From NCBI RefSeq assembly GCF_030547245.1, contig NZ_JAUOQT010000002.1, positions 62,001-126,000 on the forward strand: a stretch of 64,000 bases of DNA, given 5' to 3'. The notes under the pieces are model-generated. The model made no database searches. It had not been told where the DNA came from and was given only the letters and a program-made list of their open reading frames with translations. The DNA comes from Oceanihabitans sp. 2_MG-2023. Its GTDB lineage: Bacteria > Bacteroidota > Bacteroidia > Flavobacteriales > Flavobacteriaceae. This document shows, piece by piece, positions 1 through 64,000 of the stretch. The position numbers and the translations under genes were made by a program. Each line of letters opens with the position of its first letter. Position 1 is the first letter of the stretch.

Positions 1-1398
1 ATCTCTAAGCTCGTAAATAGTAGAAGTAGTGAAAGTGCTTATGCTGCTTAATTTTTTGTCTAATTTATCTGGTAGATGGAATCCATATTTTAAGTTATCT
101 AAAGAAGAAATAATAAAAGTAAGTTGTGCGCCAATATTATCGTGCAAATCTCTTGAAATTCGTAAACGTTGTTCTTGCAGTCTATTTTGCGTTTCAATTT
201 TTGCTAATGCTTCTTTAAGGTCGTTCTCTTTTTTAAGTTGTTGGTTTTTTAATTTTTGTTGGTTATAAAATAAATAACCTAAAAACCCAAGAATTACTGT
301 TACTGCTATTAGCAAGAAAATTTGATAATTTCTTTGCTGTATTGTCAAGCTTTGTTCTGCTATATTTGCTCTTTGTGTTAAAATCTCTTTTTCTTTTCTT
401 TCTGTCTCATATTCAATTTCTAATTCGGCTATTTTACTATTAGTATTCACATTAGAAACACTATCTTTTAATTTGTTAAAGATTAGGTTATACTTCAAGG
501 CTTCTTTATAGTTTTTCAAAGAATCATAACTTTTATACAAATACTCTGCAGCATATTTTTGTAAGGGAAAATACTTGTATGTATTAGATAATTGGAAAGC
601 TTGATCAAAATGAAAAGCGGCTTTATTAAATTCTTTTTTCGCAAAAAATAAGTCTCCAAAATATAGTTTAGAATCTGTAATACCATACACATCATTTCTT
701 TGCTCTCTAATCTGTAAAGAGCTGTCTAAATACTTTTCGGCAAGGCTAAACTTCTCTGTATTTAAATATACATTTGCTATATGTGAGTAACCAAAAGGAA
801 TGCTTACACTATCTTTAATATGCTTTCTAAATTTTAATGATTTCTCATGATAATACAGTGCGCTATCCCATTGTTTTTTTAAACCATGCAACACACCATA
901 ATTATCATAAGCACTATAAAGTCGATCAAGGTTATCGTTATACTTCTCCCTAATTTTAATGCCTTTCTGCATATAAGCAAACGCTTTTTTTAAATCTCTG
1001 TATTTTAATTTCCAACCCAAATCACTATATAAATCGCCTATTTTAATTTGCTTATTAAATTTTTCATAGATTCTAATAGACTGTAAAGACAACTGAAGCG
1101 CTTCTTCATTTTTTGAAGTAAAATGCAATGCTAATATTTTTTGTTCAATAGATGCTGCTAATAGTAGACTGTCGTTTATTTCCTTAGATAAAAATATAGC
1201 CTTATCTGCTAATTTTTCAAAAACAGCAATATTACCAACAGCCTTATCATATGGTATTTGTAATATCTCCCGTATTTGATTTTCTTTGGAATATTTAGCA
1301 ATAGAAATAGTTAAACTATCTAAATAGTTATTTTGAGAGATTGCATTATGCAAAAAAAACAAAACAATAAATGTAAAAAAATATCTTTTTGAATTCAC
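1..1398 (-). CDS. TPR-containing sensor histidine kinase, 3' end outside the window
   Basis: An open frame of 466 codons runs off the left edge on the minus strand. I place the start at a GTG (1398-1396) because it opens directly into a signal peptide (NSKRYFFTFIVLF, then HNAISQ). Roughly residues 40-330 read as TPR-like helical repeats. A single membrane segment follows (IFLLIAVTVILGFLGYLFY), then a coiled coil and an H-box of the HisKA_3 type (RISRDLHDNIGAQL). This is the layout of the Bacteroidota periplasmic-TPR kinases that phosphorylate LuxR/LytR-type regulators. The ATPase domain and any partner regulator lie outside the window. Confidence 0.85.
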   Translation of the reverse strand, partial: MNSKRYFFTFIVLFFLHNAISQNNYLDSLTISIAKYSKENQIREILQIPYDKAVGNIAVFEKLADKAIFLSKEINDSLLLAASIEQKILALHFTSKNEEALQLSLQSIRIYEKFNKQIKIGDLYSDLGWKLKYRDLKKAFAYMQKGIKIREKYNDNLDRLYSAYDNYGVLHGLKKQWDSALYYHEKSLKFRKHIKDSVSIPFGYSHIANVYLNTEKFSLAEKYLDSSLQIREQRNDVYGITDSKLYFGDLFFAKKEFNKAAFHFDQAFQLSNTYKYFPLQKYAAEYLYKSYDSLKNYKEALKYNLIFNKLKDSVSNVNTNSKIAELEIEYETERKEKEILTQRANIAEQSLTIQQRNYQIFLLIAVTVILGFLGYLFYNQQKLKNQQLKKENDLKEALAKIETQNRLQEQRLRISRDLHDNIGAQLTFIISSLDNLKYGFHLPDKLDKKLSSISTFTTSTIYELRD

Positions 1399-1432
1399 AG
1401 AATAATAAAATGAAAATTATAATAGTAGTTAT

Positions 1433-1488
1433 AAAAAAAAGCATCAACTACAATAACTTAACTAATTAAGATTGTGATCGATGCTTTT
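1433..1488 (-). terminator. Rho-independent terminator downstream of the 1717-2238 gene
   Basis: The arms AAAAGCATC (1437-1445) and GATGCTTTT (1480-1488) pair and are extended by an imperfect inner stem. On the minus strand the hairpin is followed by a run of T. It lies between the small lipoprotein gene and the kinase gene. Confidence 0.6.
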
Positions 1489-1563
1489 ATAGATAATTGA
1501 TTAATAGCAAGTTAAATGTAATGTAATTTGTTAAACTATTCTATTTTTTTCGACAAAACGATT

Positions 1564-1605
1564 ATAAAAAAGATGAAGCGTAATAAATTAAATTATAACG
1601 CTTCA
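1564..1605 (-). terminator. Second hairpin downstream of the 1717-2238 gene
   Basis: The arms TGAAGCGT (1574-1581) and ACGCTTCA (1598-1605) form a stem that on the minus strand is followed by TCTTTTTT. With the 1433-1488 hairpin it makes up most of the 318-base gene-free stretch 1399-1716; I see no other feature there apart from a 14-mer at 1499-1512 (see findings). Confidence 0.6.
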
Positions 1606-1716
1606 CCTAGAAATCTTAACAACGATACTATTTATTTTTAAGATCCCTCTATGTAATTAAACAATTACACAGGCGTATTTAACGACTAAATAGCGCTTTA
1701 AATATTATTATAAAAC

Positions 1717-2238
1717 TTAATCAAAATTAGCTCTAAAAGTTCCTTCTGTAATCATTTTAGTAGTCATTGCATCTGCATTATAACCTTCAAAAGAAAAAGT
1801 TCCTTCAACAGTTGTTCCATCATCAGAAGTTATTTCAATAGTACCAGAATCTAAAGTTCCTAAAGCTGCGGTTGCAAAATTAGAAGCCCATGAATTTAAA
1901 GCTGGTGAAATCTCTAAATACTGAATTCCGTTTTGGTTAGTAAGGCTATCGCCAGTTACATACGTACCAACTCCATTATAATTTGGTAAAGTAATGGAGA
2001 TTGTGTTCCCGCTATTATCCCCTCCTTGAACAGCTAAAACACCATTAGTAGATTGCGCTCCTACAATAACCGATGGATCTTGAGCAGCAGAAAAATTTGA
2101 ACCACCAACTTTAGCTGTTAAATATTCATCTCCACTTCCTCCTCCACTGCTTCCTCCATTATCATCGTTGGAACATGAAGTTAATGTTACTAGTGACACT
2201 GCCATTACAAATAGCATAATTTGTTTTAATTTTCTCAT
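1717..2238 (-). CDS. Small surface lipoprotein, DUF6252-like
   Basis: 173 residues. A lipoprotein signal peptide ends in LTSC, followed by SNDDNGG, an Asp/Asn-rich stretch of the kind that acts as a surface-export signal in Bacteroidota. A Ser/Gly linker follows, then a predicted all-beta domain. The closing pattern (GTIEITSDDGTTVEGTFSFEGYN...EGTFRANF) resembles the DUF6252 lipoprotein family, whose function is unknown. It stands alone, with two hairpins downstream and GSCFA and alaS upstream on the same strand. The family call is from memory of the pattern, so it is moderate. Confidence 0.7.
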   Translation of the reverse strand: MRKLKQIMLFVMAVSLVTLTSCSNDDNGGSSGGGSGDEYLTAKVGGSNFSAAQDPSVIVGAQSTNGVLAVQGGDNSGNTISITLPNYNGVGTYVTGDSLTNQNGIQYLEISPALNSWASNFATAALGTLDSGTIEITSDDGTTVEGTFSFEGYNADAMTTKMITEGTFRANFD

Positions 2239-2318
2239 TGTTGCTTATTTTATTGATTATTAATAAGACAAAATTGCAACAAAAGGAATGTGTAAACAAT
2301 ACGATGAATTACGTATAT

Positions 2319-3269
2319 TTAGAATACGATATGCGAAAACTTAGAATGAAGTATTTTTTGCTTTTCTTTTAATTGTTTTAAAAATTGCTGATGTGCATTC
2401 GAATTAGCGTGGAATGGTTTATGCTGAATCCCCTTTTGAATAACAGCAACTTCTTGCATTGTTTTTGATGTTTCAGAAGAAATCCAGACTTGCTGAAACG
2501 CATTCCAAATATAATCTACTGCTACATTATTAGGATGTATCATGTCCTCTTTATAAAAACGATAATCTCTAAGTTCGTCTAGCATGATTTCGTAAGACGG
2601 AAAATATTGTATTTGATTTTCGGCTTCCACCAAATTATGAATTGCAGTGATTAAATGCGCCTTACTTTGGGTGTTTTGAATAAAACCATCTTTAACATGT
2701 CTAACCGGAGAAACCGTAAAAACAACTGAAACTTTACTATTTACGCTTTTTATTTTACCAATCATATTTTCAAGAGAAGCTACAATTTCTGGAACAGTAA
2801 GTAATTCTTTTTGAAACTCTTTTTGAGGCACTTTGTGACAATTAGCGACAATACTTAGATTTTTAAGATGCCTGTACACCCATGCTGTTCCCAAAGTAAT
2901 AATAATATGAGTTGCTTTGTTTATTTGTTCTTTTGTTCTTTCAATCTGTGTATTTAAATTTTCTAACAAAACTTCTTTAGACACATTACTTAATTTAGAG
3001 TGTGCGTCGTAACAATGCCATTGCTCGTTATGAAAAAAAACATCTTCGTCGGAATAGACTTTTCCCTGAATTGCATTAACAACTAAAGATGCAATAGCTT
3101 TTGGATGGAATAGAATCCCGAAAGGATTTACCGCAGATTGAAACTTAAAGTAGCCAAACTTATCTCCTATGTTTTCTGAAAAACACGAACCCAAAAGCAA
3201 GAGGTTAGCGTTATAATCTATTAGATTATCTTTCTCTTGCTTTAGTGGTATTTGTGTTTGAAGTTTCAT
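2319..3269 (-). CDS. GSCFA-domain protein
   Basis: 316 residues. The family signature is near the N-terminus (LLLLGSCFSENIG, about residues 24-36), followed by NPFGILFHP and later THIIITLGTAWVY and VVFTVSPVRH, the conserved blocks of the bacterial GSCFA family. The family has an SGNH-hydrolase-like fold and is often next to alaS in flavobacteria, as here (33 bp downstream of alaS, same strand). No signal peptide is visible, so it is probably cytoplasmic. The substrate is unknown. Confidence 0.85.
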   Translation of the reverse strand: MKLQTQIPLKQEKDNLIDYNANLLLLGSCFSENIGDKFGYFKFQSAVNPFGILFHPKAIASLVVNAIQGKVYSDEDVFFHNEQWHCYDAHSKLSNVSKEVLLENLNTQIERTKEQINKATHIIITLGTAWVYRHLKNLSIVANCHKVPQKEFQKELLTVPEIVASLENMIGKIKSVNSKVSVVFTVSPVRHVKDGFIQNTQSKAHLITAIHNLVEAENQIQYFPSYEIMLDELRDYRFYKEDMIHPNNVAVDYIWNAFQQVWISSETSKTMQEVAVIQKGIQHKPFHANSNAHQQFLKQLKEKQKILHSKFSHIVF

Positions 3270-3302
3270 AATAGATTCTGCATCAATAGCAGAATTTCCA
3301 TA

Positions 3303-5918
3303 TTATTCTATATATTTTTTTGCTTCACTAAGCGCTATCGCTATTCCTCCTGGGTTTTTCCCTCCAGCAGTAGCAAAGAAAGGTTGTCCTCCACCACCTC
3401 CTTGAATATGCTTACCTAGTTCTCTAACTACAGTTCCTGCATTTAAGTCTTTTTTGGCCACTAACTCTTTAGAAATATAGCATGAAAGCAGTGCTTTTCC
3501 ATTTTGTTCGGTTGCAAATAACAAAAATAAATTGGTTTGATTTTGTCCTAAATTAAAACATACATCTTTAATTCCTGCAGCATCTAAATCTAGTTTTTTA
3601 GCTAAAAACTGAATCCCATTAACTTCAGACAATTCCTTTTTTAAATCACCAATAACATTTTTAGCTTTTTCTTTTAGTAAGCTTTCAATTTGCTTTTTTA
3701 AATCGGTATTTTCGGTTTGCAAGTTTTGTAATGCTTTTACCGGTTCTTTTGCATTGTTTAATAAATCTTTCATTTCAAAATACGCTCTGTTATTTTCAAA
3801 ATAAAAATCTTTAACCGCATCATTAGTTATCGCTTCAATTCTTCTAATACCCGAAGCTACTGCCCCTTCTGAAGTAATTTTAAAATGCCAAATATCTCCT
3901 GTATTCTTAACATGAGTACCTCCACAAAGTTCAATAGATTGCCCAAAACGAATCGTACGAACAGCATCTCCATATTTTTCACCAAAGAGCGCCATGGCAC
4001 CTTCTTCAAGTGCTTTTTCCATAGACACGTTTCTATTTTCTTGTAATGCTAATTTTCCATCAATTCTAGCATTTACAAAATTTTCTACATCTCTCAATTC
4101 ATCTACTGTTAGCTTAGAGAAATGTGAAAAATCAAAACGTAAATATTTAGAGTGTACAGCAGAACCTTTTTGTTCTACATGCTCTCCTAAAACTTCGCGT
4201 AATGCTTGATGCAATAAGTGTGTTGCTGTATGGTTACACTCGGTTCTATAGCGTTGTTTAGCATCTACAGTAGCTTCAAAAGTTTGATACACATCACTTG
4301 GTAACTCTTTAGTTATATGAATTATTATATTGTTTTCTTTCTTGGTATCTACAATATAAAATACATTTCCTTTGCTAGATTCTATATAACCTTTATCTCC
4401 AACTTGTCCTCCACCTTCTGCATAAAAAGGGGTTAAGTTAAATACTAATTGGTATAATTCGCCATCCTTTTTAGAAACGACTTTACGGTATTTTGTAATT
4501 TTAACCTTTGCATTTAATTGGTCATAGCCAATAAACTCTTGATCTTCATCCTCTATTAAAACGGTCCAATCGTCAGATTTCAATTCCGAAGCCTCACGAC
4601 CTCTACCTTGTTGTTCTTTTAATCGTTTATTGAATTCTCCTTTGTTATACGAAAACCCTTTTTCACGTAAAATCAAATCGGTTAAATCTTCAGGAAAACC
4701 ATAAGTATCTTTAAGTTCAAAAACCTTTGAACCAGAAACTTGTTTATCTGTAGCATTATCAACAATACGATCTAAAATAGCCAAACCTTGATCTAATGTT
4801 CTTAAAAACGAAGCTTCTTCCTCTTTAATCACATTTTCAATCAATTGTTTTTGCGCTTTAAGTTCTGGAAAAGCGGTTCCCATTTTTTTACTTAATACAT
4901 CTACTAGTCTATAAATAAAAGGTTCTTTTTTATCTAGGAAAGTAAATCCGTAACGTACCGCACGACGTAAAATTCTACGAATAACATATCCAGCTCCAGT
5001 ATTACTTGGTAATTGTCCGTCTGCAATAGAAAATGCTACTGCACGAACATGATCGGATATTACACGAATAGCGATATCTGTTTTTTCGTCTTTACCGTAA
5101 TTTTTATCGGTAATGGTTTCAATTTCACGAATTATAGGTGTAAAAACATCGGTATCGTAGTTAGATTGCACATTTTGTAACACCATACAAAGACGTTCGA
5201 ACCCCATGCCGGTATCAATATGCTTGTTTGGTAAATTTTCAAGCGAACCGTTAGCTTTTCGGTTGTATTGCATAAATACTAGATTCCAGATTTCGACAAC
5301 TTGTGGATGGTCCATATTTACTAAAGACTTACCATCAACTTTAGCTTTTTCTTCAGCTGAACGGATATCTACATGAATTTCACTACAAGGTCCACAAGGC
5401 CCTTGCTCTCCCATTTCCCAAAAATTATCTTTTTTGTTACCTTTTAAAATACGATCTTCAGAGATATATTGCTTCCAAATATCATATGCTTCTGTATCCA
5501 TTTCAAGTTTATCTGCATCTTCGCTTCCTTCAAAAACAGTTACATACAAAATATCCTTATCAATTTTATATACATCAACCAAAAGCTCCCAAGCCCAAGC
5601 TATTGCTTCCTTTTTAAAATAATCACCAAAAGACCAGTTACCTAACATTTCAAACAAAGTATGGTGATAGGTATCATAACCAACCTCCTCCAAATCATTA
5701 TGTTTACCAGAAACACGTAGACACTTTTGACTATCTGTAAGTCTAGTATTTTTTGGCTCGCCATTACCTAAAAAGTACTCTTTAAAAGGAGCCATTCCAG
5801 AATTTACAAACATTAATGTTGGGTCATCTTTTAAAACCATTGGTGCAGATGGTACGATGCTATGCTTTTTTTCTTCAAAAAAACTTAAAAATTTTGAGCG
5901 AATATCTTGAGACTTCAT
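3303..5918 (-). CDS. alaS: Alanyl-tRNA synthetase
   Basis: 871 residues, full length for bacterial AlaS. In order: the class II catalytic core from the N-terminus ([30 protein letters not shown]), the tRNA-recognition region, the editing domain with zinc-binding HTATHLLH and CGGTH, a coiled coil, and the glycine-rich C-Ala domain ([14 protein letters not shown]). It charges tRNA-Ala with alanine and clears mischarged Ser/Gly. It is divergent from the M23 peptidase operon and probably reads into the GSCFA gene. A TATTTTTG element on the minus strand (6029-6036) is a possible -7 box. Confidence 0.98.
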
Positions 5919-5949
5919 TTGTTTTTTAATAATCTTTGATGTTGTTAAA

Positions 5950-5981
5950 TTGTCTTAATTACAAAACAATTTTTATCTTTG
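5950..5981 (+). promoter_or_regulatory. Promoter of the M23/LemA/TPM operon
   Basis: TTG (5950-5952) and TATCTTTG (5974-5981), 21 bp apart, match the Bacteroidota housekeeping pattern (-33 TTG, -7 TAnnTTTG). It lies about 70 bp before the ATG at 6051. Confidence 0.6.
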
Positions 5982-6050
5982 GTCGTTAGCTAATAAATAT
6001 TAAATAGAATCTCTATTTATATTTCATGCAAAAATAGTATAAATTATATA

Positions 6051-7022
6051 ATGAGTAAGGTAAAATATTATTATGATTCTGAAACGCTTTCATATAGAAA
6101 GATTGAGCGTAAAAAACGACGTACTTTTAAGTACATAACTGTTTTTTTTAGTGCAGCAGCTTTGTTTGGTTTGTTTTTCCTTTTTATTGCTAGTAATTAC
6201 TTTGAATCTCCTAAAGAAAAAGCTTTAAATAGAGAATTACAGAATTTAAAATTAAATTTTGATTTACTAAATAAAAAATTTGATGAAGCAGAAGCTGTTT
6301 TAGCAAACGTAGAAGATAGAGATAATAATATTTATAGACATTATTTTGAAGCAAACCCAATCCCTGAAGAACAACGCAAAGCAGGTTTTGGAGGAATCAA
6401 TAGATACAAAAGCTTTGAAGGTTATGACAATTCTAAACTAATTATAGAAAGTAACAAACGTATTGATAGATTGCAAAAGCGAATTGTTGTACAATCTAAA
6501 TCTCTAGACGAAATAGCAATTCTTGCTACAGAAAAAGAAAAACTTCTAGCTGCAATTCCTGCCATTCAACCTGTAAGAAATGAAGACTTAACACGTATGG
6601 CTTCTGGATATGGTATGCGAACAGATCCTTTTACCAAAGCTCGAAAAATGCATTGGGGGATGGATTTTACAGCTCCAAGAGGAACACCTATTTATGCTGC
6701 AGGAGATGGTGTTGTAGAACGTGCCGACAGCAATGCAGCAGGTTATGGAAAGCATATAAGAATTGATCATGGCTATGGATATGTTTCCTTATATGCACAC
6801 ATGTACAAATACAATGTTAGAAAAAATCAAAAAGTAAAACGTGGAGATTTAATTGGTTTTGTAGGCAGTACAGGAAGAAGTGAAGCACCGCATTTACACT
6901 ACGAAGTTTTTAAAGACGAACAACGCATAAACCCTATAAACTTTTACTATGGCAGTTTAACTGCCGAAGAGTTTAATGAGTTATTAAAACATGCAAGTTT
7001 GGAAAATCAATCTCTAGATTAA
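6051..7022 (+). CDS. M23 family metallopeptidase, membrane-anchored
   Basis: 323 residues. A short basic cytoplasmic tail is followed by one transmembrane segment (about 27-50), then a coiled-coil region (about 60-170) and a C-terminal LytM/peptidase M23 domain. The zinc ligands are visible: HWGMDF (H-x3-D) and HLHYE (HxH), so the domain looks active rather than a degenerate activator. It probably trims peptidoglycan cross-links in the periplasm. Its stop codon overlaps the start of the MerR-type gene (TAATG), so the two are co-translated. The alaS/M23 divergent arrangement is common in flavobacteria. Confidence 0.9.
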   Translation: MSKVKYYYDSETLSYRKIERKKRRTFKYITVFFSAAALFGLFFLFIASNYFESPKEKALNRELQNLKLNFDLLNKKFDEAEAVLANVEDRDNNIYRHYFEANPIPEEQRKAGFGGINRYKSFEGYDNSKLIIESNKRIDRLQKRIVVQSKSLDEIAILATEKEKLLAAIPAIQPVRNEDLTRMASGYGMRTDPFTKARKMHWGMDFTAPRGTPIYAAGDGVVERADSNAAGYGKHIRIDHGYGYVSLYAHMYKYNVRKNQKVKRGDLIGFVGSTGRSEAPHLHYEVFKDEQRINPINFYYGSLTAEEFNELLKHASLENQSLD

Positions 7023-7351
7023 TGTTTATAGAACTACCCGAAAAACGATATTATGGTATTGGCGAAGTTGCCAAGGCTTTTGGTGTAAACACCTCATTAA
7101 TTCGTTTCTGGGAAAAAGAATTTGATGTTTTAAAGCCAAAAAAAAATGCCAAAGGCAACAGAAAATTTACTCCAGAAGACATAAACAATCTAAAACTTAT
7201 ATATCATTTAGTAAAAGAAAGAGGATTTACTCTTGAAGGTGCCAAAACACACTTAAAAGAAGAAAAACAAAAAACACTAACTAATTTCGATATAATCAGT
7301 AAATTAGAAGGAATTAAAAATCAATTAACTAAAATAAAAGAACAACTTTAA
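7022..7351 (+). CDS. MerR-family transcriptional regulator, short
   Basis: 109 residues. It has the winged-helix MerR DNA-binding domain (YYGIGEVAKAFGVNTSLIRFWEKEFDVLKP, then KGNRKFTPEDI) and a short helical C-terminus, with no effector domain and no Cys cluster. It therefore probably does not sense metal ions. The start overlaps the stop of the M23 gene by one base. Short MerR proteins next to M23 and LemA genes are typical of flavobacteria. Its target is unknown. Confidence 0.88.
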   Translation: MFIELPEKRYYGIGEVAKAFGVNTSLIRFWEKEFDVLKPKKNAKGNRKFTPEDINNLKLIYHLVKERGFTLEGAKTHLKEEKQKTLTNFDIISKLEGIKNQLTKIKEQL

Positions 7352-7362
7352 AACGAACAATT

Positions 7363-7962
7363 ATGAAAAAAGTACTTATTCCGTTAATAATATTAGGCTT
7401 AATTGCTTTTGCAATATTTAAATGGGGAGTTGGAATTAATAATGAAATTATTGAAAAAGAAGGTCTTGCTTTAGCGCAATGGGCAAATGTAGAAAGCTCT
7501 TACCAACGTAGAGCAGATTTAATTCCTAATCTAGTATCTACAGTAAAAGGATATGCAGATCATGAGAAAGAAACCTTAGAAGCTGTAATAAAAGCTAGAG
7601 CGGAAGCTACTAAACCAACTATTAATTTAGATGAAAGTGCGTTAACCCCTGAAAACATGGCTAAATTTCAACAAGCACAACAAGGATTAAGTGGTGCTTT
7701 ATCAAGACTTTTAGTTTCTGTAGAACGCTACCCAGAATTAAAAGCAGACCAGAGCTTTTTAGAATTACAGAGTCAGTTAGAAGGAACAGAAAATAGAATC
7801 AATGTAGAGCGCAATAGATTTAATGAACTTGCAGGAGCTTATAATATTTTTATTCAAAAATTCCCTACAAATCTAGTTGCTGGATTTATAAACAAACAAG
7901 GACTAGGATTATTTAAATCTGCTCCAGGTAGTGAAAATGCACCAGAAGTAGATTTTAACTAA
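7363..7962 (+). CDS. LemA family protein
   Basis: 199 residues. An N-terminal transmembrane segment (about 4-22) is followed by the LemA helical domain with the conserved blocks QWANVESSYQRRADLIPNLVSTVKGYA, then LSRLLVSVERYPELKA, and NRFNELAGAYN near the C-terminus. It is predicted to be anchored in the inner membrane. LemA and TPM-domain genes occur together in many bacteria, as they do here; the molecular role is not settled. It lies 11 bp after the MerR gene in one operon. Confidence 0.93.
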   Translation: MKKVLIPLIILGLIAFAIFKWGVGINNEIIEKEGLALAQWANVESSYQRRADLIPNLVSTVKGYADHEKETLEAVIKARAEATKPTINLDESALTPENMAKFQQAQQGLSGALSRLLVSVERYPELKADQSFLELQSQLEGTENRINVERNRFNELAGAYNIFIQKFPTNLVAGFINKQGLGLFKSAPGSENAPEVDFN

Positions 7963-7967
7963 AAATC

Positions 7968-8408
7968 ATGTCTAACAAAGTAGAAGACTTTTTAAGCACC
8001 ATAGAAGAGCAAGAAGTTGTTGAAGCTATTCGTTTAGCCGAAAAAAACACCTCTGGAGAAATACGTGTACATATTGAAAACACTTTTAAAGGCGACATAG
8101 AAAATCGTGCTTTAGAAGTGTTTTCTATTTTAAAAATGCATAATACTAGATTACAAAATGGGGTTTTAATTTATGTTGCTGTACAAAACAAAGCATTTGC
8201 TATTTATGGAGATAAAGGCATTCATGATTTGGTAGGAGCAGACTTTTGGAACCATACCAAAACAACCATTGCTAATCATTTTAAATCTGGGAACTTTAAG
8301 CAAGGACTAGTAGATGGTATTTTACATGCAGGGGAACAATTAAAAAAACATTTCCCTATCGCTAATTTAGATTCGAATGAGCTCTCTAACGAAATTTCGA
8401 AAGGTTAA
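7968..8408 (+). CDS. TPM-domain protein, cytoplasmic form
   Basis: 146 residues with no signal peptide or membrane segment. The TPM (YgcG-like) fold is indicated by AIRLAEKNTSGEIRVHIE, then GVLIYVAVQNKAFAIYGDKGIHDLVG and the HFKSGNFKQGLVDGI block. It lies 5 bp after lemA and 6 bp before a second TPM gene, so it is part of the same transcript. Pairing of a soluble and an exported TPM protein is common in Bacteroidota. Confidence 0.9.
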   Translation: MSNKVEDFLSTIEEQEVVEAIRLAEKNTSGEIRVHIENTFKGDIENRALEVFSILKMHNTRLQNGVLIYVAVQNKAFAIYGDKGIHDLVGADFWNHTKTTIANHFKSGNFKQGLVDGILHAGEQLKKHFPIANLDSNELSNEISKG

Positions 8409-8414
8409 AAAAAC

Positions 8415-9263
8415 ATGAAGTATTTAGTTCGTTTTTTTCAGTTTACACATAGAAAATATAGTTTTCTTGCTTTATGCTTTGCATTATTCTCTTTTGGAAA
8501 CATTGCTGCACAATATGATATACCTGAAACACCAGAATTTCAAACTAGTGTTTACGATTACATTAGCATGCTTTCCTCTAACGAAAAAACTGCTTTAGAA
8601 AATAAATTAATTAAATATTCAGACACTACATCGACACAAATAGTAGTTGGAATCATACCAACAACCAAAGGTGAAAACATCATGTATTTAGCCACACAAT
8701 GGGCTCATAAATGGGGTATTGGTGGTAGCAAAGAAAAAGATAACGGTGTTTTTATTTTACTAGCTAGAGATGATAGAAAGATTGCCATTGCAACTGGTTA
8801 TGGTGTTGAGCATTTATTAACAGATGCGATGTCTAAACGAATTATTGAAAGGGATATTATTCCTTATTTTAAACAAAACGATTACTACGGTGGTTTAAAT
8901 AGAGGCGCCGATGCTATTTTTGAAATTTTAACTGGCGAATATCAAGGTTCAAGACAGTCTAGTTCTGGGGAATTCCCGATTGGTTTTTTTATACTCCTTT
9001 TTATCATCTTTATTATTGTTTTAATTTCTATTTCTAAAAATAGACCTAGAGGCGGTAATGGCACTGATCATTTTGGAGGAGGTAGTAATACCACTCGAGG
9101 TATTTTAGAAGCAATCATATTAAGCAACTCTGGTCGTGGAGGGTATAGAAGCGGTTCTGGTGGTTTTGGCGGTGGCTTTGGTGGCGGAAGTTCTGGAGGT
9201 GGCTTTGGTGGTGGCTTCGGAGGTGGCGGCTTTGGAGGTGGAGGCGCTTCTGGAGGATGGTAG
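8415..9263 (+). CDS. TPM-domain protein with Gly-rich tail, exported
   Basis: 282 residues. A signal peptide ends near NIAAQ and is followed by a TPM domain (TQIVVGIIPTTKG; WGIGGSKEKDNGVFILLARDDRKIAIATGYGVEH). A transmembrane segment follows (about 190-207), then a C-terminal tail of roughly 50 residues made almost only of Gly, Phe and Ser, as is usual for YgcG-type proteins. The catalytic domain should face the periplasm. It is the last gene of the M23/MerR/LemA/TPM operon, and I see no clear terminator before the convergent gene at 9313. Confidence 0.9.
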   Translation: MKYLVRFFQFTHRKYSFLALCFALFSFGNIAAQYDIPETPEFQTSVYDYISMLSSNEKTALENKLIKYSDTTSTQIVVGIIPTTKGENIMYLATQWAHKWGIGGSKEKDNGVFILLARDDRKIAIATGYGVEHLLTDAMSKRIIERDIIPYFKQNDYYGGLNRGADAIFEILTGEYQGSRQSSSGEFPIGFFILLFIIFIIVLISISKNRPRGGNGTDHFGGGSNTTRGILEAIILSNSGRGGYRSGSGGFGGGFGGGSSGGGFGGGFGGGGFGGGGASGGW

Positions 9264-9312
9264 CCCTGTGTTAAAACTTCGGACTAAGACTGTTATAAGT
9301 TCAGAAAAAAAA

Positions 9313-9897
9313 TTATTTCTTAGAACCTGACCAATAATATATTTCTTCTTTATCGTCATATTTATACAACATCCCTTCTTTTGGCTTGCCTGCCGAAACA
9401 ACTTTATATGTAATTTTACTATTCTCTTGATAAAGTTTATCACAATCAAATGTTTTATTTAAACATTTATTTTTGGCTTTAGTATTGCCAAAATAATTAA
9501 CCCAAACCATTTCTTTTGGTATATCAAGCCCATCTAAATATTCTAAAATTATTTGTGCTTTTTTATTTGAAGCTTTCATATTTACACCTTCATTTTCATG
9601 AGAATCATGATGAACCTCAATTAAGACCACAAATTCTTTCTTGATAAGTTTTACAATTTTTTTATCTATTATTTTTTTATCTCTATTAGAAATCACTTCT
9701 GTTTTTGAAGTAATACTAATTGGTAACTTATTGTCTTTTAATAATAAATCACATGAAATTATTTTCCAATCTAAAATATCCTCTGCATGACATTTCACAT
9801 AACATTTTCCTAACTGTGGATTTACTGGAAGTCCATTATTTTGAGACCAACAATTAATGGAATAGATAAAGAGAAAAAATGTAATAATTTTATACAT
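9313..9897 (-). CDS. Exported protein with OmpA-like C-terminal region
   Basis: 194 residues. A signal peptide (IITFFLFIYSINCWSQ) is followed by LGKCYVKC, similar to the GKCYAKC blocks of flavobacterial OmpA-family outer membrane proteins. The stretch IEVHHDSHENEGVNMKASNKKAQIILEYL, then a G-N turn, looks like a small OmpA-type peptidoglycan-binding fold. The protein is short, so it may be a cut-down relative of those OmpA proteins. It is convergent with the TPM operon and appears to stand alone. The function is not known. Confidence 0.6.
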   Translation of the reverse strand: MYKIITFFLFIYSINCWSQNNGLPVNPQLGKCYVKCHAEDILDWKIISCDLLLKDNKLPISITSKTEVISNRDKKIIDKKIVKLIKKEFVVLIEVHHDSHENEGVNMKASNKKAQIILEYLDGLDIPKEMVWVNYFGNTKAKNKCLNKTFDCDKLYQENSKITYKVVSAGKPKEGMLYKYDDKEEIYYWSGSKK

Positions 9898-10032
9898 AAA
9901 GAATAATTGAAAAATGTAAGTTACTAAAAAAAAGAACTGTTTATTTTTTAGTGAAACTTTAAAAACAAAAAAGACATAACATAGAAGATTTTTCTTTTAT
10001 ATTATGCCTATTCTTTAATAATTTATATTTTG

Positions 10033-11346
10033 TTATTTCTTTCGCATATAAACACTAACAGGAACCCCATGAAAATCAAACTTCTCACGTAATTTATTTT
10101 CTAAAAACCGTTTATAAGGTTCTTTCACGTATTGAGGTAAATTACAGAAAAAAGCAAACTGTGGTTGCGGAGTTGGCAACTGCATGATGTATTTAATCTT
10201 TACAAATTTCGCCTTAAGTGCTGGAGGAGGATAGTTTTCTATAATTGGCAACATTACTTCATTAAGCTCACTAGTTTTAATACGCTTGCTTCGGTTTTGA
10301 TAGACCTCTACTGCCGTTTCTATAGCTTTAAAAATACGTTGCTTGTTTAATACCGAAATAAATACAATTGGTACATCTGTAAAAGGCTCCATCTGCTTTC
10401 TTATAGCGCGTTCAAACTCTTTAATAGTGTTATTTCCTTTATCTTCTACTAAATCCCATTTATTAACTAGAATAACAATACCTTTTCTATTACGTTCTGC
10501 TAACCAAAAAATATTTTGTACTTGACCGTCAAAACCACGAGTAGCATCTAAGACAACAAGACAAACATCACAGTGCTCAATGGCTCTAACACTTCGCATT
10601 ACAGAATAAAACTCTAAATCTTCTTTAACTTTAGATTTTTTACGAATTCCAGCAGTATCTACTAGATTAAATTCGAATCCGAAACGATTGTATTTCGTAT
10701 CAATAGAATCTCTAGTTGTCCCTGCAATATCGGTAACAATGTATCTATCTTCTCCTATTAATGCATTAATAAAGGACGATTTCCCAGCATTTGGACGACC
10801 AACTACAGCAAAACGAGGTAGTTCGTCTACTTCATCTTGTGTTTCTTCTACTTCTGGTAAAGCTTCAACAAGAGCATCTAATAAATCTCCTGTACCACTA
10901 CCATTAATACTTGCAACAGTATAATATTCCCCTAAACCTAATGAATAAAACTCTACAGCATCTTCTGCACGTTTACCATTATCGACTTTATTTACTACTA
11001 AAAAAACTGGTTTGGTTACTTTACGAAGTAATTTAGCAACATCTTCATCCATTCCTGTTACTCCTGATTCTACATCTACCATAAAGATAATGGCATCTGC
11101 TTCAGAGATAGCTAATTCAACTTGCTTATCTATTTCTGTTTCAAAAATATCATCACTTCCCTTTACATATCCTCCTGTATCGATTAACGAAAATTCTTTT
11201 CCGTTCCAATCACTTTTCCCGTAATGTCTATCTCTTGTTACACCACTTACTGCATCTACAATGGCTTCTCTACGTTGAATTAAACGGTTAAAAAATGTTG
11301 ACTTTCCAACATTTGGTCTTCCTACAATAGCTACTATATTACTCAT
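10033..11346 (-). CDS. der: Ribosome biogenesis GTPase Der (EngA)
   Basis: 437 residues, normal length. It has two G domains in tandem: GRPNVGKST with DTGGY and NKVD, then GRPNAGKSS with DTAGIR and NKWD, followed by the C-terminal KH-like domain. This double-GTPase layout is unique to Der, which acts in 50S subunit assembly. A TACCTTTG -7 element (11389-11396, minus strand) lies 43 bp upstream of the start. The gene is divergent from a small membrane protein gene. Confidence 0.97.
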
Positions 11347-11388
11347 AATTTTTTATTTTATCTGCATTACATATCCTGTAAGCGCCTG

Positions 11389-11396
11389 CAAAGGTA
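11389..11396 (-). promoter_or_regulatory. -7 element of the der promoter
   Basis: TACCTTTG on the minus strand is a perfect match to TAnnTTTG, at a normal distance from the der start codon. I see no convincing -33 TTG. Confidence 0.5.
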
Positions 11397-11446
11397 GTGT
11401 TTAGTTACAGAAAAAACTGTACATTGAAACATTAAAAATTTGTAAA

Positions 11447-11968
11447 ATGTCATTAAGCAACGAAATAGTACTAAGACCTCGTTTTAAATTTGATGTAAAA
11501 CTAGATAACGAATCACTATTAAACCATTTTGAAACTACTAAAAAAACACAAAAAGATTTTATAGTTTCTAGGATAGATGATCATGTATTTATTAAAATAC
11601 CAAAAGCAAAACAACACTTTTGGTCTCCACAATTACATTTAGAAATAAATAAAAATGAAAACAATACCAACAGTACTATTTATGGTTTATTTGGACCAAA
11701 CCCTACTGTTTGGACTATGTTTATGTTTTTTCACTTTATAGTTATAGGATTATTTTTTGGGTTTGGTGTTTGGGCTTACACCAACTGGTCCTTAGAAACC
11801 AATTATTCCCTACAATTAGCAGTAACTTTGTTTATGATTATTGTTTGGTTTGCGCTATATTTTGGCGGAAGAATTGGAAAAAAAACAGGAACAGCACAAA
11901 TGTATGAACTTCATACTTTTATGCGAGATACACTAAGAAGTAAAGGCATACATGCCGAAACTAATTAA
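11447..11968 (+). CDS. Predicted two-TM membrane protein, unknown function
   Basis: 173 residues. A soluble N-terminal region of about 95 residues with beta character is followed by two transmembrane helices (about 91-112 and 121-143) with GLFFGFGVW and FALYFGGRIGKK, then a short helical C-terminus. I do not recognise the family. The gene is divergent from der and its stop codon overlaps the convergent era stop by 4 bp, so there is no room for a terminator between them. It may be a helper or stress protein of the envelope, but nothing visible supports a specific role. Confidence 0.75.
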   Translation: MSLSNEIVLRPRFKFDVKLDNESLLNHFETTKKTQKDFIVSRIDDHVFIKIPKAKQHFWSPQLHLEINKNENNTNSTIYGLFGPNPTVWTMFMFFHFIVIGLFFGFGVWAYTNWSLETNYSLQLAVTLFMIIVWFALYFGGRIGKKTGTAQMYELHTFMRDTLRSKGIHAETN

Positions 11969-12846
11969 TTATTATATCCAAAACGCTTTAGTTGCCTTTG
12001 ATTGCTTCTCCAGTTTTTGTTTACCTTGACATAAAGTTCTAAGTGAATTTGCTTGCCAAAGAATTTTTCTAAATCTTTTCTAGCTTCTACACCTACTCGT
12101 TTTAAAGCAGTTCCTTTATGGCCAATTATAATTCCCTTTTGCGTTTCTCTTTCTACCATTATTACAGAACGTATACGAATGATTTTTTCTTCTTCAAAAA
12201 ACTCTTCGGTATCTACCTCAACAGCATACGGAATTTCTTTTTTATAATGCATCAAGATTTTCTCTCTAATGTTTTCATTTATAAAAAAACGTTCTGGTTT
12301 ATCTGTAAGTTGATCTTTTGGATAAAAGGCTGGAGATTCTGGGATTAAATCAATAATTCTATTAAAAACTTCTTTTACGTTGAAACCTTCTAAAGCGGAA
12401 ATTGGAAAAATCTCTGCATTAGGAACATTTGCTTGCCACGTTTGTACTTGTTCTTCTAATTGTGCCTGATCGGATTTATCAATTTTATTAAGAAGTAATA
12501 AAACTGGTATTTTAGAATTAGTGATTTTTTTAAAAAAAGCTTCGTCTTTAAGTTCTTTTTCTCCAATTTCAACCATGTAGATCAACACATCTGCATCTTC
12601 GAAAGCAGATTTTACAAAATCCATCATAGAAGCTTGTAACTCATAAGCTGGTTTAATAATCCCTGGAGTATCAGATAAAACTACTTGAAAATCATCACCA
12701 TTAACAATACCTAGAATTCTATGGCGTGTTGTTTGCGCTTTAGAAGTAATAATAGATAATTTCTCACCTACAAAGGCATTCATTAACGTAGATTTACCCA
12801 CGTTTGGATTTCCAATAATATTTACAAAACCTGCTTTATGTTTCAT
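11965..12846 (-). CDS. era: GTPase Era
   Basis: 293 residues. The G domain has GNPNVGKSTL, DTPGI and NKIDKSD; the C-terminal KH domain contains VERETQKGIIIGHKGTALKRVG. It acts in 16S rRNA maturation and 30S assembly. A TAACTTTG element (12869-12876, minus strand) gives it its own promoter inside the tail of the upstream rRNA/tRNA methyltransferase gene. It overlaps the convergent gene by 4 bp. Confidence 0.97.
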   Translation of the reverse strand: MKHKAGFVNIIGNPNVGKSTLMNAFVGEKLSIITSKAQTTRHRILGIVNGDDFQVVLSDTPGIIKPAYELQASMMDFVKSAFEDADVLIYMVEIGEKELKDEAFFKKITNSKIPVLLLLNKIDKSDQAQLEEQVQTWQANVPNAEIFPISALEGFNVKEVFNRIIDLIPESPAFYPKDQLTDKPERFFINENIREKILMHYKKEIPYAVEVDTEEFFEEEKIIRIRSVIMVERETQKGIIIGHKGTALKRVGVEARKDLEKFFGKQIHLELYVKVNKNWRSNQRQLKRFGYNN

Positions 12847-12868
12847 TTTATTTCTTTTTAATAGATTG

Positions 12869-12876
12869 CAAAGTTA
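12869..12876 (-). promoter_or_regulatory. -7 element of the era promoter
   Basis: TAACTTTG on the minus strand, 22 bp upstream of the era start and overlapping the end of the upstream gene. It is a perfect match to TAnnTTTG. Confidence 0.5.
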
Positions 12877-13332
12877 CGACCTTGGTTTGTTTATTCCTCT
12901 ATCATACATCACAATACTTCCAGCGACTGATACATTTAAGCTCAATTGGGATTTAAATTTAATTAAGAAGTGGCTTTTTTCTATGGCTTGTTTAGACAAA
13001 CCATGATCTTCTGCACCTAGTAAATACACGCAACGTCTTGGGTGATGAAAAGTTTCTAAAGCTATAGCGGTGTCGTCTAATTCTACGCCAACTAATCTTG
13101 CCCCTTTTGGAATGTTGTTATAAAAATCTTCAAAAGTAGGATAGTGAAAATATGGCATAGCCTTTACTGCATTATGTGTATCGCAAGCTTGTTTGGCGTA
13201 TCTATTTCCAATGGTAAAAATATAACTTGCTCCTAAGTTTTGAGCTGTACGCCAAAGCACTCCTAAGTTTTCGGGTGTTTTTCCGTTTTGAATTCCGATC
13301 CCGAAATATTCATTTTCAAAATTATCGACCAT
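12874..13332 (-). CDS. SPOUT-family RNA 2'-O-methyltransferase
   Basis: 152 residues, a bare SpoU/TrmH catalytic domain. The three knot motifs are present: NLGVLWRTAQNLGA, LLGAEDHGLS and LSLNVSVAGSIVMYDR. There is no N-terminal rRNA-binding extension of the TrmH/RlmB type, so it is closer to the compact tRNA-modifying members. The target nucleotide cannot be read from the sequence. It lies 28 bp before era, which has its own promoter, and 36 bp after the patatin gene. Confidence 0.88.
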   Translation of the reverse strand: MVDNFENEYFGIGIQNGKTPENLGVLWRTAQNLGASYIFTIGNRYAKQACDTHNAVKAMPYFHYPTFEDFYNNIPKGARLVGVELDDTAIALETFHHPRRCVYLLGAEDHGLSKQAIEKSHFLIKFKSQLSLNVSVAGSIVMYDRGINKPRS

Positions 13333-13368
13333 TTTACAAAAATATAATTTTATAAATATAGGAGAAGA

Positions 13369-14136
13369 CTATCCTTTTAAATTAAAAATATTTTTCGCGA
13401 TTTTTTCTTTTGTATTAGTATATCCTAGGTCAAAGATGGCATCCATACTCTTCATATTAAACGTACCAAAGCGAACAAGTTCTTCTGGAGAAATAACCAG
13501 ATCACAGTCTGAAAATTTAGCTATGGAATGAGATTCTGCCATAATTTTATATGCTCTTTCTAACACCGAATACGAATGTTTTAGACTTCTTGCTTTAATT
13601 GGTTTTAGAGGGTTAACATACACTCCAATCATGGATTGACATATCCCTTTTAAAGGTTCTGTTGGAAAATTATTAAGTACTCCACCATCAATATAATGTG
13701 AATTTTCAATTTTTACAGGAGTAAAAACACCAGGAAAAGAAGCAGATGCTAAAATGGGTTTTATTAATTCTCCAGAACTAAAAATCTTTAATTTACCGGT
13801 TTCGATATTAGTAGCTGCTACAAAAAGCTTTTTTTTTAAACTACTAAAATTATCTTCTGGAAAACAACTATGAAATTCATCGGCAAGTTTTTCTGTATCA
13901 ATAAAACCTGGTTTTTTAAAGGTAAATTTATTGGTTCTAAATATAGGAATGGTTTTAAAAAAATGAAGAATTTCCTGCCAAGTCAATCCGCCTGCATATA
14001 AAGAACCAACTATTGCGCCTGCACTTGTGCCAGAAATATGTGTAGGATATATTCCAGCTTCCTCTAAAGCTTTAATTGCTCCAATATGAGCAACTCCTCT
14101 AACTCCACCTCCCGACAAAACTAATCCTATATTCAT
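13369..14136 (-). CDS. Patatin-like phospholipase
   Basis: 255 residues. All catalytic features of the bacterial patatin (RssA-type) family are visible: oxyanion-hole GGGVRG (9-14), nucleophile motif GTSAG (about 37-41) and the dyad Asp in DGG (about 151). No signal peptide or beta-barrel domain is attached, so it is probably a cytoplasmic or membrane-associated acyl hydrolase. It lies 36 bp upstream of the methyltransferase gene and may be co-transcribed with the DUF6134-like gene. Confidence 0.93.
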   Translation of the reverse strand: MNIGLVLSGGGVRGVAHIGAIKALEEAGIYPTHISGTSAGAIVGSLYAGGLTWQEILHFFKTIPIFRTNKFTFKKPGFIDTEKLADEFHSCFPEDNFSSLKKKLFVAATNIETGKLKIFSSGELIKPILASASFPGVFTPVKIENSHYIDGGVLNNFPTEPLKGICQSMIGVYVNPLKPIKARSLKHSYSVLERAYKIMAESHSIAKFSDCDLVISPEELVRFGTFNMKSMDAIFDLGYTNTKEKIAKNIFNLKG

Positions 14137-14178
14137 TTTTTAGTTATTTTAATGATTTAGAGTTTTACATATTATTAC

Positions 14179-14766
14179 TTATTTAGCAATCATTTGAAAG
14201 TTAATTAATCCGCCATCAATTTCTGCTTTGGTAAGCTTTCCGTTTTTATAATAATATATGTTTTCTTTTCCTTTAGAATTTATTTTCTTGTAAGTATGAT
14301 TCCCCAAAGATTTAATAATATTCAAGGTTCCATCTTCTTCAGAAAAACAATGAGACACCCCTTTAGGTTCTTCAAAATACATTAATATCGTACTATAATC
14401 AATAGACGCATTAAATACTTTCGCTTTTTCATTTTCTATAATAGAATAATGATTCCCCAGCCATTTAGTGGTAGTTTCTGCATGTGTTTTGTTGTTTACG
14501 GTGATAATAACATCTGCTTTTTTTAAACTGTTATCATTAAAAACTACATTGTATTTATAGTCTACATTTATTTCGGTAATAAATCTAGTCTTTATGTTGG
14601 TTATACTCTTGTAATGAATTTCTGAATCTTTATTACTTCTAGATGCTTGAAGCTCTCCAACAACTTTATCCTTTAAAATAATATCAAAATTTAAAATGGT
14701 AGTTTTTGTATTTACTTCTGTCTTTGGAAATGAAAGAATATGGAAAAGTATAAAATACCAAATCAT
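14179..14766 (-). CDS. Exported protein, DUF6134-like
   Basis: 195 residues with a hydrophobic N-terminus (IWYFILFHILSFP) that looks like a signal peptide. The rest is predicted beta-strand rich. The succession YKSITNIKTRFITEINVDYKY, then TTKWLGNHY, then the ILMYFEEPKG block and a final Tyr/Lys-rich strand fits my memory of the DUF6134 family, which has no known function. It is the first gene upstream of patatin on the minus strand (43 bp gap). Confidence 0.65.
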   Translation of the reverse strand: MIWYFILFHILSFPKTEVNTKTTILNFDIILKDKVVGELQASRSNKDSEIHYKSITNIKTRFITEINVDYKYNVVFNDNSLKKADVIITVNNKTHAETTTKWLGNHYSIIENEKAKVFNASIDYSTILMYFEEPKGVSHCFSEEDGTLNIIKSLGNHTYKKINSKGKENIYYYKNGKLTKAEIDGGLINFQMIAK

Positions 14767-14860
14767 GATTTTTTTTTAATTAGTCTAAAATTACTACATT
14801 TTAAGAAAGAGAAAAAACTACGAATAGAATAAATTTTTAATTTACATATTTTTTTAAAAC

Positions 14861-14899
14861 AAAAAAGCAGATTGTATTTAAGGTACAATCTACTTTTTT
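14861..14899 (-). terminator. Terminator of the tkt-tal operon
   Basis: The arms AGATTGTA and TACAATCT, with flanking A and T runs, form a strong hairpin that ends in a T-run on the minus strand, 40 bp after the transaldolase stop. Confidence 0.75.
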
Positions 14900-14938
14900 A
14901 TTTGAATAAACACTGTTCTAAATGAAACAGAATTTGTT

Positions 14939-15592
14939 TTAGTTTCCTTTGTTATAGTCTTCTAAAAACTTAGCTAAGCCACTATCTGTTAAAGGGTGTT
15001 TTAACAATCCTGTAATAGAAGATAAAGGTCCTGTCATTACATCTGCTCCTAATTTTGCACAGTTAATAACATGCATTGTGTGACGAATTGATGCAGCTAA
15101 AATTTCAGTTCTAAATCCGTAGTTATCGTAAATCATTCTAATCTCATCGATAAGATTTAAACCATCTGTAGATATATCATCTAATCTTCCTAAGAATGGA
15201 GAAACATAAGTTGCACCAGCTTTGGCTGCTAATAAAGCTTGTCCTGCTGAAAAAACTAAGGTTACGTTTGTTTTTATTCCTTTATCTGAAAAATATTTAC
15301 AAGCTTTTACACCATCTGCAATCATTGGAAGTTTTACAACTATTTGCGGATGTAATGCAGCTAAAGCTTCCCCTTCTTTCACCATACCATCAAAATCTGT
15401 AGATATAACTTCGGCAGAAACATCTCCTTCTACAAGTTCGCAAATCTTTTTGTAATGGTTTAAAATATTTTCTGCTCCAGTAATTCCTTCTTTAGCCATT
15501 AAAGACGGATTGGTTGTTACACCATCTAAAACTCCTAAATCTTGAGCTTCTTTAATTTGTTCTAGGTTTGCTGTGTCAATAAAAAATTTCAT
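14939..15592 (-). CDS. tal: Transaldolase, short (TalC/FSA) type
   Basis: 217 residues, the length of the short transaldolase/fructose-6-phosphate aldolase subfamily. [11 protein letters not shown] is at the N-terminus, the Schiff-base Lys lies in VVKLPMI (about 85), then [32 protein letters not shown]. It transfers dihydroxyacetone units in the non-oxidative pentose phosphate pathway. It is directly downstream of transketolase (10 bp gap), which favours transaldolase over a catabolic aldolase role. The distinction between the two activities rests on a few residues I cannot judge reliably. Confidence 0.92.
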
Positions 15593-15602
15593 ATCTATTC
15601 TT

Positions 15603-17639
15603 TTATACTGTTTGTAAATATTCTAATACTTGTTTGCTTACTTTCTCTCCGGTAAATCCAAATTTATCATCTAATACGGTAGCTGGTGCAGAATAGCCAA
15701 AGTGTTCTAAACCAAAAACTTTACCTGCATCACCAACTAAACCTTCTAAGTTTACTGGTAAACCTGCTGTTAAGCCAAACAATGGTTTGTTTTTAGGAAT
15801 CACACTATTTTGATAGTCTTTAGATTGTAATCTAAAAACACCTTCAGATATTACAGAGGCTATATTTACTTTTAGATTATTTTCTTTCTCTAATATTTCA
15901 GCGGCAGCAACTAAGGTTGCAACTTCTGATCCGTTTGCGATTAAAACTACATCTGGGTTTGCTACTTCTTTTACTAAATAACCACCTTTTTCGGCAGCTA
16001 AAGCTTCGTTGTATCTTGAATCTCCTTGTGGCTCTACATCTTTAATTCCCTGTCTCGAAAGAATTAAACCAGTAGGTCTGCTTTTGTTTTCTAAAGCCAT
16101 TTTCCAAGCAACACTAGTTTCTGCGGCATCTGCAGGGCGTAAAGCTAAGAAACTTGGGTCCCCACTATGGTTTTTCAGTTTTTCTAATAAACGTATTTGT
16201 GCTTCCTGCTCGATTGGTTGGTGAGTTGGTCCATCTTCACCTACTCTAAACGCATCATGTGTCCAAACGTATTTGACACCTAGTTCTTGTAATGCGCTTA
16301 AACGAATTGCAGGTTTCATATAATCGGAAAACACAAAAAATGTCGCAACAACAGGAATAACTCCTCCATGTAAAGCTAATCCGTTAGCAATACAAGCCAT
16401 CGTTAACTCTGCAACTCCTGCTTGCAAGAAAGAACCTGTAAAGTCGCCTTTTTGTATAGCGTGTGTTTTTTTAAGGAAACCATCTGTTTTATCGGAGTTT
16501 GATAAATCTGCCGAGGAAACAATCATGTTCTCTACATTTTCGGCTAAATACCCTAATACTCCAGAGGAAGCTGCTCTTGTTGCTAAACCAGCTTTATGAG
16601 TTATTGAAGAAAAATCTAATTCTGGTAATTCACCAGATAAGAAAAAGTCTAATTTAGTTGCTAATGCTTCGTTTGCTTTTCTCCAACTAGCAATTTCTTC
16701 TTTCTTTTTGGCAGCTTGAGCCGTTTTTTCAGCTATAATATTTTTATAAAATGCTTGCACCTCTTCATAAATATCAAAAGGACTTTCTGGGTTTGCACCT
16801 AGGTTTAATAATGTTTTTTCGTAATCTGCACCGGTCTTACTAATTGGTTGTCCGTGAGAATCACAATGTCCTTCATATTTACTTCCATCGGCAGTAACAC
16901 AACCTTTACCCATTATTGTTTTACCAATAATTAAAGTAGGTTTTTCTGTTTCGTTATTAGCTTCTGTTAAAGCTTTTCTAATCTCGTCATGATTATGACC
17001 ATCGATAGTTATTACTTTCCATCCCCAAGCTTCATACTTCATGGCAGTATCTTCAGAAGTCACCTCATCTGTAGAAGTGGATAATTGAATATCATTAGAA
17101 TCGAAAAACATAATAAAGTTATTCAAACCTAAATGACCAGCAATTCGACCAGCTCCTTGTGAAATTTCTTCTTGAATTCCTCCATCAGAAATAAAACCAT
17201 ATACTTTATGATTCATCCAATCTCCAGAACGTGCTTGTAAGTATTTTGCGGCAATTGCAGCTCCAACTCCCATAGTGTGTCCTTGACCTAGAGGTCCTGA
17301 AGTATTCTCTACACCTCTTGCAACATCTACTTCTGGGTGGCCAGGAGTAATAGAACCCCATTGTCTAAAGTTTGCTACATCCTCCTTTTTATAATTACCT
17401 AAAAGATAATATTGCGCATACATTAAAGTAGATAAATGACCAGCATCCATAAAAAAACGATCTCTAAACGGCCACGTCATATCTGATGGGTCGTAGTTAA
17501 AGAATTCGGAATACAGAATATGCATAAAATCTCCGCCTCCCATTGGCCCACCTGGATGTCCAGACTTGGCTTTTTCTACCATAGCTACAGCCAAGGCTCT
17601 TATGTTATCTGCTGCTTGTTGGTCAATTTGCTTGTTCAT
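15603..17639 (-). CDS. tkt: Transketolase
   Basis: 678 residues, full length. The thiamine diphosphate-binding N-terminal domain has [14 protein letters not shown] and the GDG-like DGGIQEE region. The pyrimidine-binding middle domain has [16 protein letters not shown] and [28 protein letters not shown], and the C-terminal domain follows. The block [18 protein letters not shown] is the transketolase motif. It is followed after 10 bp by the short transaldolase, forming a two-gene pentose-phosphate operon with a strong terminator. The 212 bp upstream hold no other gene. Confidence 0.97.
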
Positions 17640-17851
17640 TTTTAATATTTTGATACGTTTAATAAACTTGTTTAATTTCTAATAAAAATTAGCATTACAA
17701 AGATGCTCATTATTTCATAAAATTAATAGTTAATCTAGGATAAATTATTAAGGTTATTACCGTTTTATAAACATCCTCTTTATTTATTAATAAATAGTAA
17801 AGAAAAGACTAGTTAAGCGTATTGAAATATTAAAAATGATTTGTTTTCCAC

Positions 17852-18301
17852 TTATTCTCTATTTAGTAAACGAATTTGTTTTTCATCTTTTAAAATATTT
17901 TTAAAGATTTGAAACAATTGTGTTTTTAGATTTTTATAATCGATAAAAAATTCACTAATCACTTTTATAAGTTCTTTATGCTCTTTTTTATAACCTACTT
18001 CTTCTTTAGGTTGCTTAATATTATCGACTAAAACTTCTAAATCATTGGTATGCGTTCTAACAATATTTAAGAGTTCATTATTTCGTTTTTGAGATCTATT
18101 TAAAACGTCTACTATTTCTGTAGTATCTGCAAATTCTTCTTTATTTATAAGCTGTAAAGTATACGTTGTTACTAAATCGTCTAAAAATAATTGTTCATCT
18201 TTTATAAAGCTTAATTCGGAATACCATTTTTTAGATGCTTGGTGCATTTCGGATGCACTCATAAGTTCCAAATATTTGTTTTGCGTTTTTGTAGTTATCA
18301 T
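17852..18301 (-). CDS. Helical cytoplasmic protein, unknown function
   Basis: 149 residues, almost entirely predicted helix with heptad-like spacing, with no signal peptide, membrane segment or Cys. I do not recognise a family. It is the last gene of the operon 20882-17852, after three universal stress proteins (29 bp gap), under a promoter with the TGA-N6-TCA box. The opening region (KYLELMSASEMHQASKKWYSELSFIKDEQLFLDDLVTTYTLQL) suggests a small helical bundle. A role as a stress-response partner of the Usp proteins is inference only. Confidence 0.75.
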   Translation of the reverse strand: MITTKTQNKYLELMSASEMHQASKKWYSELSFIKDEQLFLDDLVTTYTLQLINKEEFADTTEIVDVLNRSQKRNNELLNIVRTHTNDLEVLVDNIKQPKEEVGYKKEHKELIKVISEFFIDYKNLKTQLFQIFKNILKDEKQIRLLNRE

Positions 18302-18330
18302 AGCTATATATTTAAAAGTTTACATTTTAT

Positions 18331-19164
18331 TTATTCTGGAATTACTAATAATGGTATTATAGGATGAGAACCTATATTTTTCACTACTGGTTCTTTAATA
18401 AGGTTTTCAATAAAACTATGCTGATAGTTTACTATTGCAAGTAAATCAATACTTAACTCTTCAATAAAATCATTAATTACTGTTGCTTTTTTAGCATAAT
18501 TTGGCATCCAATGAAAACTGTGCTCAAAATCTTGTAAAAATCTATCCAACTGATTAAGGTTATACTGTTGTACTTTACTTAACTCTTTTCTTTCTTGAAT
18601 ATGAATTATTTTAATCGTAGCATTATATAACTGGGTTATTTCGCTTAAGGCTTCTAGTTCTGTATCTTTATAAAAACGATTATAATCTGTTGGAAAAGCA
18701 ACTTTTTTTGGTTTTACAAAATCATACTCATCTGGCACAATCAAAACTGGGCAGGATTTTATATTTTTAAAAACAGATATGGTATTACTACCAAAGAAAA
18801 TGGTGTCTTTATTAGATGCTCCTTTTGTTCCCATAACTACCAGACTAATTTGATATTCTTTAATCGTATTTAAAATAGCTGAAGTTAATTTTTCAGTACT
18901 TAAAACAATTTCAAAATCATGATTTTCGGTATCATTAGAAACCATAGCCAGCTCTTTTAAATCGAGTAACTTTTGCCATGCCTTCGTTTTTAGTTCTTCT
19001 AAAAAATGCCCAGTAACAAGGCTTCTTTGCGCTAAAGCCTCATTATTTATAGTATTAAAAAAATAAAAGGTACAAGATTCTTTTGCATATAATTTTAAGG
19101 CATAAACTATAGCACTCCAAGCATTATCAGAGAAATCTGTTGGTATTAATATATTCTTTTTCAT
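18331..19164 (-). CDS. Universal stress protein, two Usp domains
   Basis: 277 residues, two Usp folds in tandem. Domain 1 (1-140) starts MKKNILIPTDFSDNAWSAI and keeps the ATP-binding motif G-2x-G-9x-G-S as GTKGASNKDTIFFGS. Domain 2 (about 145-277) lacks it and ends with a conserved NYQHSFIENL block and IPLLVIP. Third of three Usp genes in the operon, with gaps of 9 and 14 bp. Such tandem Usp proteins are usually stress- or hypoxia-induced. In this locus they sit beside a FixL-like kinase and a receiver-Crp regulator. Confidence 0.93.
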   Translation of the reverse strand: MKKNILIPTDFSDNAWSAIVYALKLYAKESCTFYFFNTINNEALAQRSLVTGHFLEELKTKAWQKLLDLKELAMVSNDTENHDFEIVLSTEKLTSAILNTIKEYQISLVVMGTKGASNKDTIFFGSNTISVFKNIKSCPVLIVPDEYDFVKPKKVAFPTDYNRFYKDTELEALSEITQLYNATIKIIHIQERKELSKVQQYNLNQLDRFLQDFEHSFHWMPNYAKKATVINDFIEELSIDLLAIVNYQHSFIENLIKEPVVKNIGSHPIIPLLVIPE

Positions 19165-19173
19165 TTTTAATAT

Positions 19174-20016
19174 TTATAATTTTGAAGGAATAACTAAAAA
19201 TGGAATATTAAGATGAAACCCTATTTGATTAATAGTTGATTTAAAGAATAAGTTTTCAAAAAAGGAGTGTTTATTATTTATCATTACTAGAAAATTAATT
19301 CTAGCTTTTCTTTGAAATTCATTTATAGCGTCTTCCACATTATTATTTTTCACATCATGAAATAAATGTGCTACATGTTTAAAATACAGTTCTAGCTTTT
19401 GTTTATTTATTTGTTGTTTTTCGGAAAGTGATTCTCCATAATTAACGTGTAAAACATTAACACGAGAGGTATATGCTGATGCCATCGCTACCAATGGAAG
19501 CATTTGTTTATCTTGAAAAGCTACCTCATAATCTGTTGGGAATAAAATTTCATGAAGTGGTTCAAACTCAAAATTACTAGGAATAGCTAAAACTGGCACT
19601 CTAATGCTTTTAAAAACATGAACCGTATTAGAGCCAAACAACACACCTTGCACATTGGAAGCTCCTTGCGTACCCATAACCACCAAATCTATATTTTCAC
19701 GATTTACGATTTCTTTTATTTCTGGAATTAAATTATTGAAAGCAGAAATGGTTTCAATAGTATGTTTAGGGTTAGAAAATTTTTCATTAATTCTGGTCTT
19801 AATAGTAGCTAAACCTTTTAAAGAGCTTTCTTTGGCAGCATCAAACACACTGAATTGCGCATTGCTAACTTGCATATATTCCATTTGATAAATAACTGGA
19901 GTATATGTATTTAAAATGTAAAAGAAACATGTTTCATTTTTAAATAAGTGTAGTGCATATTGAATAGCATTCCATGCATTATTAGAAAAATCGGTTGGTA
20001 ATAATATTCTTTTCAT
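19174..20016 (-). CDS. Universal stress protein, two Usp domains
   Basis: 280 residues, paralogue of its neighbours. Domain 1 begins MKRILLPTDFSNNAWNAIQYAL and has the nucleotide-binding motif as GTQGASNVQGVLFGS. Domain 2 is degenerate at that site but keeps NNKHSFFENLFF and FLVIP. Middle gene of the three-Usp operon, 14 bp after 20031-20882 and 9 bp before 18331-19164. Sequence divergence between the paralogues is high, so the duplications look old. Confidence 0.93.
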   Translation of the reverse strand: MKRILLPTDFSNNAWNAIQYALHLFKNETCFFYILNTYTPVIYQMEYMQVSNAQFSVFDAAKESSLKGLATIKTRINEKFSNPKHTIETISAFNNLIPEIKEIVNRENIDLVVMGTQGASNVQGVLFGSNTVHVFKSIRVPVLAIPSNFEFEPLHEILFPTDYEVAFQDKQMLPLVAMASAYTSRVNVLHVNYGESLSEKQQINKQKLELYFKHVAHLFHDVKNNNVEDAINEFQRKARINFLVMINNKHSFFENLFFKSTINQIGFHLNIPFLVIPSKL

Positions 20017-20030
20017 GGTGTTTATTTTTT

Positions 20031-20882
20031 TTAATATTCACGTCTTAAGTTTTGTAACACTAGCAATGGAACTTCAAGTTTTAAACTTATTTTATCTATA
20101 GTAGATTGAAATAATATATTCTCTAAATAAGAATGCTGTGTATTTACCATAATTAAAAAATCTATAGTATTATCGGAAACATACGTATTAATAGCGCTAT
20201 CTATCTTTTTATTATCTGTAGTGTAATAGCTTATATTATTTTTACAAATAGTTTCTTCAATAAATGCTTTATTATCTTCCTGTCTGAAAGACAATTTGCC
20301 ATTTTTAGATACATATAGCATGTCTATTTTTGTTCTAAACGGGGAAAGCAAATCACATATTAATTTTAACTCTCTTCTCTTATATGGAATTAAATAATTA
20401 GTTGGAAACAGCGCGTGTTTAGGTTGTTGATATTTATAATCTTCTGGAATCGCCAATATTGGGCATCGTACATATTTTAAAACCTGTAGTGTATTGCTTC
20501 CAAAGGTTATATTTCTTGTATTGCTCTTTCCTTTAGTTCCCATCACTACGAGGTCTATATTTTTACCATCTACGATTAAATCGGATTCGTCAAGCAAAGA
20601 GTTATAAGCAGATATCGTATAATAGGTAAATCTAGGATTTGGAGAAATTTCTTTAACAGTACGCAATAAGTCTGCTAAATTCTCTTCTGATTGCAACTTA
20701 ACACGTTTCAAAATATCATTAAAATCTGTTCTACTTAATAAAGCTTCATGATTATATACCTCAGCTTGATATGCATGCATGAAGTAAAACTCTACTTTTT
20801 GATATTTAAAAAACTCTAATGCATAGGTAATAGCATTCATTGCATTATTGGAAAAATCGGTTGGAATCATTATTTTCATCAT
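20031..20882 (-). CDS. Universal stress protein, two Usp domains
   Basis: 283 residues. MMKIMIPTDFSNNAMNAITYALEFF opens the first Usp domain, with GTKGKSNTRNITFGS as the nucleotide-binding motif. The second domain has lost the motif but retains NTQHSYLENILFQSTIDKI. First gene of the operon 20882-17852. The 70 bp upstream contain the box TGATATTTATCA (minus strand) and, 23 bp on, TAATTTTA, the arrangement shared by four promoters in this island. Confidence 0.93.
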   Translation of the reverse strand: MMKIMIPTDFSNNAMNAITYALEFFKYQKVEFYFMHAYQAEVYNHEALLSRTDFNDILKRVKLQSEENLADLLRTVKEISPNPRFTYYTISAYNSLLDESDLIVDGKNIDLVVMGTKGKSNTRNITFGSNTLQVLKYVRCPILAIPEDYKYQQPKHALFPTNYLIPYKRRELKLICDLLSPFRTKIDMLYVSKNGKLSFRQEDNKAFIEETICKNNISYYTTDNKKIDSAINTYVSDNTIDFLIMVNTQHSYLENILFQSTIDKISLKLEVPLLVLQNLRREY

Positions 20883-20908
20883 ACCTAAAGTGTTTATTTT
20901 TAATACAT

Positions 20909-20951
20909 TAAAATTAAAAAAGTAAACTAAAAAAAACTATGATAAATATCA
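20909..20951 (-). promoter_or_regulatory. Crp/Fnr-type box and -7 element of the three-Usp operon
   Basis: On the minus strand TGATATTTATCA (20951-20940) is followed after exactly 23 bp by TAATTTTA (20916-20909), a one-mismatch TAnnTTTG. The box centre falls about 29 bp before the -7 element, near -41.5, as in class II Crp/Fnr activation. Confidence 0.65.
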
Positions 20952-20983
20952 GTAAACCAAGAAGAAAAGAGTTTCATAAAATA

Positions 20984-21015
20984 AAAAAAGCCAGATTTTT
21001 TAATCTGGCTTTTTC
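20984..21015 (-). terminator. Terminator of the 21136-21981 Usp gene
   Basis: A perfect stem AAAGCCAGATT / AATCTGGCTTT with a T-run on the minus strand. It separates the single Usp gene from the downstream three-Usp operon, so these are two transcription units. Confidence 0.8.
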
Positions 21016-21103
21016 ATGGATTAATAGCAAGTAATTTAATTCATGTAGTATAACATAAACCCCTTAAATTACACTATAAATATACTTTTATAAAAAATGA
21101 GAA

Positions 21104-21123
21104 ACTATGACTAAAGTCATAGT
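21104..21123. promoter_or_regulatory. Perfect 9-bp inverted repeat downstream of a Usp gene
   Basis: ACTATGACT and AGTCATAGT are perfect inverted arms around AA, and contain TGA-N6-TCA like the regulatory boxes nearby. It starts 12 bp after the Usp stop. It could be an RNA hairpin or a further protein-binding site; no -7 element lies at the 23-bp spacing. Confidence 0.45.
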
Positions 21124-21135
21124 TCCATTTTTTTT

Positions 21136-21981
21136 TTAAATTTCATGCATTACTAAAAAGGGAATATCTGTATGGTAACTAATTTCTTCAACTTTATTAT
21201 GAAATAATATTTGCTGAAAATAATTAAGATTTTTAGCTACCATAGTTATTAAGTCTACATCTCTGCTTTCAATAAAGCACTGCACAGCATCTTCCACTTT
21301 TTTACTTGTTAAATAATGAAAACTATACTTGTAATTATTAAAATAATCTGCTAATAATTCTTTATTTTTTTCTTGATTAGTATTTAATTTTTCAGCCTCT
21401 GTTTTAATATGTATAATTCTTAATTGCGAAGTGGTTCTGTCTAAAATTTTGGAAAGCGGAAATAAGGTTTGCAGGTTATAATTTATAGAATAATCTGTAG
21501 GAAAAGCTATTTCTTCAATTTTATGATACTTTGCGTTTTCTGGCACAACTAAAGTGGTGCATTTTACTTTTGTTATTACATCTGCAGTATTACTCCCAAC
21601 AATATATTTTTTAAGACCAGAAGCTCCTTTTGTTCCCATTACAATGGTATTTATTTTTTTTTCTTGAACTTGCTCTCTTATCGATTCAATAAAAAAATTA
21701 TAATCTGAAACGGTATAAAACTTATGATTGGTATTATTAGGTATTTGATTAGCGATTTTTTTTAAAAGTGCTACCAACTTCTTTTTAGAAGGCTTAATAT
21801 ATTCGTCTTGTATCGTAGTCGAAGTAGCTATATATGAGGTATCATCCATAGCTATATTATTTAGTTTATTTACATGGAGCAAATAAAAATTACATATGGA
21901 ATACTCGTAAAAATGCAAAGCATATTTAATAGCATTCCATGAATTCTCAGAAAAGTCTGTTGGTAATAAAATATTATACAT
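21136..21981 (-). CDS. Universal stress protein, two Usp domains
   Basis: 281 residues, the most divergent of the four. MYNILLPTDFSENSWNAIKYALHFYEY opens domain 1, and the ATP motif is GTKGASGLKKYIVGS. In domain 2 the HS block of the other three is replaced by KNLNYFQQILFHN. Monocistronic: it has its own promoter (box TGATATTCGTCA, then TAACTTTG) and a terminator at 20984-21015. It lies 85 bp downstream of the receiver-Crp gene. Confidence 0.93.
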   Translation of the reverse strand: MYNILLPTDFSENSWNAIKYALHFYEYSICNFYLLHVNKLNNIAMDDTSYIATSTTIQDEYIKPSKKKLVALLKKIANQIPNNTNHKFYTVSDYNFFIESIREQVQEKKINTIVMGTKGASGLKKYIVGSNTADVITKVKCTTLVVPENAKYHKIEEIAFPTDYSINYNLQTLFPLSKILDRTTSQLRIIHIKTEAEKLNTNQEKNKELLADYFNNYKYSFHYLTSKKVEDAVQCFIESRDVDLITMVAKNLNYFQQILFHNKVEEISYHTDIPFLVMHEI

Positions 21982-22001
21982 TGGTATTCTACTTAAAAAA
22001 A

Positions 22002-22044
22002 CAAAGTTAATTTTAACAGTCTTTTTAAAATATGACGAATATCA
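22002..22044 (-). promoter_or_regulatory. Crp/Fnr-type box and perfect -7 element of the single Usp gene
   Basis: On the minus strand TGATATTCGTCA (22044-22033), a 23-bp gap, then TAACTTTG (22009-22002), an exact TAnnTTTG. This is the best -7 element of the four promoters with this architecture. Confidence 0.7.
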
Positions 22045-22066
22045 CTTTGATACTATTTTTAAAAAA

Positions 22067-23122
22067 TTAAACTATTTGTTCTAATTTTTCAATATCTAGA
22101 ATCTTAATATTTCTACCTTCAATTTCAATTAAACCTTTCTTTTTAAAACTAGACAAGGTTCGTATTAGACTTTCGGTGGCAATACCAGCAGCACTAGACA
22201 AATCACTACGCGAAATTTTTATAGGCTGGTTAGGTTTGCAATTTAATTTTTCGGAAAATTTTAAAATGGTACTTGCTGTTTTTTTACTTACAGAGCTATA
22301 CGCCATTTCCAATAATTGATCTTTAACTCCTTTTAAATCGTCTGTAAGCAACTGTATAAGTTCTAAAGTCACTTTATGATTAGTATTTAAAATACCTTTT
22401 AGTTGATCTTTAGAAACACCAACTAATTTAGTTTCTTTAATTGCTGCTGCAGATTCTTGATACACTATATTTTGAATAAACGAGGTGTAACCAAACAAGT
22501 CATCCTCTTTATACAAAGCAGTTGTAAGCTCTTTGCCTTGCTCGTCTAACTTATAACATTTTACGATACCTTGAATTACTAAAAATATATAATTGGAGTT
22601 TTGACCTTCTTTATAAATTATATCGCCTTGTAAAAAATGAAAAGGTTTTCCATTGTCATCAAAATAGTTTTTAAGATCGTTAAGTGTTCTTATTTCATCC
22701 TCTTCTTCTGTTTCTATTTCTGTATGCTCCTTATCTCTTATGTCTTTTAAAATAGATGCTCTAGCAATTCTACTTTCAATAGCACTAATAAGTTCATTTT
22801 CATCAAAAGGCTTTGTTATATAATCATCTGCACCAAGATCCATTCCTTTTCTTACATCTTTTCGTTCAGTTTTTGCAGATAGAAAAACAAACGGAATGTT
22901 TTGTGTATTTTCATTTTTAAACAAAGTTTCTAATACTCCATAACCATCTAATTCTGGCATCATGACATCACAAACTATAATATCTGGAAGCTCTTTAATT
23001 GCTGCTTCTACTCCCAACTTTCCATTTGCAGCTGTAACGACATTATAGTTAGAAAGCTCTAAAAGTTCGGCTGTGTTTTCTCTTAAAACAACATCATCTT
23101 CAATTAATAAAATTTTCTTCAT
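22067..23122 (-). CDS. Response regulator fused to a Crp/Fnr-type transcription factor
   Basis: 351 residues in three modules. Receiver (1-125): acidic pair D9/D10, phospho-acceptor D52 in CDVMMP, S82 and K104 in KPF. Cyclic-nucleotide-binding fold (about 150-270): FHFLQGDIIYKEGQNSNYIFLVIQG. Crp-type winged helix (about 290-345): ISRSDLSSAAGIATESLIRTLSSF. Aligned with E. coli CRP, the recognition helix keeps Glu181 and Arg185 while Arg180 is Thr, so it should read TGA half-sites. The start codon overlaps the stop of the partner kinase. No Cys cluster for an Fe-S centre is seen. It is the likely activator of the four TGA-N6-TCA promoters nearby. Confidence 0.93.
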   Translation of the reverse strand: MKKILLIEDDVVLRENTAELLELSNYNVVTAANGKLGVEAAIKELPDIIVCDVMMPELDGYGVLETLFKNENTQNIPFVFLSAKTERKDVRKGMDLGADDYITKPFDENELISAIESRIARASILKDIRDKEHTEIETEEEDEIRTLNDLKNYFDDNGKPFHFLQGDIIYKEGQNSNYIFLVIQGIVKCYKLDEQGKELTTALYKEDDLFGYTSFIQNIVYQESAAAIKETKLVGVSKDQLKGILNTNHKVTLELIQLLTDDLKGVKDQLLEMAYSSVSKKTASTILKFSEKLNCKPNQPIKISRSDLSSAAGIATESLIRTLSSFKKKGLIEIEGRNIKILDIEKLEQIV

Positions 23123-24363
23123 TATTGGGCAATATTTGGAATTGTAATTATAAATGTGGATCCTTTATTTTCTTCACTTGTAAACGATATGGTTCCGCCT
23201 AAATTTTCAAAATGGGTTTTTATTATGTTTAGTCCAATTCCTGTTCCTTGTGTTAGCAATGCATTTTCTGCTCTAAAATAACGGTTAAATATATTTTTTT
23301 GGTCTTTTTCAGGAATTCCAATACCATTATCGATTATTTGAATGATTGTATTTTCTTTATCTTGATGAACAATTATTTTTACCGTTGAGTTTTCTGGTGA
23401 ATATTTAATAGCATTATGCACTAGGTTTGACAAAGCTAATTCCATAATTTTCTCGTCTTGTGTTAACGAAATATGATCAATATTTTCTGGATAACTTATT
23501 TTTTGTCCAAATTTTAAAAGCATATTTGCATTGTAAACTACTTCGTCTACAACTTTACTTAATTTAAAAGTACTAAACTTATAATTTACATTACCTGTTT
23601 CTAATTTTTCAATAGATAAAAAATCATTTAATATATTATTTAGATAGTGCACTTTATTGGTAATTGTTTCAATATGCTTATCTCTCTTTGCTTGTTGTTC
23701 TTCTAATTTATACTTACTTAACAACATGGTGGATGTTAAAATACCGCTTAATGGTGTTTTAAACTCATGCGATACTAGCGATAAGAATTTTGTTTTGAGT
23801 TCGTTAAGTTCGATTTCCTTTTTAAGTGCATTTTTTATTTTGTTCTCTGCTTCAATTCGTTTTTTATTTTCTGCATCCAACTTAATATTGACGCCTTTTA
23901 ATTCATCTATAGTAGCGCTTAATTCTTTGGTTCTTTGAAATACTTTCTCTTCCAGATCTTCATTTAACTGCTGTATTTCTAGTTCTTGTTGTTTACGTAC
24001 AGAAATATCAATTACCAAAGCCATTATGTATCCTTCGCCATCCATTTTAAACGGATTTAATCCAGCCTCTACAGGAAAGCTGCTTCCATCTTTATGTGCT
24101 CCAAACAAATCTCGACCTCGTCCCATTGGTCTACTTTCCTTGTGTTTCATAAAACCATTAAAATGTGCTCCATGACCGGCATGATAATTTTTTGGAATAA
24201 GTACATTTAACGTTTGGTTTATAAGTTCGCCTTTTTTATAGCCAAACATGAGATCTGTTGAAGCGTTTGTAAAAACAATATTCTGTTTTTCATCTACAAC
24301 AATTACACCTTCTGAAACGGCTTCAAAAAGTACATTAAAAATCTCCTGGTCTATTTTAAACAT
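23122..24363 (-). CDS. Soluble PAS sensor histidine kinase, FixL-like PAS domain
   Basis: 413 residues with no membrane segment. The PAS domain (about 5-122) is followed by a coiled coil (125-190), HisKA with H199 in SHEFKTPLSG, and HATPase_c with N-box HNAIKYS, G1 DNGIGIP and G2 GTGIGLNI. From the IPKNYH stretch to KDGSSFP the PAS aligns without gaps to the haem PAS of Bradyrhizobium FixL as I recall it: H64 falls on proximal His200 and R84 on distal Arg220, while His214 is Arg here. Haem and oxygen sensing are therefore plausible but not proven. Translationally coupled to the receiver-Crp gene downstream. Confidence 0.9.
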   Translation of the reverse strand: MFKIDQEIFNVLFEAVSEGVIVVDEKQNIVFTNASTDLMFGYKKGELINQTLNVLIPKNYHAGHGAHFNGFMKHKESRPMGRGRDLFGAHKDGSSFPVEAGLNPFKMDGEGYIMALVIDISVRKQQELEIQQLNEDLEEKVFQRTKELSATIDELKGVNIKLDAENKKRIEAENKIKNALKKEIELNELKTKFLSLVSHEFKTPLSGILTSTMLLSKYKLEEQQAKRDKHIETITNKVHYLNNILNDFLSIEKLETGNVNYKFSTFKLSKVVDEVVYNANMLLKFGQKISYPENIDHISLTQDEKIMELALSNLVHNAIKYSPENSTVKIIVHQDKENTIIQIIDNGIGIPEKDQKNIFNRYFRAENALLTQGTGIGLNIIKTHFENLGGTISFTSEENKGSTFIITIPNIAQ

Positions 24364-24399
24364 AAATAATTATAATGTTTTAATACTGCTTTAAAAATA

Positions 24400-24407
24400 C
24401 AAAACTA
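24400..24407 (-). promoter_or_regulatory. -7 element of the kinase/regulator operon
   Basis: TAGTTTTG on the minus strand, an exact TAnnTTTG, 37 bp upstream of the kinase start. The TGA-N6-TCA box at 24443-24454 is 35 bp away, 12 bp more than in the other promoters, so any autoregulation would use a different geometry. Confidence 0.5.
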
Positions 24408-24442
24408 TATGTCCTAAACCACACTTATTTAATTCTAATAAC

Positions 24443-24485
24443 TGATTAATATCATAATTTAATAGCTAACAGGTAATTATATTTA
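24443..24485 (+). promoter_or_regulatory. Crp/Fnr-type box and -7 element of the TerB-like/ABC operon
   Basis: TGATTAATATCA (24443-24454), then 23 bp, then TATATTTA (24478-24485), ahead of the ATG at 24507. It lies in the divergent region between the two-component operon and the ABC operon. Confidence 0.65.
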
Positions 24486-24506
24486 TACTTAGGAAACACC
24501 TACAGT

Positions 24507-24923
24507 ATGAAAAAAAAGCACAAAACAACTCTAAATTTCTATAAAAACTTAGGAAATCTATTTTACGCCATAGCTGCTGCAGATAAAAGTATCACGCCTT
24601 TAGAGGTGATAACTTTGAAAGAAATTATTAAATCGAAATGGCTAAAAACAGAGACTTTAAAAGATACATTTGGCACGGATAGCGCTTACCAAATCGAATT
24701 TATTTTCGATATACTGCATCGTGAAAACAATTTAGATGTAGAAAAATGCTACGCAGATTTTATAAACTATAAAAAGGCACAAAATCATTTTTTTTCTCCA
24801 TCTGTTAATCAATTAATATTACAAACTGCTAATGCGATTGCCAATAGTTTTTCAGGAAAAAATAAATCCGAACTAATACTACTTGCGAAGCTTGAAATGG
24901 AATTAAGAAAGACAGATATATAA
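24507..24923 (+). CDS. TerB-like helical protein
   Basis: 138 residues, all helical, with no signal peptide. The N-terminal stretch YKNLGNLFYAIAAADKSITPLEVITLKEIIKSKW has the pattern of TerB/TerB-like domains (IAaaDgxixxxE), found in tellurite and general stress proteins. It is the first gene of an operon running to 28568 with gaps of 17 bp, 6 bp and then overlaps. Its promoter carries the TGA-N6-TCA box. The TerB call is a pattern match only. Confidence 0.65.
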   Translation: MKKKHKTTLNFYKNLGNLFYAIAAADKSITPLEVITLKEIIKSKWLKTETLKDTFGTDSAYQIEFIFDILHRENNLDVEKCYADFINYKKAQNHFFSPSVNQLILQTANAIANSFSGKNKSELILLAKLEMELRKTDI

Positions 24924-24940
24924 TTATAAATAATAAGATC

Positions 24941-25546
24941 ATGAAAAAAACAATATTACTATTCGCTCTATTACTGATCCCTCTTTTTGGGTTTACACAA
25001 ACCTTAGAAAACATAGACTACATTTCAACATTTAAAGAAGACCTAGCAGCTATCAAAAAAGATAATCAATGGGCTTTTATAAATAAAGAAGGCTCCATTG
25101 TTATAGATTTTCGAGAAGATTTAACGGAAACAAAAACAGAAGCTGGCTCTTCTCCGGTTTTTAATAACGAAAGATGCTTAATCCAACAACAAAAAGATGG
25201 TATAAACTATTATGGATTTATTGATACATCTGGAAAAACTGTTATTGAACCTCAGTTTTTAAATGCTACTACCTTTTCCAATAATTATGCTATCGCATTA
25301 GAATTAGTTAAAGTAGATTTAGGTAAAAACAACCTGCTTAATAAGGACATCGTGAAATACAACTATTTTCAAGTAGTTATAGATTCTTCCGGAAAGGTTA
25401 TAACTTATTTAACAGAAGCTACTCCTGTAGAATTATCGACTACAAATTTAAAGAAAGCACCAGTGATATCATCCAAGTTCCTTTCTGAAAAATTAGTAGC
25501 TGTTATGACAAAAAACAAACAATGGATTATAAAAAAAATAGACTAA
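24941..25546 (+). CDS. Exported WG-repeat-like protein
   Basis: 201 residues. A signal peptide (ILLFALLLIPLFGFTQ) is followed by repeats of the WG/KWG type: DNQWAFINKEGSIVIDF, then GINYYGFIDTSGKTVIEPQF, then a weaker one near the C-terminus (KNKQWIIKKI). Such repeats form beta-propeller-like or solenoid surfaces in the periplasm. It lies between the TerB-like gene and the MFP gene of the same operon; whether it assists the exporter is unknown. Confidence 0.75.
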   Translation: MKKTILLFALLLIPLFGFTQTLENIDYISTFKEDLAAIKKDNQWAFINKEGSIVIDFREDLTETKTEAGSSPVFNNERCLIQQQKDGINYYGFIDTSGKTVIEPQFLNATTFSNNYAIALELVKVDLGKNNLLNKDIVKYNYFQVVIDSSGKVITYLTEATPVELSTTNLKKAPVISSKFLSEKLVAVMTKNKQWIIKKID

Positions 25547-25552
25547 TACCAA

Positions 25553-26632
25553 ATGAGATATTTATTTGCAATAGCCTTACTATTTTTTTGTTTCTCCTGC
25601 TCTAAAAAGGAGGGCAAAATCCTTCCTTCAGAACAAGATTTAACAGAGTCTGTTTACACTTCTGTCACTATACAACCAGATAGTTTATACCAAGCTTATG
25701 CCATTGTTGCAGGTATTTTAGAGAAGAATTTTGTTGAAGAAGGTGATAACATAAAAAAAGACGAAGCCATCTCTCAAATAATAAACAACACACCAGTTTT
25801 AAATACGCAAAACGCAAAGCTATCTTTAGATTTAGCAAAAGAAAATTACAACGGAAACGCTGCTATTTTATTTGGAATTAAAGAGGAAATAGAAGCTGCT
25901 ATTCTGAAGTATAAAAACGATTCGATTACCTTTTTCAGACAACAAAATCTTTGGAAACAAAACATTGGATCTAAAGCTGAATTTGACACAAAACAATTAA
26001 ACCACCAACTGTCTAAAAACAATTTAGCTGTACTTAAAAACAAATACAACCAAACTAAAAACCACTTAAACATAAGTGTTAAGCAAGCACAAAACAACTA
26101 CCAAACCGCATTAATTAGCACGAAAGATTTCACTGTAAGAAGTGCTATTCATGGCAAAGTTTATGCCCTCTATAAAGAACCTGGAGAATTAGTGAATACC
26201 ATGGAACCTGTTGCTTCTATTGGAAGTGCTTCTACCTTTATCATTGAAATGTTGGTAGATGAAGTAGATATCGTTAAAATTATAAAAAACCAAGATGTTT
26301 TAGTAACGTTGGATGCTTATACAGGTAAAGTATTACAAGGCAAAGTCTCAAAAATATATCCTAAAAAAGATGCGAGAAATCAAACTTTTAAAGTGGAAGC
26401 CCTATTTATAAAACCCCCAAAAGTACTGTACCCAGGACTTTCTGGCGAAGCAAATATTATAATATCTAAAAAGAAAAAGATTTTAACGGTTCCAAAAAGT
26501 TACATCACAGATAACAACCAAGTAAACACAGATGATGGTTTAGTGCCTATTACAACAGGTTTAGAAAATATGGAATTCTCGGAAGTCTTAAGTGGGATTA
26601 CCAAAGACACCTATATATATAAACCAGAATAA
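25553..26632 (+). CDS. Efflux periplasmic adaptor (MFP/HlyD-type) lipoprotein
   Basis: 359 residues. The lipoprotein signal ends FCFSC (Cys17, followed by SKK). The lipoyl/barrel-sandwich half-motif VAGILEKNFVEEGDNIKKDEAISQI is followed by a long helical hairpin (about 80-180), the return half GKVYALYKEPGELVNTMEPVASIGS and beta-barrel domains. This is the adaptor of a MacAB-type exporter, acting between the FtsX-type permease encoded next (stop/start overlap TAATG) and an outer membrane channel that is not encoded here. Confidence 0.92.
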   Translation: MRYLFAIALLFFCFSCSKKEGKILPSEQDLTESVYTSVTIQPDSLYQAYAIVAGILEKNFVEEGDNIKKDEAISQIINNTPVLNTQNAKLSLDLAKENYNGNAAILFGIKEEIEAAILKYKNDSITFFRQQNLWKQNIGSKAEFDTKQLNHQLSKNNLAVLKNKYNQTKNHLNISVKQAQNNYQTALISTKDFTVRSAIHGKVYALYKEPGELVNTMEPVASIGSASTFIIEMLVDEVDIVKIIKNQDVLVTLDAYTGKVLQGKVSKIYPKKDARNQTFKVEALFIKPPKVLYPGLSGEANIIISKKKKILTVPKSYITDNNQVNTDDGLVPITTGLENMEFSEVLSGITKDTYIYKPE

Positions 26633-27894
26633 TGGTAAACTGGACCGTCATATTAGACATTGCAAAAAAGCAACTAATAACCAAATTTAAGTCTACTGCT
26701 ATTGCTGCTTTAGGTGTTACTTTTGGTATTGGCGCTTACATTACTTTAGTTAGCTTTATGACAGGTTTAAATAATATGCTAGACGATTTAATTTTAAACC
26801 AAACCCCTCACATTCATATTTATAACGAAATTGAACCTTCAAAAAAACAACCCGTAGATGGCTATGATGCGTTTAAAAACAGCTTTAATGTGGTGCATTC
26901 CATTAAACCTAAATTAAGTCAAAAAAAAATTCATAACGCTTCACCAATTATTCATTTTTTAAATAAAAACAAAGAAGTAAAAGGTGCCATTCCTCAAGTA
27001 AAAATGCAAATATTTTACATAGCTGGATCTATTGAAATTGCAGGTAATCTAACAGGAATACAACCAGTTGAAGAAGCGAGACTATTTAATTTTAGAGATT
27101 ATATTATTGCGGGTTCTCCCGAAAAACTTAAAAACACAGAAAACGGCATATTATTAGGCTCTGGTATTGCAAAAAAAATGGCATTATCTGTTGGTGACAG
27201 AGTTCAAATAAGCACGATAAAAGGAGATATATTTCCTTTAAAAATTGTAGGATTTTATCAAAGTGGCATTTCCGATATAGATGCCATTCAAAGTTTTGTA
27301 AACTTAAAAACTGTACAACGTATTTTAGGAGAAGCACAAAATTACATCACAGATATTAATGTAAAGCTTTATGATATCGAAAAAGCACTACTCTTATCTC
27401 AAAAAACAGAGCAACAATTTAATGTAACTGCAATAGATATTAAAACTGCTAATGCACAATTTGAAACAGGAACAAATGTTAGAAACCTTATTACTTACGC
27501 CGTATCTATAGCCTTATTAATCGTCGCTGGTTTTGGTGTTTATAATATTTTAAGCATGCTTATTTATGAAAAGATGAATGATATTGCTATCTTAAAAGCA
27601 ATCGGCTTTTCGGGGAATGATGTGCAGTACATTTTTATGAGTCAAGCATTGATAATTGGTATCATAGGTGGTATTCTAGGACTATTAATAGGCTTAATAT
27701 TCACGAATATAATTAGCACTATTCCGTTTAAAACAGATGCATTAGCAAAAGTAGATACCTATCCTATTGATTTTAATGTTTGGTATTATATAATAGGTTT
27801 CTCCTTTGCAATCATCTCTACCTTTTTTGCAGGTTATTTACCATCGCTTAAAGCTAAAAAAATAGATCCAGTAAAAATAATAAGAGGACAATAA
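26632..27894 (+). CDS. ABC transporter permease, FtsX/MacB-LolC type
   Basis: 420 residues. One N-terminal transmembrane helix (about 20-45), a large periplasmic domain (about 50-280) and three C-terminal helices with the FtsX signature (FGVYNILSMLIYEKMNDIAILKAIGFSGNDVQYIFMSQALIIGIIGGILG). The end KAKKIDPVKIIRGQ is typical of the LolC/MacB permease class. These exporters move lipoproteins, peptides or antimicrobials by mechanotransmission rather than a classical channel. The start overlaps the MFP stop, and the stop overlaps the ATPase start. Confidence 0.92.
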   Translation: MVNWTVILDIAKKQLITKFKSTAIAALGVTFGIGAYITLVSFMTGLNNMLDDLILNQTPHIHIYNEIEPSKKQPVDGYDAFKNSFNVVHSIKPKLSQKKIHNASPIIHFLNKNKEVKGAIPQVKMQIFYIAGSIEIAGNLTGIQPVEEARLFNFRDYIIAGSPEKLKNTENGILLGSGIAKKMALSVGDRVQISTIKGDIFPLKIVGFYQSGISDIDAIQSFVNLKTVQRILGEAQNYITDINVKLYDIEKALLLSQKTEQQFNVTAIDIKTANAQFETGTNVRNLITYAVSIALLIVAGFGVYNILSMLIYEKMNDIAILKAIGFSGNDVQYIFMSQALIIGIIGGILGLLIGLIFTNIISTIPFKTDALAKVDTYPIDFNVWYYIIGFSFAIISTFFAGYLPSLKAKKIDPVKIIRGQ

Positions 27895-28568
27895 TGGAAA
27901 CAGTTCTAGAAGCAAAAAACATAAATAAATACTTTAAAAAACCTGTACTTTTTCATGTGCTTAAGGATATTAATTTTAAAATTAATAAAGGCGAATTCGT
28001 TTCCATAATGGGTAAATCTGGTTGTGGAAAATCTACCTTACTCTACATCCTATCTACTATGGACACAGAATACGAAGGAGAATTAAATTTGAATAACGAT
28101 TTAATAACCGGAGAAAGCAGACAAAAACTAACGTTTATTAGAAATAAACATATAGGCTTTGTATTTCAGTTTCATTATTTGCTTTCCGAGTTTACAGTTT
28201 TAGAAAACGTGATGCTTCCTGCTAAAAAACTAGGCGAAAAAAGTATTAAAGAAATTGAAAAAGACGCACTTGAAAAACTTAAAATATTAAACATCGAACA
28301 TTTAGCACATAAGCGAGCATCTCAAGTCTCTGGAGGAGAAAAACAACGTGTTGCAATTGCTAGAGCGCTTATAAATAACCCATTAATTATTATGGGAGAT
28401 GAACCTACCGGAAACTTAGATAGCCATAATGCAGATAATGTCTTTAATATATTTAAAAAATTGAGCGTAGAGGATAACCTATCCTTATTAATTGTCACAC
28501 ATGACGAAGATTTCGCTAATCGTACCGATCGTATTATTACTATGGAAGATGGTAGAATAATTAGCTAA
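27894..28568 (+). CDS. ABC transporter ATP-binding protein (MacB/LolD class)
   Basis: 224 residues, a complete ABC ATPase: Walker A GKSGCGKST, Q-loop FQFHYLL, signature VSGGEKQR, Walker B LIIMGDEPTGNLD and switch His in IVTHD. Closest in pattern to LolD/MacB ATPases. It powers the permease encoded just upstream. It is the last gene of the TerB-like / WG / MFP / permease / ATPase operon, followed by a new regulated promoter at 28586-28628. Confidence 0.95.
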   Translation: METVLEAKNINKYFKKPVLFHVLKDINFKINKGEFVSIMGKSGCGKSTLLYILSTMDTEYEGELNLNNDLITGESRQKLTFIRNKHIGFVFQFHYLLSEFTVLENVMLPAKKLGEKSIKEIEKDALEKLKILNIEHLAHKRASQVSGGEKQRVAIARALINNPLIIMGDEPTGNLDSHNADNVFNIFKKLSVEDNLSLLIVTHDEDFANRTDRIITMEDGRIIS

Positions 28569-28585
28569 TAATTAACACCTTAAAC

Positions 28586-28628
28586 TGATTTTAATCATAT
28601 TATTCTTATAATTTTATTAGTAATTTTA
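28586..28628 (+). promoter_or_regulatory. Crp/Fnr-type box and -7 element of the DnaJ/MscS operon
   Basis: TGATTTTAATCA (28586-28597), then 23 bp, then TAATTTTA (28621-28628), 22 bp before the ATG at 28651. Same architecture as the three other promoters of the island. Confidence 0.65.
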
Positions 28629-28650
28629 TAGGTATTAAACAGGTTTAGGC

Positions 28651-28863
28651 ATGAAAACAGAACAGGAGTTATTAACGCAAATTACAGAGCTAACCTATAA
28701 CATTGAGACTAACTATCCAGAGTTATATACGTTTTTAATGGAAGATCCAAGTACGATTCCCTCCATAGAACACCCAGATATAAACCCTACGGTTTTGCAA
28801 GATTACTTAAATACGTTAAAGCAAAAGTTAAAACACCATATTGAAAATCATAAAACGAAATAA
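28651..28863 (+). CDS. Small acidic protein, unknown function
   Basis: 70 residues, cytoplasmic, with helix-rich ends and a Pro-rich middle (EDPSTIPSIEHPDINPTVLQDYL). No known family recognised. It is the first gene of the DnaJ/CbpM/MscS/flavin-binding operon and its stop is directly next to the dnaJ-like start (no gap), which supports real translation. By position it could be a chaperone accessory factor; this is inference. Confidence 0.75.
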   Translation: MKTEQELLTQITELTYNIETNYPELYTFLMEDPSTIPSIEHPDINPTVLQDYLNTLKQKLKHHIENHKTK

Positions 28864-29763
28864 ATGGCATTTATAGATTATTATAAAGCTTTAGGAGTTT
28901 CTAAAACAGCATCTGAAAAAGACATAAAAAAAGCCTACAGAAAATTGGCTCGCAAACATCATCCCGATTTAAACCCGAATGATAAAGAAGCGGAAAAAAA
29001 GTTTAAAGAAATCAATGAGGCTAATGAAGTATTGAGTAATCCTGAAAATCGCAAAAAATACGATCAGTATGGAGAGCATTGGCAAAACTCGGAAGCCTAC
29101 GAACAAGCAAAACAACAGCAAAGCAGACAGCAACGGGCGTACCAAGGGCAAGCAGGAGGTTCTGGCGGTTATAGTGAAAGAGATTTCGAAGATATTTTTG
29201 GCAATATGTTTGGCGGGCAAGCTTCAGGAAGAAGAGGTTCAGGGAATTCTAGATTTAGAGGACAAGATTTTAATGCAGAACTTCAGTTAGATCTTAAAGA
29301 TGTTTATGAAGAGCACAAGCGTACGCTTACTGTAAATAATAAAAACATACGAATTACTATTCCTGCTGGAGTAGAAAACGGGCAAACCATTAAGATTAAA
29401 GGGCATGGTGGAAAAGGAGTTAATGGTGGACCAAATGGTGATTTATTAATTCAGTTTTCCATTCATAATCACACAAAATTCAAAAGAAATAAAGACAACC
29501 TTTACACTACTGTAAATTTAGATTTATATACCGCAATGCTTGGTGGCGATTTGATGGTGGATACGTTTACTAGCAAAGTTAAATTAACAATTAAACCAGA
29601 GACGCAAAACGGAACGAAAGTGAAGTTGAAAGGAAAAGGATTTCCGAAATACAAAAAAGCAGGACAATTTGGCGATTTATATATTACATATCAACTAAAA
29701 ACACCTACAAAGCTTACGGATAAAGAGAAAGAGTTATTTACAGAACTTCAAAAACTAAGATAA
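28864..29763 (+). CDS. CbpA-like DnaJ chaperone
   Basis: 299 residues. J domain (1-70) with HPD in HHPDLNP, a Gly/Ser/Gln-rich linker (about 90-140) and the DnaJ C-terminal peptide-binding domains ([43 protein letters not shown]). There is no Cys-rich zinc finger, so it belongs to the CbpA class rather than housekeeping DnaJ. It should stimulate DnaK under stress. The next gene encodes a CbpM-like modulator, which supports the assignment. Confidence 0.93.
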
Positions 29764-29765
29764 TT

Positions 29766-30062
29766 ATGGAAGTAACAGATTTAATTTCGATCAACACCTT
29801 TTGCTCGCATTACAAAGTGCCTACAACGTTTATCCATGATTTAAAGGAATATGAACTAATTGAAATTGTGGTTTTAAATAATGATCATTTTATTAAAACA
29901 ACACAAATTATCGAGGTTGAAAAACTGATCCGTTTACACTTTGATCTTCATATTAATTTAGAAGGTTTAGATGCTGTTTATCATTTATTACAGCGCGTAG
30001 AAAACATGCAAAACAAAATAACCTCACTTCAAAATACATTAAGACTTTACGAAGATTTATAG
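29766..30062 (+). CDS. CbpM-like chaperone modulator
   Basis: 98 residues. An N-terminal MerR-like helix-turn-helix region (LISINTFCSHYKVPTTFIHDLKEYELIEIV) is followed by ..EGLDAVYHLLQRVENMQNKITSLQNTLRLYE, the layout of CbpM, which binds the J domain of CbpA and blocks its interaction with DnaK. It starts 2 bp after the CbpA-like gene. The family call rests on this pattern and on its neighbour. Confidence 0.82.
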   Translation: MEVTDLISINTFCSHYKVPTTFIHDLKEYELIEIVVLNNDHFIKTTQIIEVEKLIRLHFDLHINLEGLDAVYHLLQRVENMQNKITSLQNTLRLYEDL

Positions 30063-30072
30063 ACATATAAAA

Positions 30073-30996
30073 ATGGAAACCATACAGCAATTATTTCTAG
30101 AGTATCCTCTTGTGAAAAGCATACTTAAATACCTTATAATCGCTGGATTTGTATTATTGTGTATTCAGTTTATTAGAAGGTTTTTAAAACGAAATATAGC
30201 GAATACTTCCGTAAGGTATAAATCGCAAAAAGGAGTAGAATTACTAGGCTATTTTATACTTGCTTTTGTTACTATTTTATATTTCACCGGAAGCATTAAA
30301 GACTTTACCATTACACTAGGGTTGCTTTCCGCAGGATTAGCTTTTACGTTACAAGAATTAATATTAAGTATTGCAGGCTCTGTATATATTTTTATTGTAA
30401 AAGTATACGAACCAGGAGATCGAATTGAAATTAATGGAATAAAAGGAGATGTTATTGACGTAGATAGTATTTATACCACCATGATGGAAATTGGACAATG
30501 GGTAGAAAGTGATAATTATACAGGTAGAATTGTAAAACTAAGTAATGCGTTTGTATTTAAAGGTCCTGTTTATAACTACTCCAAAGATTTCCCTTTTATT
30601 TGGGACGAGTTCAATTTACCTATTCGTTATGGTTCTGATATTGCGTTGGCAAAATCCATAATCATTAAAGCTGCGACTACCACACTTGCTGAATATACTA
30701 AAGCGTCTAAAGAACAATGGCAGGAAGTTGTAAAAAAATATTATATAGAGGATGCTATGGTAGAACCTTCACTCGCAACTACGTTAACAGACAACTGGAT
30801 TTCATTTAACTTAAGATATATTGTAGATTACAAAAAAAGAAGATATACTAAACACCAATTAAATGATTTGATTAGAAGAGAAATTGAAACTACTAATGGT
30901 AAAGTTGTTTTGGCTTCGGAAACAATAGAGCTTATTAAAATACCAGATTTAAAAATAGATAATTCAAACACTAAAACCACGAAAAGCCATGTTTAA
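30073..30996 (+). CDS. MscS-family mechanosensitive channel
   Basis: 307 residues. Membrane segments at about 15-35, 58-75 and 85-110, the last being the pore helix (LGLLSAGLAFTLQELILSIAGSVYIF), followed by the MscS beta domain (YEPGDRIEINGIKGDVIDVDSIYTTMMEIG, then GRIVKLSNAFVFKGPVYNYS). It gates on membrane tension during osmotic downshock. It overlaps the start of the next gene by 8 bp. In this operon it may act in general envelope stress. Confidence 0.92.
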   Translation: METIQQLFLEYPLVKSILKYLIIAGFVLLCIQFIRRFLKRNIANTSVRYKSQKGVELLGYFILAFVTILYFTGSIKDFTITLGLLSAGLAFTLQELILSIAGSVYIFIVKVYEPGDRIEINGIKGDVIDVDSIYTTMMEIGQWVESDNYTGRIVKLSNAFVFKGPVYNYSKDFPFIWDEFNLPIRYGSDIALAKSIIIKAATTTLAEYTKASKEQWQEVVKKYYIEDAMVEPSLATTLTDNWISFNLRYIVDYKKRRYTKHQLNDLIRREIETTNGKVVLASETIELIKIPDLKIDNSNTKTTKSHV

Positions 30997-31444
30997 AAAT
31001 TTAGAAGAAAAAGAAACGGAATACATTTTAGAAAACAACTACATTGGTCAATTAGGATACATCTTTAAAAAAGCACCTTATGTGATACCAATTACTTACT
31101 TTTTTGACAAAGTAAGCAATGCGATTATATGTTACTCTGGAGATGGACACAAAATGAACGCGATGCGACAAAACCCAACAATTTCTTTGCTCGTTTCAGA
31201 TGTGGATGACGTAACCAATTGGAAATCTGTTCTAGTGCATGGCAAATTTGAACAACATTTTGGTAGTGATGCAAAAGCCTATTTACACAAATTCTCTTTA
31301 GGAATTAAAGATATTATTATAGAAAAAGAACATACCAAAGCAAATTTTATTAGTGACTTTTCTAGTAAAATTTATAAAGATGAAATTCCTGCTGTATTTT
31401 TAATAAAAATCGAAAAAATTACTGGAAAAAAACGATCTAAATAA
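30989..31444 (+). CDS. Pyridoxamine 5'-phosphate oxidase-like flavin-binding protein
   Basis: 151 residues, one split-barrel flavin-binding domain: ENNYIGQLGYIFKKAPYVIPITYFFD, then IICYSGDGHKMNAMRQNPTISLLVSDVDDVTNWKSVLVHGKFE. Such proteins bind FMN, F420 or haem, and are often part of hypoxia regulons (for example the Mycobacterium DosR regulon also contains Usp proteins). True PNP oxidase activity is unlikely from the short length. It is the last gene of the operon, with a terminator at 31454-31488. Confidence 0.85.
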   Translation: MFKNLEEKETEYILENNYIGQLGYIFKKAPYVIPITYFFDKVSNAIICYSGDGHKMNAMRQNPTISLLVSDVDDVTNWKSVLVHGKFEQHFGSDAKAYLHKFSLGIKDIIIEKEHTKANFISDFSSKIYKDEIPAVFLIKIEKITGKKRSK

Positions 31445-31453
31445 ACATCCTAT

Positions 31454-31488
31454 AAAAGATGTATGCCGAATTGTACATCTTTTAACTA
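31454..31488 (+). terminator. Terminator of the DnaJ/MscS operon
   Basis: A perfect stem AAAAGATGTA / TACATCTTTT lies 10 bp after the last stop codon, followed by a short T-rich tail. Confidence 0.65.
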
Positions 31489-31552
31489 CACTAATAAACA
31501 TTTAACAAAAGGGATAACATAAAAGAAAGTGATATACCTCACATTTTACGGT

Positions 31553-31585
31553 ATAAAAAAAGCCTCACATTTCTGTGAAGCTTTA
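31553..31585 (-). terminator. Terminator of the initiator tRNA
   Basis: On the minus strand AGCTTCACA pairs with TGTGAGGCT, followed by TTTTTTT, starting a few bases after the tRNA 3' end. Confidence 0.7.
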
Positions 31586-31589
31586 CTAG

Positions 31590-31662
<73 letters not shown>

Positions 31663-31781
31663 ATTTTAAATCAAAACAATTTACTTAGCTTTTAACTTTC
31701 GCTTCATAATGGCGACCAAATTGTTTCGGACTGCAAATATACAACGCTTTTTAGATATTACAAGGATAATTTTAAAAAAAA

Positions 31782-31964
31782 TTATTGCTCAATATTTTTT
31801 GCCTGAAAACCAGCAAGTTCTAAATTAATAAATTGTGCTTTTATTTCAATAGGATTACAACACACCTCACAATCTTCAATATAGCTTTGATTAGAAATAC
31901 TATTATCTAATAACATCGATATATCTTGCCAACAATATGGGCATTGAAAAAAGTGTTCTTCCAT
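31782..31964 (-). CDS. CPXCG-motif Cys-rich small protein
   Basis: 60 residues. CPYC (8-11) and CEVCC (about 33-37) with the following NPIEI match the small CPXCG-motif Cys-rich family, presumably a single zinc-ribbon-like domain. No signal peptide. It stands alone between the initiator tRNA and the LRR gene. Function unknown. Confidence 0.85.
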   Translation of the reverse strand: MEEHFFQCPYCWQDISMLLDNSISNQSYIEDCEVCCNPIEIKAQFINLELAGFQAKNIEQ

Positions 31965-31971
31965 GAAATAA

Positions 31972-32000
31972 AAATAGGCAAAATAAATTTTGCCTATTTA
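31972..32000 (-). terminator. Terminator of the LRR gene
   Basis: A perfect stem AAATAGGCAAAAT / ATTTTGCCTATTT with a T-rich tail on the minus strand, 22 bp after the LRR stop. Confidence 0.75.
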
Positions 32001-32021
32001 ATAAATATAAAATTACGCTTA

Positions 32022-32846
32022 TTAATCTTCTTCTGTTGCTAAAGCAGAGTCTGTAATAAACTGAAGTTTCATTTGTATGTCTTCTGGTCTTCGATCTATA
32101 ATACTAACCATATCTTTATTTAACTTATTACCACTAACCATTATCGTGTTTAGCTCTGTAAGTTTATTTAGTTCTACTGGTAGATTACCTGTTAGTGCAT
32201 TACTTGCCAAAACGAGCTCTTTAAGATGAATTAGATTGCCTAATTCTGCTGGTATTTCGCCAACTAACTTATTATCTATTACGCTTAATGTTTCTAATTG
32301 TGCTAATAAACTAATTTCTGTTGGTATATTACCTGTTAAGTAATTGCTTCCTAATACTAACGTTTTTAAGTTTGTTAAGTTTCCAATAGTAGTTGGTATT
32401 TCTCCTGTAAAAGTATTACTAAATAATTCTAAAACCTCTAATTTAGTTAGCTGTCCTATTTCGCTAGGTATATCTCCTTCAAAAGCATTTACAAATAATT
32501 TTACCGATCTTAATTCTTTTAAATTAAAGAATGCTTTAGGCAAATGACCTTTTATTTTATTAAAACCAAGATTTATATTTTGAAGATTGGTAAGATTTCC
32601 TATTTCTTGAGGAAGTGTTCCTTGTAAATTATTGTTATGTAAATTAAGACCTACAACCTTATCCTTTTGAATAGTAACACCATACCAAGTTGCAACCGGT
32701 TTATTTAAATCCCATGAAGTATTCCATTGACTTCCTTGGGTAGTATTATACAAAGCTATTAGTGCTTCTTTTTCAATTTGTGAAACATTAGCAAATAAAA
32801 TAGTACTAATAAAAAGACATAGTGTGGTTAGCTTTAAAGTCTTCAT
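32022..32846 (-). CDS. Exported leucine-rich-repeat protein
   Basis: 274 residues. A signal peptide (LTTLCLFISTILFANVS) is followed by a plant-type LRRNT-like cap (LYNTTQGSQWNTSWDLNKPVATWYGVT) and about seven 23-24-residue repeats of the form LxxLxxLxLxxNxLxGxIPxEIGNL (about 60-245), like those of plant receptor proteins. There is no type IX C-terminal domain, so it may stay in the periplasm or outer membrane. The -7 element TAAATTTG lies at 32904-32911. Confidence 0.9.
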   Translation of the reverse strand: MKTLKLTTLCLFISTILFANVSQIEKEALIALYNTTQGSQWNTSWDLNKPVATWYGVTIQKDKVVGLNLHNNNLQGTLPQEIGNLTNLQNINLGFNKIKGHLPKAFFNLKELRSVKLFVNAFEGDIPSEIGQLTKLEVLELFSNTFTGEIPTTIGNLTNLKTLVLGSNYLTGNIPTEISLLAQLETLSVIDNKLVGEIPAELGNLIHLKELVLASNALTGNLPVELNKLTELNTIMVSGNKLNKDMVSIIDRRPEDIQMKLQFITDSALATEED

Positions 32847-32903
32847 AATGAATAGATTTGGGATTAATTCTATTACGAAACTAATTGATAACTAGATAAA
32901 ATC

Positions 32904-32911
32904 CAAATTTA
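32904..32911 (-). promoter_or_regulatory. -7 element of the LRR gene promoter
   Basis: TAAATTTG on the minus strand, an exact TAnnTTTG, 58 bp upstream of the start codon. No clear -33 partner. Confidence 0.4.
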
Positions 32912-32947
32912 TTCGATGAAATGCACAGTCAGAATAAATCCCTCCTT

Positions 32948-34273
32948 TTAATAAGCAATATTTAGCAATTCTCCACTTAGCTGTAACACCTGTAATTCGG
33001 ATAGTTTCGCTTCATATTTCGCTTGATTCCTGCTTAATTCGGCATTAAGAAGATTTAGTTGTGCTTGTCTAAATTCAATTGAATTTACTTGACCTATTTT
33101 GAATTTTTCTTGCGAACGATCAAAATTATTTTGGGCAGTTACTATATTATTCTCCTGTACACGAAAAATAGTTAACTTATTTTGATAATCATCCCAAGCA
33201 TTATTAAAATCTCGCTCTAAAGAAAGTAGTATTTCTTCCTTTTGAATCTCTTGACTTTGTAGCGCTATTTCAGCATTCTTCACTAATGTTTTTGTGCTTC
33301 CTCCATCAAAAATATTCCAGCTTAAATTAAGCCCTGCAGATAAACCAGTATTTGTAGATCCTGCTAAAAAAGATGCCGCATTATTATTATTTTTATTCCA
33401 TCCGTAAGAACCTGTTAAACCTAAAGTTGGTAAATACGAAGACTTTCCAGATTTAATATCTAATTCACTTATTTGTATCGACTTATCGGCTTGCATTAAT
33501 GCAACATTTCTAGATTTTGCTTTTTGCAGTAGCGCTTCTTTATTAATATCTAAAAGAAAATTAATTTCAGTATTTACTTTAAAATTTTCGTTTAAAACAT
33601 TTCCCATTACCAAGTTTAAATCTCGCTTGGTATTATTTAATTGCTGGTTCGTATTAATTACATTAATACTATCGTTATTAATATCTACCTCGGCATTCAA
33701 GACTTCTAGTTTTGTGTTCTGGCCATATTCAAATTGATATTCGGAACGTACCAAACGATCTTTAGAAATAGATAAAGTTTGTTGAAAAGTATCTGCATTT
33801 TCTGAAAGCTGTGCTACATTATAATAAATGGTAAACAACTCAATGATTGTATTTTCAATAGTTTCACGAACTTGTAATTCGGAAAGTTGGTATTGTTCTT
33901 TTAAACTTTGGTAATTATACTTTCTTCCTAAACCATCAAACAACGTATAATTCACATCTAAAGAGGCGTTATAATTAGAACTTTCCGCGCCATTTAATTT
34001 GGTTATATTTCCATCTGAAAATTCAGATTCATTATTATCTAAATTATACGTTGCTCCTGCACTCCCTGTTACAGATGGTAAATATCCAGAATTATAGATA
34101 CTAGTATTGTTTTCTGAAACTTCTAGTTCCTTATTTGCCACTTTAATACCATAGTTATTATCTAAAGTATAGCTCACAGCATCTTCTGGACTTAACTCCT
34201 GTTGTGCATAGCAAGTACTCCATCCTACAACAAAGCAAAATAATGTGGTTATTTTAATGTTCATTTTCTTCAT
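32948..34273 (-). CDS. TolC-type outer membrane efflux protein
   Basis: About 441 residues with the start chosen at 34273 (MKKMNIKITTLF...), because the signal peptide begins there. An upstream ATG at 34291 would add six residues deeper in the permease gene. The signal peptide ends CYAQ, followed by the two TolC repeats, each with long helices and strands (LDVNYTLFDGLGRKYNY; GLNLSWNIFDGGSTKTLV). It forms the outer membrane channel of the RND pump encoded upstream. The reading frame overlaps the end of the permease gene by about 20 bp. Confidence 0.92.
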   Translation of the reverse strand: MKKMNIKITTLFCFVVGWSTCYAQQELSPEDAVSYTLDNNYGIKVANKELEVSENNTSIYNSGYLPSVTGSAGATYNLDNNESEFSDGNITKLNGAESSNYNASLDVNYTLFDGLGRKYNYQSLKEQYQLSELQVRETIENTIIELFTIYYNVAQLSENADTFQQTLSISKDRLVRSEYQFEYGQNTKLEVLNAEVDINNDSINVINTNQQLNNTKRDLNLVMGNVLNENFKVNTEINFLLDINKEALLQKAKSRNVALMQADKSIQISELDIKSGKSSYLPTLGLTGSYGWNKNNNNAASFLAGSTNTGLSAGLNLSWNIFDGGSTKTLVKNAEIALQSQEIQKEEILLSLERDFNNAWDDYQNKLTIFRVQENNIVTAQNNFDRSQEKFKIGQVNSIEFRQAQLNLLNAELSRNQAKYEAKLSELQVLQLSGELLNIAY

Positions 34274-37200
34274 TTTGTTCTTTAATAGCACGTTCTACTT
34301 CTTCTTTTGTTACTTTGTTTCCAGTGGCTAACCATTTTACTTTTTGTTTAATAGTATTACTAAACGATAAGAATAATGGCAAAACTAAAAGCGTTAAAAT
34401 AGTTGCATAAGCAATACCAAAAGAAATAGAAATGGCCATAGGTTTTAAAAATTGTGCTTGTCTACTTTTTTCTAAAAGTAAAGGAGCTAAACCTGCTATA
34501 GTTGTTAATGAGGTTAAGAAAATAGCTCTAAAGCGTGATTTACCTGCATCTAAAAGCGCATCATCAAAATTTAAGCCTTCTCTTAAATTAGTATTAAATT
34601 TACCTATTAACACCAAGCCATCATTTACCATAATACCAATTAAGGCAATAATACCTAAAAGGGATAAAATATTAACAGAAAAACCTAGCATCCAATGTCC
34701 CCAAGCAACTGCTGTTAAACTAAATGGAACCAAAAGCATTAATAATAATGGCTGACTATAACTTCTAAACGTAAAGGCTATGACAATATAAATTAGGAAT
34801 AAAATTGGAATCCCTGCTTTTGCCAAAGAACTATTTAATTTTTCCTTTTCTCTATTTTGTCCTTCAAAAGAAGCAGATATGGTTGGGTATTTAGATTTTA
34901 GCTCCACCATGGTTATGTTTTTTAAATCGGCCAAAATATCTGTAGTACTTGTACTTGGATCTTTTAAATCTGCTGATACTTGTATTTCACGTTGTCCTTC
35001 TAAATGATTAATAGCAACGTCACCTCTTTCTATGGTGTAAGATGCGATATCTTTTAGTGTTACTCGTTCTCCTGTTGGAGTTACAATTCGCATATCGTCT
35101 AGATCATTAATAGAAGCTCTATTGGTTCTATCGTAACGAACCCAAACACGAATTTCGTCTTGTCCTCTTTGAAAACGTTGTGCTTGTGTACCAAAGAAAC
35201 CAGAACGCACTTGGCTCATTACTGTGCTTAAATTTAAGCCTAATAAGTAAGCACTTTCTTTAAGTTCAATACGTATTTCTTTTATACCTGCAGGATCATT
35301 ATCTTCAATATCTTTTAATAACGGATTAGATTCTAGAACTTGTTTTAGCTCTATTTTGGCTGCTTTAAGTTCGTCAATATTATTTCCTAAAAGAGAAACC
35401 GAAACCGGACTTCCTCCAAAATTACCTCCAGAACCAAAGATCAAACGTTCTGTACCAATTACTGGTCCAACAAGTTCTCTCAATCGATTAGCCACTAGTG
35501 AGGATTTTATAGCATCTGGACGTTCTTCTCCTGGTAATAAATTAATACTTAAACTTGCGCTAGAGCTACTACTAATGTTTAATATAGTATTTTCAAAAAG
35601 CTGTTTATCGGTTCCTTTTAAGTATTTTTCGGTTAACTCTTGATTAACAATAAAAGACTTTTCTTCTATCATAGAAATAATAGAGTCTGTAATTTTCTCA
35701 TTGGTTCCATTTGGCATATCTAATTCTATAGATACTCTATCACTAGCAACCGATGGAAACATAGTAACTCCAATAATTCCGCCACCAATAGAACCAAAAG
35801 TTAAAATTAACAAGGAAACAAAAATTCCAAGAGAAAGTAATTTAAAATTTAATACAAATGTGATTGTAGGTGTATATAATTTATCTCTAAGAAAGTTCAT
35901 AAAGTTATCTCCTGCTTTATTTATTACTCGCATCTTAGAAAAGAATTGCTTCATTTTTGAAGGATTCTCTACTTCAACTTGCGGTTTTAAAGCTTTAGAA
36001 TGTGCTAAATGCGCAGGCAGTATAATTAAAGCTTCAACTAAAGAAACAACTAAAGTAAGTATTACAATGACTGCTACTTCACTAAAAAACTCACCAATTC
36101 TACTATCTAAAAACAAGAATAGTGAAAATGCTAGTAGCGTTGTTATGATGGCTGAAACTACTGGTGGAATTACTTCCATAGTACCATCTATTGCAGCATC
36201 AATTGGCGATTTTCCTTTTTCGTAATGTTGGTAAATATTCTCGGCAATTACAATTCCATCATCTACTAATATTCCAATTACGATAATCATTCCAAAAAGT
36301 GACAATACATTAATGGTTACATCAAACTGTCCTGCAAAAATAAACATTCCTAAAAACGAAATTGGCAAGCCAAAAGCAACCCAAAATGCCAAACGTGTAT
36401 TCAAGAAAACCGATAAAAACAAGAGTACTAATAACATACCTACAATGGCATTTTCTGTTAATAAATCGGTACGTTGATTTAATGTTTTAGACAAATCACG
36501 AACCACATCTAATTGTACATTATTATGTTTTTGATTGTATGATTCTATATATTCTTTTACTTTATCTGCGGAAGAAATTAAGTCTTCAGAATTGGTACTT
36601 GTTATCGAAATGTTTACCGATAATTTCTGATTAAAATAGGTAGCATTTGGAGTTTCTGAAAAACGATCACGTATGATAGCCACATCTTTTAAACGCACCA
36701 CTTTGCCATCATTAGAAGCACGAACTACTATATTAGACAGTTCGTCACCATAATAAGAACGATTATTTGCACGAATAAGGTATTCTTCAGCATCTGTTTT
36801 TATAGTTCCTCCTGTAGTTAAAATATTAGCTGTACTAACGGCTTGCGAAACATCGTTAAAGGTTAAATCATAAGCTAGTAAACTCGTTTCGTTTACAGCT
36901 ATTTCTATTTCTTCATCAGGATAACCAGAAATTGCTATTTGTGAAATCCCATCGATAGCCCTTAAATCGTTTTCTACTTGTCTACCTATTTGTTTTAAGG
37001 TTACTAGCGGAATATTTTCACCACTTAAAGCAAAGGAAATTGTTTCTCTAACAGCTTCTTGTTTTGCTACTATTAAAGGTTCCATACCTGATGGAAAAGA
37101 AGGCACACGGTCTACAGCATTTTTAACCTCTAATAACATGAAGTCAATATTCTCTCCTTTTTCAATTTCTACAGTAATGGTTCCGCTATTTTCTCTAGAA

Positions 37201-37451
37201 ACCGAAGTTACTCGATCAATACCTTTTAAACCTTTTAGGTTATCTTCTATTTGAAGCACAATACCTTCTTCTATCTCTTGCGGTGAAGCTCCAGGATAGG
37301 TAACACTAATATTAATAATTTTCGAGTCGGTTAAAGGGAAAAACGAAGACTTTAAGGAAGTTACTCCTAAATAACCAAAAATTACAAAAGCAATAATAAA
37401 GATATTAACTGCTACGTGATACTTTATAAAATATTCTATAAGTTTTCTCAT
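34254..37451 (-). CDS. RND-family efflux permease (AcrB/MexF-like)
   Basis: 1065 residues with 12 predicted transmembrane helices and two large periplasmic loops. The proton-relay pair D-D is in TM4 (VIGILVDDGIVIAENIY), and the second-half equivalent is IALIGIMVNDGLVLIGKFN. This fits a hydrophobe/amphiphile efflux (HAE) type rather than a heavy-metal pump. It lies 2 bp after the adaptor gene and overlaps the OMP gene: order adaptor, permease, outer membrane channel. Substrate unknown. Confidence 0.95.
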   Translation of the reverse strand: MRKLIEYFIKYHVAVNIFIIAFVIFGYLGVTSLKSSFFPLTDSKIINISVTYPGASPQEIEEGIVLQIEDNLKGLKGIDRVTSVSRENSGTITVEIEKGENIDFMLLEVKNAVDRVPSFPSGMEPLIVAKQEAVRETISFALSGENIPLVTLKQIGRQVENDLRAIDGISQIAISGYPDEEIEIAVNETSLLAYDLTFNDVSQAVSTANILTTGGTIKTDAEEYLIRANNRSYYGDELSNIVVRASNDGKVVRLKDVAIIRDRFSETPNATYFNQKLSVNISITSTNSEDLISSADKVKEYIESYNQKHNNVQLDVVRDLSKTLNQRTDLLTENAIVGMLLVLLFLSVFLNTRLAFWVAFGLPISFLGMFIFAGQFDVTINVLSLFGMIIVIGILVDDGIVIAENIYQHYEKGKSPIDAAIDGTMEVIPPVVSAIITTLLAFSLFLFLDSRIGEFFSEVAVIVILTLVVSLVEALIILPAHLAHSKALKPQVEVENPSKMKQFFSKMRVINKAGDNFMNFLRDKLYTPTITFVLNFKLLSLGIFVSLLILTFGSIGGGIIGVTMFPSVASDRVSIELDMPNGTNEKITDSIISMIEEKSFIVNQELTEKYLKGTDKQLFENTILNISSSSSASLSINLLPGEERPDAIKSSLVANRLRELVGPVIGTERLIFGSGGNFGGSPVSVSLLGNNIDELKAAKIELKQVLESNPLLKDIEDNDPAGIKEIRIELKESAYLLGLNLSTVMSQVRSGFFGTQAQRFQRGQDEIRVWVRYDRTNRASINDLDDMRIVTPTGERVTLKDIASYTIERGDVAINHLEGQREIQVSADLKDPSTSTTDILADLKNITMVELKSKYPTISASFEGQNREKEKLNSSLAKAGIPILFLIYIVIAFTFRSYSQPLLLMLLVPFSLTAVAWGHWMLGFSVNILSLLGIIALIGIMVNDGLVLIGKFNTNLREGLNFDDALLDAGKSRFRAIFLTSLTTIAGLAPLLLEKSRQAQFLKPMAISISFGIAYATILTLLVLPLFLSFSNTIKQKVKWLATGNKVTKEEVERAIKEQNEENEH

Positions 37452-37453
37452 GC

Positions 37454-38587
37454 TTATTGCTTGTCTTTGGTATTACTTTTTTCTTCAAAAGGCTTAACTA
37501 ACATTCCTGCATAAGCACCTGGAACCGATTTCTTAAGTATAATGGTTCCGTTTGGCACATTTTTTAAAACCACTTTTGTATCCGAAAAGTATACTGGCTT
37601 TACATCTATAACATCTAATAAAGTATCTTTAACTACAAATATTTGTTGGGTTTCTAATAAAAGATTTCTATCCACTTCTATCGCATCACTCTCTTCTTTT
37701 GCATTTAGATTTGCTTCCAGATACATACCTTCTTTTAAATTTTCATGCTTCACTTCTATAAAGGCAGTAATGGTTTGTGTAGTAGCATCAATGCTTCCGT
37801 TTACACGAGATACCTTACCGGTATAAGTTTCGGTTTTATCTAAATTATTTAATGCAACACTTTCTCCTACTTTTAGCAAATTAGCATAAGCTTTACTAAT
37901 AGCGACTTCCATTTCATAAACAGAAGTATCTATAAACTCCCCTAATTTTTGTCCGCTTCTAATTAAAGTGCCTTCGGTTACTAAAGCTTCGGTTAAAATT
38001 CCTGAAAAAGGAGCAGAAATATAGTACTTAGCTAAACGTTGTTCTAAATTTTTTACGTTGTAGTAATTAGAAACTATGCTTCTCCCTGTAATGAAATAAT
38101 TTTCCTTATCGGAAGTCATTTCAGGTAATTTCGGAGTTGTCTTATTTAAATCGAAACTGTTTAAATAGTTTTGCCATTTGTCAAAAATATCTGGAAAATC
38201 TAATCGTAAATCTGGCATAATTGCAGCGATAGAATTATACAAGTTACTTTTTGAAGATTGTACACTTGCATAATATTCTGCAGCATCTATTTTTATTAAA
38301 GTCTGTCCTGCTCTATATTCCTGTCCTGGTTTAAAGAGTTTGCTTCCTGGTTTAAAGATCCCTTGTACTTCTGCATAGATTTCTAATCTACGTTTTGCTT
38401 CAAGACTTCCATTGGCAGCAATAACAATTGGTATGGTGCTATTTTGCACAGTATCTGTAAATACCGTTTTAACAATTTTTGCTTGTACTGGTTTGGGTTT
38501 ATTTTTATCTGCAATTAGTTTTTTAGCAAAGAAAAAAGAGCCAACTATTAGCAGAATGCCAATAATAGATAAAATAATATTACGCAT
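37454..38587 (-). CDS. RND efflux periplasmic adaptor (MFP)
   Basis: 377 residues. An N-terminal membrane anchor (about 4-22) precedes the lipoyl half-motifs (EVQGIFKPGSKLFKPGQEYRAGQTLIKID; ISAPFSGILTEALVTEGTLIRSGQKLGEFID), a helical hairpin between them, and the barrel and membrane-proximal domains. First gene of the tripartite pump operon 38587-32948. A perfect inverted repeat over its -7 element (38593-38619) suggests repression. Confidence 0.93.
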   Translation of the reverse strand: MRNIILSIIGILLIVGSFFFAKKLIADKNKPKPVQAKIVKTVFTDTVQNSTIPIVIAANGSLEAKRRLEIYAEVQGIFKPGSKLFKPGQEYRAGQTLIKIDAAEYYASVQSSKSNLYNSIAAIMPDLRLDFPDIFDKWQNYLNSFDLNKTTPKLPEMTSDKENYFITGRSIVSNYYNVKNLEQRLAKYYISAPFSGILTEALVTEGTLIRSGQKLGEFIDTSVYEMEVAISKAYANLLKVGESVALNNLDKTETYTGKVSRVNGSIDATTQTITAFIEVKHENLKEGMYLEANLNAKEESDAIEVDRNLLLETQQIFVVKDTLLDVIDVKPVYFSDTKVVLKNVPNGTIILKKSVPGAYAGMLVKPFEEKSNTKDKQ

Positions 38588-38592
38588 TGGTT

Positions 38593-38619
38593 TAGTTTTG
38601 TAATTAGACTACAAAACTA
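38593..38619 (-). promoter_or_regulatory. RND operon promoter overlapped by a perfect 10-bp inverted repeat
   Basis: TAGTTTTGTA (38593-38602) and TACAAAACTA (38610-38619) are perfect inverted arms with a 7-bp spacer. The minus-strand -7 element TAGTTTTG (38619-38612) lies inside the right arm and the predicted start of transcription inside the spacer, a TetR-like operator position. No regulator gene is adjacent. Confidence 0.5.
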
Positions 38620-38662
38620 TGCTTTAGTTTAACCTTCAAACGTTAAAAAAAACCTAAAAAAA

Positions 38663-40570
38663 TTAAGCGTAATCTTCTAACTGTAAAGTAATTTCTTCCC
38701 AGGTTTCCATAAGTTGGGTTAATTTCTCTTTTTTTGCTTGATAAACATCAAAAAACCCTGGCTTTGCTGCTACTTCATCATAATTTACTGCTAGTTCGAC
38801 ATCTATTTCTTTAATCTCTTTTTCTAACTGATTTATTTTAGACTCTGTATTGCTAAGTTTATTGTTTAAAGACTTTACTTTTTTCTGATCTTCGTAAGAC
38901 TGCGTCTTCTTTTCTTTAGGAGTAGATTTCACTACCGTGCGCTTTTCTACTTCACGCAAATTCTCGACATTACGTTGTTCTAAGTAATAATCTACATCTC
39001 CTAAATATTTTTTAATTTTTTCGTCTTTAAACTCGTAAACTGTTGCGGTTAGACCTTGTAAGAAATCACGATCGTGAGACACCAGAATTAAGGTTCCTTC
39101 AAAGCGTTGTAAAGCATCTTTTAAAACATTTTTAGACTTAATATCTAAGTGATTGGTTGGCTCATCCATGATAAGCACATTAAAAGGCTGTAACATTAAT
39201 TTGGCAAGAGCTAAACGGTTACGTTCACCACCAGAAAGCACTCTTACGTATTTTTCTGCTTCGTCTCCACGAAAAAGAAAAGAACCTAAAATATCTCTTA
39301 CCTTACTTCTATTGGTTTCGTTTGCAGCATCAATCATAGTATCTAAGACGGTTTTACTACCATCTAAATACTCTGCTTGGTTCTGTGCAAAATACCCAAT
39401 TTGCACATTATGCCCAAGTTTTAAATGACCATCATGTTGCAAATCGCCAACTAGAATTTTTGCTAGCGTAGACTTCCCTTGACCATTTTGACCAACAAAT
39501 GCCGTTTTTTCATCGCGTTCAATCATCATACTAACCTGAGAAAGCACTTGATTATCGCCATAATTTTTAGATATTTTATCTGCTTCTACAACTACTTTCC
39601 CTGGTGTTATAGAAACTGGAAAATTAAGAGTCATCACACTATTATCATCTTCATCTACCTCAATTCGATCAATTCTATCTAACTTTTTAATAAGAGACTG
39701 TGCCATAGTAGCTTTACTAGCTTTGGCTCTAAATTTTTCAATAAGCTTTTCGGTTTGTTCTATTTGTTTTTGCTGATTTTTTTGAGAAGCTAATTGTTGT
39801 GCTTTAATTTCATTTCGAAGCACTAAGTATTTCGTATACGGTTTCGGATAATCATAAATTCTTCCTAAAGAAATTTCAATAGTTCTATTAGTAACATTAT
39901 CTAAAAACATTTTATCGTGTGAAACAATTACTACTGCTCCAGCATAATTTTTTAAAAAGCCTTCTAACCAAATAATAGACTCAATATCTAAGTGATTGGT
40001 AGGCTCATCTAATAGTAATAAATCATTATTTTGAAGAAGTAGTTTTGCCAATTCAATTCGCATTCTCCAACCTCCCGAAAAAGTATCGGTAAGTTTATTA
40101 AAATCTTCTCTTTTAAACCCTAAACCTTGAAGAATTTTTTCAGTTTCGCCTTGGTAATTATATCCACCAATAATTTCGTATTGGTGTTGTAAATCGTTAA
40201 GATCAACCATTATTTGATGGTATGCTTCACTTTCGTAATCGGTACGTTCTACAAGTTGCGTGTTTATTTCTTCTAGTTGAGCTTCTATTTTTTTTATTTC
40301 GGTAAAAGCTTGGTAAGACTCTTCTAATACTGTTCTTCCTAAAACAAAATCAATATCCTGTTTTAAAAAACCAATTTTTAAATCTTTATCCGATGCTATT
40401 TGTCCAGAATCTGGTTCAAACTCTTTCGATAAAATTTTAAGCATGGTAGATTTACCAGCTCCATTTTTTCCAATTAAACCTACACGATCGCCAGAATTTA
40501 ATTTAAAAGTAATTTCTTCGAATAAATATTCGCCTTGAAAAGATATAGATAGATTGTGTATATTAAGCAT
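38663..40570 (-). CDS. ABC-F family ATPase
   Basis: About 635 residues with the start at 40570 (MLNIHNLSISFQGEYLFEEI). An earlier in-frame start at 40639 would run through the divergent promoter region and adds no conserved sequence. Two ABC domains (GKNGAGKST and GQNGQGKST; signatures FSGGWRMR and LSGGERNR) are joined by the charged ABC-F linker, with a C-terminal coiled coil (about 560-630), as in Uup-type proteins. No membrane segment: these act on the ribosome or in translation-stress control. Confidence 0.93.
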   Translation of the reverse strand: MLNIHNLSISFQGEYLFEEITFKLNSGDRVGLIGKNGAGKSTMLKILSKEFEPDSGQIASDKDLKIGFLKQDIDFVLGRTVLEESYQAFTEIKKIEAQLEEINTQLVERTDYESEAYHQIMVDLNDLQHQYEIIGGYNYQGETEKILQGLGFKREDFNKLTDTFSGGWRMRIELAKLLLQNNDLLLLDEPTNHLDIESIIWLEGFLKNYAGAVVIVSHDKMFLDNVTNRTIEISLGRIYDYPKPYTKYLVLRNEIKAQQLASQKNQQKQIEQTEKLIEKFRAKASKATMAQSLIKKLDRIDRIEVDEDDNSVMTLNFPVSITPGKVVVEADKISKNYGDNQVLSQVSMMIERDEKTAFVGQNGQGKSTLAKILVGDLQHDGHLKLGHNVQIGYFAQNQAEYLDGSKTVLDTMIDAANETNRSKVRDILGSFLFRGDEAEKYVRVLSGGERNRLALAKLMLQPFNVLIMDEPTNHLDIKSKNVLKDALQRFEGTLILVSHDRDFLQGLTATVYEFKDEKIKKYLGDVDYYLEQRNVENLREVEKRTVVKSTPKEKKTQSYEDQKKVKSLNNKLSNTESKINQLEKEIKEIDVELAVNYDEVAAKPGFFDVYQAKKEKLTQLMETWEEITLQLEDYA

Positions 40571-40611
40571 AGTTTGGTAACAATTGTTACAGGTATTAAA
40601 TAAATATTGGC

Positions 40612-40644
40612 TAATTTTGTTATAACCACTAATTTGCAAAAGTA
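40612..40644. promoter_or_regulatory. Divergent promoter pair for the ABC-F and DUF983 genes
   Basis: Plus strand TAATTTTG (40612-40619) serves the DUF983 gene; minus strand TACTTTTG (40644-40637) serves the ABC-F gene. Both are exact TAnnTTTG. They place transcription starts downstream of the earliest in-frame starts on each side and so support the shorter proteins. Confidence 0.55.
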
Positions 40645-40654
40645 CATAAATAAT

Positions 40655-41041
40655 ATGTTTAACAAAGGCTCAAAATTATATAGTATCTTAACAGGTTCTT
40701 GTCCTAAATGTCATCAAGAATCTATGTATAGCGATAAAAACCCGTATCATTTATCTAAGACTTTAAAAATGAATGATAATTGTTCACATTGCAATACGAA
40801 ATATAAGATAGAACCTTCTTTTTTTTATGGAGCAATGTATGTTAGCTATGCTGTTGGTATTGCTTTTGCTGTAGCTGCTTTTGTAATAAGTAGTTTGGTT
40901 TTTAATGCAACTTTACATTATGTTTTTATTTCTATAATTGGAACATTAGTTGTTTTTGCTCCAATAATCATGCGTTTATCTAGAAATATATGGATAAACA
41001 TGTTTATGAGTTACGATAAGAATTTGGTTAAGAAAAAGTAG
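40655..41041 (+). CDS. DUF983 membrane protein
   Basis: About 128 residues with the start at 40655 (MFNKGSKLYSILTG). The preceding 16 codons from 40607 overlap the promoter. Zinc-ribbon-like CPKC and CSHC pairs at the N-terminus are followed by two transmembrane helices (about 55-80 and 88-110), the DUF983 layout. Function unknown. Divergent from the ABC-F gene. Confidence 0.87.
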   Translation: MFNKGSKLYSILTGSCPKCHQESMYSDKNPYHLSKTLKMNDNCSHCNTKYKIEPSFFYGAMYVSYAVGIAFAVAAFVISSLVFNATLHYVFISIIGTLVVFAPIIMRLSRNIWINMFMSYDKNLVKKK

Positions 41042-41049
41042 TTTTTTTG

Positions 41050-41175
41050 GGGCGTTACCACAAGGGTCGCGCTTTTCATTATATCTTTTTTTCTTATTCT
41101 CGATATCAAATTGCTAAAAAAGCAATTTCGCTCGAGCTAACGTAAAAAAGGATGCCATTGCAATCGCTAACGCAA
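41050..41175. repeat. Structured intergenic element, probable flavobacterial interspersed repeat
   Basis: The ends carry GGCGTTA (41051-41057) and TAACGC (41168-41173), which pair. An inner hairpin AAATTGC / GCAATTT is flanked by CTCGA / TCGAG. From memory, similar GGGCGTTACCACAAGGGTCG elements occur between genes in many flavobacteria. No ORF. It lies just after the DUF983 stop. Confidence 0.5.
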
Positions 41176-41229
41176 CCAGCTTTCTCTTTTATGTAGTAAA
41201 AATAGGGACCCATCTACATGTAATCGAAA

Positions 41230-42270
41230 TTACTTAAATCTAGAAATATCAATTTCGGTTTCTAAATCTTTATTACTTTCAATAAAATGATATAGTTGTT
41301 TTGCTACATAAGGAGCGATCATAACACCTCGTGTACCTAAACCATTGAGCACGTACATATTTTTATGTATTTCGTGTTTACCAACTAGTGGTCTTCTGTC
41401 TGTAACAGTTGGTCGTATTCCGGCAACTTGACTCACCACTTTAAAATCACATTTTAAAAACGTTTTAAGCTTTTTTAAGAGCTCTTCTTTTCCCTTAGCT
41501 GTTATGTTGTTCGTTTTATCATTCCAGTTATAGGTAGCCCCAATGGTGTACAAATCGTTTCCAATAGGAATTAAAAACACACTAGATTTTAATATATAGT
41601 CCATTTTTAAATCTGGAGCATGAATGGTTAGTAATTCTCCTTTTACTTCTTTTAACGGAATATCTTTAAAAAACGGGTTTTTTTTCACTCCGAAACCTTC
41701 GGCAAAGACGATATGTCTTGCTGTTATATCCTTATATTGAAGTTCTTTCTTTACAATTAAATCTTCATAATTAAAGTCTTCTTCTACTAACTGATTTCTT
41801 TCTAATAGTTGTTTTTTATAACTTTCAATTAATAGTTTGGTATCTATTCTTCCTGTTTCTAAAACTTTTCCGAAGCCAAAATTAGCATCAATAGCTGAAT
41901 TATTATTTTTAATAATTTCTATAGAAAGATATTCGGAAAGTGCTGTTTTATCGGAAGCAGTGAACCAATCGTTTTGTTCTTCGACAGAAGAGAACCTCCT
42001 ATACACTGGCGTTTTATAATCTAAAGTTATATTTAGATCTTTTTCTAATTTATTATAAATAGGTAATGCAAGTTGCAGTTGCTCTTTACTTTTCCATACT
42101 GAAGTGAACCTCTTTAAAACAACAGGGTTATATAATCCAGCTGCTACTACAGAAGAGTGTTGCGATTGATTATCGAACACCATAAAAGTTTTATTATTTG
42201 CTTGTAACTGTTCGCAAAAATGTATTCCTGCTAAACCACTACCAACTATTATATAATCTACATTTTTCAT
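41230..42270 (-). CDS. FAD-dependent oxidoreductase (DadA/DAO-like)
   Basis: About 346 residues with the start at 42270 (MKNVDYIIVGSGLAG); three codons upstream is a weaker alternative. The Rossmann GSGLAG fingerprint is at the N-terminus, with the DAO-fold C-terminal block GIRPTVTDRRPLVGKHEI and GLGTRGVMIAPYVA. The substrate is unlikely to be readable from sequence; relatives oxidise amino acids or act in tRNA modification (MnmC C-domain-like). A minus-strand TACTTTTG sits only 7 bp before the start, so the transcript may be nearly leaderless. Confidence 0.85.
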   Translation of the reverse strand: MKNVDYIIVGSGLAGIHFCEQLQANNKTFMVFDNQSQHSSVVAAGLYNPVVLKRFTSVWKSKEQLQLALPIYNKLEKDLNITLDYKTPVYRRFSSVEEQNDWFTASDKTALSEYLSIEIIKNNNSAIDANFGFGKVLETGRIDTKLLIESYKKQLLERNQLVEEDFNYEDLIVKKELQYKDITARHIVFAEGFGVKKNPFFKDIPLKEVKGELLTIHAPDLKMDYILKSSVFLIPIGNDLYTIGATYNWNDKTNNITAKGKEELLKKLKTFLKCDFKVVSQVAGIRPTVTDRRPLVGKHEIHKNMYVLNGLGTRGVMIAPYVAKQLYHFIESNKDLETEIDISRFK

Positions 42271-42299
42271 AAATAACAAAAGTACTATTTTTACTGTAC

Positions 42300-42335
42300 A
42301 AAAAAACGCCCACTATTTCTAGTGAGCGCTATTTT
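42300..42335 (-). terminator. Terminator of the gldKLMN operon
   Basis: On the minus strand a GC-rich stem (GCTCACTA / TAGTGGGC) is followed by TTTTTTT, 15 bp after the gldN stop. Confidence 0.75.
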
Positions 42336-42350
42336 TATTTTAAGAAAGCC

Positions 42351-43250
42351 TTAGTATGACCACATGTCCATTTCAAAGTTTCTGATTTTATCTTTAATTC
42401 TATCAGATTCTAATAATTGCATTAAAGCATTTTCGGTAATATATTCATCTACTGTTCTATCTCCAAAAACGTTTTCTTCTTTATACACATAGCCGTTAAA
42501 ACGTCTAGAGTTTAAAATATGGTCGAACGTGAATGGCACAGCACTGTTTTTATTATTAAATGTTTTTGCTTCATGTAAAACATCTCTTGCGTCTGGAAAG
42601 AATATCCAATATAAAGGGTTTGGTTCTTTATTCTCTTCGTCATCACTATCAATAAAGTTTACATCGGCTGCTGCTGGAGCAAGACCTAACAATCTATATT
42701 TAAGTTCTCCCTGACGTTTATCAAAGTACCAAAGACCTTTAATTAAATATGCACTTACATCGTAAGAAGATATTTCTCTTTTAGTAATATATTCTGCATC
42801 TACGTAACCGTCTGCATTTAATTGATCGTAACCAATATCTAAAGTATCCACTTTAGAAGTTATATCTTTTAAATCTTTAAGACTACGTTTTGCTGTAAAA
42901 TAAGAATCATCATATACATTTTCTATATCTCCTTCACGAATTGCTTTTGTTAAAACATCATATAAAGAACGTCTGTTGCTTCCAATATTATTGGTATCCA
43001 CAGGATAATATAAAGGAAAGTTTACACGCTCATCTAAAACCACTTTCTCCCAAGTCATTTTAGAGTACATAATGTCTCTATCATCTACATAACCGTATTC
43101 TAATGGTTTATCATTATCTACAGCTTTCTGTGCTTCAGTTCTAACCCCTATTTCTTGAGGTGTTTTCGCATTTAAAATATTTGCTTGCGAAAACCCTGTA
43201 GTTGTTAGGGCTACACTAAAAATGGTTAATAAAAAAGATTTATAATTCAT
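42351..43250 (-). CDS. gldN: Gliding motility / type IX secretion protein GldN
   Basis: 299 residues with a signal peptide (SFLLTIFSVALTTTGFSQ). GldN/PorN pattern: VDDRDIMYSKMTWEKVVLDERVNFPLYYP, KGLWYFDKRQGELKYRLLGLAPAA and the YWIFFPDARDVLH block. With lipoprotein GldK it forms the periplasmic ring of the type IX secretion system. Last gene of gldKLMN, 42 bp after gldM. Confidence 0.95.
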   Translation of the reverse strand: MNYKSFLLTIFSVALTTTGFSQANILNAKTPQEIGVRTEAQKAVDNDKPLEYGYVDDRDIMYSKMTWEKVVLDERVNFPLYYPVDTNNIGSNRRSLYDVLTKAIREGDIENVYDDSYFTAKRSLKDLKDITSKVDTLDIGYDQLNADGYVDAEYITKREISSYDVSAYLIKGLWYFDKRQGELKYRLLGLAPAAADVNFIDSDDEENKEPNPLYWIFFPDARDVLHEAKTFNNKNSAVPFTFDHILNSRRFNGYVYKEENVFGDRTVDEYITENALMQLLESDRIKDKIRNFEMDMWSY

Positions 43251-43291
43251 CTTACAATAATTAATTTTAATTAATAATACTATTGAGTTGG

Positions 43292-44857
43292 TTAGTTAGA
43301 CAACTGAATAATAATTGGTGCTGCTGGTTTAATTCTTGGTCCATTACTACTTGATTTGATATCAAATATTTGCACATCAGAACCACGCTTCGCTTTACGT
43401 AAAGCTGATTTAGCTTGAGAGTTAAGTCTATTACCTTGACAAGTTACACTAGGTGAACCAGGAACTTTAAATTTAAATGAGGTTACTTTTAAAGGTAAAT
43501 CGAAATCAAAATCTTCTAAGACAGCTTGTACTTTACCAATCTCAACATTGTTTCTTGGTAAACTAAATTGTCCTGTTTTACCAGCCATTTGACCAGAAGG
43601 TTTAGGAATATCTTTAATTCTAAATGTTTTTCTATCGGAAGCAGAAGAACCATCATCAAGCTTAGCACTTACGTTAATAGTTACTTCTTTACCTGTAGTT
43701 GGTACCATGTTATATTTACCAGTTCCAGATCCTTTACTTAAACCTGCTCCACTAGCTGACACTTTATTGTCAGGTACACCAGCGAAAGAAATAGTCATTG
43801 GGTTTGTAACACCACGATACACTACATTCATTTTATCTGCTGAAATTGTTGCCGAATTTGGTCTTGGCACTACAACGTAGTTTCCTACGATAGGAATTTC
43901 TAAAGGCTTACCATCTTCTAAAAAAGTGAATACCCCTTTAATATCTTGTTCTCCAACGTTACCTACAGTAAAATCTAGTTTTGCTGCTCCTGTAGAGTCA
44001 ATAGCTTCTGCTATGTTAATTTCTTTACCATTTACAGATAATTTAGTTGGTGTTACATTAGCATATTTACCTAAAACAACTTTACCTTGAAATTTTTCTC
44101 CTGCAAAGAATGCTGACTTATCTGCTAATACAATAGCTTGATATTTTTTTAATGATACCGCTTCATCTAAACTGTTTCCTAAAAACAGGTTGAACATATT
44201 TGCTTCGGTCATCTTTACATCATTCTGCATTGCAGTTAACTTTGTATATGATGCGATAGCTGGAAAACCTTGAAAGTTATAGTCTAACCATCCTTTACTT
44301 ATTCCGTCTTTAGTTTCAACATCTGCTGTAGAAAAACGTTTTTCAAAACGTTCTATAGCTTTATTATACTTTACATCACCACCAAGAATTTCTTTAATAT
44401 CATTCTTGTATGCTGCAATTGCAGCCATTACTTCGTCTCCTTTTTTTGTTAAACGATCTCCAGTAAACCACATTTCGTCAAGGATATCTGTTTTATCCAT
44501 TGCTTCGAAAGGTAACTTTCCAGTTTCTGGTACAACAGCATATTTTCCTTCTCTTAATAAATCGGCCTTTAAACTACCAATATATTTATAAAATTTATCT
44601 GAAACAGCGTTAACTTGAGTAGCTTTATTAAAAGGTACTGCGAACTCTTCTTTCTTTTCTTCCGCTTTGGTTTCTAAATCTGCTAATAATGCGCTATTTT
44701 TTTCAGTAGCTACAGTATTAGATTCTGCGAACTTAAGATCCATCAGTCCAAATGCTGAAAGTACTTCTTTAGACATATTCATAGCCATCATTGCGATGAA
44801 TACTAAATACATCAAGTTAATCATTTTCTGCCTTGCGGATGCTTTTCCTCCTGCCAT
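43292..44857 (-). CDS. gldM: Gliding motility / type IX secretion motor protein GldM
   Basis: 521 residues. An N-terminal cytoplasmic tip (GGKASARQKMINLMYLVFIAMMAMNMSKEVLSAF) contains the single transmembrane helix, followed by four periplasmic domains (D1-D4). With GldL it forms the proton-driven rotary motor that powers T9SS and gliding; the periplasmic part reaches the GldK/N ring. 47 bp after gldL. Confidence 0.96.
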   Translation of the reverse strand: MAGGKASARQKMINLMYLVFIAMMAMNMSKEVLSAFGLMDLKFAESNTVATEKNSALLADLETKAEEKKEEFAVPFNKATQVNAVSDKFYKYIGSLKADLLREGKYAVVPETGKLPFEAMDKTDILDEMWFTGDRLTKKGDEVMAAIAAYKNDIKEILGGDVKYNKAIERFEKRFSTADVETKDGISKGWLDYNFQGFPAIASYTKLTAMQNDVKMTEANMFNLFLGNSLDEAVSLKKYQAIVLADKSAFFAGEKFQGKVVLGKYANVTPTKLSVNGKEINIAEAIDSTGAAKLDFTVGNVGEQDIKGVFTFLEDGKPLEIPIVGNYVVVPRPNSATISADKMNVVYRGVTNPMTISFAGVPDNKVSASGAGLSKGSGTGKYNMVPTTGKEVTINVSAKLDDGSSASDRKTFRIKDIPKPSGQMAGKTGQFSLPRNNVEIGKVQAVLEDFDFDLPLKVTSFKFKVPGSPSVTCQGNRLNSQAKSALRKAKRGSDVQIFDIKSSSNGPRIKPAAPIIIQLSN

Positions 44858-44903
44858 GTTAATTAGTTTTTATTGGTTAATAAATATTAGTTAATAAAAC
44901 TAA

Positions 44904-45539
44904 TTAGTTTTTGTTCATTGCAGTAAGCATTCCTCCATATACCCCATTTAAAGAAGATAAGTTTGAAGCTAAAGATTGCATTTGCTCTTTTAATTTGTTT
45001 GCATTTTCTACAGACTCTTCGTTAATCGATGCTTGACGACTAGCAGATTCCATTTGCACTTTATATAAACTATTTAAAGATTCCATTTGAGCAGCAGCTA
45101 AAGACATTTCTTCGCTGTATTTCTTTTGTGCAGCAATACCATCTACTGTAGGAGAAATTCCTTTAGCAGCACCTTCAAAGTTTTTGATACTTGCTCCTAA
45201 GCTTGCCATTAATTCGCCATCAATTTTAGCTTCTTTTAATAAGTTATCTAATTTTTTAGAAAGTAATCCTTCTGCATCTTTAGGCTCTTCCTTTACTTTT
45301 TTAGCACCTAATGAAGCTCCTCCTGATAATTCAGGATATACTAAAGACCAGTCTAAATCACTTGCTTGTCTCTCAAATGCAGAATATGTAAATACTAATG
45401 CTTCCACAATCATACCTAATGTTAAGATTTCAGAACCATAAGGCCAGTGCTGAATTTTAAATAAAGCTCCAACGATTACAATTGCTGCTCCTAATCCGTA
45501 GATCATATTAGTTACTGTGATTTTACCTTTTTGTGCCAT
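44904..45539 (-). CDS. gldL: Gliding motility / type IX secretion motor protein GldL
   Basis: 211 residues. Two transmembrane helices (about 11-29 and 37-55) with buried charged residues (K28, H31, E46), as expected for the proton path of the GldL stator, then a cytoplasmic helical domain with coiled coil (about 70-210). It partners GldM encoded next. Confidence 0.95.
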   Translation of the reverse strand: MAQKGKITVTNMIYGLGAAIVIVGALFKIQHWPYGSEILTLGMIVEALVFTYSAFERQASDLDWSLVYPELSGGASLGAKKVKEEPKDAEGLLSKKLDNLLKEAKIDGELMASLGASIKNFEGAAKGISPTVDGIAAQKKYSEEMSLAAAQMESLNSLYKVQMESASRQASINEESVENANKLKEQMQSLASNLSSLNGVYGGMLTAMNKN

Positions 45540-45610
45540 AATTTTTAGTTTTTTTAGTATTGCTACTTTTTAAGTTGATTATTATTGTTTATAATTAATT
45601 TGGTTATTTT

Positions 45611-46975
45611 TTATCTTGCGTTAGCTGTAACGTCTGTACCCATATAATCCTGAACAGTTCTGAAGCCAATATAACTTCTTGCAGAATCTGCATATTCATA
45701 ATCTCTTGAGCTTACTTGTAAATAGTAGGCTACATCTTTCCAAGATCCACCTCTTACTACTTTACGTTGATTATTTACATCGTTAACACTAGGGTTAATT
45801 GTAGATACATACTCATAAGAACCAGGATCGTAAGATGCACTTACCCATTCGGAAACATTACCTGCCATATTGTATAAGTTAAAGTCATTAGGTTCGTATG
45901 ACTTAGCTTCTACCGTATATAAAGCTTGATCTGCAGCATAGTCACCTCTTAAAGGCTTAAAGTTTGCCATAAAACATCCTCTATCGTTTTTAGCATAAGG
46001 TCCTCCCCAAGGGAAAGTTGCTCCTTGTAACCCTCCTCTTGCAGCGTATTCCCATTCTGCTTCAGATGGTAATCTATATTCGTTTACAAAATGTTGATTT
46101 TTTTCTTTTCTGTATGCGTTGTGATATAAAGTTCTCCATTCACAGAATGCTTTAGCTTGTTTCCAAGAAACTCCTACTACAGGATATTCTCCGTAAGCGT
46201 CATGCCAGAAATAATCGTTGTGCATTGGTTCGTTATAAGAATATGCAAAATCTCTAATCCAAGCTGTTGTGTCTGGATAGATTTCTACAGCTTCTGTAAT
46301 TAAAAACTCTGATCTTTTCTGACCTTTATTTTTAGCTTTAGCAGCTTTTTCAATATCCATGTATGTGTATTGAAATTTAAATTTAGACACATCCCATGTA
46401 CGTTGCCCGTTATAAGACTCTTCTATTGGCAAATACATAGTATCCATTACTTCTACATAGTATTCATCTGGATATTCTGAAGTGTCAAAAAGTAAATCTA
46501 CATCGTGATTTAATTTTCTTCCTTCGTAACCAGTTTCTCCCATTCCACTATAATTGTCATACATATATTGTTCGTATGCATTCATATTTTCTGGGTCTGC
46601 ATCTTTAAATGCATAATCTCCAATACCACCATCTCCAGGAGTAGCTCCTACTTCGTCTGCTAATATTGCTAATTTTGTTCTAATGGTAGAATCTCTAACC
46701 CATTGTACAAATTTACGATACTCACTGTTTGTGATTTCCGTTGCATCCATATAGAACGATCTTACTGTAACCGTTTTAGTTGGCGCATCTTGAATACCAG
46801 CTAAATCATCATCCGATTTACCCATAATAAATGCTCCTCCAGGAATTAATTCCATACCATAAGGTTTTTCTGGATGCCATTTTTTTCCTTTAACACCAAC
46901 TAACTGGCCTCTGTCTCCAGAACCACAACTTGAAAGGAATGCTAAAACTACTGTTAATAAAAGAAAATTCTTCAT
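45611..46975 (-). CDS. gldK: Type IX secretion / gliding lipoprotein GldK
   Basis: About 454 residues with the start at 46975 (MKNFLLLTVVLAFLSSC, lipoprotein Cys17). The frame is open 45 codons further upstream, but that part is AT-rich and would hide the signal peptide. SUMF/FGE-sulfatase-type fold: MELIPGGAFIMGKSDDD, then RLPSEAEWEYAARGG and YNMAGNVSEWVSA...VVRGGSW. First gene of gldKLMN. It forms the periplasmic ring with GldN and is anchored in the outer membrane. Confidence 0.95.
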   Translation of the reverse strand: MKNFLLLTVVLAFLSSCGSGDRGQLVGVKGKKWHPEKPYGMELIPGGAFIMGKSDDDLAGIQDAPTKTVTVRSFYMDATEITNSEYRKFVQWVRDSTIRTKLAILADEVGATPGDGGIGDYAFKDADPENMNAYEQYMYDNYSGMGETGYEGRKLNHDVDLLFDTSEYPDEYYVEVMDTMYLPIEESYNGQRTWDVSKFKFQYTYMDIEKAAKAKNKGQKRSEFLITEAVEIYPDTTAWIRDFAYSYNEPMHNDYFWHDAYGEYPVVGVSWKQAKAFCEWRTLYHNAYRKEKNQHFVNEYRLPSEAEWEYAARGGLQGATFPWGGPYAKNDRGCFMANFKPLRGDYAADQALYTVEAKSYEPNDFNLYNMAGNVSEWVSASYDPGSYEYVSTINPSVNDVNNQRKVVRGGSWKDVAYYLQVSSRDYEYADSARSYIGFRTVQDYMGTDVTANAR

Positions 46976-47077
46976 ATTTATTGAAAACTCGAGGTTAATT
47001 ATTCTATGCTCAAAATTTAAGAGCGTAAACATATTTATATATTTTTTAAAAAACAACTTTTTTATAAAAAAAATACG

Positions 47078-47112
47078 TTTCGTCGTAAAAATAAAACATT
47101 TTAACGACAAAA
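47078..47112 (-). terminator. Long inverted repeat between the ureohydrolase-like gene and gldK
   Basis: Arms around 47078-47092 and 47096-47112 (core GTCGT/ACGAC, extended by A/T pairs) form a long imperfect stem. On the minus strand it is followed by a T-rich stretch, 26 bp after the upstream stop. It could be a terminator or an operator for gldK. Confidence 0.5.
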
Positions 47113-47137
47113 CAACTATTTCAACGTGTTTTTATAT

Positions 47138-48304
47138 TTACACACAATTCTTTTGAAATGCTTTATACCAACGTTCTGGTATAATATTATTACAAGCGTC
47201 TACATAATCTTGATGCATGCATGGTAATAACGTATGTCTTTTTAATTTATTATTCACTTCATTTAAAAAAGGTATTTCTATCCACCATCTACCTGTTTTT
47301 ATGCTTTTATAAAAGACTAAATCTTGATCTTCTATTAATGTTATGAATTTTTGATAATTATTTTCATCTTTAAAATCATCATCTTTTACTCTATAATTTA
47401 CTCCTTCTATGAAGTACCAGATAATCTGGGATATAAGCATTGAAGTAATTTCATCATCTTTAGATGGATTATATTCCCAAAGGCCAAAGGAAGTTACTTT
47501 ATTACTAATTCCTGCGTAACGCGAAATAGCACATACTTCTTTACCATCTAAACCATTAGGTGATACTTTTTGATTTAAACTAACTTCGGAAGATTTTACA
47601 GCTCCTAAATCTATACTTACAATATTTGCATCTCGCATAATAGGTTCTACAATGGTAATATCATTAGACACCTCTCCTAAGCGATAGGCATCAAAATATA
47701 ATTTCTCCATTAAATCTATTTCTTCCTGCGAATTAAAATAGGTTTGATAACCAATTGCCGAATAATTAAATAAGTTAAACGGTTGGTCTAATATTATTTT
47801 CCCAACAAAACTTGTATTCTTAATGGGTTTAGCTGAATCCCCTAAATCAAATTTAGAATCTACATTAACAATATTTACCATTGGTATAATGTTATCGTAA
47901 GCACGATAGTTGGCATAGGTTAAATCTTGACTCCCTCCTATTATTATTGGAATAACTCCTTTTTGCACTAAAATAGCAATAGTTGTTTTTAAGGCGAAAT
48001 AGGTATCTTCTATAGACTCTCCTTTATTAATATCTCCTAAATCGGCAATACTTGTGTTCCAGCTCCCTGGAAAAAGGGCATAGAAAGATTTACGTATCTC
48101 ATTTAAATTAAAATCTTCACCAATATAGTTAATATCGTTTCTAGTTTCTAAAACACCCAATATAGCCAATTGCACACCTTCTAAATCTGGAATCCCTTCT
48201 TGATTAGAATGTATTTTTAATTTTCGACCTAGAGCTTGTTCTGGTAATAACTCATTATGGGCTAAAACGGAATCTGAAACTGGTGATAGAAAATTAAAGT
48301 TCAT
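47138..48304 (-). CDS. Ureohydrolase (arginase/formimidoylglutamase) homologue lacking metal ligands
   Basis: 388 residues with the arginase-fold order of motifs, but the manganese-binding motifs are altered. GGDHS reads GGSQD (123-127), DAHxD reads VDSKFD (148-153), and SxDxDxxDP reads SIDLGAVKSS (230-239). Most His and Asp ligands are gone, so catalysis is unlikely. The gene lies 7 bp after topA and directly upstream of gldK. From memory, a ureohydrolase-like gene is commonly found at this place in flavobacteria, which suggests a retained non-enzymatic role, possibly linked to type IX secretion or gliding. Confidence 0.85.
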   Translation of the reverse strand: MNFNFLSPVSDSVLAHNELLPEQALGRKLKIHSNQEGIPDLEGVQLAILGVLETRNDINYIGEDFNLNEIRKSFYALFPGSWNTSIADLGDINKGESIEDTYFALKTTIAILVQKGVIPIIIGGSQDLTYANYRAYDNIIPMVNIVNVDSKFDLGDSAKPIKNTSFVGKIILDQPFNLFNYSAIGYQTYFNSQEEIDLMEKLYFDAYRLGEVSNDITIVEPIMRDANIVSIDLGAVKSSEVSLNQKVSPNGLDGKEVCAISRYAGISNKVTSFGLWEYNPSKDDEITSMLISQIIWYFIEGVNYRVKDDDFKDENNYQKFITLIEDQDLVFYKSIKTGRWWIEIPFLNEVNNKLKRHTLLPCMHQDYVDACNNIIPERWYKAFQKNCV

Positions 48305-48311
48305 GTACTAT

Positions 48312-50819
48312 TTATTTCTTTTTTGCTGTTGTTTTTTTCTTTGCAGGGGCTTTTTTCTTAGCGACCTTCTTTTTTGGTGCGTTCTTTTCAATAATAGCTT
48401 GCACTTCTTCTAAAGTGAACTTAGTTACATCGACTGTTTTTGGTAATTCAATTTTAGTTTTACCTTTAATTATATTGTGTCTTCCCCATCTTGCTTTTTC
48501 TACTTTAATTCCTTCTTCTTCCCAATGGTGAATAACTTTATCTATTTCTTTTTGAATTTTTTCCTCAATAAGTGTTACAATATCATTATCGGATAGATTA
48601 TCCCAATCGTATTTTTTATTTACGTTAATAAACATGTTGTTCCACTTAATAAATGGACCAAAACGACCTTTTCCTTTTTGCACTGGCAATTCTTTATAAT
48701 GATAAATTGGAGCATCTGCTTTTTGCTTTTCTTTTATTAAAACAATAGCATCATCTAGTTCTACACTTAAAGGATCTGTTCCTTTTGGCAATGACACATA
48801 CGCTTTCCCAAACTTTACATAAGGACCAAAACGACCATTATTTACTTGTACTTCTTCGCCTTCAAAAGTTCCTAAATCTTTAGGAAGTTGAAATAAATCC
48901 ATTGCTTCTTCAAAAGTAATCGATGTTAATTGTTGGTCTGGCGAAAGACTTGCAAAAGTTGGTTTTTCTTCATCATCTACAGTACCAATTTGTACCATTG
49001 GGCCAAATTTACCTAAACGAACACTTACGCGTTTTCCTGTTTTTGGATCTTCCCCTAAAATACGTTCTCCAGATTCTCTTTCGGCATTTTCTTGAACGTC
49101 TTCTACTTTAGGATGAAAAGTCTTATAAAATGACTTCATCATTTTTTTCCAATCTTTTTTGCCTTCTGCTATATCATCGAACTGATTCTCTACTTTAGCT
49201 GTAAAGTTGTAATCTAAAATACTTTCAAAATGGTTTACTAAAAAATCGGTTACAATCATACCAATATCTGTTGGTACTAATTTCCCTTTATCAGATCCAA
49301 CTTTTTCGGTAAGCACAAGATCTTTTACCTTTCCGCTTTCTAAAGTAAGCTGTGTATAATCACGTGCTACGCCATCTACAGCTCCTTTTTCAACGTAATT
49401 TCTATTTTGTATGGTAGAAATAGTTGGCGCATAGGTAGAAGGACGACCAATTCCAAGTTCTTCTAATTTCTTCACCAAAGATGCTTCGGTAAATCTTGCT
49501 GGCGGTCTTGTGTAACGCTCTGTTGCTGTTATGTAATTATTTAAAAGTGTTTCATTTACTTTCATTGCAGGCAACATACCGTCTTGCTCTACATCTTCAT
49601 CATCTGTTCCTTCTAAATATACTTTTAAGAACCCTTCAAATTTAATAACCTCCCCATTTGCAGTAAATATTTCACTATTTTTTGAAGATGCTATTCTAAC
49701 ATTTGTACGTTCTAATTGTGCTTCACTCATTTGTGATGCAATCGCACGTTTCCAAATTAAATCGTATAGTCTTGCTTGATCTCTATCAATAGCTACAGAG
49801 TGTGTTGCAAAATTAGTAGGACGAATAGCCTCATGCGCTTCTTGAGCACCTTTAGATTTCCCTTTGTAATTTCTTGGTTTACTATATTTTTCGCCATAAG
49901 CAGATTCTATTTCTGCTTGCGCTCCTTTTTTTGCTTCATCCGATAAGTTTACACTATCTGTTCTCATGTAGGTAATTAAACCTGCTTCATAAAGGCGTTG
50001 TGCCATATTCATGGTTTTACCTACTGAAAAATACAACTTTCTTGCTGCTTCTTGTTGTAATGTTGAAGTAGTAAAAGGTGCTGCAGGTGCTTTTTTCGCT
50101 GGTTTTTTCTGAAGATCTGCAACTTTAAAATCTGCTGCTGCATTACTTTCTAAAAATGCGTAAGCCTCTTTTTTTGTTGCAAAATTCTTAGGAAGCTTTG
50201 CTTTAAAGGATTGCCCTGCTTCATTAGAAAACTCGGCATCAATTCTATAAGATGCTTCTGCTTTAAAGTTTTGAATTTCTCTTTCTTTTTCAACAATTAA
50301 TCGAACAGAAACCGATTGTACACGTCCTGCCGAAAGACCTCCTTTTACTTTTCGCCATAAAACTGGTGAAAGCTCATAACCAACAATTCTATCTAAAACT
50401 CTTCTTGCCTGTTGTGCATCAACCAAATGATAATCGATGCTTCTAGGATTCTCAATTGCATTTTTAATTGCTGTTTTAGTAATCTCATGAAAAACAATAC
50501 GTTTTGTTTTTTCCTTATCCAGCTTTAGAGTTTCGGCTAAATGCCAAGCAATTGCTTCTCCTTCTCGATCCTCATCACTAGCTAGCCATATCATTTCTGC
50601 TTTTTTGGCTAAATCTTTCAGTTTTTTTACAACTGCCTTTTTATCTTTAGATACTTCATATTTAGGATCAAAATCACCTTCTACATCTACTCCTAATTCT
50701 TTAGAAGGTAAATCTGCAATATGCCCAAAACTAGACTCTACTTTAAAATCTTTTCCAAGAAATTTTTCAATAGTTTTTGCTTTTGCTGGTGACTCTACTA
50801 TAACTAAATTCTTCGCCAT
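48312..50819 (-). CDS. topA: DNA topoisomerase I
   Basis: 835 residues. Toprim domain (VIVESPAKAKTIEKFLG; LASDEDREGEAIAWHL), active-site Tyr in GLITYMRTDS, and C-terminal repeats GRFGP(Y/F)xK(F/W) of the Bacteroidota type instead of classical zinc fingers, ending in a Lys/Ala tail (APKKKVAKKKAPAKKK). Relaxes negative supercoils. TACCTTTG at 50840-50847 (minus strand) is the likely -7 element. It reads into the ureohydrolase-like gene. Confidence 0.97.
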   Translation of the reverse strand: MAKNLVIVESPAKAKTIEKFLGKDFKVESSFGHIADLPSKELGVDVEGDFDPKYEVSKDKKAVVKKLKDLAKKAEMIWLASDEDREGEAIAWHLAETLKLDKEKTKRIVFHEITKTAIKNAIENPRSIDYHLVDAQQARRVLDRIVGYELSPVLWRKVKGGLSAGRVQSVSVRLIVEKEREIQNFKAEASYRIDAEFSNEAGQSFKAKLPKNFATKKEAYAFLESNAAADFKVADLQKKPAKKAPAAPFTTSTLQQEAARKLYFSVGKTMNMAQRLYEAGLITYMRTDSVNLSDEAKKGAQAEIESAYGEKYSKPRNYKGKSKGAQEAHEAIRPTNFATHSVAIDRDQARLYDLIWKRAIASQMSEAQLERTNVRIASSKNSEIFTANGEVIKFEGFLKVYLEGTDDEDVEQDGMLPAMKVNETLLNNYITATERYTRPPARFTEASLVKKLEELGIGRPSTYAPTISTIQNRNYVEKGAVDGVARDYTQLTLESGKVKDLVLTEKVGSDKGKLVPTDIGMIVTDFLVNHFESILDYNFTAKVENQFDDIAEGKKDWKKMMKSFYKTFHPKVEDVQENAERESGERILGEDPKTGKRVSVRLGKFGPMVQIGTVDDEEKPTFASLSPDQQLTSITFEEAMDLFQLPKDLGTFEGEEVQVNNGRFGPYVKFGKAYVSLPKGTDPLSVELDDAIVLIKEKQKADAPIYHYKELPVQKGKGRFGPFIKWNNMFINVNKKYDWDNLSDNDIVTLIEEKIQKEIDKVIHHWEEEGIKVEKARWGRHNIIKGKTKIELPKTVDVTKFTLEEVQAIIEKNAPKKKVAKKKAPAKKKTTAKKK

Positions 50820-50839
50820 ATTTCTATTTTTTCAGAATG

Positions 50840-50847
50840 CAAAGGTA
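50840..50847 (-). promoter_or_regulatory. -7 element of the topA promoter
   Basis: TACCTTTG on the minus strand, an exact TAnnTTTG, 20 bp before the topA start codon. Confidence 0.5.
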
Positions 50848-50914
50848 TGCGAAAAAAAATTCACGTTCCTAATTTATTATTTTTAGGGTCTATAATTCTT
50901 TAGAAAGAAAAATG

Positions 50915-50942
50915 AAAAAAGCCTGAATTAACAGGCTTTTAT
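50915..50942 (-). terminator. Terminator of the paired membrane protein genes
   Basis: AAAAGCCTG / CAGGCTTTT stem with a T-run on the minus strand, 17 bp after the 50960 stop. It separates this unit from topA. Confidence 0.75.
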
Positions 50943-50959
50943 TTAAAAAAATATTGTTG

Positions 50960-51709
50960 TTAAATATTTCCTATTTGGTCCAATTCTTCAAAATCATCAA
51001 AACCAACCACTTCCTTATATATAAAATAAATTGGAAGATAAATAAGAGGCATCGTAAATAGAACTCCTACACCACAAGCCAAAATACCTAACATAGCTAT
51101 AATACCAGTAATAAAAACCAATCCAAAGGTTAAAAACCATTTCTTTGTTCCTAATTTAAAACTCAGTTTAACAATTTCAAGTTCACTTAATTCTTCATTA
51201 AACGCAAAAACAACAGCAAAATATAACAACGGAATAGAAGCATATATATATGGTATTATAAAAAGAGCTTGAGCTACGGCTGTAATTAACGCATAAACCA
51301 CACCTAGAACCATAACCTTTCTAGAATTCTCGCCTTTAAAAAAATAAAAAAGGTCGTCTTTTTTTTCTTGCATTAAATCCTCTTGTCTACAAACCCTATA
51401 AAAACCAGCCATCAAGCCTAACAAAACAGGAGATAACACTAAGCTTTGTGGCAAGTTCTTTACAGCGCTATTTGCATAGATAGTAAAGAAATTTAATCCT
51501 TGAAAATCTGCAACATCATATGGATTTGGAATAAATCCGATGGACACGAATGCTAGAGCGATTAGCACTCCAAAAATCATTGTAATTAGAATCATTAAAA
51601 AACCTTGCAACCATATCTTTTTAAACAATTGAAAAGAATAGTCCAGGATTGCTCCAAAATCTAGAGTTTTCGCTTTTAGTAATCGTGTTTCAAATTCCTG
51701 AAAAGTCAT
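50960..51709 (-). CDS. Polytopic membrane protein, DUF975/YciC-like, copy 2
   Basis: 249 residues with about six transmembrane segments. N-terminal MTFQEFETRLLKAKTLDFGAILDYSFQLFKKIWLQG is nearly the same as in its neighbour. The C-terminal half has the repeat ELEIVKLSFKLGTKKWFLTFGLVFITGIIAMLG typical of DUF975-type proteins. Function unknown. Tandem duplicate of 51735-52490, 25 bp downstream. Confidence 0.82.
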   Translation of the reverse strand: MTFQEFETRLLKAKTLDFGAILDYSFQLFKKIWLQGFLMILITMIFGVLIALAFVSIGFIPNPYDVADFQGLNFFTIYANSAVKNLPQSLVLSPVLLGLMAGFYRVCRQEDLMQEKKDDLFYFFKGENSRKVMVLGVVYALITAVAQALFIIPYIYASIPLLYFAVVFAFNEELSELEIVKLSFKLGTKKWFLTFGLVFITGIIAMLGILACGVGVLFTMPLIYLPIYFIYKEVVGFDDFEELDQIGNI

Positions 51710-51734
51710 TCTATTTTATTTAAATGAAAAGTTA

Positions 51735-52490
51735 CTATTCGTTTCCAATTTTTGATATTTCTTCCATTTCCTCAAACCCTATTACATCTTTGTATATATA
51801 ATACGCAGGGATATATGCAAAAGATGTTGTTACAAAAATACCAACAAAACACATAATCATACCTACAATGGAAGCTAAAATAGAACTCACGATTACGAGT
51901 CCAAAAGTAATGAACCATTTTTTATTTCCTAAAGCAAAACCAGACTTAATAATTTCGGAAACGGATTGTTCTGGGTTAAATGCAAAAATCAAATTCATTA
52001 ATGTTATTGGCACTATTACATAAAAAAATGGCAAATAACATAAAAGTATAGCAACAAAAGAAATTCCAACTATTGCAAGGGATAGTTTTATTAGCTTTCC
52101 CAAATAAGGCCTTTTAAAATAATAGAAATAATCCTCTTTCCCTAGTTCATTTAAGTCTTTCATTTTACAAATTCTATAAAAGCCAGCTCGCATACCAAAA
52201 CCAATTACACCTGCTACTACACCAAAAACTAGCATTAATAGAAAGAAAGGTATCATTATAAAGAAATTAGGATCTCCAGACTCAAAAGAAGTAGGGTCCA
52301 TTATTCCGGCTCCTATTAAAGGCAAATACATAATAAAGTAAAACGGGAGCATAATTAACATGGTTAAAAGCATCATAATTAATCCTTGTACCCAAACTTT
52401 TTTAAAAAGCTCTATACTTTTATTAAAAATATCACCAAAATCTAACGCTTTGGCATTTTGCACTTTACTTTCAAATTCTTGAAATGTCAT
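51735..52490 (-). CDS. Polytopic membrane protein, DUF975/YciC-like, copy 1
   Basis: 251 residues with about six transmembrane segments. It shares with its downstream paralogue the opening MTFQEFESKVQNAKALDFGDI, the central KEDYFYYFKRPYLGK block and the closing PAYYIYKDVIGFEEMEEISKIGN. Tandem duplication with clear divergence. The minus-strand -7 element TATTTTTG lies at 52515-52522. Function unknown. Confidence 0.82.
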   Translation of the reverse strand: MTFQEFESKVQNAKALDFGDIFNKSIELFKKVWVQGLIMMLLTMLIMLPFYFIMYLPLIGAGIMDPTSFESGDPNFFIMIPFFLLMLVFGVVAGVIGFGMRAGFYRICKMKDLNELGKEDYFYYFKRPYLGKLIKLSLAIVGISFVAILLCYLPFFYVIVPITLMNLIFAFNPEQSVSEIIKSGFALGNKKWFITFGLVIVSSILASIVGMIMCFVGIFVTTSFAYIPAYYIYKDVIGFEEMEEISKIGNE

Positions 52491-52514
52491 TATTTATCGT
52501 ATTGGTTAGTGTTT

Positions 52515-52522
52515 CAAAAATA
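52515..52522 (-). promoter_or_regulatory. -7 element of the paired membrane protein genes
   Basis: TATTTTTG on the minus strand, an exact TAnnTTTG, 24 bp before the start at 52490. Confidence 0.4.
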
Positions 52523-52565
52523 GGTAATTATTAATAAATATTTCAAAAAAATTACACACTGTCAC

Positions 52566-52598
52566 TTTGTCACTTTACTTAAAATAATCGTATCTTTG
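52566..52598 (+). promoter_or_regulatory. Promoter of the miaB / sigma-54 activator operon with TGTCA direct repeats
   Basis: TTTG (52566-52569), 21 bp, TATCTTTG (52591-52598). Two TGTCACTTT repeats (starting at about 52560 and 52568) overlap the -33 region. The same ACTTTGTCA string lies upstream of groES. Confidence 0.6.
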
Positions 52599-52645
52599 CA
52601 TACTTATTGACAGAAATTTATTTCAATTAACAGATTCCCAATTTT

Positions 52646-54133
52646 ATGGGAAATGAATTATTCCGTTTGCACGGAAAACTAAAGATGGAAAAAATAATAG
52701 ACGAAAAAAAACAAGGAGAAAACCTTGTTATAGAAAATAAAGAAGGGAATACAAGAAAACTTTTTATTGAAAGTTATGGTTGCGCTATGAATTTTAGCGA
52801 TAGTGAAATTGTAGCTTCTATTCTATCTAACCAAGGTTTTAACACTACTCAAAATCTAGAAGATGCAGATTTGGTTTTAGTAAATACATGTTCTATTCGT
52901 GATAAAGCAGAGCAAACCGTTAGAAAACGCTTAGAAAAATATAACAAAGTAAAAAGAACAACTAACCCAAAAATGAAGGTAGGTGTTTTAGGCTGTATGG
53001 CAGAACGCTTAAAAAGCAAATTTTTAGAAGAAGAAAAAATCGTAGACCTAGTTGTTGGTCCTGACGCCTATAAAGATATACCAAATCTACTAGCAGAAGT
53101 AGATGATGGTAGAGACGCTATAAATGTGATCTTATCTAAAGAAGAAACCTATGGAGATATTTCGCCTGTACGCTTAAACACCAATGGTGTTACAGCTTTT
53201 GTATCTATTACTCGTGGTTGCGACAATATGTGCACGTTTTGTGTTGTTCCTTTTACAAGAGGAAGAGAACGAAGTAGAGATCACCAAAGTATTATAGAAG
53301 AAATTAATGACCTTTGGAGTAAAGGTTACAAAGAAATTACGCTTTTAGGACAAAATGTAGATAGCTACCTTTGGTATGGAGGAGGCTTGAAAAAAGATTT
53401 TGTAAAAGCTACCGAAATGCAAAAAGCAACTGCAGTAAATTTTGCAAAGCTATTACAGCTTTGTGCAGAAGCACAACCAAAAATGCGCATTCGTTTTTCT
53501 ACTTCTAATCCACAAGACATGACATTAGATGTTGTAGAAACCATGGCGAAATACGAAAACATATGCAACTATATACATTTACCAGTGCAAAGCGGAAGCG
53601 ATCGTATTCTAAAAGAAATGAACAGACAGCATACACGTCAAGAGTATATGGAGCTTATAGATAATATTAAGCGTATTCTTCCAGAATGCACGATTAGCCA
53701 AGATATGATAACTGGTTTCCCAACAGAAACTGAAGAAGACCACCAAGACACCTTGAGTTTAATGAAATATGTAAAATATGCCTTTGGCTATATGTTTGCG
53801 TATTCAGAAAGACCAGGAACCATGGCAGAACGTAAGCTGGAAGACGATATCCCTCTAGAAGTGAAGAAAAGACGCTTACAAGAAGTTATCGACTTACAAT
53901 TAGCACATAGTTTAGAAAAAACCCAATCTTTTATTGGTAAAACAGTAGAAGTATTAATAGAAAAAGAAGCTAGAAAAGGAGATCAAGATTGGTCTGGTAG
54001 AAACAGCCAAAACCTGCTTTGTGTTTTCCCTAAAGAAAACTATAAAGTTGGCGACTTTGTAAACATAAAAATTACTAGAGTTACAAAGACCACCTTAATT
54101 GGTGAACCTTTGGGATATTCTAAAAATAATTAA
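52646..54133 (+). CDS. miaB: tRNA-2-methylthio-N6-dimethylallyladenosine synthase
   Basis: 495 residues from 52646; a start at 52685 (MEKIIDEKKQGENLV) is equally possible, and the conserved part starts at KLFIESYGCAMNFSDSE. MTTase domain (cluster Cys in GCAMN, NTCS and GCMA), radical-SAM domain with CDNMCTFC and a TRAM domain at the end (GKTVEVLIEKEA...). Methylthiolates A37 of tRNAs reading UNN codons. Three bp upstream of the sigma-54 activator gene. Confidence 0.97.
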   Translation: MGNELFRLHGKLKMEKIIDEKKQGENLVIENKEGNTRKLFIESYGCAMNFSDSEIVASILSNQGFNTTQNLEDADLVLVNTCSIRDKAEQTVRKRLEKYNKVKRTTNPKMKVGVLGCMAERLKSKFLEEEKIVDLVVGPDAYKDIPNLLAEVDDGRDAINVILSKEETYGDISPVRLNTNGVTAFVSITRGCDNMCTFCVVPFTRGRERSRDHQSIIEEINDLWSKGYKEITLLGQNVDSYLWYGGGLKKDFVKATEMQKATAVNFAKLLQLCAEAQPKMRIRFSTSNPQDMTLDVVETMAKYENICNYIHLPVQSGSDRILKEMNRQHTRQEYMELIDNIKRILPECTISQDMITGFPTETEEDHQDTLSLMKYVKYAFGYMFAYSERPGTMAERKLEDDIPLEVKKRRLQEVIDLQLAHSLEKTQSFIGKTVEVLIEKEARKGDQDWSGRNSQNLLCVFPKENYKVGDFVNIKITRVTKTTLIGEPLGYSKNN

Positions 54134-54136
54134 TTC

Positions 54137-55396
54137 ATGGAATCCATTCAATCCATAAAACAACGTTTCGGCATCATTGGTAACGACCCAACACTTAATC
54201 GTGCCATAGAAAAAGCCATACAAGTAGCACCAACAGATATTTCGGTTTTAGTAACTGGAGAGTCTGGAGTTGGTAAAGAGAGTATTCCTAAAATTATACA
54301 TTCGCTCTCCCATAGAAAGCATGGCAAATATATAGCGGTAAACTGTGGTGCAATTCCGGAAGGAACCATCGATTCGGAACTATTTGGACACGAAAAAGGC
54401 GCCTTCACTGGAGCTACAGCTACCAGAAATGGATATTTTGAAGTAGCCGATGGAGGAACCATTTTTTTAGATGAAGTTGGAGAACTACCATTAACAACAC
54501 AAGTACGTTTACTTCGTGTTTTAGAAAATGGCGAATTCATTAAAGTAGGCTCGAGTAAAGTACAAAAAACAGATGTACGCATTGTTGCTGCTACTAACGT
54601 AAACATGTTTGATGCCATTAAAAAAGAAAAATTTAGAGAAGATTTATACTACCGATTAAGCACTATAGAAATTAACCTTCCTGCACTTCGCGAACGTAAA
54701 GAAGACATTCATTTACTATTTAGAAAATTTGCTAGCGATTTTGCTCTTAAATACAAAATGCCAACCATCAAATTAACAGAAGATGCGATACAATTACTTT
54801 TAAAATTTAGATGGTCTGGTAACATTAGGCAATTACGAAATGTCGCAGAGCAGGTTTCGGTTTTAGAGCAGAATAGAACTATAAATGCTGCTTCGCTACA
54901 AGAATATTTACCAACTGGAAGCACCAATTTACCTGCAGTAATTAAAAACACAAAAGCAGAAAGCGATTTTAGTAATGAACGTGAAATATTATACAAGGTT
55001 TTGTTTGATATGAAAGCCGATTTAAACGATCTTAAAAAGCTTACTATGGAGCTCATGAAAAATGGTAATGCAACCGAAGTTCAAGAAAAAAACGAAAGCT
55101 TAATTCAAAAAATATACGGCAACGAGGAAGATGCTAATTTTGAAGACGCTAAAGAAGATGTAGAATTATTGTCTATTCCGCAAAACGTAACTCCAAAACC
55201 AATACAAGACGCATCCGATAAATATCATTTCGCCGAAGAAATTGAAGAAGAGGAAACCCTTTCTTTACACGATAAAGAATTAGAACTAATTAAAAAATCT
55301 TTAGAACGTCATCAAGGAAAACGTAAATTAGCAGCAGCAGAACTTGGCATTAGCGAGAGAACTTTATATAGAAAAATAAAGCAATTTGATTTGTAA
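54137..55396 (+). CDS. Sigma-54-dependent transcriptional activator without receiver domain
   Basis: 419 residues. AAA+ domain from near the N-terminus: Walker A GESGVGKES, the GAFTGA loop that contacts sigma-54, Walker B GGTIFLDEVGEL and R-fingers. A long variable acidic linker (about 270-375) follows, then a Fis-type HTH (KRKLAAAELGISERTLYRKIKQFDL). With no receiver, GAF or PAS domain, control is probably by protein level or a partner. In flavobacteria this gene regularly lies between miaB and lptE. A candidate sigma-54 promoter is in front of groESL 2.3 kb downstream. Confidence 0.95.
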   Translation: MESIQSIKQRFGIIGNDPTLNRAIEKAIQVAPTDISVLVTGESGVGKESIPKIIHSLSHRKHGKYIAVNCGAIPEGTIDSELFGHEKGAFTGATATRNGYFEVADGGTIFLDEVGELPLTTQVRLLRVLENGEFIKVGSSKVQKTDVRIVAATNVNMFDAIKKEKFREDLYYRLSTIEINLPALRERKEDIHLLFRKFASDFALKYKMPTIKLTEDAIQLLLKFRWSGNIRQLRNVAEQVSVLEQNRTINAASLQEYLPTGSTNLPAVIKNTKAESDFSNEREILYKVLFDMKADLNDLKKLTMELMKNGNATEVQEKNESLIQKIYGNEEDANFEDAKEDVELLSIPQNVTPKPIQDASDKYHFAEEIEEEETLSLHDKELELIKKSLERHQGKRKLAAAELGISERTLYRKIKQFDL

Positions 55397-55456
55397 CAAA
55401 ATTTTATGAAAATCAAAATAATAAAAAGTTATTTTTGAAATCCTATAAACAAATAA

Positions 55457-55654
55457 ATGAAAGCAGTAGAAATATTTTTAATCAGAAAATCGTTTAGTCG
55501 TAACAGCTCTGAGGCCATAAGACAAGAGGCAGAAGATTTAATAAACGAAAAACATTATCAAGGTTACCGACTTATTAATGCAGATTTTGATGTAGCAGAT
55601 AATGCAGGATATATTTATGCTTACATAACTATGAAAAAACCGAATACCTATTAA
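55457..55654 (+). CDS. Small conserved-looking protein, unknown
   Basis: 65 residues, mixed alpha/beta (KAVEIFLIRKSFSRNSSEAIRQEAEDLINEKHYQGYRLINADFD), with no signal peptide. I recognise no family. Coding-like composition and a start 60 bp after the sigma-54 activator support it as real. It is followed by a repeat element at 55671-55714. Confidence 0.6.
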   Translation: MKAVEIFLIRKSFSRNSSEAIRQEAEDLINEKHYQGYRLINADFDVADNAGYIYAYITMKKPNTY

Positions 55655-55670
55655 TTAGTACTAAAATAAA

Positions 55671-55714
55671 TGTCACGCTAAGCAAGTCTGCACGTAGCGC
55701 AGCCGAAGTGAAGC
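55671..55714. repeat. Short interspersed repeat before lptE
   Basis: TGTCACGCTAAGC ... GTAGCGCAGCCGAAGTG with a CGCTA / TAGCG stem. The wording resembles the common flavobacterial TGTCA...GCGCAGTCGAAGTG intergenic repeats. It gives an earlier in-frame GTG start (55708) to lptE, which I reject. Confidence 0.45.
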
Positions 55715-55725
55715 ATTTTTTACTT

Positions 55726-56232
55726 ATGAAAAACTTAAAATTTATATTCCTTTTTCTTATAACAACCACACTCTTTACTTGTGGTCCATACTCCTTTACA
55801 GGAGCATCTATTTCTTCTAATATAAAAACATTTCAAGTAAACTACTTTCAAAATAATGCCATTTTAGTAGAGCCAGGTCTAAACAGAGATTTCACAATAG
55901 CATTACAAGATTTAATAACAAATCAAACTAATTTAAGTTTAGTAAACTCTAATGCAGATTTGGTTTACGAAGGCGAAATTGTAGAATATAGAATTTCTCC
56001 AACCACAGCAACATCATCGAACACTGCTGCACAAAACCGTTTAACAATTGGTGTAAATGTGCGTTTTTATAATAAAAAGAATGAAGAGGATGATTTTGAA
56101 CAGCGCTTTTCTTTTTACTACGATTATGGAGGAAGCGAACAACTTGTTGGCACAATTAAAGCAACTGCTTTTGAAGAAATTTTTGAACGCTTAACCCAAG
56201 ATATTTTCAATGCATCATTAGCTAAATGGTAA
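55726..56232 (+). CDS. lptE: LPS assembly lipoprotein LptE
   Basis: About 168 residues with the start at 55726 (MKNLKFIFLFLITTTLFTC, lipobox Cys19). The GTG at 55708 lies in the repeat element. LptE pattern: CGPYSFTGASISSNIKTFQVNYFQNNA, then LTIGVNVRFYNKK and SFYYDYGGSEQ. It anchors and plugs LptD in the outer membrane for LPS export. Gene order sigma-54 activator / lptE / TPR / secG is typical of flavobacteria. Confidence 0.88.
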   Translation: MKNLKFIFLFLITTTLFTCGPYSFTGASISSNIKTFQVNYFQNNAILVEPGLNRDFTIALQDLITNQTNLSLVNSNADLVYEGEIVEYRISPTTATSSNTAAQNRLTIGVNVRFYNKKNEEDDFEQRFSFYYDYGGSEQLVGTIKATAFEEIFERLTQDIFNASLAKW

Positions 56233-56258
56233 TCTTAATTTTAGTTTTAAAACATTAC

Positions 56259-56284
56259 CATTTCGAATGGAGTTGAGAAATCTC
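56259..56284. repeat. Short hairpin repeat between lptE and the TPR gene
   Basis: CATTTCG ... GAGAAATCT with the stem ATTTC / GAAAT. Shares the wording CATTyCG ... GAATCT with the element before groEL (58038-58062). Confidence 0.4.
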
Positions 56285-56312
56285 CCAAAAAAAAGTAAAT
56301 TTGACATAGTCA

Positions 56313-57239
56313 ATGAATAATACAGATTTTACATATTTATTACAACATCCTCAAGAGGTTACCGTTTCACAAACCGAAGCATTAAAAACCATTCTTGACG
56401 CATTTCCGTATTGTCAATCTGCAAGAGCCATCTACTTAAAAGGGCTAAAAAACAAAGAAAGTTTCAATTACAATAAAGAATTAAAAAAAACAGCAAGTTA
56501 CACTACAGACAGAAGTATTTTGTTCGATTTTATTACTTCACAAGAATTTCTACAAAATGAAATATCGCAACACATAAAACAAAACATTGAACACCTAAAA
56601 GAAATCCCAGTAGATGTTGAAGATATTTCGGTAAATAAAAACGTCACAATAGATGATGCTTTAAAACAACAAATAAAAGATACCACAGGTGTTTTAGACC
56701 CAGAGTTATTTCAACCAAAAATAAAACGTTCAAAAATCGCAAATTTCAATTTAGATGTTTCTGAAAAAATAGAAGAATCTAAAGAAGAAAAAACGGATGA
56801 AACATTTTCTGCAAACGAAATTTTAAACCTTGGCAAACCGTTACAGTTTAATTCTAAAGAAACACATTCGTTTAACGAGTGGCTAAAACTTGCAAAGTTC
56901 ACTCCTATTGTACGCCAAGAAGAACAAGAAATAGTAGAGGAAATAAAAACGGAAAAAGAGAAAAAATTTGATCTTATAGAAAAATTTATAACAAAAAACC
57001 CTAAGCTAAAACCAATAAAAACGGCTAAAGCAAATATAAATATTGCCGAAGAGCAAATGATACAGCCAGAAGCACTAATGACCGAAACATTAGCTCGAAT
57101 TTATGTAGAACAAAAAAACTATAAAAAAGCATTACAATCTTATAGAATATTAAGTTTGAAATATCCAGAAAAAAGTGGTTTCTTTGCAGACCAAATTAAA
57201 GCAGTAAAACAATTACAAGAACAAAACAATAAAGAATAA
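56313..57239 (+). CDS. TPR-containing protein, unknown role
   Basis: 308 residues, no signal peptide. The N-terminal part (TLLQHPQEVTVSQTEALKTILDAFPYCQSARAIYLKGLK) and the C-terminal TPR (ETLARIYVEQKNYKKALQSYRILSLKYPEKSGFFADQI) bracket a charged, low-complexity middle. The conserved place between lptE and secG suggests an envelope-biogenesis or secretion-linked role, but no function is known. Ends 3 bp before secG. Confidence 0.8.
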   Translation: MNNTDFTYLLQHPQEVTVSQTEALKTILDAFPYCQSARAIYLKGLKNKESFNYNKELKKTASYTTDRSILFDFITSQEFLQNEISQHIKQNIEHLKEIPVDVEDISVNKNVTIDDALKQQIKDTTGVLDPELFQPKIKRSKIANFNLDVSEKIEESKEEKTDETFSANEILNLGKPLQFNSKETHSFNEWLKLAKFTPIVRQEEQEIVEEIKTEKEKKFDLIEKFITKNPKLKPIKTAKANINIAEEQMIQPEALMTETLARIYVEQKNYKKALQSYRILSLKYPEKSGFFADQIKAVKQLQEQNNKE

Positions 57240-57242
57240 CTC

Positions 57243-57575
57243 ATGTTTACAGTATTTTTAATATTAATAGTAGTAGTAGCATTTTTGCTAGTTGTAGTAA
57301 TTATGGTACAAAACCCAAAAGGTGGAGGTTTATCATCATCCTTTGGTGGTGGTGGAACACAACAATTAGGTGGTGTTCAAAAAACAACCGACTTTTTAGA
57401 TAAAAGCACATGGACGCTTGCAACTATTTTAATTGTATTAATTTTAGTTTCAAACGTTGCAATTAACAACGGAACAACAACTACAGAATCTAAAGCACTA
57501 GATACAAATAACATCGAAGTTCCTGTGGAAGTACCAACTGCACCTGCACAAACAGAAAACACTCCTGCTGAGTAA
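57243..57575 (+). CDS. secG: Preprotein translocase subunit SecG
   Basis: 110 residues. Two transmembrane helices with the SecG loop (MVQNPKGGGLSSSFGGGGTQQLGGVQKTTDFLDKSTW), then a short acidic C-terminal tail. Part of the SecYEG channel. Followed by a strong terminator. Confidence 0.95.
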   Translation: MFTVFLILIVVVAFLLVVVIMVQNPKGGGLSSSFGGGGTQQLGGVQKTTDFLDKSTWTLATILIVLILVSNVAINNGTTTTESKALDTNNIEVPVEVPTAPAQTENTPAE

Positions 57576-57595
57576 TCTGTTTTTTAAAATATTTA

Positions 57596-57627
57596 AAATG
57601 CCAACCTTAAAGTTGGCATTTTTTTTT
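57596..57627 (+). terminator. Terminator after secG
   Basis: AAATGCCAAC / GTTGGCATTT stem with a T-run, 20 bp after the stop. It separates the miaB-secG unit from groESL. Confidence 0.85.
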
Positions 57628-57675
57628 ATCCAAAATTTAATTCTATAACAGGAAAAGTTGAACATTCGGTAACTT

Positions 57676-57707
57676 TGTCAGTCCTACTCTATTGGCACAT
57701 TTTTAGC
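57676..57707 (+). promoter_or_regulatory. Candidate sigma-54 promoter of groESL
   Basis: TTGGCAC (57692-57698), five bases, TAGC (57704-57707): GG and GC are 12 bp apart as in -24/-12 elements, with one mismatch (TTGC reads TAGC). TGTCA (57676-57680) lies just upstream. The groES start is 47 bp downstream. Confidence 0.5.
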
Positions 57708-57754
57708 TTCCAATTAAAACATCAATATTATTATAAATAAATAAAACATATATC

Positions 57755-58033
57755 ATGAGTAAAGTAAACATTAAACCTCTTGCAGATCGTGTTCTAGTAG
57801 AACCACTTCCTGCAGAAACGCAAACAGCATCTGGTTTATTTATTCCAGATTCCGCTCAAGAAAAACAACACAAAGGTACTGTTATAGCTATTGGAACAGG
57901 CAAAAAAGACGAACCGCTTACAGTGAAAGTTGGAGACACTGTTCTTTACGGAAAATATTCAGGAAACGAATTAAAATTAGATGGTAACGACTATTTAATG
58001 ATGCGTGAAGAAGATATCATGGCTATTATCTAG
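57755..58033 (+). CDS. groES: Co-chaperonin GroES
   Basis: 92 residues. Starts [18 protein letters not shown], mobile loop [17 protein letters not shown], and ends [13 protein letters not shown]. Caps GroEL and is co-transcribed with it. Candidate sigma-54 promoter upstream. Confidence 0.97.
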
Positions 58034-59734
<1,701 letters not shown>

Positions 59735-59810
59735 TGGCGAATCGCTGTAAACAGATTACTCACTCATATGTAAATAACGCATCAGTAAGTATCTAATACA
59801 TAAATCATTA

Positions 59811-59845
59811 AAATGCTTCTAGATATTTCTAGGAGCATTTTTTTT
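59811..59845 (+). terminator. Terminator of groESL
   Basis: AAATGCTTCTAG / CTAGGAGCATTT stem with a T-run, 76 bp after the groEL stop. Confidence 0.8.
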
Positions 59846-59898
59846 GTTTAGCCTTTTAATTTATTTAATAAAGTTATTCTTATTTCACAAAAAACTTT

Positions 59899-60240
59899 TT
59901 AATTAAACCAAACCGCATATTTCTGTCTACGTAACTCTAAAGCTAAAGTTTCTTCCATTTTTAAAGCTTCTGCTCTAGTTGTAATTGACTCTATATGGTT
60001 GTATAAACTTGGTCTTAAATACAAGCCATATTTTTCAACAATGTTTGAGGATAGTTTATAACCTTTTTTGTTTCTGTAGCCCGTTTTGTGTTGTGCAAAA
60101 CGTTCTTTTGGTGTTTTACTAGTCATACCAACATACAAGCATTGCAAGACGCCATTAAATTGCGGATTTGCATTTCTAAACTTTGCATTTTCTGTAAAAA
60201 CGCGTTTAGATAATTCTATAACGTATATTCTATATGGCAT
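59899..60240 (-). CDS. GIY-YIG-like nuclease-fold protein
   Basis: 113 residues. LYVGMTSKTPKERFAQHKTGYRNKKG with a preceding YVIEL strand matches a GIY-YIG-like module (the G-I-Y is varied), ending TRAEALKMEETLALELRRQKYAVWFN, as in UvrC-N-like small proteins of Bacteroidota. Enzymatic activity uncertain. Monocistronic, with a terminator-like hairpin (60250-60281) shared with the next unit. Confidence 0.75.
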   Translation of the reverse strand: MPYRIYVIELSKRVFTENAKFRNANPQFNGVLQCLYVGMTSKTPKERFAQHKTGYRNKKGYKLSSNIVEKYGLYLRPSLYNHIESITTRAEALKMEETLALELRRQKYAVWFN

Positions 60241-60249
60241 TTGGTAAAA

Positions 60250-60281
60250 ATAAAAAGCCTGAATTAAAATTCAGGCTTTTC
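60250..60281 (-). terminator. Terminator of the HMA/TonB/HYC_CC_PP operon
   Basis: AAGCCTGAATT / AATTCAGGCTT stem with A and T flanks (T-run on the minus strand), 31 bp after the HMA gene stop. Confidence 0.75.
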
Positions 60282-60312
60282 TACTTATTTCTTACTATTT
60301 ACTATTGTTTTC

Positions 60313-60669
60313 TTATTCTTTATGATCTTCTTTCACTTCTTCATCTCGATACTTGCAACAAGGATGTACACTTTCATACGCTTCTTTTGTAGCTTTTATC
60401 TCTTTTGTATCGTGTCCTACTGCAGCAATACTGTTATGAATTTCATTTAGATTCGTTTTCCCATCATTATAGATAAGTTGTAACTCATGCGTTTCTACAC
60501 TCCAAACTGCAGATTTTACTCCTTTAACTTTAAAGCATGCTTTTTCAATTCGGTCTTTACACATACCACAAACTCCATCTACCTCAATAGATGCTTTTGC
60601 ATTTTTATTTTGAGCAAAAGCAGTTAGACCTACAAACATTAAAACGGTTAATGCAATTATTTTTTTCAT
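60313..60669 (-). CDS. Exported HMA-domain metal-binding protein
   Basis: 118 residues. Signal peptide (LTVLMFVGLTAFAQ), then an HMA (heavy-metal-associated) fold with CGMCKDRIE as the metal loop, and a second pair HPCCKY near the C-terminus. A periplasmic copper or related metal chaperone by family. Directly downstream of the TonB receptor gene (21 bp). Confidence 0.9.
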   Translation of the reverse strand: MKKIIALTVLMFVGLTAFAQNKNAKASIEVDGVCGMCKDRIEKACFKVKGVKSAVWSVETHELQLIYNDGKTNLNEIHNSIAAVGHDTKEIKATKEAYESVHPCCKYRDEEVKEDHKE

Positions 60670-60690
60670 GTTATTATATATTATTTTATG

Positions 60691-62931
60691 TTATTGAATT
60701 TTAAATCGTAATCCTGCATAATAATTAGAACCATATATTGGTCCGTATACAAATGTAGTATCAAAATTTGCACCAAAAGGATCATCTGCGCCTAAAATGG
60801 GATTATTTTGTCTAACATTTGTAATATTTTCACCTCCTAAATATACTTCAAATTTTGGAGAAAACACTTTGGTTATTTGTGCATTTAGAGTAGCTACAGT
60901 TGGGGAATATGCTCCTAATTGGTATTGCGAAGGATTACCTTCTGTAGATGAAAAACGTTGTTTCCCTAACCAATTAAACGTTGCATCCATTTTCCAACGC
61001 CCCATTCTGCCTTCTTTAATAGGAGTTTCATAAGATGCATTTACAAAAAATCTATTTTTAGGCACTAAAGGTTTTTCTAATTTTTCACTTCCATATTGTG
61101 TTTGCACATCGTAATATTTGTATGCCAAACGAAGATCAAAATTAGTAAAAACATTATAATTCATTTCTATTTGAAAACTATTCGCATAGCTTTCTCCTTC
61201 TAAATTATAAAAATTCACTTCTTGCGGATTCTCATAATCCACAACCACTTGGTTTTCAAAATCGGTTCTGTAATAATCTAAAGTAATATCTGCTTTTCTA
61301 TTAAATAAATTAAATCCTTGTAAAAAAGACACTCCGTAATTCCATGCTATTTCGGGATCTAAACCATAAATTTCTCCACCAGTATTCACAATATTTATAG
61401 TTCTTGATGTAGAAAAAATGCTTTGGTTTTCGGCAAAAATACTAGCACTACGTTTTCCTCTTCCAAAAGAAGCCCTTAAAGCAGATTTCCCCCAAGGCGT
61501 ATATCTAGCGTGTACTCTCGGTGTAACAAACGTTCCTAATAAATTATGAGTATCTACACGAATACCAGCGGTAATATTTAGGTTCTTTAAATTATCGTAA
61601 GCGTATTCAAAAAACACACCAAAATCCGATTCATTTCTTCCAAAATCTGTTGTATTTACAACTTCATCATAATGATCGTAAGTATAGCTAACCCCTGTTT
61701 TAAATTTACTTCTGGAATCGCCAATAATAGAGTTGTAAATTATAGTTGAGTATAAACTATTTTGAGTAATATCATAATCATTTAATCCAAAATAAGAATC
61801 TTGAGTATGCCTACTAAAAGCGGCTTGAACACTAACACTTTGCCATGGAATTTCTGGATTTACATAACCTATTTTTGAAGAAACCTCATATCTTTTTGTG
61901 TCTATTTCTCCTCCCCAAGCATTGGTTGTTCCTTTATCTGTATTTGGATCGAAATCTACTTCACCTGTTTGTTTTTCATCATTTAAAAACTTAAAGTTAA
62001 TAAAGCTTACAAACCCTTTTTTTAGATTGGTATATTGCCAACGATTCATTAGATTAACTTGATTATACAAAGGCATATCTAAAAAACCATCGTTATTCAC
62101 ATCATGTTTTGTATTATGCGTGTTGCCATGTAGATAAATTCCTGTATCCCATTTCTCGCTCACCTTAGTATTAAAATGCGTATTTAATTCGAATCGTGTA
62201 TTACTTGCACCATAGAGATTAGCAAACAATTTATAGTCTGTAGACGGCTTCACTAACTCTGCATTTATTTGTCCTGCTATACTTTCATAACCATTTACTA
62301 CACTTCCTGCTCCTTTAGTAATTTGAATACTTTCTACCCAAGTTCCAGGAATAAAACTTAATCCAAAAGCTTGTGATGCTCCACGAATAGATGGAATATT
62401 TTCTGTAGCAATTAATAAATAAGGACTAGTTAATCCTAGCATTTTAATTTGTCTAGTCCCGGTTACTGCATCTGCAAAATTGACATCGATAGATGGGTTT
62501 GTTTCAAAGCTTTCTGAGAGATTACAACAAGCCGCTTTTAGCAACTCTTTACTACTTACCGTAAAGGTATTTGTAGCATTTAAATACGATTTAGCAGTTG
62601 CTTGTTTTCTTGAAGTTACTGTAACTTCATCTAAATCACTTTTAGATTCTAATTGTACTTGAACTTTTTCTGGTTTAACAATATGTAATGTATCCGTTTT
62701 AAAACCAACATAACTAATCACAAGTTTTTTATAGGATTCGTTATACGGAATCGTAAAATTCCCGTTATAATCTGTGGTGGTTCCAACAGAAGTTTCTAGC
62801 CAATACACATTTGCTCCAAACAAAGGTACTTGCTCTTTTTTTTCACTGGCTTCCAAAACTATTCCACTAATTTGTTCTTGTGAAAAAATAGCAAAAGGAA
62901 GCATGAATAGTATGTATAATATTTTTTTCAT
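60691..62931 (-). CDS. TonB-dependent outer membrane receptor
   Basis: 746 residues. Signal peptide (LYILFMLPFAIFSQ), carboxypeptidase-regulatory-like domain (about 20-105), plug with SKELLKAACCNLSESFETNPSIDV and a 22-strand barrel. The plug has a CC pair (ACCNLSE) and the C-terminus ends with an aromatic-Lys-x-Gln (LRFKIQ). With the HMA protein and the HYC_CC_PP protein in one operon, a copper or similar metal complex is the likely substrate; this is inferred from context. Confidence 0.88.
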   Translation of the reverse strand: MKKILYILFMLPFAIFSQEQISGIVLEASEKKEQVPLFGANVYWLETSVGTTTDYNGNFTIPYNESYKKLVISYVGFKTDTLHIVKPEKVQVQLESKSDLDEVTVTSRKQATAKSYLNATNTFTVSSKELLKAACCNLSESFETNPSIDVNFADAVTGTRQIKMLGLTSPYLLIATENIPSIRGASQAFGLSFIPGTWVESIQITKGAGSVVNGYESIAGQINAELVKPSTDYKLFANLYGASNTRFELNTHFNTKVSEKWDTGIYLHGNTHNTKHDVNNDGFLDMPLYNQVNLMNRWQYTNLKKGFVSFINFKFLNDEKQTGEVDFDPNTDKGTTNAWGGEIDTKRYEVSSKIGYVNPEIPWQSVSVQAAFSRHTQDSYFGLNDYDITQNSLYSTIIYNSIIGDSRSKFKTGVSYTYDHYDEVVNTTDFGRNESDFGVFFEYAYDNLKNLNITAGIRVDTHNLLGTFVTPRVHARYTPWGKSALRASFGRGKRSASIFAENQSIFSTSRTINIVNTGGEIYGLDPEIAWNYGVSFLQGFNLFNRKADITLDYYRTDFENQVVVDYENPQEVNFYNLEGESYANSFQIEMNYNVFTNFDLRLAYKYYDVQTQYGSEKLEKPLVPKNRFFVNASYETPIKEGRMGRWKMDATFNWLGKQRFSSTEGNPSQYQLGAYSPTVATLNAQITKVFSPKFEVYLGGENITNVRQNNPILGADDPFGANFDTTFVYGPIYGSNYYAGLRFKIQ

Positions 62932-63030
62932 GTTTTATTAAGTCAATAAATTATTCTTTAACATCCTGAAAGATTTCAGCATGTTTATTTTCTTCAAAAT
63001 AAATTGAAGACTAAATAATTACTTAATAAA

Positions 63031-63444
63031 TCAAATAAGAAAAGTATCGTTAACTAACTGCAGATCTACAATTAAGTTTGGTGGAGAGTAATCTTTATGC
63101 GGAATAATTTGCTCTGGCAAACCTTCAAAAAGATTAATATAAATATACGCAAAGGATGTTAAAAATAGCTGTTGTTCAAATTCTAAATCGTCAAAATTTT
63201 TAATAGCTAAATCTTTCTGACCTTGAACAAAATCGATTTGATCTTTACAGCAATTTTTTTTTGTGATAGCTGCCTGTTTCATTTCAAAAGCTTCCATAGC
63301 ACATTTTTCTCCTTCTGTAAAGATGGAAACATCTACTAAAACATCACCACAAAAGTGTTTTTCAACAGTAAGAGAAACAGTTGAAAACAAAACTAAAAAA
63401 GCTAATGTTATAGAAAAAAAATTATGTAAAACTTGTTTTATCAC
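63031..63444 (-). CDS. HYC_CC_PP-family exported protein
   Basis: 137 residues with a signal-anchor-like N-terminus. The name-giving motifs are all visible: HFCGD (for HYC), KNCCKDQ (CC) and YSPPNL (PP), ending LQLVNDTFLI. Found only in Bacteroidota and usually beside TonB receptors of metal loci. Likely metal-binding. First gene of the metal operon. Confidence 0.92.
   Translation of the reverse strand: MIKQVLHNFFSITLAFLVLFSTVSLTVEKHFCGDVLVDVSIFTEGEKCAMEAFEMKQAAITKKNCCKDQIDFVQGQKDLAIKNFDDLEFEQQLFLTSFAYIYINLFEGLPEQIIPHKDYSPPNLIVDLQLVNDTFLI
63427..63440. promoter_or_regulatory. 14-bp palindrome at the start of the HYC_CC_PP gene
   Basis: TAAAACTTGTTTTA: perfect 6-bp arms around TT. It overlaps codons 2-6 of the gene. 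An identical copy lies 46 bp upstream (63473-63486). Confidence 0.4.
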
Positions 63445-63472
63445 CTTACAAAATTACAAAAAACAAAATGTA

Positions 63473-63486
63473 TAAAACTTGTTTTA
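63473..63486. promoter_or_regulatory. Second copy of the 14-bp palindrome, upstream
   Basis: TAAAACTTGTTTTA, identical to 63427-63440. Two identical palindromes flanking the transcription start region suggest an operator pair. Confidence 0.45.
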
Positions 63487-63501
63487 CAAAATCATTAACA
63501 A

Positions 63502-63930
63502 TTATTCCTGTTTTTTATAATTATAAAAAGCAGGAATTAACAGTAAAAGAATAAGAGGCTGAATTAAAAACCTTCTAATATTGAAGAATAAATAATAGTC
63601 TTCTTGTTTTGGACTAATAATAAAATATAGAAATAATATTAAAAGTAATACTAGAGATATAGAGTATAAAATTATCGAAAATTTAATAATGTTTTTATCT
63701 TTAAAAAGAACAAACAAAATCGCTAAAGATATAACTGAATTAATAACATATCTTAAAACGGTAAACATAGTAAGTTTAAATGTTTCTTGTCTTGGCGAAT
63801 CTAAATACAAGTAGTCATTTTTAAAAAAAGACAAATACGGATCGTAGAAAATTTGCTCTTCAAACACACGAATTAGTATGAGTAAAATACCCAAAACTAA
63901 CAACAAACTATATTTTGTTAGTTTATGCAT
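63502..63930 (-). CDS. Exosortase F system-associated membrane protein
   Basis: 142 residues with four predicted membrane helices. RVFEEQIFYDPYLSFFKNDY in the first loop matches the flavobacterial exosortase-F-associated family. The start overlaps the stop of the upstream gene, which I take to be xrtF, so both are probably co-translated. Confidence 0.8.
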   Translation of the reverse strand: MHKLTKYSLLLVLGILLILIRVFEEQIFYDPYLSFFKNDYLYLDSPRQETFKLTMFTVLRYVINSVISLAILFVLFKDKNIIKFSIILYSISLVLLLILFLYFIISPKQEDYYLFFNIRRFLIQPLILLLLIPAFYNYKKQE

Positions 63931-64000
63931 TTCTTTTAATTTTTGAAAAACGATTTACCCAAACAATCCAAAGCAAACAAACCATACCATAAATTATTGC
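63923..64000 (-). CDS. xrtF: Exosortase XrtF, C-terminal 25 residues only
   Basis: A frame open from the right edge ends AIIYGMVCLLWIVWVNRFSKIKRNA, a membrane helix followed by a basic tail, and its stop codon overlaps the start of the exosortase-F-associated gene. The identification rests on this partner and on the C-terminal pattern; the catalytic region is outside the window. Confidence 0.6.
   Translation of the reverse strand, partial: AIIYGMVCLLWIVWVNRFSKIKRNA

Follow-up and report, generated by a model that had tools for sequence, protein, structure and literature searches.

Do the like-built promoters around a receiver-Crp regulator of Oceanihabitans sp. 2_MG-2023 form a regulon, and which protein would use them? 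For the 64,000-nucleotide stretch analyzed here (the window), an original prediction had proposed a local regulon of four promoters, each with one type of box exactly 23 bp from a -7 element. All four boxes (TGATATTTATCA, TGATATTCGTCA, TGATTAATATCA, and TGATTTTAATCA) are present, and the spacing to TAATTTTA, TAACTTTG, TATATTTA, and TAATTTTA, respectively, is 23 bp in every case. A fifth box, unlisted in that prediction, has the same arrangement. The features are as follows:

18331 to 20882, minus strand: three Usp genes in tandem order (20031-20882, 19174-20016, 18331-19164)
20909 to 20916, minus strand: -7 element TAATTTTA of the three-Usp promoter
20940 to 20951, minus strand: box 1, TGATATTTATCA, three-Usp operon promoter
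20983 to 21072, minus strand: probable small RNA of about 90 nt, with 5' hairpin, unpaired CTTGCTATTAATC, and intrinsic terminator (ends predicted)
21077 to 21084, minus strand: -7 element TATATTTA of the small-RNA promoter
21108 to 21119, minus strand: box 5, TGACTTTAGTCA, upstream of the probable small RNA
21136 to 21981, minus strand: single Usp gene, here called UspD (Pfam Usp)
22002 to 22009, minus strand: -7 element TAACTTTG of the single-Usp promoter
22033 to 22044, minus strand: box 2, TGATATTCGTCA, single-Usp gene promoter
22067 to 23122, minus strand: receiver-Crp regulator (Pfam Response_reg, cNMP_binding, and HTH_Crp_2)
23122 to 24363, minus strand: PAS histidine kinase (Pfam; nearest PDB entries of the PAS domain DosP and FixL)
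24443 to 24454, plus strand: box 3, TGATTAATATCA, TerB-like/ABC operon promoter
24478 to 24485, plus strand: -7 element TATATTTA of the TerB-like/ABC promoter
24507 to 28568, plus strand: TerB-like/ABC operon (138-aa protein, WG-repeat protein, HlyD-type protein, ABC permease, ABC ATPase)
28586 to 28597, plus strand: box 4, TGATTTTAATCA, 70-aa ORF/DnaJ operon promoter
28621 to 28628, plus strand: -7 element TAATTTTA of the 70-aa ORF/DnaJ promoter
28651 to 31444, plus strand: fourth operon (70-aa ORF, J-domain protein, 98-aa protein, MscS-like protein, pyridoxamine-oxidase-like protein)

The earlier operon labels fare unevenly. Usp stands: the first of the three tandem genes (20031-20882) has a Pfam Usp match, and the other two take the name from similarity to Usp proteins. 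"TerB-like" finds no Pfam match at E ≤ 0.001 (24507-24923), and the ABC permease and ABC ATPase are named from sequence alone. The supposed DnaJ/MscS operon actually begins with a 70-aa ORF (28651-28863) without a Pfam match, upstream of the J-domain gene; its DnaJ and MscS labels are names given in the original prediction.

Within the window, 20 strand-wise sites match TGAY-N4-RTCA, and 5 of these carry TAnnTTTR at spacing 23, namely the four predicted ones and the fifth at 21108-21119 on the minus strand; the remaining spacings between 5 and 45 hold one site each at most. Since 0.056 sites are expected at one spacing, the binomial probability of five is 2.5 × 10−9, and it is 1.9 × 10−6 when the higher -7 element frequency of local intergenic DNA is used. 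TGAT-N4-RTCA alone occurs 16 times in the window, against 4.3 on average in shuffles, with each palindrome entering once per strand. Around relatives of receiver-Crp, 58 loci contain 168 boxes at spacing 23 and 0 to 12 at each other spacing from 5 to 45. All except two (166/168) fall outside ORFs at least 150 aa long; from the end of the -7 element to the ATG, the median distance is 24 nt. A spacing-23 box stands upstream of the best-matching UspA in 37 of 41 loci and of the best-matching UspD in 31 of 40 (Usp paralogs not separated), and a box precedes the TerB-like gene in 25/25 and the 70-aa ORF in 5/6, as expected if the promoters are conserved.

Genome scans gave the same contrast. Box, 23 bp, and TAnnTTTR occur together at 17 sites in the own genome (reversed control, 0) and at 917 sites in 198 Bacteroidia genomes (control, 57). 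The looser TGA-N6-TCA at spacings of 22 to 24 separates less well (22 versus 12 reversed), and TGAY-N4-RTCAT without the -7 element is unenriched in the own genome (144 versus 184 reversed). The suspicion that chance could hardly explain the pattern is thus borne out by the spacing counts and reversed controls, but the regulon is not local: of 17 sites in the genome only 5 fall in the window, and the promoter code is found class-wide. One might still take the boxes for chance matches in AT-rich DNA or for misread terminator hairpins, since box 5 lies within a palindrome that could be a terminator after UspD, and relative L060 permits a bulged form of that stem. In L061, however, the flanking stem is broken while the box core, spacing, and -7 element are retained, and for the whole set the spacing histograms and reversed controls rule out chance and composition; we regard this explanation as having a negligible probability.

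The consensus is MTGAY-N4-RTCAT. T at position -35 (93%) and A/C at position -48 (85%) lie outside the search pattern and are conserved all the same. The available text of PMC9723704 places TAnnTTTG at -12 to -5 in Flavobacterium psychrophilum, and in this borrowed frame the box centre falls at -41.5. Together with the spacing counts and controls above, a dyad at about -41.5, at a fixed distance from the core promoter, strongly supports the class II Crp/Fnr geometry first proposed and the reading of the boxes as a regulon of class II Crp/Fnr-type promoters. At -41.5, a bound dimer would touch RNA polymerase, which is how it could activate a Bacteroidota TAnnTTTG promoter (class II activation).

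Which activator would bind? Receiver-Crp, the regulator first implied, carries Response_reg, cNMP_binding, and HTH_Crp_2 in one protein of 351 aa. Near the cbb3-oxidase genes, the genome also encodes an Fnr-like protein (C23) whose recognition helix is almost identical, and the boxes are predicted sites for Crp/Fnr-family activators with a helix of the type GxA(T/S)ESxIRxLSxFKK, which the two have in common. The Fnr-like protein has an N-terminal CxxC plus further Cys; the third Cys is Ser in relatives L172 and L176. Fe-S sensing by FNR relies on an N-terminal Cys cluster and an internal Cys. Across the 198 Bacteroidia genomes, those with neither regulator have a mean of 1.63 boxes (n = 57), those with the Fnr-like protein only 4.35 (n = 46), those with receiver-Crp only 4.41 (n = 58), and those with both 9.95 (n = 37). 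Control means for the four groups are 0.26 to 0.33, and even the first group exceeds its control (1.63 versus 0.28). These are raw means that ignore phylogeny, genome size, and base composition, with cut-offs chosen once the tables had been seen.

We consider it likely that two Crp/Fnr-type activators share the boxes and that the signal is low oxygen or redox state. Use by the Fnr-like protein only, with receiver-Crp a mere neighbour binding another site, would fit the near-identical helix, the gene's place near cbb3 genes, and the boxes in genomes lacking receiver-Crp. We find it improbable, since receiver-Crp-only genomes average 4.41 boxes versus 1.63 with neither regulator, and boxes before Usp genes cluster next to the receiver-Crp gene. 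In addition, genome G165, which has receiver-Crp, carries 8 boxes against 0 in the control, and its readable HTH matches (three of four) include neither an Fnr-like protein with this type of helix nor any further one besides receiver-Crp. The converse, use by receiver-Crp only as the original prediction implied, is less probable still: the window's five sites and many in relatives do surround its gene, but boxes also occur in genomes without it, and Fnr-like-only genomes average 4.35. Receiver-Crp is thus a plausible activator and a good candidate, but not the sole one, as the Fnr-like protein is independently associated with boxes. Separately, a promoter of this kind precedes the kinase/receiver-Crp operon in just 1 of 40 cases, and the idea that the operon regulates itself in this way was rejected.

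The target genes suggest how the work may be divided. In the own genome, boxes stand before the gene of a ribosome-hibernation factor as well as before ccoS (cbb3 oxidase), a cytochrome c gene, and a hemN-like gene, and Pfam families among the targets are FixS, Cytochrom_C, Ribosomal_S30AE, Thioredoxin_9, OmpW, CBS, and Radical_SAM. In G165, 7 of the 8 boxes could be read, with Usp, ccoS-ccoN, hemN-like, and cytochrome c promoters among them. Boxes precede ccoS in the own genome, in G165, in four of seven genomes without receiver-Crp, and in four of the named loci; only one of the seven has a box before a hemN-like gene. None of the 51 boxes examined (of 59) in those seven precedes a Usp gene, as called with a model made from the relatives' own Usp proteins. 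Among nine whole genomes, Usp-preceding boxes are confined to the two with receiver-Crp (3/24 versus 0/51; Fisher P = 0.03), a count of boxes irrespective of whether the seven genomes have Usp genes. The Fnr-like protein would serve mainly respiration (ccoS, cytochrome c, hemN-like), and receiver-Crp would add an arm of Usp, chaperone, and ABC genes and the small RNA, taking on respiratory targets too where the Fnr-like protein is absent.

The PAS kinase, whose gene adjoins that of receiver-Crp in 56 of 58 loci, probably switches the regulator by phosphorylating it. The PAS domain of a FixL-type heme sensor has a proximal His and a distal Arg. In the window's kinase both residues align, and FixL or E. 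coli Dos entries take the top 13 places among 20 PDB matches; over the 58 loci, 25 have both, 7 have His alone, 7 have them replaced, 18 are unaligned, and 1 lacks a kinase. A fall in oxygen or a redox change is the likely signal. According to the available text of PMC9723704, cbb3 oxidase and heme genes go up under oxygen limitation in F. psychrophilum. That the main signal is instead nitric oxide, redox, or starvation is a smaller though appreciable possibility, raised by thiol, transport, and stress genes among the targets and by the altered or unalignable PAS domains, and countered by the recurrence of ccoS and cytochrome c-type genes among the non-Usp targets.

Box 5 probably drives a conserved small RNA of about 90 nt (z = −4.46 for the stretch at 20983-21072). 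The box core and spacing recur in L060 and L061, and the window and both relatives have promoter, conserved structure, and terminator together. Outside close relatives of the window, the RNA was seen only in part, in Winogradskyella, whose copies have a TAnnTTTR -7 element in L079 only and no evident terminator. Rfam returned one match, at E = 0.1 and far below the gathering score, and nothing near gathering scores for a second copy of the core. Of 27 places with the core motif, 8 lie within 90 nt past an opposite-strand stop codon and 8 in ORFs; some sit before start codons, which bears on reading the motif as a terminator tag.

More speculatively, the boxes may belong to a Bacteroidia-wide low-oxygen regulon, in which an Fe-S Fnr-like protein and a receiver/Crp fusion, switched through phosphorylation by a FixL-like heme kinase, would read one code (MTGAY-N4-RTCAT, 23 bp, TAnnTTTR). 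The fusion would do the jobs of FixJ and FixK in one step, add the Usp arm, and drive the small RNA. The unpaired CTTGCTATTAATC of this RNA might in turn bind GATTAATAGCAA elements that other mRNAs carry in their 3' regions. We put this forward tentatively. If true, so sharp a promoter code would make the regulon listable across thousands of genomes, give a clean case of two regulators on one site, and place universal stress proteins, ribosome hibernation, and cbb3 respiration under one switch. The literature screened (titles and beginnings of abstracts, few of them from subscription journals) did not name the box or a Bacteroidota receiver-Crp regulator.

Weighing against the reading favoured here, the available text of PMC8510549 predicts the Crp/Fnr homologs of one Flavobacteriales and one Saprospiraceae genome to be MalR-like and carbon-sensing. 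Among known systems, Rfp18, linked to proteases, and other F. psychrophilum sRNAs (PMC9723704, available text) resemble the probable small RNA to the extent that they too are flavobacterial intergenic sRNAs.

FnrS, a small RNA of E. coli, likewise has a Crp/Fnr-type promoter and a terminator hairpin, although no sequence relation is shown. The canonical FNR/FixK box of Proteobacteria is TTGAT-N4-ATCAA, at class II promoters. The present promoters share its Crp/Fnr-type dyad, TGAT/ATCA core, -41.5 centre, and downstream cbb3 and stress genes, but their outer bases are A/C and T instead of T and A (T makes up 11% at -48, and A 2% at -35), their inner positions are Y and R, and they are coupled to the Bacteroidota -7 element TAnnTTTG.

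Another close likeness is to the rhizobial FixL-FixJ-FixK and hFixL-FxkR-FixK cascades (PMC7888657, available text): a PAS kinase whose nearest PDB entries include FixL, a receiver, a Crp-family regulator, and cbb3 targets. The present PAS domain differs in being variable or unalignable in many relatives. Here, moreover, receiver and Crp parts are fused in one protein, so that, unlike in FixJ-FixK, there would be no transcriptional step in between.

The four boxes of the original prediction (TGAY-N4-RTCA, then 23 bp and a −7 element, TAnnTTTR) were recovered with exactly the positions and spacings claimed for them, and a fifth, absent from that list, shares their form:

20940–20951 (−), box of the three-Usp operon (first gene, UspA)
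22033–22044 (−), box of the single Usp gene (UspD)
24443–24454 (+), box of the TerB-like gene
28586–28597 (+), box of the DnaJ operon, headed by a 70-aa ORF
21108–21119 (−), box 5, in the UspD–UspA gap

The window holds 20 strand-wise TGAY-N4-RTCA sites, and five carry TAnnTTTR at spacing 23; every other spacing from 5 to 45 yielded at most one (0.056 expected per spacing). We then scanned the organism's genome (3.69 Mb, 30 contigs) with the reversed pattern as control. TGAT-N4-RTCA-N(21–25)-TAnnTTTR matched 18 times versus 5 reversed, with spacing 23 in 14 of the 18. At spacings of 10 to 40 the TGAY form gave 53 versus 41 (each site being listed with one gap only, for at least one of them the shortest), and the surplus sits at 23, where there were 17 sites and no reversed ones. 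A looser TGA-N6-TCA at spacings 22 to 24 gave 22 versus 12, and the box without its −7 element showed no enrichment in this genome (144 versus 184 reversed). Fourteen of the 17 sites fall outside ORFs of ≥150 aa; two others (L002 and L023) resemble over-long start codons and the last (L018) lies within an opposite-strand gene. The proposed comparison of coding with upstream DNA thus favors the prediction. Targets outside the window were FixS/CcoS, a cytochrome c, a radical SAM protein that we interpret as HemN-like, an S30AE hibernation factor, a pyridine nucleotide-disulphide oxidoreductase, Thioredoxin_9, OmpW, CBS, a citrate-type transporter, and two small unnamed proteins.

A scan of named genomes for relatives of the receiver-Crp protein (22067–23122, −; Response_reg, cNMP_binding, and HTH_Crp_2) confirmed 145, of which 80 loci were kept; we used the 58 covering most of the protein (L060–L117, 1.09 Mb), omitting L118–L139, mainly receiver-part matches. 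These loci contain 168 boxes at spacing 23, versus 0 to 12 at each other spacing from 5 to 45 and none reversed at 23. Only two lie within ORFs of ≥150 aa, and 154 are followed by an ORF within 300 bp: Usp (84, in 38 loci), TerB-like (13), WG-repeat (8), ccoS-like (4), S30AE-like (3), and DnaJ (3) among them. Several of the 12 inspected among the remaining 14 head genes missed by this rule, including Usp. Counted promoter by promoter (spacing 23 and TAnnTT required, no more than 200 bp ahead of the best-matching gene; Usp paralogs pooled), the boxes are retained in relatives, as the original prediction would have it:

UspD, 31/40 loci
UspA, 37/41 loci
TerB-like, 25/25 loci
70-aa ORF, 5/6 loci
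DnaJ, 1/7 loci (second in its operon in the window)

By the same count, the kinase gene had a box in just 1 of 40 loci. The TerB-like protein (24507–24923, +), boxed in all 25 loci that have a match to it, has no Pfam match at E ≤ 1e-3. The DnaJ/MscS operon ends with a pyridoxamine-oxidase-like gene (30989–31444), which has a weak, sub-cut-off NimABCDEF match.

The regulon had been described as local; instead, the pattern is class-wide, with 917 sites versus 57 reversed in 198 Bacteroidia genomes (at least one site in 165, at least one reversed in 45). The organism's own genome has four Crp-type HTH matches, and the recognition helix is almost identical in two, receiver-Crp (GIATESLIRTLSSFKK) and an Fnr-like protein (GTATESAIRILSQFKK; C23:531739–532413, ~2.5 kb from the ccoS box). 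In L056, at ~2169–2276, a further box (C23:532451–532464) sits in the space separating the Fnr-like gene from a divergent one that resembles a metal ATPase. With genomes classed from hand-typed lists by receiver-Crp (E ≤ 1e-60) and Fnr-like protein (E < 1e-39), kinship ignored, mean boxes per genome were 1.63 with neither (n = 57), 4.35 with Fnr-like only (n = 46), 4.41 with receiver-Crp only (n = 58), and 9.95 with both (n = 37); reversed-control means were 0.26 to 0.33, so that even the first class exceeds its control. Genome G165 has receiver-Crp and eight boxes, and the three of its four HTH matches that were readable include no second protein of this helix type; among the seven boxes read are those of Usp, ccoS-ccoN, HemN-like, and cytochrome c genes. 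In seven genomes without receiver-Crp (G134, G194, G021, G086, G104, G144, and G162; 51 of 59 boxes examined), boxes precede ccoS in four, cytochrome c-type genes in four, and a HemN-like gene in one, and none of the 51 precedes a Usp gene, versus 3 of 24 directly upstream of Usp in the organism's own genome and G165 (P 0.03). Because of the box counts by class and the targets in G165 and the seven genomes, we read the box as a putative code common to receiver-Crp and the Fnr-like protein and, less firmly, the Usp arm as probably receiver-Crp's. For Crp/Fnr homologs of one Flavobacteriales and one Saprospiraceae genome, one published study predicts MalR-like, carbon-sensing roles (PMC8510549). 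In G057 (C1:1599617–1600661), the receiver and Crp parts are two adjacent matches, one with an internal stop; the gene may be naturally split, or broken. On a contig labeled Deltaproteobacteria (L100), a 45% identical receiver-Crp with a kinase alongside may reflect either transfer or misbinning.

A PAS kinase (23122–24363, −, in the window) adjoins receiver-Crp in 56 of 58 loci. Of 20 PDB matches to its PAS domain, the top 13 all belong to FixL or E. coli Dos (E = 7e-13 to 4.5e-11), and the next of the 20 follows only at 6.4e-6. His64 and Arg84 align with the His and Arg that contact heme in these proteins, making heme sensing by this kinase plausible. It is clearly not universal among relatives: of the 58 loci, 25 retain both residues (24 when only the 56 adjacent kinases are counted), 7 retain just the His, and 7 have one or both replaced; 18 are unaligned (L089 and L110 running off contig ends), and L116 has no kinase match. 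The unaligned loci include L076, L078–L080, L083, L085, L086, L093, L094, and L106, five of these ten being Winogradskyella.

Conservation of the UspD–UspA gap downstream of box 5 extends to L060 and L061, which share its box core, spacing, and −7 element; by eye, the gap holds no conserved ORF. The palindrome around box 5 could also be a terminator after UspD; its flanking stem has a bulge in L060 and is disrupted in L061. Folded from the predicted +1, a putative small RNA (20983–21072, −, predicted ends) forms a 5′ hairpin, unpaired CTTGCTATTAATC, and a terminator (z = −4.46, −4.31, and −5.77 for the window, L060, and L061). Four Winogradskyella loci (L079, L080, L082, and L084) share the core (one change in L079) and have a box at the matching place, with a shorter 5′ hairpin; TAnnTTTR is present in L079 only, no terminator is evident in the four, and the two copies folded were no more stable than shuffles (z = 1.38 and −0.51). 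Across these seven sequences, five of seven hairpin pairs show changes on both sides, with a covariation score of 0.571, favored by drawing the structure from the same sequences; none of 500 shuffles reached it, and slid versions scored ≤0.184. The core 13-mer has six exact copies in the genome, two in the window:

1499–1511 (−), CTTGCTATTAATC
21019–21031 (−), CTTGCTATTAATC, within the predicted small RNA

Allowing one mismatch, there are 27 places versus 5 reversed; eight lie ≤90 nt past a stop codon of the other strand (the complement following the stop) and eight inside ORFs. These may be pairing targets of the small RNA.

Thus, the four-box observation stands, and its extent is greater than first described. 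What emerges is a new, class-wide form of putative Crp/Fnr regulation, in which a fused receiver-Crp protein is a candidate activator alongside an Fnr-like one. Since TAnnTTTG is reported to occupy −12 to −5 in Flavobacterium psychrophilum (PMC9723704), the box center would lie at −41.5. Beyond the search pattern, the 168 sites conserve T at −35 (93%), A/C at −48 (85%), T/G at −33 (89%), and T at −32 (71%). T and A, the outer bases of the E. coli FNR and FixK box, are nearly excluded at these sites (T in 11% at −48, A in 2% at −35).
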